From a virus, in the IMG/VR virus record IMGVR_UViG_3300042691_008652, positions 1 through 27,479 of that record: 27,479 nucleotides of DNA. One strand, 5' to 3'. This document shows positions 1 to 27,479 of the stretch, piece by piece (position 1 is the first letter of the stretch; each line of letters begins with the position of its first letter). Under the pieces are notes generated by a model, which was given only the letters and a program-made list of their open reading frames with translations, did no database searches and was not told the origin of the DNA. A program made the translations under genes and the position numbers.

Positions 1-470
1 TGACGGGAGCTAGGTCTGGCGCGATCCTGTCCCTGACTTGGGACCGTGTGGACTTCGACGCCGGAACCATTGATTTCCAACAGATGGAGCCTGAAAACCC
101 GCTGCAGAAGCGAGCGCGGAAGGCCGCGGCCAAGGTCGCCATGACGCCGGAACTCCGGCTGCATCTGCTCGAGGCGAAGGCCGGGGCCCTGACGGGGCAC
201 GTCATCGAATGGGACGCGGCGCCCGTCCAATCCATCCGCAAGGGGTTCAGCGAGGCGTGCCGGCGGGCTGGGCTGACCGATGTGGTGCCGCACACCCTTC
301 GGCATACCCACGCGACCTTAGCGCTAGAGGGCGGCGTTGAGGTCGAGCGGATCAGCCGCCAGCTGGGGCACAGGGACAGCGCGACAACTCGGGGCATCTA
401 TCTCCACCCGTCCGCAGATTACTCAGCCCCATCGGCGCAGGCTGTAGCGCTCAGGATCGTGCGGAAGTAA
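1..470 (+). CDS. int: Tyrosine recombinase (phage integrase), C-terminal part, 5' truncated by window edge
   Basis: The frame is open from base 3 to a TAA at 468-470, so about 155 C-terminal residues are visible and the N-terminal arm-binding and core-binding parts lie outside. It begins with TGARSGAILSLTWDRV, the conserved entry to the tyrosine recombinase catalytic domain (TGxR..E/ail.L.W..vd). Box II appears as HTLRHTHAT (His-x-x-Arg at about bases 291-308), followed by LGH and then GIYLHP, which contains the likely nucleophilic Tyr. The protein would catalyse site-specific integration and excision at an attachment site. It reads rightward toward tRNA-Val 225 bp downstream, while almost everything else reads leftward. 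An internal GTG at 48 is not the true start, because the conserved domain continues upstream of it. It could belong to this phage or to a neighbouring element. Confidence 0.9.
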   Translation, partial: TGARSGAILSLTWDRVDFDAGTIDFQQMEPENPLQKRARKAAAKVAMTPELRLHLLEAKAGALTGHVIEWDAAPVQSIRKGFSEACRRAGLTDVVPHTLRHTHATLALEGGVEVERISRQLGHRDSATTRGIYLHPSADYSAPSAQAVALRIVRK

Positions 471-676
471 CAAAGTGCTCCCCTGTCCGCCCGAACCTGT
501 TTTCTCACCAAAGCTGCCGAATCCTGCCACAGCAGCCATTGTCAACGCTGCAGAATCCCAATGAAACCAATCTGGCGACGACGGAGCGCTTTGTTTACAC
601 CGATGCGCGCCAGTGTCTGAAATCGTAGTCAAGTCGTTTAGTTTCAGATGGTTAGCGCAAATTAACAAAGTGTTCC
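469..676. repeat. Imperfect 13-bp direct repeat in the int-tRNA spacer; possible integrase arm sites
   Basis: AACAAAGTGCTCC at 469-481 recurs as AACAAAGTGTTCC at 664-676 with one mismatch, in the same orientation. The copies bracket the non-coding spacer between the integrase stop and tRNA-Val. Short direct repeats next to a tRNA attachment core are typical of recombinase arm-binding sites, but that role is inferred from position only. The spacer also holds a CTGAAA/TTTCAG inverted repeat (617-622 and 642-647). I see no convincing gene in it. Confidence 0.35.
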
Positions 677-694
677 GTAGGTTCAACTTCACTC

Positions 695-769
695 GGGCGC
701 GTAGCTCAGCGGTAGAGCATTGGTTTTACACACCAGCGGTCGCAGGTTCGATCCCTGCCGCGCCCACCA
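695..769 (+). tRNA. tRNA-Val (anticodon UAC), with encoded CCA; probable attachment site
   Basis: A complete cloverleaf can be folded by eye. The acceptor stem is GGGCGCG/CGCGCCC (7 of 7 pairs), and the D-arm is GCTC..GAGC. The anticodon stem TTGGT/ACCAG encloses the loop TTTACAC, giving anticodon TAC. The T-arm is GCAGG-TTCGATC-CCTGC, followed by discriminator A and an encoded CCA at 767-769. The 3' half is also read antisense as the last 14 codons of the HNH/AP2 gene, which suggests that this half is shared between phage and host as the recombination core. No second copy of the 3' half was noticed elsewhere in the window. A phage-borne tRNA is the alternative. Confidence 0.95.
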
Positions 770-1268
770 CGTCGTCGATCTGATTAAGAACTGCAAATTC
801 ACCGTGCAGCCGCACGGCGGCATCGTTGTATGCCTTGGCAGCTTCATTTGCGGTGTCAAACCTGCCGAGATAATGTCTCTTACGGTCCTTCATGATGAAG
901 GCATCAAACGTTCCAGGGCGGCGGCTTATCTGGACGCCACGGAACCCCGTGTACCCAGGCCTGAGAGACCTATTGCGAGCGCTCTCCCCCATGGTGGCAT
1001 ACCGTAAGTTCTCACGCCTATTGTCGAGCGGGTTGCGGTTCTTGTGGTCAGCGACACGTCCAGGCATCGGCGGCATCACCATCATATGCAGCTTGCGATA
1101 GACCTTGCCGTTCGGCCAATAGGCTGTGGCGCATTTCGGTTTGCGACTTGGGTACGAGGTGATGCTCAGAGCGCCACGCACCAGCCCGACGTCATCTGGC
1201 GACATCAGCACCACGTGCCAGTAGCTTGATGGCGTGAACACATGATTTCCGCAATGGCACGTTTTCAT
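726..1268 (-). CDS. HNH homing-type endonuclease with C-terminal AP2 DNA-binding domain; 3' end overlaps tRNA-Val
   Basis: The protein has 180 residues. An HNH core lies at about residues 71-92 (DHKNRNPLDNRRENLR, with Asp74-His75 and Asn83/Asn87 in the usual places). An AP2-type DNA-binding domain follows at about 107-162 (TGFRGV...YLGRFDT..EAAKAYNDAA...GEFA.LN). This HNH-AP2 architecture is common in phage-encoded free-standing nucleases that cut DNA and can spread by gene conversion. The ATG at 1268 has an AGGGG Shine-Dalgarno 8 nt upstream. AP2 nucleases normally end just after the GEFAxLN motif. Here the frame continues into the tRNA, so residues 167-180 are encoded antisense to tRNA-Val. 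That tail is probably a by-product of the attachment core. It is the last gene of the leftward control block. Confidence 0.85.
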   Translation of the reverse strand: MKTCHCGNHVFTPSSYWHVVLMSPDDVGLVRGALSITSYPSRKPKCATAYWPNGKVYRKLHMMVMPPMPGRVADHKNRNPLDNRRENLRYATMGESARNRSLRPGYTGFRGVQISRRPGTFDAFIMKDRKRHYLGRFDTANEAAKAYNDAAVRLHGEFAVLNQIDDVVGAAGIEPATAGV

Positions 1269-1303
1269 AGGTGCGCCCCTGGTTCACCTGCACTCGTCCC
1301 TCC

Positions 1304-1510
1304 TCAGTTTGACTTGCTGTCCTCAATGGCGTCTCGGCGCGCCGCCCACTTGTCGTCGAACATCCGGCCCTGCTTGTGCGGCCCTTTCCCCCAGCGCTCC
1401 CACCAGTACGATCCGCCCTCGTCTCGATACAGGATATATCCAGGCGGCATGTCGTGCGGCTTGATCTCGCGACCGCAAGCCCAGACTCTGCCGTTCGGAG
1501 CGTTGAGCAT
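1304..1510 (-). CDS. Small tryptophan-rich hypothetical protein (68 aa)
   Basis: I do not recognise a named family. The 68-residue product is rich in aromatic and charged residues (WACGREIKPHDMPPGYILY, then YWWERWGKG) with no membrane segment or signal peptide, so it is probably cytoplasmic. ATG at 1510 follows a purine-rich AGGGTAGG stretch that serves as a Shine-Dalgarno. It lies 11 nt downstream of the 59-aa gene and 35 nt upstream of the HNH/AP2 gene on the same strand. This spacing suggests one leftward transcript that begins at the recombinase-like gene. Overlapping frames in the same stretch have no start signal as good. Confidence 0.6.
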   Translation of the reverse strand: MLNAPNGRVWACGREIKPHDMPPGYILYRDEGGSYWWERWGKGPHKQGRMFDDKWAARRDAIEDSKSN

Positions 1511-1521
1511 CGGTGCCTACC

Positions 1522-1701
1522 CTATTGCGCTTTTTCAGCAACCATCTTCTGCAGGCACGCGATCAGCGTCACGGCTTGCGCTTTCGTCATGTCAATCATG
1601 TCGCTTGGCTCAAAGCCGTTTGTGCGGACGATGGTGATCGTATCGTCAGCCTCTAGGTCAACCTCGAAACCGTCCATCGCTCCGTGCTCGCGTATCTCCA
1701 C
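1522..1701 (-). CDS. Small acidic hypothetical protein (59 aa), GTG start
   Basis: The start is set by the ribosome site: GGAGG lies 7 nt before GTG at 1701, directly after the TAA of the upstream gene (TAACAACGGAGG). A later ATG at 1677 has only a crowded GGAG 2 nt away. The product is acidic in the middle (FEVDLEADDTITIV) and ends in an amphipathic helix (KAQAVTLIACLQKMVAEKAQ). It has no recognised domain. Translational coupling to the 93-aa gene and the compact spacing suggest a shared leftward message with the recombinase-like regulator. Phage early-type accessory protein is a guess from position. Confidence 0.6.
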   Translation of the reverse strand: MEIREHGAMDGFEVDLEADDTITIVRTNGFEPSDMIDMTKAQAVTLIACLQKMVAEKAQ

Positions 1702-1717
1702 GGCAGAGCCTCCGTTG

Positions 1718-1999
1718 TTAGGCGACCGCCTTGGGCCGCTGCTCCAGCTTGGCATCGACGCTCTGCACGATCTCGTAGTCGTGAAGGCGCTCGTTGCCGC
1801 CGACGCTGTAATAGTTCTTGCCGATCTCCCACGGCTCGCCGTCGTCAATCCGGTTCAGGTGGCTGATCAGCAGGCGCCCTTTGGCGTAGCGCAGGGCCTG
1901 CTGGTACATGTAGCAGCGCTTGCCGCGCGCCCCGATGTAGTGGAACACCTTGAGCACGTCGCCGGGCTCGATGTTCCTCCCATGCTTGTCCCGCGCCAT
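1718..1999 (-). CDS. Conserved-looking hypothetical protein (93 aa)
   Basis: ATG at 1999 has AGGAG 8 nt upstream, a strong site. The protein starts MARDKHGRNIEPGDVLKV and continues with VFHYIGARGKRCYMYQ, a pattern resembling small beta-barrel or SH3/KOW-like proteins in which a GD-x-hydrophobic turn precedes alternating strands. This resemblance is weak and no function is claimed. There is no membrane segment. It sits 9 nt after the stop of the recombinase-like gene and is followed by the 59-aa gene, whose ribosome site overlaps its stop. It is clearly the coding frame here, given start signal, composition and packing. Confidence 0.65.
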   Translation of the reverse strand: MARDKHGRNIEPGDVLKVFHYIGARGKRCYMYQQALRYAKGRLLISHLNRIDDGEPWEIGKNYYSVGGNERLHDYEIVQSVDAKLEQRPKAVA

Positions 2000-2008
2000 G
2001 CTCGGCTC

Positions 2009-2581
2009 CTAGTTTGTACGCCCCGAGGGGCCGAATTTCTGGTAGCTCCGCGTCATCGTCCAGCCTTTCGGGCTGGCCTGGATCGCGGCCTTGTTCGTGC
2101 GGTGTTGCAGGCTGAACCACGCCACGCGTGCCTGCTCCGTCTGCTCCGGCGTGAACGCCTTTGGCGGGCGTCCCGCGCCGTCCCGCTTGCGCGGCGAACG
2201 TCCGGAGTGCGTCAACGCCTCGATAGCGTCTGCGATCATATCGTCTCGCTCGGCCCTGTCTGCCGTGCTGCGCCCGCTTTCAACTTCGAAAACGTGCCCG
2301 CCTTTGGCTTCTATCAAGCGGATTGCCGCCCACAGCTCGCGGCGGGGGCGGTCTGCCGTGCGGAGCTTCGGCGGTGCCAGAACGTGGAGCCGCATGACCG
2401 CGATTGCCTCGCCTTTGCGGAGGGACCGGACCAACGCCGCCAGCGTCTCGTCTCCGCGCCCCTCGACATAGACCTTATCCGCCGCAACGCCGTGCGCGAT
2501 CAGTCCAGCCTCTTGCCCGGCGGCAGTGAGCCGGGGCAGCGGGCGGACGTATCCTCTAAGGTGGCGCGTTGTGGAAATCAT
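2009..2581 (-). CDS. Serine-recombinase-like protein lacking catalytic residues; putative DNA-binding regulator
   Basis: The 190 residues follow the resolvase/invertase plan. There is a GYVR first strand (residues 10-13), an alternating helix/strand core with LRKGEAIAVMRLHVLA (54-69) where resolvases have a strand ending KLDRLGR, and LIEAKGGHVF (89-98). A C-terminal GRPPK...TPEQTEQARVAW segment (138-155) matches the Hin-type helix-turn-helix entry. The nucleophilic Ser of the RVS motif is replaced by Pro/Leu (GYVRPLPRL), and the two conserved Arg of DRLGR are replaced by Val and Pro. It should therefore not recombine DNA and more likely binds it. ATG at 2581 has no Shine-Dalgarno. A candidate promoter would place the transcript start within a base or two of the ATG, implying a leaderless message. 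Longer upstream frames lack conserved content. Confidence 0.7.
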   Translation of the reverse strand: MISTTRHLRGYVRPLPRLTAAGQEAGLIAHGVAADKVYVEGRGDETLAALVRSLRKGEAIAVMRLHVLAPPKLRTADRPRRELWAAIRLIEAKGGHVFEVESGRSTADRAERDDMIADAIEALTHSGRSPRKRDGAGRPPKAFTPEQTEQARVAWFSLQHRTNKAAIQASPKGWTMTRSYQKFGPSGRTN

Positions 2582-2604
2582 GTTGTGAAAATGCACGACA
2601 CATA

Positions 2605-2616
2605 TTGACACGTCAA
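2605..2616. promoter_or_regulatory. 12-bp dyad (TTGAC-AC-GTCAA) covering back-to-back -35 elements; candidate operator
   Basis: TTGAC (2605-2609) and GTCAA (2612-2616) form an inverted repeat with a 2-bp centre. The plus strand gives TTGACA, and the minus strand gives TTGACG (2616-2611). The leftward hexamer has CATTTT (2593-2588, three of six matches) 17 nt further on. A second inverted pair, GTTGTG (2582-2587) and CACAAC (2636-2641), is almost concentric with this dyad. Protein binding here could switch both directions at once; the binder is not known. Confidence 0.45.
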
Positions 2617-2633
2617 GCGGAACAGTAAATATT
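2605..2633 (+). promoter_or_regulatory. Sigma70-type promoter for the rightward small-gene pair
   Basis: A perfect -35 TTGACA at 2605-2610 is followed after 17 nt by AATATT at 2628-2633, which matches TATAAT at four of six positions. Transcription would begin near 2640, about 40 nt before the ATG at 2680. It lies in the only clearly divergent intergenic region of the control block. Confidence 0.55.
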
Positions 2634-2679
2634 CCCACAACGAACAGAGCGGCGCTGCCGCTTACAGGAGGCCCAACTG

Positions 2680-2871
2680 ATGCAGCCGCACAACGCCTAC
2701 GCCTTGGCCATCGCCTTCGTTGGGATGTGCTTTGCCATCGCCTACGGCACAGCGATGACTCCGCCGTCACGCGATCCTCGCGTGACTTGCATCGACCAGC
2801 GCGGTGAGTGGGTTCCGGGATGGACAAACCTCAGCGGAACGTGTCGTTTTCAACCAACAGCGCAGCGCTGA
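2680..2871 (+). CDS. Small exported or membrane protein (63 aa)
   Basis: AGGAGG at 2666-2671 stands 8 nt before the ATG, one of the best ribosome sites in the window. A hydrophobic segment (about residues 7-25, AYALAIAFVGMCFAIAYGT) acts as a signal peptide or membrane anchor. It is followed by a short polar domain with two Cys (C37 and C55) and WVPGWTNLSGTC, which could form a periplasmic disulfide. No family is recognised. It is the first gene of a rightward pair driven by the promoter at 2605-2633, opposed to the rest of the phage genes. A role in superinfection exclusion or lysogeny would fit its size and position but is inference. Confidence 0.7.
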   Translation: MQPHNAYALAIAFVGMCFAIAYGTAMTPPSRDPRVTCIDQRGEWVPGWTNLSGTCRFQPTAQR

Positions 2872-2886
2872 AGAAAGGCCCGTCCG

Positions 2887-3144
2887 ATGCGCCTTGCCAC
2901 GCCTCCCAGCCCTGCGTGCTGTCGGACATGCGGCTCCATCTCGTGGCCGGGACAGCAGGTCTACGTCGGGCGTCTAGGTGTCGAGTGCGTGCCGTGTCGC
3001 GATCGGGATTGGATCGCGGCTAGTGAGCCATCACAGCATGCCAGCCAACCCTTGCAAGGCCGACAAGGACAACGGCAATCCCGATCCAACAGGTGTGTTT
3101 CAACGGAACAATCGCGCGATCATCTGGCCGACGCTCTCGGCTGA
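2887..3144 (+). CDS. Small zinc-ribbon-like protein (85 aa)
   Basis: ATG at 2887 lies 15 nt after the previous stop, with AAGAAAGG about 10 nt upstream. The N-terminal half contains two CxxC knuckles, C12-x2-C15 (CRTCG) and C34-x2-C37 (CVPC), separated by 18 residues; this is the layout of a small zinc ribbon. The C-terminal half is Gln/Ser/Arg-rich, without clear structure, and overlaps the opposite-strand lysis genes, so it may be disordered. It is probably cotranscribed with the 63-aa membrane protein. Zinc binding is inferred from spacing only. The overlap lowers confidence in the exact end. Confidence 0.5.
   Translation: MRLATPPSPACCRTCGSISWPGQQVYVGRLGVECVPCRDRDWIAASEPSQHASQPLQGRQGQRQSRSNRCVSTEQSRDHLADALG
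3020..3103 (-). CDS. Possible 27-residue single-span membrane peptide
   Basis: A TTG at 3103 overlaps the TGA of the 78-aa gene (TTGA), the coupling style used throughout the operon. It opens a frame reading KHTCWIGIAVVLVGLARVGWHAVMAH, one transmembrane helix. No independent Shine-Dalgarno is seen, and the frame is also open upstream. It would be the last gene of the lysis block. It may equally be the chance end of a longer non-coding frame. Confidence 0.25.
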   Translation of the reverse strand: MKHTCWIGIAVVLVGLARVGWHAVMAH

Positions 3145-3336
3145 GAGATTGAGACCAGTTCCCGCCGCCCATAGTCCGCCGGCCGCCGCGATCCGGCCTA
3201 TCCAGCTTTCGGCTAGCAAAACCTTGCTCTCGACCTGTGTTACTCGGGTATCGAGGCTCGCGATCTGTTCGTCGTGCTCGCGAATGTGTTCCAGAGCCCG
3301 GCCGAACTCGATCCCCGTCTCGAAATCCCAGCGCAT
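3100..3336 (-). CDS. Coiled-coil plus hydrophobic-segment protein in the lysis cassette (78 aa)
   Basis: Residues 15-45 form a heptad-like helix (IREHDEQIASLDTRVTQVES). A moderately hydrophobic stretch follows at 46-63 (WIGRIAAAGGLWAAGTGL). This layout resembles small holin-associated proteins of the XhlA/DUF1515 kind, where a soluble coiled coil sits on a membrane helix, but the match is by architecture only. ATG at 3336 was chosen because the protein then starts MRWDFETGIEFG; AGGGA lies 11 nt upstream. An ATG at 3343 opens a different frame that looks random. It lies 12 nt downstream of the Rz1 gene, so a part in timing or localising lysis is plausible. Confidence 0.6.
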   Translation of the reverse strand: MRWDFETGIEFGRALEHIREHDEQIASLDTRVTQVESKVLLAESWIGRIAAAGGLWAAGTGLNLSAESVGQMIARLFR

Positions 3337-3348
3337 CGCTCATGGTCC

Positions 3349-3612
3349 CTACCTCGCGGACGCGACTTGCTGCGGGGATTTATCGAATTTGCATGGCGCT
3401 GAATATACTCGAATTGACTTAAAACGTATGCTGTCTACGTAGGAATTTTGGGCCGCAATCTGCTGCTGAAGCCAGCAAGGGGCCCTCGTGCTGTTTTGGA
3501 CGCGCGGCATGTCGTCCAGCACCTTAGTCGTTGCGGGTAGAGGGATCTCGTTCCCCGCGCACCCGGCCAGAGCTAGAGTTATCAGCAGCGCGCTTGCCGA
3601 GCTTGGTTGCAT
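3349..3612 (-). CDS. o-spanin, Rz1-like outer-membrane lipoprotein
   Basis: The 87-residue product starts MQPSSASALLITLALAGCAG, a short hydrophobic signal with lipobox LAGC and the lipidated Cys at residue 18. This predicts an outer-membrane lipoprotein of the Rz1 type. The mature part holds IPLPATTKVLDDMP and two further Cys (C46 and C73). Spanins join inner and outer membranes and disrupt the outer membrane in the last step of lysis. The start at 3612 lies inside the Rz-like gene in another frame, and 89 bp are shared. That overlapping arrangement is diagnostic of many Rz/Rz1 pairs and decides the start over upstream codons that would bury the signal peptide. Confidence 0.75.
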   Translation of the reverse strand: MQPSSASALLITLALAGCAGNEIPLPATTKVLDDMPRVQNSTRAPCWLQQQIAAQNSYVDSIRFKSIRVYSAPCKFDKSPQQVASAR

Positions 3613-3772
3613 TGTCGGTGGCCTTCTCGATCTTGGCCACGGCTTTGACAGCGCCTTTGGCCTGTTGGTGCGACACGTCCCACGCACGCAACCCGATCAA
3701 CGCCACGACGGCACTCACGATGATGCCAATACGAGCCGGCCAGCCGGCCAGCAATGCTGCAATCTGGATCAT
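3524..3772 (-). CDS. i-spanin, Rz-like inner-membrane protein
   Basis: An 82-residue protein with an N-terminal membrane helix (about 14-29, RIGIIVSAVVALIGLR). A helical Lys/Ala-rich periplasmic region (KGAVKAVAKIEKATDNATKLG) and a polar tail follow. This topology, with a following lipoprotein gene nested in another frame, identifies it as the inner-membrane partner of a two-component spanin. ATG at 3772 overlaps the TGA of the endolysin gene (ATGA), so translation is coupled. It is shorter than lambda Rz (about 150 aa), which leaves a short periplasmic span. Confidence 0.7.
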   Translation of the reverse strand: MIQIAALLAGWPARIGIIVSAVVALIGLRAWDVSHQQAKGAVKAVAKIEKATDNATKLGKRAADNSSSGRVRGERDPSTRND

Positions 3773-4494
3773 GACCAGCTCTCCGCTTTCTTAGACAGCC
3801 AGAGCAGCCCGCACGCCACGGCAGCGACGCCAAACGACATCGGGTTCGCAACCATCCAAGCAAAGAACCCTGCGATCTGGTCGGCGACCTGCTGCCACGC
3901 CTGCATGACGCTGATGTAAATCGATATGACCGCCGGTGGTCCGGCTTTGGCCGCGATGTCCGCGGCGGTGCCGATCTGCTCGCGCGTCTTTGCCTCTGGC
4001 TTCTGGTTCGGCACGTCGTTCTCGGGGCTGGGAGCGGGCGCCAGGCCGTCGCCGAACGCCATGCTGTGTCCTTGTGCCCAGCCGTCATCATCCAGCGGGA
4101 AGGCCTTCCCAGCCTCCTGAAAGGCCATCGCCTTCGCCAACGGTACGGCAAAGGCCGGATCGGCGATCAGCTCGCGGGTGAGCACGGTGCCGCCATCGAC
4201 GCCGGCACGGGTCTTGAGCACGGAGGCATAGGTGCCGGCCGAGTAGCCACCGCACCACGTCGTGATCGCCTTGGCGAGAGGCTGGCCGCAGTAGTGCTTG
4301 CTCGAGGCCAGCAGGTGGAACTGAGCCGCCGCGCCGTGCTGCGGCGTCGGGAACGTCGCGATGCGGTTGGTGCGCGGCTTGCCGTCCGGCCCTTTCCACT
4401 TCAGGGTTTCGAAGGCCGTGGACCCGAATTTTCTCGAGCTTGCGCCGGGCTCCATCGCGCCGGGGTTGTTGTTGCGGATAGATGCGGGTGTCAT
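3769..4494 (-). CDS. Peptidoglycan-degrading endolysin-type enzyme with C-terminal membrane segment
   Basis: The 241-residue protein opens with SIRNNNPGAM (residues 5-14), then RIATFPTPQHGAAAQFHLL (44-62) and AITTWCGGYSAGTYASVL (77-93). This is the signature of the phage muralytic family often named structural protein P5 or transglycosylase-like (RNNNPGNI ... F.tpe.G..A). A Pro/Glu-rich linker (150-172) leads to hydrophobic stretches at about 186-216 and 218-234 (SFGVAAVACGLLWLSKK), so the catalytic part appears membrane-tethered. ATG at 4494 was preferred over a TTG at 4533 because the domain starts right there. It sits between a small membrane protein and the spanin pair, the expected place for the endolysin. 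Confidence 0.7.
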   Translation of the reverse strand: MTPASIRNNNPGAMEPGASSRKFGSTAFETLKWKGPDGKPRTNRIATFPTPQHGAAAQFHLLASSKHYCGQPLAKAITTWCGGYSAGTYASVLKTRAGVDGGTVLTRELIADPAFAVPLAKAMAFQEAGKAFPLDDDGWAQGHSMAFGDGLAPAPSPENDVPNQKPEAKTREQIGTAADIAAKAGPPAVISIYISVMQAWQQVADQIAGFFAWMVANPMSFGVAAVACGLLWLSKKAESWS

Positions 4495-4543
4495 GCGGGT
4501 GTCTCTCTCGATCGTCGGGGATACGCGAGACAACCCGAATTGC

Positions 4544-4669
4544 TTACTTCTTCGCGGTCCACTCGACCCAGATCAGCGGCTGCCATGGCCGGTTTGATTC
4601 AACGAGGGCATAGATCGACACGCCAACCAGCGCGACAAACACGATCGAGAAAAGCCTTATACGGTCCAT
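4544..4669 (-). CDS. 41-aa single-span membrane protein, candidate holin-type component
   Basis: ATG at 4669 overlaps the end of the SPRY gene by 13 nt and has AGGA about 9 nt upstream. The product is a basic N-terminus, one membrane helix (LFSIVFVALVGVSIYALV, residues 6-23), then a Trp/Pro-rich tail (NRPWQPLIWVEW) and a Lys-Lys end. It stands immediately upstream of the endolysin gene, where holins or pinholins are often found. One helix with a short tail would make a very small holin, so this is a positional proposal. The gene is short enough to be missed by routine calling. Confidence 0.55.
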   Translation of the reverse strand: MDRIRLFSIVFVALVGVSIYALVESNRPWQPLIWVEWTAKK

Positions 4670-5250
4670 GCGGAAAATCCTGACGGTGGGGTGGCGGTGA
4701 ACGCAGCTTGCCCCCAGTTGCCCGTCATTTGGCGTGCGCCACCGTCGCCGCCGCCGAGAATATACAGCGTTCCCGTCAGGCCGGTAAACGCCGCATTGGT
4801 CCCGGCCGCCGGATTTCCCGAGTTAAACCACCCGGTTCCGGCCTTGCCCATCCAAACTTTTCCATTGTCCATATCCAGCGCGACCATGATCACATCGCCG
4901 TTGGTATACGATGTGCCGTAGGCGGAGCCAGACCCGGAGTTGTACTTGTTGCCGTTGGACGAGTACACCGCCCATCCGTTGGCGTCCTGCCCCGGAAACG
5001 ACGCGCGGCCGGCGCTGGCATTACCAACGCCGATCAGCACCGTCGAGCCGCTGTCCTTGGTAATTTCCGCATACCACTTTCCAGACGCCTTGCCGCCCGT
5101 CGCCAGATCCGACGTGTTGCCGGTGCTCGCCGATGTGCGGTTGCCGCCGGAGAGCGACGTGCCAGAACCCAGGGCCGATGGGTTCCACGTGGCATAGGTG
5201 ACGGCAGCTGCACCGGATCGGCCGAGCAAACTGTTTAGGATGCCGGGCAT
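4657..5250 (-). CDS. SPRY (B30.2-like) domain virion protein, putative receptor- or surface-binding
   Basis: The 197-residue protein has a short N-terminal segment (MPGILNSLLGRSG) and a Ser/Thr/Gly-rich linker. Residues 58-185 are SPRY-like: KWYAEIT, VLIGVGNASA, NGWAVYSSNGNKY, YTNGDVIMVALDMDNGKVWMGK and WFNSGNPAAG. The order of strands (ligand-facing G-W-x-Y, then GDVIMVALDMDNGKVW) is that of the concanavalin-like SPRY fold (PF00622), which binds proteins or sugars. ATG at 5250 has GGTGGAG 8 nt upstream. A GTG at 5259 is too close to that site. Its place just after the fibre genes suggests a tail-tip or accessory adhesin. Confidence 0.7.
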   Translation of the reverse strand: MPGILNSLLGRSGAAAVTYATWNPSALGSGTSLSGGNRTSASTGNTSDLATGGKASGKWYAEITKDSGSTVLIGVGNASAGRASFPGQDANGWAVYSSNGNKYNSGSGSAYGTSYTNGDVIMVALDMDNGKVWMGKAGTGWFNSGNPAAGTNAAFTGLTGTLYILGGGDGGARQMTGNWGQAAFTATPPSGFSAWTV

Positions 5251-5864
5251 AAGGGCCACTCCACCTGCGCTGCTGCCCTAATCTGCGTCACGGTCGTTGA
5301 CGCATCCACCGCCCGCTTAGCGCTGAGCCGCAGCCGACGAATGTTCGCGCCGATGGTGGCCCACGCATTTTCCCGAGCTGTAATCAGCGCTGCCGCCGAG
5401 GCCAGGTCCGGCGCCTCGCCCGCATCGACGGACGCTTGCAGCATGGGATAAGCCCCGGCGCCGCCCGTCGCAGCATAACGCACGGCTTCTTCAGCTGCCT
5501 CTTGGTACTCCAACGCCTGACCAGCGCCGGCCGTGATGTAGCGCTGGCGCGCGTCCTCGGCTTGCCGGTCGATCTGCGCCTTTGCCTCGGCTTTCAATGG
5601 CACGAGGTCCGCCGCGCCGTAGGTGCGCGTAACCACGACTTTTGTGCCGTCAAATTGCGCATTCTCGCCGGTCACAGGCGGGTTGCCGTCCGGCGGCACG
5701 GCGTCTAACACACGCTCCACCAGCAGGGCATCACCGCCGAGCTGCGCCCCGACAATCGCGCCCGTGCGCGTCTCGCCCTTGTAAACGATGCTTTGCGGCA
5801 GATCCGGCCACGATTGCAGCTCTGCACCCGTCGCCTGCAGGATGAGTGACGTTCCGATATTCAT
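5235..5864 (-). CDS. Putative tail-fibre assembly or accessory protein (DUF4376-like)
   Basis: ATG at 5864 shares its A with the TAA of the long fibre (TAATG), so the two are translationally coupled. Of 209 residues, the N-terminal part is beta-rich (LQSWPDLPQSIVYKGET). The C-terminal part (about 105-200) is a long helical region with RQRYITAGAGQALEYQ...EEAVRYA and ENAWATIGANIRRLRLSAKRAVD. This helical segment resembles the DUF4376-type domain found in fibre-assembly or fibre-associated proteins of alphaproteobacterial phages. It probably acts as a chaperone or as part of the fibre base. The assignment rests on position and a family resemblance recalled by eye. Confidence 0.55.
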   Translation of the reverse strand: MNIGTSLILQATGAELQSWPDLPQSIVYKGETRTGAIVGAQLGGDALLVERVLDAVPPDGNPPVTGENAQFDGTKVVVTRTYGAADLVPLKAEAKAQIDRQAEDARQRYITAGAGQALEYQEAAEEAVRYAATGGAGAYPMLQASVDAGEAPDLASAAALITARENAWATIGANIRRLRLSAKRAVDASTTVTQIRAAAQVEWPLCPAS

Positions 5865-8131
5865 TAGGTCAGCCCCGATCCAGAAATCATCCAAGAGGTC
5901 GATGCCACTTTGATCGCTGTAGCCACGCCGTTTGCCGCCAACGTGCGCGAGCCGGTGGTGCCCGCGCTCGATAGCGTCATCGTGTCGGAGGTGATGGAGA
6001 TCGTTACCGTATTGATCTGGTTGACGAACGAAATCACGGTTCCGATGGGGTAGGGCACGTTGGCGTTGCTATCGATGGTGAACGTCCGCGCGTTGTTGTC
6101 GGCTGTCGGGTGCAGGATGGTCTTGCCGGCGTCCGACAACACGGTGGTGTACGCTGCAGACTGCGAATTGATCGGCGTATTTTGGTAGCGGGTGAGCGCC
6201 TGCCAGCTGGCTGCCGACGTGCCGGAGGTGAGAATACAGACAAAATCCGCTTCCGAGCTTGGCCCCATCACTAAGACATTGTTGGCGCCGGAGGACTGAA
6301 CCGTGACGACGCCGGTCGAGTTGTTGACGACGGTGAACCTGAACCCCGTCGTCAGCGTCGATGTCACTGGAAGGACAACCGTTTGCGTGCTGGTGCCTGT
6401 AAAAAATTGATACCGCGCGCTTGACACGGTAAGCGTGGTCGTGCCTGCGGCGGTTGCCGTCGTCGCGTAGCCCTGCAGACCGACAGCGACACCCTCCACC
6501 GTTGGCACGCCTGCGGCCAATCTTGCCAGCGTCGTATCCGACGCGTGGCCGAGCTCTAGCGACCCGACACCGAGCGCCGTGGAGGTTGACGACGTGATGC
6601 CCGCAACAGGCAAACCCGTGCAGTTGGTGAGCGTCCCGGATGTCGGCGTGCCTAGGATCGGCGTAACCAGCGTTGGCGATGTGGCAAACACCAGTGCGCC
6701 GCTGCCAGTCTCTCCCGTCACCGCCGCCGCGAGGTTCGCGCTGGATGGCGTCGCAAGGAACGTCGCAACACCCGTTCCCAGCCCTGAAACACCCGTCGAG
6801 ATCGGCAGGCCTGTCGCGTTGGTGAGCGTGCCGGAAGACGGCGTGCCCAACGCGCCACCGGGCGCGACGTAATCGGTGCCCGCTACCGCCGCCGCAATGA
6901 CGCCCGACGACGCTTTGAGCAAGCCTGTCGTGCTCGCCCTTTTGATGACCTTGCCCGTCGTGGATGAGAACAGCGCAATCTCGCTGTCCACCGAGGCTGC
7001 CGGGCCTGTCACGTCGCCTGTGCCGGCGCCATCCGCCCCTTTGTCGCCCGTGCGCACAAACTGGACGGCAAGTGTGTCGGTATTCGAAAATGAGCCGGAG
7101 CCAGCCACATAGGATAGCGTAAAGCGCCCGTAGGTGGTGCCATCCGTGATTGCAGACGTGATCGTATAGATGGCAAAATTCTCAGGCGCCGACGCTTTCT
7201 TCAAGATCAGCGTCCCGCGCGTTCCCGTCGTGGTGCTGTCGTCCCAAGCCTTGACGAAGTTTTCCACGCTCGGGTTGCCGGTCTCACCCGAGCTGTAGCT
7301 GATCGCGATCTCGGTGACGCTGGCCAGCGTGGCGTTGTTCAGCCGCAGATCGCCGCTGCCGGGGTCGGCGTTAGTCGTCGTGCTGCTGTCAAACAGCCAA
7401 CGGATGCCGGGATCGGTGCCGTTGGTGCCCGCCGCGCCATTCGAGCCCGTCGCACCCGTTGCACCCGTCGCGCCAGGCTTGGTGTAGGTGACGCCCAACG
7501 GCGCGTTTGCGCTGAACGAGCCCGCATGCGTGACGTAGGTGACAGCAAGGCGCGTGAAACCGCTTTCATCGGTCGAAGCTCCGGAAATGGTAAATATGAC
7601 GACGTTTGCGGGCGCAGTGCGGTTCTGGATGATCAGCGTGCCGCGATCCGAGGTGCCGACATCATCCCATGTCAGCACGAAGGCCGACAGGTCGGCGCCG
7701 TTCGCGTCGTTGTCATCAATGGCGATTTCGGTGACAGACCCGAGCGTGGCGTTGTTGAAACGGACGTAGCCAGAGCCGGGGTCCGCGTTGGTCGTCGTCG
7801 AAGTAGAGAACGTATAGGCGAGGCCCGGCGACGAAAGCAGCAGGTTGTAATCGGTTCCGCCGCTGTCCTTGAACTTCAGCGTCGTCACGCCACCGACATC
7901 GGCGACATAGAGCCGCCCGACGTTGGCTGACGGGCTTGCAACCGTGGTCTCGTCGAAGTCCACATGCGCCGTGACCTTGCCCTTGCCGGAGATCGACAGG
8001 CTATCGGTTAGCGCGTCTTCGATGTCCTGAAGCGTCGTGTTCCAATCGCTTTCATCAATAGTTTGGCCTTCGACAGCGGGGTTAAAGCTGTTGGACGGCG
8101 CCGTGTAGGTGCCCGAAGCATCGCGGCTCAT
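5864..8131 (-). CDS. Long tail fibre with duplicated beta domain and collagen-like linker
   Basis: The 755 residues are low in Lys/Arg/Cys and rich in Thr, Ser, Gly and Ala, as in trimeric phage fibres. The N-terminal 60 residues (GTYTAPSNSFNPAVEGQTID...ALTDSLSISGKG) resemble the start of the adjacent 313-aa fibre and are likely the virion anchor. Two similar domains of about 110 residues follow (106-217 and 246-360). They are joined by a GATGATGATG-type collagen-like stretch at 219-240. Then come two fibre motifs LGTP(S/T)SGTLTN(A/C)TGLP (428-443 and 493-508) and a beta-rich C-terminus ending TSWMISGSGLT. GGAG lies 8 nt before ATG 8131. It should contact the host surface. Confidence 0.85.
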   Translation of the reverse strand: MSRDASGTYTAPSNSFNPAVEGQTIDESDWNTTLQDIEDALTDSLSISGKGKVTAHVDFDETTVASPSANVGRLYVADVGGVTTLKFKDSGGTDYNLLLSSPGLAYTFSTSTTTNADPGSGYVRFNNATLGSVTEIAIDDNDANGADLSAFVLTWDDVGTSDRGTLIIQNRTAPANVVIFTISGASTDESGFTRLAVTYVTHAGSFSANAPLGVTYTKPGATGATGATGSNGAAGTNGTDPGIRWLFDSSTTTNADPGSGDLRLNNATLASVTEIAISYSSGETGNPSVENFVKAWDDSTTTGTRGTLILKKASAPENFAIYTITSAITDGTTYGRFTLSYVAGSGSFSNTDTLAVQFVRTGDKGADGAGTGDVTGPAASVDSEIALFSSTTGKVIKRASTTGLLKASSGVIAAAVAGTDYVAPGGALGTPSSGTLTNATGLPISTGVSGLGTGVATFLATPSSANLAAAVTGETGSGALVFATSPTLVTPILGTPTSGTLTNCTGLPVAGITSSTSTALGVGSLELGHASDTTLARLAAGVPTVEGVAVGLQGYATTATAAGTTTLTVSSARYQFFTGTSTQTVVLPVTSTLTTGFRFTVVNNSTGVVTVQSSGANNVLVMGPSSEADFVCILTSGTSAASWQALTRYQNTPINSQSAAYTTVLSDAGKTILHPTADNNARTFTIDSNANVPYPIGTVISFVNQINTVTISITSDTMTLSSAGTTGSRTLAANGVATAIKVASTSWMISGSGLT

Positions 8132-9073
8132 TTATTGATCTCCGAAAACCATGATTGAGCACTCGATGCTTTCGACACCAGATCCGTCTGTGTTGTGGAC
8201 GGAGAATGTGAACGTGCTCGTTGTGCGCGACAGGTTGACCATCCACGTCCGGCCATTGACCGCATGCGGTGTGTAGAAAATCGCGTAGGCTGTGCTCGAC
8301 ATCGCCGTTGACAGCGTCACGGTATAGTTGCCGGTCGAGTTGCGGGTGATGCTGGCGAAGCCGGTCCCTGCCCCAAGGCTTGGCGTCGTGCCTGAGAAGG
8401 TCACCAGTGCCCACGCCTTGGGGCTCAGCGGGTGGAATTTCTGTGTGCCGCTCGTGACGATCTTAGATGTGGAGGTGCCAGTCTCTTGATCGGATTGGCT
8501 GGCCAGACCCGACGCCAGCAGCACGTTCGATCCCTCAACCGCGATCACGCCGGCCGAGGCGCGGGTGATGGTGGTGTCGGCGTTTTCGATGTTGATCGAA
8601 GGGATGGTGGGCGTGCCACCCGTGACGGTGAACCCGTCTGCGAACGTCGGCACGCCGGAGAAGGTAAGAGCCCCGGAAAACGTCGGCGTGCCCGCGAGCG
8701 TACCGCTGAACGTTGCCCCGGCTATCGTCGGTGTGGTCAGGGACGCAGAGGTTGCCGTCAACCCCGTAATTGTGAACGCCGTGCTCGTCGCGCTGGCGAT
8801 CTCAGTGCCGCCCGCGCTAAAGCCCAGCGTGTCGGCAGCCTTGCGAAAGACACCGGTATTGGTGTCCCCTGAGAACGCGATGCCCGGTGACGTGGCGCTG
8901 CCCGCCGTGGCCTGCAGCTGGCCCGTCATCGCAGCTTGGCCGTCACGCGGCAGAGAGTTGGTGATCTCTGTCGCGATGTCGGTAAAGTTGGCGTTGACAG
9001 CCGAACTCGAGATCGTTGTGCCCGAGCTGAAGATATTCGGAATCGAGTGCGTTCCACTGCCGTTTCTCGGCAT
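8132..9073 (-). CDS. Short tail fibre
   Basis: The 313-residue protein begins MPRNGSGTHSIPNIFSSG, continues ISSSAVNANFTDIATEITNSL and then PRDGQAAMTGQLQATAG, the usual anchor and first repeat of many podovirus fibres (P.nGsGtys...T.IsS...N....DIA..lt.sl..DG...MTG). A Thr/Ser/Gly repeat body (about 90-170) and a distinct C-terminal beta domain (about 215-313, NYTVTLSTAMSSTAYAIFY ... ECSIMVFGDQ) follow. ATG 9073 has AGAAGGA 8 nt upstream. Its TAA abuts the ATG of the long fibre. Two fibres with related anchors suggest either a layered fibre or two receptor-binding proteins. Confidence 0.8.
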   Translation of the reverse strand: MPRNGSGTHSIPNIFSSGTTISSSAVNANFTDIATEITNSLPRDGQAAMTGQLQATAGSATSPGIAFSGDTNTGVFRKAADTLGFSAGGTEIASATSTAFTITGLTATSASLTTPTIAGATFSGTLAGTPTFSGALTFSGVPTFADGFTVTGGTPTIPSINIENADTTITRASAGVIAVEGSNVLLASGLASQSDQETGTSTSKIVTSGTQKFHPLSPKAWALVTFSGTTPSLGAGTGFASITRNSTGNYTVTLSTAMSSTAYAIFYTPHAVNGRTWMVNLSRTTSTFTFSVHNTDGSGVESIECSIMVFGDQ

Positions 9074-9151
9074 GGTGCGGTCCTTCTCGGTAATGTGGAG
9101 GAAACAGACGCGCGGCTAGCGCCGCATCATTCTGAGCGCTACGGTCCCCGT

Positions 9152-9265
9152 ATGCGCTTCATGTCCTACTGGACGCTGGCCGGACTGATGTTCCTTGCCG
9201 GTTTTTTAGCTGTAAAATCTGCCAAGATCGGCGCTAAGATTTGGCTGCTGTCAGTCTTCGGATGA
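9152..9265 (+). CDS. Possible 37-aa plus-strand membrane peptide in the fibre/ejection gap
   Basis: The 177-bp gap between the ejection and fibre genes contains an ATG frame on the opposite strand: MRFMSYWTLAGLMFLAGFLAV, then KSAKIGAKIWLLSVFG. It has a membrane helix at about residues 5-21 and a basic amphipathic tail. The TGA at 9263-9265 overlaps the end of the ejection gene. No Shine-Dalgarno or promoter is evident, so it may be chance. The clean membrane-helix-plus-basic-tail pattern in an otherwise unusual gap is the reason it is listed. Confidence 0.3.
   Translation: MRFMSYWTLAGLMFLAGFLAVKSAKIGAKIWLLSVFG
9214..9245 (-). terminator. Probable intrinsic terminator after the ejection genes
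   Basis: On the minus strand, just after the TGA of the 800-aa gene, GCCAAATC pairs with GATCTTGGC (9245-9238 with 9229-9221, one bulged base) around an 8-nt loop. A TTTT run follows at 9217-9214. The U-tract is short, so partial termination is likely. It would separate expression of fibres from head and ejection genes. Confidence 0.4.
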
Positions 9266-11653
9266 GCGGGCACCAATGGCCGCGCCGATGCCGCCGTAGG
9301 ACGGCGCCGGAAGCCTTGGCAAAGCGCCGGACATGGCCTCGCTGGCCAGTGCGTGGCCATATCCTGTTTTGATGGCGCGAGCGCCCGCCACGTTGCCGAC
9401 CGTCTGCGCCAGCCTGCTGTTGAAGCCAAGTGCGGCGATCATGTTCGAGAAAAAATCTCGCGCAAAGCCCGCCGCCGAAACACCGGACCAGCTGCGGTTG
9501 AGGTTCTTTTTTTCTATGCCCTGCAGAGACATGGCAAAACGGCGCATGGCGCTGATCTCGGCCGGGGTGTAAAGCATCCGCGCCACGCTGGCCTGCGTCT
9601 GTAGCGTCTGATTGAGGTTGGTCTGCAGCGCTTGCGCCCCATACACCTTGCCGCTCTTGTCCTGCACCATGCGCAGGAAATAGGCGAGGCGTATATCGTC
9701 CCACGCGGCCTTGGCCGCCTCTGGCGCAAGGTGCGTGTCATAGGCTTTCTTGAGGCTCGACAAAGCCGTGAGCGTCCCGCCCTTGATCTGTGCTGTCGGC
9801 CCCGTGAACAGGGCATTGACGACGCCTTCGGCGCTGTCGGCTTTCTTTAGGACATCGGACAGGATGCGCGCACCGGCCGTGCCGCGCTCTCCTTCAAAGA
9901 TCTGATGGATGTCGCGGGAGATACCGCGGGCAATGGCCATTTTGCCAACGTCGAACGGATTAGCGCCTTTGAGCAAACCTTGCTCTGCCGCCTCTCGCAC
10001 CCAATCGTTAAATGCCTCGTACATCGCGCCAGCGGCGCGCTTCTCCGTTTGGGTCTCCGCATCTGCCAGATGGGCGCTGAGGCGCTTGCGAAATTGGTCA
10101 ATGTTGCCTTTGGGGTCGTAGTTGATCCAGCTAGCGGCCTTTTCAGGCGCTTTTCCGGCTAGAAATGCGTCAAGATCCTGCGCCATACGCTCGGCCGCGC
10201 CACCTTTCGTCACCGGAAACGCACCGAGCTTGTCATTAAGTTTCTGCCGAAGCGAGGTCAGCGCACCAGTCTCTGGCGTGACATCGCGCGGCACAAAAGA
10301 CCACGCGAAGTCTTCCTTGGCTTTCGCTGCGGACAGAGCTTCTTCGGTGTTCTGCCGGATGCTCGCGCCTACCTCTGCCTTACCGTAGTCTGCAGACGTT
10401 CTTCCCGGAGCGATCCGCTGCGCCAATCCGGGCTGCGTTGCGCCCGTGCCGTCCGTGATAGTGCCGAGCGCGGCGCTTTCGATAGCCTGCCGCTGCTGCT
10501 CATCCAACGCCTTCATCCGGTCGGCCGGACCTGCCCCGTAGTTGCTCGAGCGGATGTGCTGCTCCTTAAGCAATTGCCCGGCATCTTGCGTCAGCTCGCC
10601 CTTGGTGCGGGGGATACCGAACTCGCGGTTGGTGATCTTGTTTGCAACCATGGTCGCGTTGCCGGTCTGAGCCATCCCCTTGGCAAATTCCTGCTGCAGC
10701 TCCTGGCTGAGGTCTGTCGGGTCAAGCCCGGCGTCCTTGGCTGCCTGCGCTCCCTTTGCCGTCAGACGACCGGCGGCCTTGTCGTAGAGACCCGGCTCCG
10801 TCACAAACTTGCGCCAGAGGGCACCCGTCGCCGCGCCCGCAAATTCGCCTGCCGCGCCAAACCCGCCAGATAGTCCTGCTTTGATGGCGGATTGGCCAAC
10901 ATCAAAATTGTCGCCACCCAAAGCCGTATTAACCACGTCCTGCGCTACGCTGGTCGCGCCCTGCCCCCACATCTGCGCCAGCGCCCGCCAGCCAAGGGCG
11001 CCGCCCTTGGTGAGCGCATTGATGCCGCGACCAACGCCGACATTGGCCGCGACGCCCATGCCGCCGCGCACGACGTCCTGTATGTCGATGCCGGGTTGAT
11101 TGACATAGGCCCGCTGTTCGCTGCTATCCTGGCCTTTGTAGACAATAACAGGGTAGCCGTTGGCGTCCTGCTCGGTGCCAACAAAGCGCGGGCCGAGCAT
11201 ATCCTTGTACGCACCGACCATACCCTTGTCGGATGTGCCCGCCAGCCACGCCGCCGACTCGCCCACAGGGTTGTTGATGCCTTCCTTAATCGTGACTTCG
11301 GCAATCGTTGGCAGGTTCGCATAACGCGGATCGCGCTTGCCCATGATGTCCTGCTTACGGCGGCCCAGCCACGTTGCAGCGTCGGGCTCCGCCATCGGAT
11401 CTGCGGGCGCGGTCGGCTGCGGAGCCGCTTGCTGTTGCGTCGGCGTGCCGAACAGCAAATCTACCCCGTCGATAGGCTGAGTTGGGGCTGTCGGTCCCTG
11501 CTGCGGCTGCATGGGCTGTGGGCGTGGCCGCTGCGCCGGGATTGCAGCACCGGGCCGGGGCACGGGCTGCGGACGAGGCACCGAATCTTGCACCGGCGTC
11601 GCCTGCATGCCGCCGGTCCCGAACAGGAGGTCTATGCCGTCAAGCGGTTCCAT
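9251..11653 (-). CDS. Large internal virion / DNA-ejection protein (800 aa)
   Basis: This is the largest gene in the window, last of three ejection-type genes as in P22 (gp7, gp20, gp16). The N-terminus is Pro/Gln-rich (about 18-95) and carries an 11-residue motif twice: PLDGIDLLFGT at 3-13 and PIDGVDLLFGT at 60-70. A long Gly/Ala-rich amphipathic region (about 185-290, GGMGVAANVGVGRGINALT, GLSGGFGAAGEFAGAATGAL) could insert in the host envelope. It is followed by NREFGIPRTKGELTQDAGQLLKEQ (about 343-366), seen in large podovirus internal proteins, and then helical repeats. ATG 11653 overlaps the upstream TAA (TAATG). No muralytic motif was recognised. Confidence 0.65.
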   Translation of the reverse strand: MEPLDGIDLLFGTGGMQATPVQDSVPRPQPVPRPGAAIPAQRPRPQPMQPQQGPTAPTQPIDGVDLLFGTPTQQQAAPQPTAPADPMAEPDAATWLGRRKQDIMGKRDPRYANLPTIAEVTIKEGINNPVGESAAWLAGTSDKGMVGAYKDMLGPRFVGTEQDANGYPVIVYKGQDSSEQRAYVNQPGIDIQDVVRGGMGVAANVGVGRGINALTKGGALGWRALAQMWGQGATSVAQDVVNTALGGDNFDVGQSAIKAGLSGGFGAAGEFAGAATGALWRKFVTEPGLYDKAAGRLTAKGAQAAKDAGLDPTDLSQELQQEFAKGMAQTGNATMVANKITNREFGIPRTKGELTQDAGQLLKEQHIRSSNYGAGPADRMKALDEQQRQAIESAALGTITDGTGATQPGLAQRIAPGRTSADYGKAEVGASIRQNTEEALSAAKAKEDFAWSFVPRDVTPETGALTSLRQKLNDKLGAFPVTKGGAAERMAQDLDAFLAGKAPEKAASWINYDPKGNIDQFRKRLSAHLADAETQTEKRAAGAMYEAFNDWVREAAEQGLLKGANPFDVGKMAIARGISRDIHQIFEGERGTAGARILSDVLKKADSAEGVVNALFTGPTAQIKGGTLTALSSLKKAYDTHLAPEAAKAAWDDIRLAYFLRMVQDKSGKVYGAQALQTNLNQTLQTQASVARMLYTPAEISAMRRFAMSLQGIEKKNLNRSWSGVSAAGFARDFFSNMIAALGFNSRLAQTVGNVAGARAIKTGYGHALASEAMSGALPRLPAPSYGGIGAAIGARSSED

Positions 11654-13080
11654 TAAATCCCCAATCCAAATTCAGCCTGCAGGCCCTGTTTGACGGCTTG
11701 CTGGATCTGCGCCGGGTCAGCCTGCGGATTTTGCTGCAGGATCTGCTGTTGCAGCTGGTTCGTTCGCTGCTGGATGAGTTGCGAGAATTGCCCAATGGGG
11801 AGCGCCATTGCTGCGGCGTTGCCATCGCCCTGAAAACCATTGCGTCGGAGGTATTGCGTGCGCGCTATGGTCAGCCCGTATTCGCGGACGGCGCCCTTCA
11901 ACTTGGCTTCGAACGCCGAGGGGTTGTCCTTCTCCGGGTCTGGCAGACCCGCACGAATGCGCGCTTCTTCTTGGATGCCCATAGCCGCGCCCGTGGCGTC
12001 CTTGATGCCTTGTGTAAGGTTAGAAATCGCGTCACGCTTGAACATCGTATATTCGACGTGATCCTTGACCATTTCGGGCGGCAGCTTCTTACGGGTCGCC
12101 TCGAAGCTGTCGGCCCAGCTAATGCCGTATTGCTTGGCCTTGTTTTCGTAGGTCAGCCACTCCGGCTTGAACCCTGAAGCAATAGTGCGCATGCGCTGCA
12201 GCCCTTCGACGGCGGCCAACGCTTTCTTGTCGTTCTCGTTTGCGGCTTCCTTGCCGAGCCTGTCGGCATTGACGCCATCCATGATCATCTTGCCGGCATC
12301 GCCCTTGCCCTTCAGCGCAAGCCCAAGCCCAAGCGTCTCGGCCTGATCCTTTGGCATTGGCCCTATGCCGGGGATGTTGACCATCGGCGGCGGCGGCGGC
12401 GTTGGCTGCCCACCGGCTTGGGTGAGGACCACGCCGGGTCCGCCGTCTTGACCATTGAACGACTGCGGCCGGATCGGTGACGGAGGCGCCTGCACATTGC
12501 CACGCAACTTGTCCGCGATGCTCTGCATGATCGGGTCCGGCGCCTCGTATTTGCCGTTGACCACAAACGAGTTATATTCTGGTGTCCCAGGCCTCAGCCC
12601 ATAATTTTCCGCAACCGATGCGCGATATTCCGGTGTCGCAGTTTTGAGCTGGGCGAGATTGGCTTCGGTGACTTTCTGCGCCAAGCCCTTGCCGTCGATG
12701 TCGGCCTGCATCGCCTGCCGGCGCAGCTGGTACATCGGGTCGGACTGCTCGAGCTTCTGCCCGATGACCTTTTGCCCGATGTTGCCGGCCATATCGGTGG
12801 TCCAGGCGTTACCGATGCCGGAAGCAGCTGCGCCCGCCGGATCTTTCATGGCCTGCTGCATGAACGCGCCGCGCGACGCGATGCCCTCCTTTTCCGCGTC
12901 CGAAGCCGTGCGGCCATAATATCCGCCCATGCCGCCCTGCAGGACGCGCGCAAGGCCCTGTGTCCAGTGCCCCACGGGGCTGGCGTCGGTGCCCTGCTGG
13001 AGCAGCGCCTGCGCCAGCTTGCGGCGCTGGTCCACGTCGGTCGGCGTCATCGAGGGATTGGAAAAAGCGGCAGGCGTCAT
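11653..13080 (-). CDS. Internal virion / ejection protein (475 aa)
   Basis: ATG 13080 overlaps the preceding TGA (ATGA). The N-terminus DQRRKLAQALLQQGTDASPV, followed by WTQGLARVLQGGMGGYYG, resembles a conserved opening of internal virion proteins from podophages of alphaproteobacteria (known from general family recall, not searched). The middle is helical with a proline run (PTPPPPPMVNIPGIGP, about 226-241). The C-terminus is strongly Gln-rich (RTNQLQQQILQQNPQ). High helix and Gln content and its place between two other ejection genes suggest a protein packaged inside the head and injected with the DNA. No enzyme motif is seen. Confidence 0.6.
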   Translation of the reverse strand: MTPAAFSNPSMTPTDVDQRRKLAQALLQQGTDASPVGHWTQGLARVLQGGMGGYYGRTASDAEKEGIASRGAFMQQAMKDPAGAAASGIGNAWTTDMAGNIGQKVIGQKLEQSDPMYQLRRQAMQADIDGKGLAQKVTEANLAQLKTATPEYRASVAENYGLRPGTPEYNSFVVNGKYEAPDPIMQSIADKLRGNVQAPPSPIRPQSFNGQDGGPGVVLTQAGGQPTPPPPPMVNIPGIGPMPKDQAETLGLGLALKGKGDAGKMIMDGVNADRLGKEAANENDKKALAAVEGLQRMRTIASGFKPEWLTYENKAKQYGISWADSFEATRKKLPPEMVKDHVEYTMFKRDAISNLTQGIKDATGAAMGIQEEARIRAGLPDPEKDNPSAFEAKLKGAVREYGLTIARTQYLRRNGFQGDGNAAAMALPIGQFSQLIQQRTNQLQQQILQQNPQADPAQIQQAVKQGLQAEFGLGI

Positions 13081-13946
13081 CGCGGCCCCCCAAATGAATT
13101 GCGGTTGACATATCCGCTTAGGTAATCATCACCGCCCGTGCTTCCGGCCGCCCCGCCAAAGATTGATCTGCCAAGACCTGCACCGATAGGGCCACCGAGC
13201 GCCGCGCCCGCCAGCGTGCCGCCGATGCTAGCCAGACCACCAATCATGGCGTTGCGCTGCGCCATTTGCTGCTGGTACTGCTGCATTTGCTGGTTGTAGG
13301 CTTGGGCATTGAGCCCGGCGACATCAACGTTTTGGACGCCGACTTGTGGGACGTTGACCTGATCCAGCGAGAGCGCGTTGTTGCCGAACTGGATGCCGGG
13401 GTTGAGTTCGCCCAACTGCTGTTGCCGGTCGGCCAAGCCCTGCTGGAACATCTGCCCCTGCAACTGCGTGACGAGGTTATTGCGGGCCTCATTCTGCTGC
13501 AAAGCGAGATCGTTGTTCGCGTTGGTGAAGGCCTCAGAGCCGCGCTCAAAGCCCTGGTTCCTCAGCTTGCTCTCCATCTGGTCCGTCGCGCGCTGAAAAC
13601 GGGGCTCGAGGTTCGCGCTGGCGTAGCCGTAGGCACGGTCGAAAGCGGCGTTGGAGCCCATGTCCGGACGGCTGCCTACGGTGTCAAAGTAACGCTGGCC
13701 GAGGTTCGCGAGACCGCCCGCGTACATCTGGCCGGTTTCGCCTAGCGACTGATTGGCCGAAAACACCGGGTTGCCCTGCGCATCGGTGCCGGTCTGCGCA
13801 TAAGTCAGCGTGTTTCCAAGCGCGTCGGTCTGGTTGACGCGATTGAACGCGGCGTTTTGGAACGCATTGGCAGTGTTCTGCTTGGTGGCAGCCGCCGTCA
13901 CAGCGCCCACGTCCATCGGTGCCGGGGCCTTAGGCTTCGATCCCAT
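13077..13946 (-). CDS. Internal virion / ejection protein with C-terminal glycine-zipper hydrophobic segment (289 aa)
   Basis: ATG 13946 has AAGGAAAGAGG just upstream. The body (1-230) is Asn/Gln-rich and helical (NQTDALGNTLTYAQTGTDAQ, QQNEARNNLVTQLQGQMFQQ). A hydrophobic Gly-zipper-like stretch (about 236-268, MIGGLASIGGTLAGAALGG) then precedes a short Gly/Ser tail. This is the pattern of P22 gp7/gp20-like ejection proteins, which have little catalytic content and can line a channel through the envelope. It overlaps the GNAT-like gene by 17 bp and the next ejection gene by 4 bp, so the set is translated together. Confidence 0.6.
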   Translation of the reverse strand: MGSKPKAPAPMDVGAVTAAATKQNTANAFQNAAFNRVNQTDALGNTLTYAQTGTDAQGNPVFSANQSLGETGQMYAGGLANLGQRYFDTVGSRPDMGSNAAFDRAYGYASANLEPRFQRATDQMESKLRNQGFERGSEAFTNANNDLALQQNEARNNLVTQLQGQMFQQGLADRQQQLGELNPGIQFGNNALSLDQVNVPQVGVQNVDVAGLNAQAYNQQMQQYQQQMAQRNAMIGGLASIGGTLAGAALGGPIGAGLGRSIFGGAAGSTGGDDYLSGYVNRNSFGGPR

Positions 13947-14352
13947 GTGCCTCTTTCCTTTTTAGCCATCGGCAGTTCGCCGGCGTCATGAACCAGCACA
14001 GCGCGTCACCGTGCGGGCCGTAGTAGGCACGCCGAACGCCATCGAACGCGAAGCCCCACTTGGGCGCGGCTTTCTTCGTGCCCTTGTTGTTTTTCGCAGC
14101 CTTGATCTCGAGCCGCGTCACGCCTTGCGCGAACACCCACGGGAAAAACGCCTTAGCGACATCGTTTGACACGCGCCCGTGCACTTCGAGCTCTGCCGTC
14201 CAAGGGTTGTAGGCGTGGAGCAGCAGCGCGCCCCGCAGCACACCGTCATCGTCGATGATGCCCAAAGCCACGTCCGGCGTGCGGCCGAGCCCGCCGTTGA
14301 CGCGGGAAGCCCATTCGATGACGGTCTGATCGTGGCCGGCGATGAGCTTCAT
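13930..14352 (-). CDS. GNAT-like acyltransferase-fold protein (140 aa), virion-associated by context
   Basis: The layout VALGIIDDDGVLRGALLLHAY (28-48), TAELEVHGRVSNDVAKAFFPWVF (53-75), GVTRLEIKAAKNNKGTKKAAPKWGFAFDGVRR (77-108) follows the GNAT order. A G-x-(L/V) strand pair is followed by a strand with ELEVHG, a helix, and the closing KWGFAFDGVRR that corresponds to the usual lGF...g.lr ending. GNAT-like proteins occur at this genome place in podoviruses; T7 gp13 is a known example with a GNAT-like fold. The classic Q/RxxGxG/A acyl-CoA loop is not clear, so catalysis is uncertain. ATG 14352 overlaps the TGA of the ADP-ribosyltransferase-like gene. Confidence 0.6.
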   Translation of the reverse strand: MKLIAGHDQTVIEWASRVNGGLGRTPDVALGIIDDDGVLRGALLLHAYNPWTAELEVHGRVSNDVAKAFFPWVFAQGVTRLEIKAAKNNKGTKKAAPKWGFAFDGVRRAYYGPHGDALCWFMTPANCRWLKRKEAHGIEA

Positions 14353-15380
14353 TGCGCTGCCGGCTGAAGCTGATCGGCCAGCATCACCCGCTGCACCTGA
14401 TCCATGCCGTACATGCTGGCAGCGGCGGCGATGCCGTATTTTTTCACGATGTCGATGATGTCGTCGCGGAACACGACGTAGTTTCGGCTCCCCTCACCAG
14501 CAGTGCGAGAGCCTTGGTCAAGGTATTTAATGCCAGGAATGCCTGCGTCGCGGAGGCGTTCCGATCCAACCTGCGCTTTAGTCTTGTTTGGAATTAGTCC
14601 GCCGGATAGTTCGCGCATGATTGCCCCACCGATGGGGTCTGATGCGTTTTGCGCGGAAAACCTCGTGTCTGCATTTCTTCGCGCACCAGCTTCGTCAAAT
14701 CCTGACCGAAGCGCTAGGTTGTAGAAGTCATCCCACGTTTTGCGTACGCCGCTTACCGCCCCCCTAACCTTCTCGCTCTGCTGCGATAGCGGCTTGTCCC
14801 AGTCGAGGAAATCATTCGGATCGGCGTTGATACGGACCTCGTACATCTTGCCGTCAACTTTTGGCGGGTCCAGTTGTGACCATTGCTGCTTAGGTCCAGC
14901 GCCCTTGTATGTCTCCGCTACTGCCGGGCTCTCCGCAAAATACAGCCCATGGCCATACGCCTGCGCCCCTTCTCCCGTGCCAATCTTGGACATGTCGAAG
15001 CGGTCGAAGTCGTGCGGTGAGCCGTGATAGGCGCGAATGCCGGTCCTTGCCGCATCGTCCACAGCGCCGGTTGCGGCCTTGACCTGCTTCGTTCCCGGCA
15101 TCAGCGCCATGGCGAGCATGTCAGTATCGCCGGATCTGACGGCTTCCTGCGCTTGGAGCGCTTGCCCCACGCCGGGGACCGCATCGACCACGCCCAAGCC
15201 TGGGCTACCCATGCCGCGCGAGCCGGTAAGCCCTTCCACCAGTCGTGCGCGCTCCGGGCTTGCCCGTTGGTCGCCCATCAGCACGCGAGCGAGCTTGTCG
15301 CGCCATGTCGGTTCGTAGGCTGTCAGCGACCCCGACGTGCCCGCCTGCCACGGCTGATAGCCGCCCATGTCGGTCTGCAT
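14349..15380 (-). CDS. ADP-ribosyltransferase-like protein (ART-PolyVal type), probable virion cargo
   Basis: Residues 117-158 read AYHGSPHDFDRFDMSKIGTG...AYGHGLYFAESPAVAETYK, the signature of the ART domain found in phage polyvalent proteins. His119 sits in the YHG strand and Tyr147 in the GLYF strand, as in H-Y-E/D type ADP-ribosyltransferases. The C-terminal IPGIKYLDQGSR (281-292) and NYVVFRDDIIDIV (300-312) are the usual closing strands, and Asp306 or Asp307 may be the third acidic residue. A Gly/Pro/Ala-rich N-terminal 110 residues looks like a packaging or ejection leader. The start overlaps the gp10-like stop (TGATG). Transfer of ADP-ribose to a host target after ejection is the inferred role; substrate unknown. 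Confidence 0.7.
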   Translation of the reverse strand: MQTDMGGYQPWQAGTSGSLTAYEPTWRDKLARVLMGDQRASPERARLVEGLTGSRGMGSPGLGVVDAVPGVGQALQAQEAVRSGDTDMLAMALMPGTKQVKAATGAVDDAARTGIRAYHGSPHDFDRFDMSKIGTGEGAQAYGHGLYFAESPAVAETYKGAGPKQQWSQLDPPKVDGKMYEVRINADPNDFLDWDKPLSQQSEKVRGAVSGVRKTWDDFYNLALRSGFDEAGARRNADTRFSAQNASDPIGGAIMRELSGGLIPNKTKAQVGSERLRDAGIPGIKYLDQGSRTAGEGSRNYVVFRDDIIDIVKKYGIAAAASMYGMDQVQRVMLADQLQPAAQ

Positions 15381-17011
15381 CAGATCACGCCCCCAGGCTC
15401 GTAGGTGACGAGAAACCCGTTAATCCGCATTGTTTCGTCAGACGTGCCGTCGCTACCCCAGGCACCCGAGCCCCACGCGGAAACGCCCCAGGCCGAGCCG
15501 CCGACCTGCACACCCGTCTGAGCGCGGAACTTGATCGACCCGAAGGCGCCGATGCCGACGACGTTGGCCCAGTCGTTGACCTCGGCCACCGTGCTTTCCC
15601 ATGTCGAGACATCCCACGTCGCGCTATCCCATCTGGCCTGCGTACCGGACTGCGATGCGGGCGGGCTCGACAGCGTTTCCGTCTCGGAGAAGTCAAGCGA
15701 GATGCCGAGCGCGGGGCGATTGGTGCCCGTGGCGGTCACGAGCGGCTTTAGTAGCGAGAACCGCTTGACGTTGGCGGTGCCGTGCGCCTGATACGCCGTC
15801 TGGCCGACAGCCGTAATCGCGGTCGCCACATCAGCGCGTCCGGTGTTGGCGCGGTACACTCGCCCGTCCATGCCCCCAAAATAGATCTGGTCGTTGTAGA
15901 CGGCCCAGCAGTTGGCGTGGTGATTGTCGTACTCGCACCACGCGCCCGTGAGCGTGTTCATCACATATTGCTTGGCTGTGGCGTTCTCGGATGTTGGGAT
16001 GTTGACGAACAGCCGCGTCCCCGCCGCAAACACACACGCCTCCCAGCCCCATAGGCTGCCGTAGCTTGCTGCCGCATCGTTGAACGCACTCGAGATACGC
16101 TCGGTGATCGCGACCCGCTCTGCCTGGCTTTGATCGACGGAGAGCAGCTGACTAAGCGGGAACAGGCCCTCGAGCGTCAACAGCAGCAGATCGCCGCCGT
16201 AGCGGGTGAAGCAGCGCCGGCCAATGGGCGTGGGCACATCGAACACACCGACAAGGCCCCAGGTGCTGGCCGAGCTCGGATCGGTGCCCTGATACACCGC
16301 CACCTGACCACGGCTCGAGATGAACACCGCGTAATCGTCGGCACCGCTGCCGCCGTCACGGGTCCACGTCGCCATCGCCAGCAGGTATCCGCCGCGCGAG
16401 AAATTGGCGCCGAGAGGGAACTCGGTTGCAGCCCCGGCGACCGCGTCGGTTGCGAGATAGTAAGCGCTGGTGCTGTCGTTGATGACAAACCATAGCCGCT
16501 TTTTATGCAGGCACACCGACACAATGTCATCGGCCGCAACGCCGGTCAGCGACGGGCTTGCCCAAGTAGTGCCGTTGTAGTGCCGTGCCGCATCCTCGCC
16601 GTTGCAGACCCACAGGAACGCGCCTGCACTGGTCCGCATCATCGTGTGTTGAAAGCGGGCGTTGCTGAGACTGGTCACCGCTGACGACGCAACGGCGTTG
16701 CTGGTCACGTCGTAAATCGTGTCACCGGCTGCCGCGAACAGCTTGGACCCACCCGGCCCCTGCCAGACCATCAAGCTTTCGACCGGCGTGGCCGCGCCCA
16801 TGCCCCAGCTGTGATAGCGAAACCCCTTGCGGACTTCGAGCCAGCCGGGTTGTGGGAACCAATTCAGCAATTCCACCGCCCGAAGCGGCTTCATGCTGGC
16901 CAGCGCGCTTGAGGCGTCCCAGCCTTCGACCGGAGCAGGCACCGGAACCGTCCGCGTCAGCCGCGCCCGCGCCTTTCCTGCTCTCGTGGTGGCAACCGGC
17001 ACCGCCAGCAT
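15380..17011 (-). CDS. Neck/tail protein resembling P22 gp10 (head-tail stabilising, beta-propeller-like)
   Basis: The 543-residue protein begins with a basic segment, then ALASMKPLRAVELLNWFPQPGWLEVRKGF (about 38-66). This is the characteristic opening of the gp10/packaged-DNA-stabilising family (A...L.N..P.pg..e.RkGf). The body repeats short W/Y/F-rich strands (SLMVWQGPGGSKLFAAAGDTIY, GAWCEYDNHHANCWAVYNDQIYFGG), consistent with propeller blades. The C-terminus has Trp/Ser/Gly repeats (SAWGVSAWGSGAWGSD) and ends NGFLVTYEPGGVI. It would plug and stabilise the packaged head below the portal. ATG 17011 shares a base with the previous TGA (TGATG) and has GGAG 9 nt upstream. Confidence 0.7.
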   Translation of the reverse strand: MLAVPVATTRAGKARARLTRTVPVPAPVEGWDASSALASMKPLRAVELLNWFPQPGWLEVRKGFRYHSWGMGAATPVESLMVWQGPGGSKLFAAAGDTIYDVTSNAVASSAVTSLSNARFQHTMMRTSAGAFLWVCNGEDAARHYNGTTWASPSLTGVAADDIVSVCLHKKRLWFVINDSTSAYYLATDAVAGAATEFPLGANFSRGGYLLAMATWTRDGGSGADDYAVFISSRGQVAVYQGTDPSSASTWGLVGVFDVPTPIGRRCFTRYGGDLLLLTLEGLFPLSQLLSVDQSQAERVAITERISSAFNDAAASYGSLWGWEACVFAAGTRLFVNIPTSENATAKQYVMNTLTGAWCEYDNHHANCWAVYNDQIYFGGMDGRVYRANTGRADVATAITAVGQTAYQAHGTANVKRFSLLKPLVTATGTNRPALGISLDFSETETLSSPPASQSGTQARWDSATWDVSTWESTVAEVNDWANVVGIGAFGSIKFRAQTGVQVGGSAWGVSAWGSGAWGSDGTSDETMRINGFLVTYEPGGVI

Positions 17012-17718
17012 CAGCTGATGCTCCAGTTGCCATCGGTAACGTAGGGCTCAAACGCCGCTTCGTCGTTCCCGGGCGTCAATACGATGTCCGCAATGCCGCC
17101 ATCGTTGCCGATCAGCTGCGCCAGCATCACCTCGAAGTCGCGGAAGGTCTCGGCGTACTCGAGCCCGCGCGATTTCTGGTACCGCCAGACGACGCCCAGT
17201 GTGTGCAGCTCATCGGGGAATATGCTGGTGTCGGTATCGGCCGCCCAGGCGTCTTGATCCGGCGTCGTCTCGCCCGCGCCCATGCACCAGTATCGAGACA
17301 CGTACTCGTACGCCATGCTGTCGCCAGCGGTCGGGACCGGCGACATGATCAGGCTGTTACCCCTGATCCGGAAGCTGTCCCAGGGCTGCACTACGAGCCC
17401 CGCCTTGACGGCCTGCCAGCGCTGCGCCGACACGGGACCAGCCACGCGCCTGTCAGCCGTCCGGTTCCAGAACGTGTTCGGCACGATCCGCAGCAGGCCC
17501 GACGGGATCACGCCAGACTGCGTTTCCGTCGCGGTCGCCGTAAACGTCGTCTCCGTCACCGCCCATTGCCAGTCATGCCGCAGCATCAGCGCTTGCCCGA
17601 CCTGATTGGACAGGCTCAGGAGTTGGCGCACCTGATGATCGGACGCGCCGACGACAGACGTGGGACGGACGAGGCCGATGCGGTCGCTAGCGTCCTGTAG
17701 GATCGTAAGCAGGCTCAA
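17011..17718 (-). CDS. Head-tail adaptor resembling P22 gp4 / podovirus tail tubular protein A, TTG start
   Basis: The start MSLLTILQDASDRIGLVRP is the conserved first helix of podovirus adaptor proteins (MSLLTLCQDALdeIGl). That fixes the TTG at 17718 as start despite a weak upstream GGGG. HDWQWAVTETTFTATATETQ and WDSFRIRGNSLIMSPVP, with MAYEYVSRYWC, are the usual middle motifs (W.w...e......G...Y.lP; y..ri.g..l...P.p..g.....Y.s). The 235-residue protein would bind below the portal ring and connect to the gp10-like protein encoded next. It overlaps the 98-aa upstream gene by 32 bp. Confidence 0.75.
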   Translation of the reverse strand: MSLLTILQDASDRIGLVRPTSVVGASDHQVRQLLSLSNQVGQALMLRHDWQWAVTETTFTATATETQSGVIPSGLLRIVPNTFWNRTADRRVAGPVSAQRWQAVKAGLVVQPWDSFRIRGNSLIMSPVPTAGDSMAYEYVSRYWCMGAGETTPDQDAWAADTDTSIFPDELHTLGVVWRYQKSRGLEYAETFRDFEVMLAQLIGNDGGIADIVLTPGNDEAAFEPYVTDGNWSIS

Positions 17719-17983
17719 GAGCTAAAGCCCCGGCTCTAACGCGCACGCGGGTTTTTCGCTGATCGGTGAGACGCAGGACGGGCCGCGCCCATTCGGCATA
17801 GGCGGCGGCGATGGCGGGCCACTGCGCCGGGTTACGGCGGGCGCGCGCGATGCTCACGCAGTAGGTGTTCGCCTCATCCACCCGGAACTCGACGTACTCG
17901 ACCGGGGCAGGCAGACACGGGCACTCGTCACGAAAGAAACGAAACGGCAAACTGGTGACTTCGATAGTCTCGACGCGGCACAT
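17687..17983 (-). CDS. Small hypothetical protein in head-neck block (98 aa)
   Basis: ATG 17983 has TGGAG 7 nt upstream. The product has five Cys, including CRV at the start and ECPCLP at residues 20-25, followed by a mixed strand/helix part (VEYVEFRVDEANTYCVSIARA, WPAIAAAYAEWARPVLRL). No family is recognised. Given its place between the small beta-rich protein and the adaptor, with a 32-bp overlap onto the adaptor gene, it may be a minor neck or assembly component. No membrane segment is seen. Confidence 0.55.
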   Translation of the reverse strand: MCRVETIEVTSLPFRFFRDECPCLPAPVEYVEFRVDEANTYCVSIARARRNPAQWPAIAAAYAEWARPVLRLTDQRKTRVRVRAGALALEPAYDPTGR

Positions 17984-18034
17984 ATTGGGGCTCCATCTGC
18001 CCCCCGTCTCACGTGAAACGCGTGAAACGTCAGA

Positions 18035-18274
18035 TCAGGCACCCACGAACGGACACACGTCGCGGATCGTCAGCGTCGCGGTGCCTGATCCAGACAGCAC
18101 CTTGCTCGCCCACGAGCGGCCGACGTGCGTGCCGGCCTGCGTGACGTGGATGACGACATTTCGCCCGTCAGTCGGCGCCGTGCCGCTATAGCTGGTAAGC
18201 GACGCAGATCCGGCTGAGGCCGAGCCCGTGCCGAGCAGAATGCCGCCCTTGTAAACCGCAATGGTGCTGGCCAT
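18035..18274 (-). CDS. Small beta-rich virion-type protein (79 aa)
   Basis: The start at 18274 is set by AAGGGGGA about 5 nt upstream. Upstream in-frame sequence is Arg-rich and non-conserved in style. The 79 residues are Ser/Thr/Gly/Ala-rich with alternating hydrophobics (STIAVYKGGILLGTGSASAG, RNVVIHVTQAGTHVGRSWAS, GTATLTIRDVCPFVGA), pointing to a small beta barrel or Ig-like fold. It could decorate the capsid or neck. No named family is recognised. It lies 10 nt after the helix-hairpin-helix gene. Confidence 0.6.
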   Translation of the reverse strand: MASTIAVYKGGILLGTGSASAGSASLTSYSGTAPTDGRNVVIHVTQAGTHVGRSWASKVLSGSGTATLTIRDVCPFVGA

Positions 18275-18284
18275 GGTGTCCCCC

Positions 18285-18725
18285 TTATCCGGCTGCCGGC
18301 TGATCCGCTTCCGTGCGGCGCCGCTTTGGCGCTTCGGCTTGCAGCGCTTCCAACGCCTCGAGCTTCTTCGCGGCGAGCAGGTTCCGCGCGGCCTTGCCGA
18401 AGGTATAAATACCCATTCCGAGCCCTTTGGCCGCTGCCTCATCAAGCCCCGCCAGTTCCTCGGCCGTGCGAACGCCCTTCAATCGCAGCGCCATGGCGAG
18501 GCCCTTGTCGATGCCTGGCACTTCCGTCAACGGCGTGCCCTTGATCTCGATTTCGCCCTTGCCGGCCTCATGCGCCTGCCACTCGAGCGGGAAGCGGGCC
18601 ACGTCCTGCGGCGTCGCTTTGCGGATGAGGGTCTGGCCTTCGCCGATCCACGAGATTTCGACCATGTCGAGCTTCGTGTCGTCGTCCTTGAAGAACTTAG
18701 CCCTGAGCTTCGTCGGCGTTGTCAT
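18285..18725 (-). CDS. Helix-hairpin-helix protein in the head block (146 aa)
   Basis: The N-terminal 55 residues are a beta-rich domain with DMVEISWIGEGQTLIRKATPQD, resembling small phage proteins that interpret the M.eI...g..ti.r..t..D pattern. Residues 65-92 (LTEVPGIDKGLAMALRLKGVRTAEELAGL) match the helix-hairpin-helix pattern of paired PGI.kg.A..L...Gi.t...La, a nonspecific DNA-binding or protein-contact module. A Lys/Glu/Ala-rich helix closes the protein. ATG 18725 has GGAG 6 nt upstream, better than the TTG/ATG pair around 18743-18746. It overlaps the DUF115-like gene by 29 bp. A part in DNA handling at the portal vertex is possible but unproven. Confidence 0.6.
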   Translation of the reverse strand: MTTPTKLRAKFFKDDDTKLDMVEISWIGEGQTLIRKATPQDVARFPLEWQAHEAGKGEIEIKGTPLTEVPGIDKGLAMALRLKGVRTAEELAGLDEAAAKGLGMGIYTFGKAARNLLAAKKLEALEALQAEAPKRRRTEADQPAAG

Positions 18726-19530
18726 GGGTGCTCCGTAGGTCATCAATCATTTTTTCGTGCGCAGCTTTCCACATTGCGGGAAGCAGGCCGTCGCCCTTCA
18801 CGTCAATCCGCATGCCGGCCTTGACAAAGCGGGGATAAAGATCGGCGAACATCTGCGCCTGTGCGGCCCATGTGCCGGTCGCCATGTAGCTTTTGCCCTG
18901 AAAAACAAACTCCATTTCATGCGCCGCGTTCTGGCCGCTGTTGTCGTAGGCGTGGTCCCGGCCCTCGCGGTGCGAGCTGTCCATGCCATAGACCGTGACG
19001 TGGCGGATGCCGGAGAGCAGCATCAGCTGCAGGCTGTGCAGCCCTACGGTGTTGGCTGGCGCCGTAATCGTCGCGTCCGCGCCCATCAGATCGTGCGCGT
19101 CATTGTCGAGCGCGGCATGCCACAGCTGCACACGCACACCCGTCCCGATCAGCCGCCGCAACAGCAAGGGGCTAGCTTGGCTGGCGATCATGTAGCGCAC
19201 GCCTAGAAGCGGTTGCTTGATCCACTGATCTGCCACCGGGTTGGCGTCCATGACCACGCAGACGCTCGGCCGCACACCGCAGTGCGATCGAAGCCAATCG
19301 TGAGCGCCGTTGACGCACCAAATCTCGGCTGTCTCGCGATGGGCTCGAATGGCGTCGATGTAGTCGGCGGCGGATGGCCCCCCAGCCACCATTACCGCCC
19401 GCTTTGTCTGGAACGTCGGCAGCCCGTATTGAGCCGCCGCCGTCATGTTTGCCGCGATGTTCTCGACGAACACCGACCTGTCGGCGTTGGTCCCGTGGAT
19501 GAACTCGACTTTGTTCAGGGCAACGCCCAT
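18697..19530 (-). CDS. DUF115 / MptE-like Rossmann-fold protein in the head block (277 aa)
   Basis: The core RAVMVAGGPSAADYIDAIR (44-62) is the glycine loop of the DUF115/6-hydroxymethylpterin diphosphokinase MptE-like family. It is followed by EIWCVNGAHDWL (69-80), SVCVVMDANPVAD (89-101), then THETA-like APANTVGLHSLQLMLLSGIR (157-176) and VTVYGMDSS (178-186). The order nucleotide loop, second substrate loop, Asp, then VG..al.lA...G...i.l.G.D is that of this family, which includes the domain of the flagellin-modifying Maf proteins. It would bind a nucleotide-linked donor. ATG 19530 has GGAG 8 nt upstream. Why a head operon carries it is unknown; virion or host-surface modification is an inference. 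Confidence 0.65.
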   Translation of the reverse strand: MGVALNKVEFIHGTNADRSVFVENIAANMTAAAQYGLPTFQTKRAVMVAGGPSAADYIDAIRAHRETAEIWCVNGAHDWLRSHCGVRPSVCVVMDANPVADQWIKQPLLGVRYMIASQASPLLLRRLIGTGVRVQLWHAALDNDAHDLMGADATITAPANTVGLHSLQLMLLSGIRHVTVYGMDSSHREGRDHAYDNSGQNAAHEMEFVFQGKSYMATGTWAAQAQMFADLYPRFVKAGMRIDVKGDGLLPAMWKAAHEKMIDDLRSTHDNADEAQG

Positions 19531-19544
19531 AGGTTAGCTCCGGA

Positions 19545-20036
19545 TTAGGTCTCGCGGATCGCTGGCCAGGACGCCTTGACCTCGATGCCGGCGGCGCCGT
19601 TGGCTGCCGTCGAAGCGCTCGATACGAGCACCACGCCGTCAATCTTAACCGCGCCGGCTGCCGTTGCATCGTCGAGAACGCCAGCAGAAGCCGTCGTCCA
19701 CAGCTGCGTGTCGGCCACGGCGCTGGCTTTGGTCCGCACCTTGATGTTCGTGCCACGGACAGCGATCCAGCCGTATTCGCCAGCCGCGAAAGCGTTCTGG
19801 GCGAACCCGATGGCATCGGACTGAGCGGCCAGCGTCGAGGTCAGCGAGTAGGCGTCAAAATCCTCGTTGATGCCCACCGCCTGGTACTGCGTGATTGCGC
19901 CGGACGAGACGCAATAGACCCATTCCGTGCCGTCCGTACCCTGGATGCGCTGCCCCAGCTTGAAGTCAGCCGTCGTCGTCGTGTCGGTCAGGCGCGGCCC
20001 GATCAACCCGCTCGTTGCATAAAACGTGTTCGGCAT
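19545..20036 (-). CDS. Capsid decoration / stabilisation-type protein (163 aa)
   Basis: ATG 20036 is preceded by AGGAAGGA, a strong site. The product begins MPNTFYATSGLIGPRLTDTT and contains FKLGQRIQGTDGTEWVYC (26-43), QSDAIGFAQNAFAAGEYGWIAV and GTNIKVRTKASAVADTQLW. The pattern of a G-x-x-V/I barrel with GFAQ..f..GEYGW.a..G...v resembles small capsid cement proteins of the DUF2190 kind. It directly follows the capsid gene with a 22-bp gap. Low Cys and high Ala/Thr/Gly fit a surface-exposed beta barrel. A head-tail joining role is the alternative. Confidence 0.6.
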   Translation of the reverse strand: MPNTFYATSGLIGPRLTDTTTTADFKLGQRIQGTDGTEWVYCVSSGAITQYQAVGINEDFDAYSLTSTLAAQSDAIGFAQNAFAAGEYGWIAVRGTNIKVRTKASAVADTQLWTTASAGVLDDATAAGAVKIDGVVLVSSASTAANGAAGIEVKASWPAIRET

Positions 20037-20058
20037 TGTTTCAGTCCTTCCTGACAGA

Positions 20059-21015
20059 TTAGGCGCAGATGACGGCCTGGCGCTCGCGGTTTGAAACGGT
20101 CATGTTGCCGGCGAGGTACATCGGCATCACCATCGCGTCTTGGTTCACGGAGGCCTTATCGCCAGCCGGCTTCATCCAGCGGCCTTTCGCCTTGCGCACG
20201 AATAGGTAGTCCGTGTTGAGCATATACATGCGCGTGGCGTTGCACTGGTCGTCGTACACCACAGGCAGGTTGCCCATAAACGTCAGGTTCGTAAACCCGG
20301 CCCCTGCGCCCTTGTCGTCGCTGAACCGCTGGTTCACCTGCAACGAGTTCAGGTAGTACAAGTAGTAGGTCTGGCCGGCGACGCAGAGATCAGGCTTGTC
20401 CGCGCCGCGGATCACGTTGATGTGCGCCGTGTTCATGGCGTTCTGGATGGTCGTGGCCGAGGCCGTGACGCCATTGGTCGAGAAGTCGTAGACGTAGTTT
20501 CTCCACCAGCTGTAGGTGCTGCCGGAGATGCCGCCGACCGTGTTGGTATTGGTGTCGGCAACGAGCAGCTGCAGCCCGCCGAACTCCTTGCCGCCGGAAC
20601 CCGTGCCATCGGCATAGAGCGCCGTCGCCACCGTGTTTTTCAGCGACTTCTCAAGGTTGCGGATACGCGACTTGAGCAGGTTGTGCACCGCCTCGCGCCC
20701 GCTGTTCTGGATTTCCTCAAGGCCGGTGATGACCACGTTGCCGGCGAGCTGCTTGTAGGCGTACTCGGCAGCCGTGAACGTCTCGGACGATGAAATGTCC
20801 AGTGCTTCGGCGCCCGTGTACCAGTTCACGGTTCCGTTCTCGGCATACTCAAGCTCCTGGACGATGGAACGGCCGGTCGCGGTGTTGCCGTTGCCCTTTC
20901 GCTCGATGGCGCGGAGCAGGGCGTTGTGGTTCGTGATGTTGTCCGCGAGCTCGCCGGAATAGCCCTGCAAGGTCGTGGTTACGATGTCCGTGAAGGACGA
21001 GTTAGGAGATGCCAT
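20059..21015 (-). CDS. Major capsid protein
   Basis: The 318-residue protein lies directly after scaffold and before the decoration-type gene. SFTDIVTTTLQGYSGELADNITNHN (7-31) is the N-arm. NGTVNWYTGAEALDISSSETFTAAEYAYKQ (about 59-88) and GNVVITGLEEIQNSGREAVHNLLKSRIRNLEKSL (92-125) correspond to the E-loop and spine-helix order of HK97-fold coats. NLTFMGNLPVVYDDQC (about 248-263) and YMLNTDYLFVRKAKGRWM form the closing strands. It forms the icosahedral shell. The Shine-Dalgarno is weak for what should be the most abundant product (only GCGAG about 15 nt from the ATG), so coupling to the scaffold gene 30 nt upstream may matter. Confidence 0.85.
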   Translation of the reverse strand: MASPNSSFTDIVTTTLQGYSGELADNITNHNALLRAIERKGNGNTATGRSIVQELEYAENGTVNWYTGAEALDISSSETFTAAEYAYKQLAGNVVITGLEEIQNSGREAVHNLLKSRIRNLEKSLKNTVATALYADGTGSGGKEFGGLQLLVADTNTNTVGGISGSTYSWWRNYVYDFSTNGVTASATTIQNAMNTAHINVIRGADKPDLCVAGQTYYLYYLNSLQVNQRFSDDKGAGAGFTNLTFMGNLPVVYDDQCNATRMYMLNTDYLFVRKAKGRWMKPAGDKASVNQDAMVMPMYLAGNMTVSNRERQAVICA

Positions 21016-21044
21016 GGTGTTGTGTGCTCGCTAGTTGGGTGCGC

Positions 21045-22148
21045 TCACAGTCCCGCCGACGACAAAGCGCCGTCCAAAATCGAATCGAGCGAGGCCGATT
21101 TGGTCTTGCCGTTGGCTGTGACGCCTGACGACCTGACCGGGGCAGCCTTTTTTGCGCGTGCAATAGCCTGAGCTTGCGCTTCCTGAGCTTGCCTTTGCCG
21201 GGCGGTCAACTCGGCCTGCAGCTTCTGCTGCAAGGGCTCGGTGGCCTTGGCGTAGGCGTCCTCCAGCGTCGTGGCCTTCCCATCCGCAAGCAGCTGTCCC
21301 ATGGCTGGCTTGACCACTTCATAGAAGGGGTACTTTGGCGAGCCGTCTGGATTGGTTGCGCTGGAAAAGGCGGCGAGTGTGCTGTGAACTTGCTCAGTAG
21401 CGCGCAATTCCTGCTGCTGCTGATACGATTGGAGTTGGCTTTCTAGATGGCGGATCTGAGATTGCAGATCATGGACGACCGGATACGCCTGCCCCTGCGG
21501 CTGCAGCGGATCGGCGAACGGGTCGGGCTCGGGTGGCGCAAACGGAATGCCGTAGGTTTGTGCGATGGTCCCAAACAGCTTCAGCTTATCGGCATACGTG
21601 CCGTAGGCGAGCGTCGCTTCAATGTTGGCATACGACTTGATCAGTTCACCGGGAGACTTCCCGATGCTGCGCAGGGTCGGCGCCACTTCGCGTGTCGCTT
21701 CCAGAATGGGCTCGAGCTGCTTTTGGGCGTCGCCGGCCTCGGCCAGCTTGCGCTGATAGAACGCGGTCGTTTCGCTCTGCCGGTCCATGACGAGCTTTTG
21801 CACGTCAGCGGGGAGCTTCGCGAACGCCTCACGCTGTTCCGGCTTCCATCCCGTGAAGTGGCCGTCCGTCCATGCCGGCTGCGCTGCCGGTGGTGCGGAT
21901 TGGGCTTCCACGGTCTCAACCGGGGCCTTAGCGCCGTCGTCGGCTGCGGCGAGCACGTCGCCGCCCTCAACGGGCTTCGGATCTTTGGGAACGAAGCGGC
22001 CCTTGTCGTCGCGCCCATCATCGCGCGCCGTGGCCTCGGGTGCTTCGTCCGGTGTCTCTGTGACAGGCTCTGCAGGCCCGTCGAAATTGGCAAGTGCCTT
22101 GTCGAGCACCGCGTCGATACTGGTGTCGTCGTTGGTCTCGTCAGCCAC
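21045..22148 (-). CDS. Scaffolding protein, GTG start
   Basis: The start is GTG 22148, with GGAG 6 nt upstream, overlapping the end of the 88-aa gene. Upstream in-frame codons are Arg/Ser-rich noise. The 367 residues begin ADETNDDTSIDAVLDKALAN, then an acidic Asp/Glu/Pro/Ala-rich third, a helical centre (KLPADVQKLVMDRQSETTAF, YQRKLAEAGDAQKQLEPIL), a Gln-rich coiled coil (LQSQIRHLESQLQSYQQQQE, about 226-245) and a basic C-terminus (AIARAKKAAPVRSSGV). Acidic-helical-basic layout and its place right before the capsid gene are typical of podovirus scaffolds, which guide procapsid assembly and leave. Confidence 0.75.
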   Translation of the reverse strand: MADETNDDTSIDAVLDKALANFDGPAEPVTETPDEAPEATARDDGRDDKGRFVPKDPKPVEGGDVLAAADDGAKAPVETVEAQSAPPAAQPAWTDGHFTGWKPEQREAFAKLPADVQKLVMDRQSETTAFYQRKLAEAGDAQKQLEPILEATREVAPTLRSIGKSPGELIKSYANIEATLAYGTYADKLKLFGTIAQTYGIPFAPPEPDPFADPLQPQGQAYPVVHDLQSQIRHLESQLQSYQQQQELRATEQVHSTLAAFSSATNPDGSPKYPFYEVVKPAMGQLLADGKATTLEDAYAKATEPLQQKLQAELTARQRQAQEAQAQAIARAKKAAPVRSSGVTANGKTKSASLDSILDGALSSAGL

Positions 22149-22407
22149 GCAATTCTCCGGATTTCCAGGCATCCCACCAGACGGGCTTGCTCGAGCCGGT
22201 CCAGTCGTTGCCAACCTGCTTCGTGCCCGTGCGGGCTTCGTACTCTCTGAGCTTGGAGCGCGACGTGATCTCGACGCCGTCTTGGGTCCGGAATGGCTTG
22301 ATGTCCGGCACAAACTGGTGCGCGGGCGTCACCTCGGGGCCGTTGTGGTCGTAGATTTCCACCATGCGCTCAAGGTCTGGATCGTAACGAAAGCGTTTGC
22401 GGCTCAT
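22141..22407 (-). CDS. Small conserved protein before scaffold (88 aa)
   Basis: ATG 22407 overlaps the TGA of the Cys-rich gene (ATGA). It reads MSRKRFRYDPDLERMVEI, VPDIKPFRTQDGVEITSRSK and LREYEARTGTKQVGNDW, a pattern I recall from small proteins just upstream of scaffold genes in many podoviruses (k.y.yd....vei...h...D.kpy.sp.dG..i.sRsk.re.lk..g.ieVGne). Function is not known. It is basic at the start and ends in a Trp-rich tail (KPVWWDAWKSG). Its fixed place between portal and scaffold suggests a morphogenesis role. Confidence 0.65.
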   Translation of the reverse strand: MSRKRFRYDPDLERMVEIYDHNGPEVTPAHQFVPDIKPFRTQDGVEITSRSKLREYEARTGTKQVGNDWTGSSKPVWWDAWKSGELRG

Positions 22408-22634
22408 TCCTGCACCCATCTCGGCACGTCGTCTGGAAGCGGATCATCGGGTGGCAGCACGTCGGCGAGCACGTCGCTGTCGCGCCAGTCTGAGCACAGC
22501 CCCATATCGAGCGTCTTCGCGTTGTGCCGCTCGCATGGCCCGGCAGAAGTCTCGCCGCCCTTCCACCATCCGCAATTCGCGCACTTCGGCTGGTCGTTAG
22601 CGCGCTGCGCTTCAATTCGGGCGCTGTTGGCCAT
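22404..22634 (-). CDS. Cys-rich small protein after the portal, possible metal-binding (76 aa)
   Basis: CANCGWWKGGE at 18-28 gives a CxxC pair followed by a Trp-Trp, and GPCERHNAKTLDMGLCSDW at 32-50 supplies two more Cys and a His. The four-Cys layout resembles high-potential iron-sulfur-like or small zinc-binding proteins in which C..C.ww...g.C......tp....C.dw repeats. Many phages carry such a protein near the portal. The tail is acidic and Pro-rich (PPDDPLPDDVPRW). ATG 22634 has AAGG 7 nt upstream, and 23 bp overlap the portal gene. Metal binding is inferred from the Cys spacing. Confidence 0.55.
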   Translation of the reverse strand: MANSARIEAQRANDQPKCANCGWWKGGETSAGPCERHNAKTLDMGLCSDWRDSDVLADVLPPDDPLPDDVPRWVQE

Positions 22635-24600
22635 TGGCTGCCTTCTGTTGGAGCGCCATCATGCCGGCATCGCGTGCGAACGCGGCCTTGGCCTGCTGCG
22701 CTTCCATGTCAATCGCGGTCTTCTGCTGGTGTGCCTGCAGGTCCATGACCTTCGCTTGCATGTCTAGCTGATGGCCCTCCCGCTTCATGGCCATCTCGGC
22801 TTCTTTGGCCTTCATGTCGGCCTCGGCCTTGACCACGGCAGGATCAGGCGGCGGCGGCTGTTGCGCGGCCTGCGCCTGCTGCTGCGCCAGCGTCTGGAAC
22901 GCCTCGTCGATGCTGTCTTCCATGGTGCGCCCGGCCTTGAAGCCGCGCACGCCGAACGCCATCAACTCGCCCACGAGTTTGAGCATCGGCGGGCCACCCA
23001 TCTGCACGACGGGAAGCCACTGCTGCGCCATGCCGCCCATAGCGGTCAGCATCTCAACGCGGCTCTGCTTCTCGGCCTCCGCGTCTTCGAACACGGTGCT
23101 GTCGGTCTCGATGTCGATTTGATAGCCGCGCATGTCGTCTGAGCGCAGAACTTGGATGGCCTGCTGAAACCACTCATCCTGTGCGTTCATGCCCGTGATC
23201 GCGGCCAGCTTCTCCGGCGTGAAGTTCTGGCAGATCAGTTCGGCCTTGATCCTGTAGCTGTCGCGCACCCACCGTTGAACCTCGCGCTGTGCATCGCGAA
23301 GCCGCATCGATCCGAACTGCGCCTTGATGTTCTGCGCCGTCGCGGTCTCATTCGGGTTCGTGGAGCCGCGCACGATGTCGGAAATGCCGCTGATCTCGTA
23401 AATTGCCTGAATGAGCCGATCGCGCTGCTCGTAAAGGCCGATGAGGGTGTCAGCAATCGGCTTGATGTCTTCGGTGTCGAAGGCCTTCTTCAACCCGCCA
23501 GCCTGCTGGACGAGGTTGTATTTCGCCCCGTCCACGCCGATGAATTCGTTATCGCCTGCCTTGGCAAGCCGTTTGAGCTCAGGCACGCTGGCGTCATACA
23601 CGCCGCGCCGCTTCAGCGCCTTCACCAGATTGGAGATGCGCCCCGTGATCTCGTCCAGATCCTCGGCCTGGTCCTCATACTCCGCATAATAGGCCGTCGG
23701 CACGTAGCTGTCGGTGCCAAGCACGGCGGACAGCGGCTCAGCCAGCGGAAAGAAGCCCTCGAGCTCGTAGGGGTCGTCATCGATCCGCAGCGCCTTCGGG
23801 TGCCCCTTGACGATCCAATAGCGGCGCTTGCTGCTCTTGCACCAGATTTCCCACACCTCGGCGCGCTTGATGTCGTCGGGGATGTCGCGATCCGACTTGT
23901 CGCCCATGTCGGGCGCCCAATTGAGCGGAATCTCGTCGGGGTTTTCGAAGCCGTTCTCTTTCAGATCGTGACGGGACATGCGATGGCGGAAGCCAACCCA
24001 TGTCACCTCATCCCAGCACTGCCCCGGCGACCACAGAAAGTCTTTCCAGTAAACGTGATGCTCTTTGATCTCCTGCTCGCCGATCTGCTCAACCATCACC
24101 GGCTGGCCGTCCGGCCCCATCATGGGTTGACCGGTTATCGGATCGATTTGCGGGGCCTGCGTGGTTTCGGCCTCGTACTCGAGCCGCACAACGCCACGCC
24201 CCGGCAACGTCAGATCGTGCACGCCGGCGCGGTAGGCCCTGTCGTGTTTGGTGTTGTCGGCGCAATAGGACAGCGACCGTTCGACGATCTCGGCCACCGT
24301 GCGGGCCACTGGGTTGCGGTCCCCAAAGCGGCGACGCACGTCCGGCTTTGGCGTGCGAGCGTACAAAGCAGACTTGAGCGTTTCGGTGTTCGAATACAGG
24401 ATCGAGAACTGACGCGACTTGCGATTGCGGAGCGCCGCCTGCTGTTCGCGCCGATACCGCTTCTGGATCTTGTCGCCGTACTCGCACCAGTCCTTGACCT
24501 CGCGTTCCGCGAGATGCAGCTGGACTTGCCAGTGACGCGAAGCCTGCTCCGGCGTCATGCCCTTGTCGTCGGTGTCTTCGGCTTTGCCGGGCTCGTCCAT
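22612..24600 (-). CDS. Portal protein, podovirus type
   Basis: The product is about 662 residues. FSILYSNTETLKSALYARTPKPDVRRRF (about 71-98) is the conserved early motif of podovirus portals. GVVRLEYEAET, KEHHVYWKDFLWSP, then AYYAEYEDQAEDLDEITGRISNLVKAL and ISDIVRGSTNPNETATAQNIKAQFGSMRLRD cover wing, stem and clip. The final 90 residues are a Gln/Ala/Lys coiled coil (MKAKEAEMAMKREGHQLDMQ), like the barrel of P22 gp1. The dodecameric ring is the DNA entry and exit gate and binds TerL. GTG 24603 and ATG 24600 are adjacent; ATG is preferred, sharing its base with the previous TGA (TGATG). Confidence 0.85.
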   Translation of the reverse strand: MDEPGKAEDTDDKGMTPEQASRHWQVQLHLAEREVKDWCEYGDKIQKRYRREQQAALRNRKSRQFSILYSNTETLKSALYARTPKPDVRRRFGDRNPVARTVAEIVERSLSYCADNTKHDRAYRAGVHDLTLPGRGVVRLEYEAETTQAPQIDPITGQPMMGPDGQPVMVEQIGEQEIKEHHVYWKDFLWSPGQCWDEVTWVGFRHRMSRHDLKENGFENPDEIPLNWAPDMGDKSDRDIPDDIKRAEVWEIWCKSSKRRYWIVKGHPKALRIDDDPYELEGFFPLAEPLSAVLGTDSYVPTAYYAEYEDQAEDLDEITGRISNLVKALKRRGVYDASVPELKRLAKAGDNEFIGVDGAKYNLVQQAGGLKKAFDTEDIKPIADTLIGLYEQRDRLIQAIYEISGISDIVRGSTNPNETATAQNIKAQFGSMRLRDAQREVQRWVRDSYRIKAELICQNFTPEKLAAITGMNAQDEWFQQAIQVLRSDDMRGYQIDIETDSTVFEDAEAEKQSRVEMLTAMGGMAQQWLPVVQMGGPPMLKLVGELMAFGVRGFKAGRTMEDSIDEAFQTLAQQQAQAAQQPPPPDPAVVKAEADMKAKEAEMAMKREGHQLDMQAKVMDLQAHQQKTAIDMEAQQAKAAFARDAGMMALQQKAANGQQRPN

Positions 24601-24851
24601 CACAGCCCCGTCGCGGTGTTAATTGCCGACCAATTCGTGAAGCCTTTGGCGACGGCATAGGCCTGTTGCGCCTCGGGCAACGCCGTGTACGACGCCACAA
24701 GCTCCGCGTTGATCCACGCCAGCATGCGCTCGTTGTAGGTTGTGCCCGTGGTGCCATCCTTGGTGAACAGCGCCAGCCAGTCCGCGTTATAGGGACCCGT
24801 GGTGCTGGTGCTGGCGCGGATGGCAGCCTGCAGGCCGCTGTGATTGCTCAT
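24600..24851 (-). CDS. Small hypothetical protein between terminase and portal (83 aa)
   Basis: ATG 24851 overlaps the TGA of the large terminase (ATGA). The product, MSNHSGLQAAIRASTSTTGP then YNADWLALFTKDGTTGTTYN and helical ERMLAWINAELVASYTAL, ends NWSAINTATGL. It has no membrane segment. It belongs to the small, poorly described proteins commonly found between TerL and portal in podoviruses, which may act in portal or motor assembly; no function is claimed. Longer upstream starts lie in the terminase reading region and are not credible. Confidence 0.6.
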   Translation of the reverse strand: MSNHSGLQAAIRASTSTTGPYNADWLALFTKDGTTGTTYNERMLAWINAELVASYTALPEAQQAYAVAKGFTNWSAINTATGL

Positions 24852-26179
24852 TCGTCGTCCATCTCGCCGAGCACGTCGGCCATGGTGCGGGGCTTCAACA
24901 GAGCCTTGATCGGGTCGGACGGCTTGGCCTCCGGCTGCATCTCGCGCCAGGCCATGGCCGCATAGCGGAAGGCGTCGGCGGCGTGGCTCGTCCAATCGTG
25001 CTTAGGGCTCGTTTTGAACGTCTTAGCCTTGCCGTCAAACTCGGCGTGGTACTGGCGCAGCGCCTCGAGGCCGTGCTTGCACTTTATGCTATCGAACCAG
25101 AAGCGCGGGAAGCCGATGCGGGCGGCGTTGATGCCGTCCATGATCGTGTGCGCTGGGATCAGGCGCGGCTTGCGGCCTAAGCTGATCAGCGTCTCAACAC
25201 GGGTGCGTCCGGTTCCTAGCTCGCGGACCTTCGCGTCATGCGGCACCCAATCGTCCGCATAGCTGTATCCGCGTGCTCTCAGAACGCCGACGTAGTGCTC
25301 GAGGCCGTGGCCCGCGTTCTCGTAGTAGTCCACGAACCGGACGCCATCGTGCGCCACCTGGAAAAACCAGATCGACGTGCTGTCATCCACGCCCAAATCC
25401 CACGCGGTATAGACCGGCAGCGACGGATCGACCTCGATCGGACGGATGCGGCCGGCGCGCTCCGCGTCAACCACTTCCTTGCCGTAATACGCGCCCACCA
25501 CAGCCGCGTTAAAATCGCATTCGATCTCTTGGCTGTACTGCTCCGGCGTCATCTCGGCCTTGAGCGCGTCAAGCTCTTCGTCATCAAGCAAGCCGCTGTC
25601 GGAGCCCTTGAGCATCAGCGCGAACCAGTCCGGTGACTGCTGCGCCCGCTCCCACACGTGAAAGAAGTCATTGCGGCCTTTCGGTGTGCCGATAAACGTG
25701 GCCCAGCCCTTGCGATCTGCGAGCATCGGGCGGATGACCTCGGGCCAAGCTGCCGGGTGCATGTCGCCGTACTCATCGAGAATGCAGCCGTCGAGGTAGG
25801 CGCCGCGAAGCCGGTCATAGTTGTCGGCACCCGCGAGGCGAACACGGGCTTTGTTGTGGGCGAACTCAACGTACAGTTCGCTTTCGTTCAGCTTCACGCC
25901 GGGGATCGGCGCCGTGAACCGCTTCACGTAGAGCCAGGCGACATCCTTAGCCTGGTTCCAGTGCGGGGCCACGTAACCGAAGCGCCCGTCCGGCTTGTCA
26001 CAGCGCAGCGCCCAGTCGATTAGATCCATAACGCATGCGACCGTCTTGCCGGCGCGGCGATGGGCGACAAGGCAGGACCAACGGGCGCGGCGCTTGTGGA
26101 ACGGGACAAATTGCTCGCGCGGCCGATAGCCGAGATCAATGACGCGGCGTCTTGGGCTGATCGCTGTTTGGGTCTGCAT
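24848..26179 (-). CDS. terL: Large terminase subunit (packaging ATPase/nuclease)
   Basis: Walker A is VAHRRAGKT (38-46), Walker B is CILDEYGD (132-139) with Asp135-Glu136, and the coupling motif is FIGTPKG (162-168). The C-terminal RNase H-like nuclease shows AWDLGVDD (259-266, with Asp261), WVPHDAK (311-317, Asp315) and a final HAADAFRYAA (399-408, Asp402). At 443 residues it is slightly short but complete. The enzyme pumps DNA into the procapsid through the portal and cuts concatemers. ATG 26179 overlaps the small terminase gene by 44 bp. The length and motif style match the podovirus TerL group seen with HNH- or P22-like relatives; packaging mode cannot be told from sequence alone. Confidence 0.92.
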   Translation of the reverse strand: MQTQTAISPRRRVIDLGYRPREQFVPFHKRRARWSCLVAHRRAGKTVACVMDLIDWALRCDKPDGRFGYVAPHWNQAKDVAWLYVKRFTAPIPGVKLNESELYVEFAHNKARVRLAGADNYDRLRGAYLDGCILDEYGDMHPAAWPEVIRPMLADRKGWATFIGTPKGRNDFFHVWERAQQSPDWFALMLKGSDSGLLDDEELDALKAEMTPEQYSQEIECDFNAAVVGAYYGKEVVDAERAGRIRPIEVDPSLPVYTAWDLGVDDSTSIWFFQVAHDGVRFVDYYENAGHGLEHYVGVLRARGYSYADDWVPHDAKVRELGTGRTRVETLISLGRKPRLIPAHTIMDGINAARIGFPRFWFDSIKCKHGLEALRQYHAEFDGKAKTFKTSPKHDWTSHAADAFRYAAMAWREMQPEAKPSDPIKALLKPRTMADVLGEMDDE

Positions 26180-26456
26180 CGGTCCTAGGGACTGCGGAAA
26201 TCAACGCGATGCCGTACATGCTGTCAGGGTCAGTCTTGTGCTCAATGTTCGAAAGGCGCGCGTGCATGTACGGAGCAGCTGCCTTTGCAGCATCGAGGCG
26301 CTTGTCGAATTGCTGGCCCTCGTCACGCATGGCGGACAGCAGGAACTCGAGCGGCGTAATGCCTTCCTCGGCTGCTCGCGTTGCTATCTCGACCGTCTTT
26401 TTGCTAAGGGCGCCACGCTTACGTCCGGCGCCCTCTCTCTTACCGCCACGCGACAC
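26136..26456 (-). CDS. terS: Small terminase subunit-like DNA-binding protein, GTG start
   Basis: GTG 26456 has AGGA about 10 nt upstream. The N-terminus SRGGKREGAGRKRGALSKKT is the AT-hook-like GGxRxGAGR(P/K)kG opening typical of small proteins encoded directly before TerL. It is followed by a helical part (EIATRAAEEGITPLEFLLSA, MRDEGQQFDKRLDAAKAAAPY) and then YMHARLSNIE, common in phage small terminases. At 106 residues it is short. It would recognise phage DNA and load the large subunit. The end overlaps TerL by 44 bp, implying coupled translation. Assignment is by motif plus position. Confidence 0.75.
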   Translation of the reverse strand: MSRGGKREGAGRKRGALSKKTVEIATRAAEEGITPLEFLLSAMRDEGQQFDKRLDAAKAAAPYMHARLSNIEHKTDPDSMYGIALISAVPRTDADPNSDQPKTPRH

Positions 26457-26486
26457 GTCTTTGATTTCCTTTGATAGTTGTTTGAA

Positions 26487-27446
26487 TTACGCCATCACCG
26501 CCGTGCGGGGCTGGATGCCCTCAGGGGTGCGGATGTGGTGAGTGGCAAGCCAGCGGTCCTTGACGGCGGTTGCCTTGTCGGCTGCCTTGGCGATGCCCTG
26601 AACGGTGCCGGCCACGCTGTCAAAGGCGTAGGCGATGAAGTTAAGCAGCCCCCCGGCGCAGATCGCGAACAGGGCAAGGATGCTGCTGATGCCAATGCCG
26701 GCCCAGTAGACGGCGCTGCTGTTGGGTGCCTCGCTGGCGGTCATGATGGACGCGAGAACGGCGCCCTGGCTGGCAGCAACCGCTGTGGTGGCTTGGCTTG
26801 AGGACACGGCTTTGCGAGCGGTGGCGAGTTCAGCCTCGGCCTGCTTCAGCTCTTCGCGGACGGTCTGTGCTTCGACGGCGCCGGCTTTGTCGGCAATGGC
26901 AGAGGCATAGTCAGAACAGAACGCGCGGGTCTGCGGTCCCGTGGTGCGCTTGCACCCGTCCGTGGTGTTCCAGAAGCGATGGGCCATGGCGTTGTCGATG
27001 GCAGCCTGCGCTTGATCGGCATTGCGGACAGGGACCATCTTCAAACGGCTCTGCAGGCGGTCCACGTTCTTTGACAAACGGTCAACGTCGCCGATGTTGT
27101 GCGTCGATACCGTCTGCTGCAGCTTGGCCTGAGCAATGGTCGCGTCACGGTTGGAAGCTGTGAATCCCGTGTGGCTCAGGAACTCGACCGTTACGCCAAT
27201 GGCGAACAAAGCCACGGCGGCATGGCCGACAACAGTTAGGCCACGGCGGTAGGCTGCGAACGCGAACACCAGCGCATAGCCGACGATCACGGTGCAGAGG
27301 GCAAGCAGGATAGCAAGGCTCAGCTGCTCGAGCAGGCCACGGCCGAGATGCCAGCCGAATTGGGCGGTGATCGCTGCAGCGGTGGCGGTGGCGATAAACC
27401 CGGCCTGCTTGGCGCGGGGAATGAGCTTGTCGAAGTCGGTAGTCAT
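26487..27446 (-). CDS. Multi-span membrane protein with coiled coils (319 aa)
   Basis: Membrane segments are visible at about 15-31, 43-66 (LAILLALCTVIVGYALVFAF), 73-92 and 245-275 (VYWAGIGISSILALFAICAGG). A soluble region between them has coiled-coil stretches (98-140 and 186-220) and two Cys (C165, C177) flanking a GPQTRAF turn. No named family is recognised; similar layouts occur as prophage membrane proteins in rhizobia. ATG 27446 has GAGGGA about 9 nt upstream, but that site lies in a GTCCC/GGGAC hairpin. It is the first visible gene of the leftward late operon, 31 bp before TerS. A role in exclusion of other phages is one possibility. Confidence 0.65.
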   Translation of the reverse strand: MTTDFDKLIPRAKQAGFIATATAAAITAQFGWHLGRGLLEQLSLAILLALCTVIVGYALVFAFAAYRRGLTVVGHAAVALFAIGVTVEFLSHTGFTASNRDATIAQAKLQQTVSTHNIGDVDRLSKNVDRLQSRLKMVPVRNADQAQAAIDNAMAHRFWNTTDGCKRTTGPQTRAFCSDYASAIADKAGAVEAQTVREELKQAEAELATARKAVSSSQATTAVAASQGAVLASIMTASEAPNSSAVYWAGIGISSILALFAICAGGLLNFIAYAFDSVAGTVQGIAKAADKATAVKDRWLATHHIRTPEGIQPRTAVMA

Positions 27447-27454
27447 GGTCTGGT

Positions 27455-27469
27455 GTCCCTCAGTGGGAC
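27455..27469. promoter_or_regulatory. Hairpin enclosing the ribosome site of the 319-aa membrane protein
   Basis: GTCCC (27455-27459) and GGGAC (27465-27469) pair around a 5-nt loop. Read on the minus strand, the second arm contains the GAGGGAC Shine-Dalgarno region for ATG 27446, so the folded mRNA would hide part of the site. The stem is only 5 bp, so the effect may be small. Confidence 0.3.
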
Positions 27470-27479
27470 GCGCACTAGT

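Follow-up and report, generated by a model that had tools for sequence, protein, structure and literature searches.

A Maf-like DUF115 domain in a fixed slot of podovirus head operons is a candidate virion-protein glycosyltransferase

Introduction

Maf enzymes O-glycosylate Ser/Thr residues of flagellin, and their central domain, pfam01973, resembles the sialyltransferase Cst-II (PMC11339370). Maf binds flagellin directly in the cytoplasm and modifies it ahead of chaperone binding and export (PMC4065374). Few phages are documented to have glycosylated proteins in their particles; a precedent is the capsid glycosylation of mycobacteriophages, as cited in PMC11256854 and PMC12691614. The PF01973 domain (DUF115/MptE-like) is itself known, and similar phage proteins already carry the automatic name 'MptE-like'. 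We found no relevant paper on DUF115/MptE in phages, including in head operons, in the open-access literature.

Here we describe a DUF115 gene that lies among the head genes of a podovirus. What is new is the fixed slot in which the gene recurs, the modular partners that accompany it, and a proposed reassignment, from sequence comparison and predicted structure, from pterin to glycan enzyme.

A DUF115 gene embedded in a podovirus head operon

The stretch of DNA analyzed here (the window) spans an entire virus record, 27,479 bases long, and its minus strand carries the head operon of a podovirus. The operon runs in the order terminase, P22-type portal, major capsid protein, decoration protein, DUF115 protein, helix-hairpin-helix (HHH) protein, two proteins of 79 and 98 aa, and SU10-type head-tail adaptor (17011-17718; SU10_adaptor, E 3.8e-10). 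The capsid gene (20059-21015; phrog_9953, E 6.4e-89), which serves as the anchor of our comparisons, encodes a relative of the capsid proteins of Bradyrhizobium phage ppBjS10J-1 and Myxococcus phages Mx8 and Mx9, and the virus is an Mx8-like podovirus.

The DUF115 reading frame is real, extending on the minus strand from an ATG at 19530 to a stop at 18697 and encoding 277 aa. The gene preceding it (19545-20036, minus strand; phrog_29386, E 6.5e-7) specifies a Ser/Thr-rich, decoration-type virion protein of 163 aa whose stop (19545) is 14 bp from the DUF115 ATG, with a ribosome-binding-type GGAG immediately 5' of that ATG (19531-19543). The slot is closed downstream by the HHH gene (18285-18725, minus strand), which was recognized by its order in relatives and by an HHH_5 match below the cut-off (E 2.4e-4); its likely ATG at 18725, preceded by a GGAG of its own, falls within the 3'-terminal part of the DUF115 gene. 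This arrangement bears out the earlier note's description of a translationally embedded gene. A simple consensus scan of positions 18000-20400 revealed no promoter-like or terminator-like site.

Two orthologues in matching contexts, together with a dN/dS of about 0.23 (0.157/0.675) between the window and the first of them, indicate that this is not a chance reading frame. One orthologue (L002) is 77% identical and likewise follows the decoration gene; the other (L003) is 83% identical, has lost its 5' end at a contig edge, and precedes the same adaptor and stabilization-type genes. The gene is under purifying selection, and changes faster than its neighbors, for which the window and L002 share 97% (capsid), 90% (decoration) and 88% (HHH) identity. 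These two are the only direct homologues of the window protein within IMG/VR. None was found among 50,697 isolate-phage records, in NCBIfam, in the PDB by single-sequence search or in GTDB genomes by motif search, and the domains of two relatives likewise gave no isolate-phage match.

Several other features of the record were observed. The C-terminal part of a tyrosine integrase (51-467, plus strand) is followed 225 bp further on by a complete tRNA-Val gene (695-769, plus strand), which is overlapped on the opposite strand by an HNH_3/AP2 endonuclease reading frame (729-1268). No second copy of 14 nt or more of the tRNA-Val sequence occurs within the window, which places the other attachment end outside the contig. 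A gene at 14352-15380 (minus strand), downstream of a stabilization-type gene, weakly matches ART-PolyVal ADP-ribosyltransferase (PF18760, 3e-6, below cut-off), and a small SPRY-domain protein (PF00622, 6e-11) is encoded at 4660-5259 (minus strand), adjoining tail-fiber-like genes.

Conserved motifs and predicted fold

Residues 21-188 of the protein match PF01973 with E 6.4e-11 and 42.8 bits, above the curated cut-off of 34.6, which confirms the family assignment made in the earlier note. Among 20 family domains, ten residues are invariant (G51, P52, S53, L80, S117, P121, G174, G182, D184 and G248) and others, including D95, H138, H193, Q224, A225 and G246, are nearly so. Most of these fall in four motifs. 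The first is AGGPSA (residues 49-54; 19369-19386, minus strand), a nucleotide-binding-type loop whose Gly-Pro-Ser is retained in 20/20 domains; the loss of this loop from relatives, which had been named beforehand as grounds for rejecting the reading, is not seen. The second is VMDANP (residues 93-98; 19237-19254, minus strand), in which D95 is kept in 19/20 domains and the position two residues further is Arg in 14/20 and never Asp. The third, GMDSSHREGRDHAYD (residues 182-196; 18943-18987, minus strand), contains the invariant G182 and D184 and, in 19/20 domains, H193. The last, GDGLLP (residues 246-251; 18778-18795, minus strand), lies outside the Pfam model and contains the invariant G248.

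An AlphaFold2 model built from the 20 family sequences (pLDDT 86, pTM 0.82) has as its best structural match the Maf protein 5mu5 (Z 18.6, rmsd 2.9 over 196 residues, spanning model residues 42-256, at 15% identity). In the model, the 277-aa window protein corresponds approximately to the Maf central domain with one helix at each end. Lower scores were obtained for Methanocaldococcus jannaschii HPPK (8sd5, Z 13.3), SteA (11.3), the sialyltransferase CstII (10.5), thiamin pyrophosphokinase (10.3) and GT29 sialyltransferases (about 9). Foldseek returned the same top two, and a sequence profile of the 20 domains gave the same ranking, with 5mu5 at 6e-16 versus 8sd5 at 1e-6. The Rossmann-type fold and the relation to Maf that had been proposed from motifs are therefore supported by both profile and predicted structure.

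The profile alignment also separates the two candidates. The GPS loop and the G-x-D are retained in both Maf and HPPK, and Maf also keeps a His-rich stretch at H193. The DLDGD of HPPK aligns mostly with D-A/P-R of the phage proteins; the second Asp of this run occurs in 0/20 phage family domains. By analogy with thiamin pyrophosphokinase, DLDGD is probably the metal/ATP-site run of the M. jannaschii enzyme. Because this acidic run is absent, the pterin pyrophosphokinase side of the first reading is unlikely, and by sequence and predicted structure the window protein is Maf-like rather than MptE-like, with a putative activity to match.

A fixed position among the head genes

We collected relatives of the capsid gene from IMG/VR and searched their records with PF01973. 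The domain is present in 21 of 79 records with a related capsid gene, above cut-off in 20 of the 21. The L078 member (read as L118) scores below cut-off yet aligns with the others. Bacterial genomes gave 6 carriers among 72 capsid-bearing loci, with the gene in the same slot, in assemblies of Acidithiobacillales, Lysobacterales, Chloroflexota, Isosphaeraceae, Hyphomicrobiales and Rhodopila. In both surveys together, all 27 PF01973 matches fall in the interval between the decoration gene and the HHH gene. The distance from the capsid stop to the PF01973 gene is mostly 285-1060 bp (529 bp in the window), and where it is larger (L024, L035 and L084) extra genes precede the domain. Loci that lack DUF115 have no further gene of at least 100 aa in the slot in 91 of 102 cases.

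On a 137-capsid tree, the gene switches between present and absent at least 14 times, and the slot is occupied in 29 of the 137 rows, or about one in five observed slots of the lineage. Position is conserved among related podophages in that the slot is the same in every carrier of the two capsid-based surveys; most relatives do without the gene. Likewise, the earlier remark that morphogenesis operons seldom carry metabolic-type enzymes holds for isolate Mx8-like phages, of whose 12 records none contains PF01973, but not for this lineage.

The converse survey recovered 80 loci by DUF115 motifs alone, genomic position not being a search criterion. The diverse family alignment yielded no motif fit for scanning and a narrower alignment of glycosyltransferase-fused members of the lineage was used, so that the share of fused proteins recovered (69/80) is biased. 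An Mx8-type capsid gene is upstream in 61 of the 61 loci that have at least 2.2 kb of upstream sequence, and the HHH gene is downstream in 78 of the 80. Surveys in both directions thus tie a glycosyltransferase-type gene to virion genes. The DUF115 tree has long branches, and its deep branching order is not settled.

Three loci contain HNH-type endonuclease-like genes within the slot region (L059:1529-1978, L080:3857-4366 and L096:9003-9491), possibly linked to frequent gene exchange there. A second recurrent insertion place, between the adaptor and stabilization-type genes, holds long unidentified proteins of about 340-480 aa (L037-L045, L025 and L069).

Partner domains and candidate acceptor

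DUF115 stands alone in the window and in L002, L003, L058, L063/L064, L068, L140 and L149. Elsewhere it follows a GT-A domain (L059, L079, L080, L082, L083, L085 and L096) or, in L084, another N-terminal domain. A C-terminal methyltransferase is added to the pair of GT-A and DUF115 in four loci, of the FkbM type (PF05050) in L056 and L188 and of the Methyltransf_24 type in L078 and L088, and is joined directly to DUF115 in seven (L018, L021, L022, L023, L152, L172 and L173). Two further members (L024 and L035) have an N-terminal methyltransferase-type domain, with a separate glycosyltransferase-like gene directly upstream. These separate genes lie at L024:9966-10694 (phrog_28018, with a DCD motif) and L035:7757-8539. 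In L059 and L079, a separate FkbM gene (PF05050) follows the fusion.

The N-terminal domains of fused relatives match PHROG glycosyltransferase (1.7e-20 and 8e-31), and PHROG methyltransferases are matched as well. Their DUF115 parts match PHROG alpha-2,3-sialyltransferase (5e-6 to 8e-6). The N-terminal partner domain also matches glycogenin (2e-4), and the fold modeled for it resembles those of glycogenin and GT6 enzymes. In tblastn searches the fused GT-A domain matches proteins of its own kind, such as P1 PmgQ and P7 HdmD, with no match over the DUF115 part. The N-terminal GT-A domain of L109 is about 28% identical to P1 PmgQ, which one record calls a putative morphogenic function protein; PmgQ might also glycosylate virions. 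The window protein is without the fused glycosyltransferase and methyltransferase domains, which carry most of the functional signal. As a candidate defense system, the window protein has no PADLOC match, and a fused relative matches mad2 weakly in its methyltransferase region (E 7e-4); this reading was rejected.

Comparison of the window with L018, in which DUF115 is fused to a methyltransferase, reveals unequal divergence across the slot. The capsid proteins are 90% identical and the HHH proteins 66%, while identity is 26% for decoration and 28% for DUF115, as if both of the latter had been swapped. Across 21 loci, DUF115 and decoration do not covary significantly when the capsid is taken into account (p 0.11). 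The Ser+Thr content of decoration proteins is 21.0% in carriers versus 17.5% otherwise; the capsid and HHH proteins of carriers are not enriched, and the adaptor is slightly richer in Thr. The enrichment has p about 4e-4 without tree correction and loses significance after correction for relatedness (median p 0.06 to 0.125 in several tests). For this reason, and because the first row set included a mis-assigned HNH gene (L059), it is a lead only. If virion proteins are glycosylated, the decoration protein encoded upstream is perhaps the likeliest acceptor.

Discussion

We hold with moderate confidence that the DUF115 product works in the cytoplasm as a glycosyltransferase whose acceptor is a virion protein, perhaps the one specified by the upstream decoration gene. 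A Maf-type enzyme would be produced late in infection together with the head proteins, take a sugar from a host-made nucleotide-activated donor and, while the head is being assembled or beforehand, transfer it in the cytoplasm to Ser/Thr of a freshly synthesized virion protein. Late, co-translated expression beside the substrate would fit such a scheme. In relatives, the GT-A glycosyltransferase might add another sugar, and the FkbM-type or other SAM methyltransferase might O-methylate it. The slot could then be regarded as a modular virion-glycosylation cassette, of which the window phage would have the minimal, one-domain form. The virion glycan might serve in masking, adsorption or stability.

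The alternative that survives best, itself unlikely, is that the protein modifies host-surface glycans (capsule, LPS or other) during infection or lysogeny, excluding superinfecting phages or freeing progeny. Many phage glycosyltransferases act on O-antigen, this phage looks temperate from its integrase fragment and tRNA-Val, and both the glycosyltransferase-type fold and the partner domains would suit such a role. However, the gene belongs to the head operon, overlaps the next gene and has no promoter-like site in the region scanned, whereas lysogenic-conversion genes usually have their own promoter; its position is also fixed across deep divergence, unlike theirs. The earlier suggestion that the protein may modify capsid, fiber or surface glycans therefore pointed in the right direction, with a virion protein favored by the context and fiber or host glycans less so.

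A structural or assembly role, in which the Rossmann-type domain would bind nucleotide, sugar or nothing and help to fold or deposit the decoration protein, is improbable as well. It would accord with the fixed position beside the decoration and HHH genes and with the joint divergence of decoration and DUF115 between the window and L018. Against it, pocket-type motifs persist in nearly all members despite identities of about 20-34%, the GT-A and SAM methyltransferase fusions point to catalysis, and most relatives manage without DUF115. We give still less credence to a DNA- or small-molecule-modification enzyme (for a hypermodified base or a nucleotide sugar) for which a place in the late operon would be incidental. 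Phages do glycosylate DNA, and the fused methyltransferase domain of L116 matches a PHROG named DNA methyltransferase, but the recurring partners are FkbM-type and generic class I methyltransferases, the gene is located among head genes, and the closest solved relative in sequence and fold modifies protein. Most improbable is a 6-hydroxymethyl-7,8-dihydropterin pyrophosphokinase serving as an auxiliary metabolic gene, for which Pfam's name for the family and the second fold rank of M. jannaschii HPPK speak, since the second Asp of DLDGD is missing from all 20 domains (usually replaced by Arg), Maf is closer in both profile and fold, no folate context is seen and the fusions are of glycan type.

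If glycosylation of a virion protein is correct, an enzyme slot beside the decoration gene that recurs in about one-fifth of a whole capsid lineage, with sugar-transfer and methylation modules that can be exchanged, would turn virion glycosylation by phages into a general, testable strategy, and many phage entries named 'pterin pyrophosphokinase MptE-like' would be re-read as glycosyltransferases. This reading points to one specific acceptor, the product of the adjoining decoration gene. We also put forward, tentatively and as something that may well prove wrong, a broader scheme for a widespread, mostly uncultured podovirus lineage. A modular glycosylation cassette in a fixed head-operon slot would use decoration as its acceptor, and because enzyme and acceptor would be swapped together, the glycan coat of the head could be varied by cassette exchange.

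The mycobacteriophages Che8 and Rita, as cited in PMC11256854, have their own glycosyltransferases and capsid glycans and are unrelated phages; in Maravista, the glycosyltransferase genes lie near the genome 3' end, outside the head operon. We found no link between DUF115 and this glycosylation. In BFVD, 'MptE-like' proteins of uncultured Caudovirales phages (A0A6J5PVH5, A0A6J7XC21 and A0A6J5L5C1) are similar to the phage protein described here (Foldseek E 3e-18 to 2e-16, 25-28% identity); the names are automatic, and these long proteins may be fused forms like those of the slot. A giant-virus DUF115 protein (BFVD A0A5B8IGA8, Mimiviridae sp. ChoanoV1) also matches the model (Foldseek E 7.7e-7).

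Among characterized enzymes, the GT42 sialyltransferase CstII (1ro7) and the GT29 sialyltransferases may share the core fold, with scores clearly below that of Maf (Z about 10.5 and 9) and around 10-16% identity in a fold-level comparison, and fused phage members match a PHROG sialyltransferase. The archaeal 6-HMP pyrophosphokinase MptE (8sd5) shares the Pfam family and core fold (Z 13.3) and differs from the window protein in genomic context, in its DLDGD run and in lacking the extra C-terminal G-x-G-L-L-P motif. Maf of Magnetospirillum magneticum (5mu5) is encoded in a flagellin island rather than a phage head operon and is about 15% identical. It has three domains (N-terminal Rossmann-like, central and C-terminal helical), where the 277-aa window protein has one, and among the flanking domains of Maf is one with weak methyltransferase-like motifs (PMC11339370). 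Nonetheless, it is Maf that the window protein most resembles, in the fold and, within the aligned stretch, in the GPS loop, the G-x-D and the His that follows.
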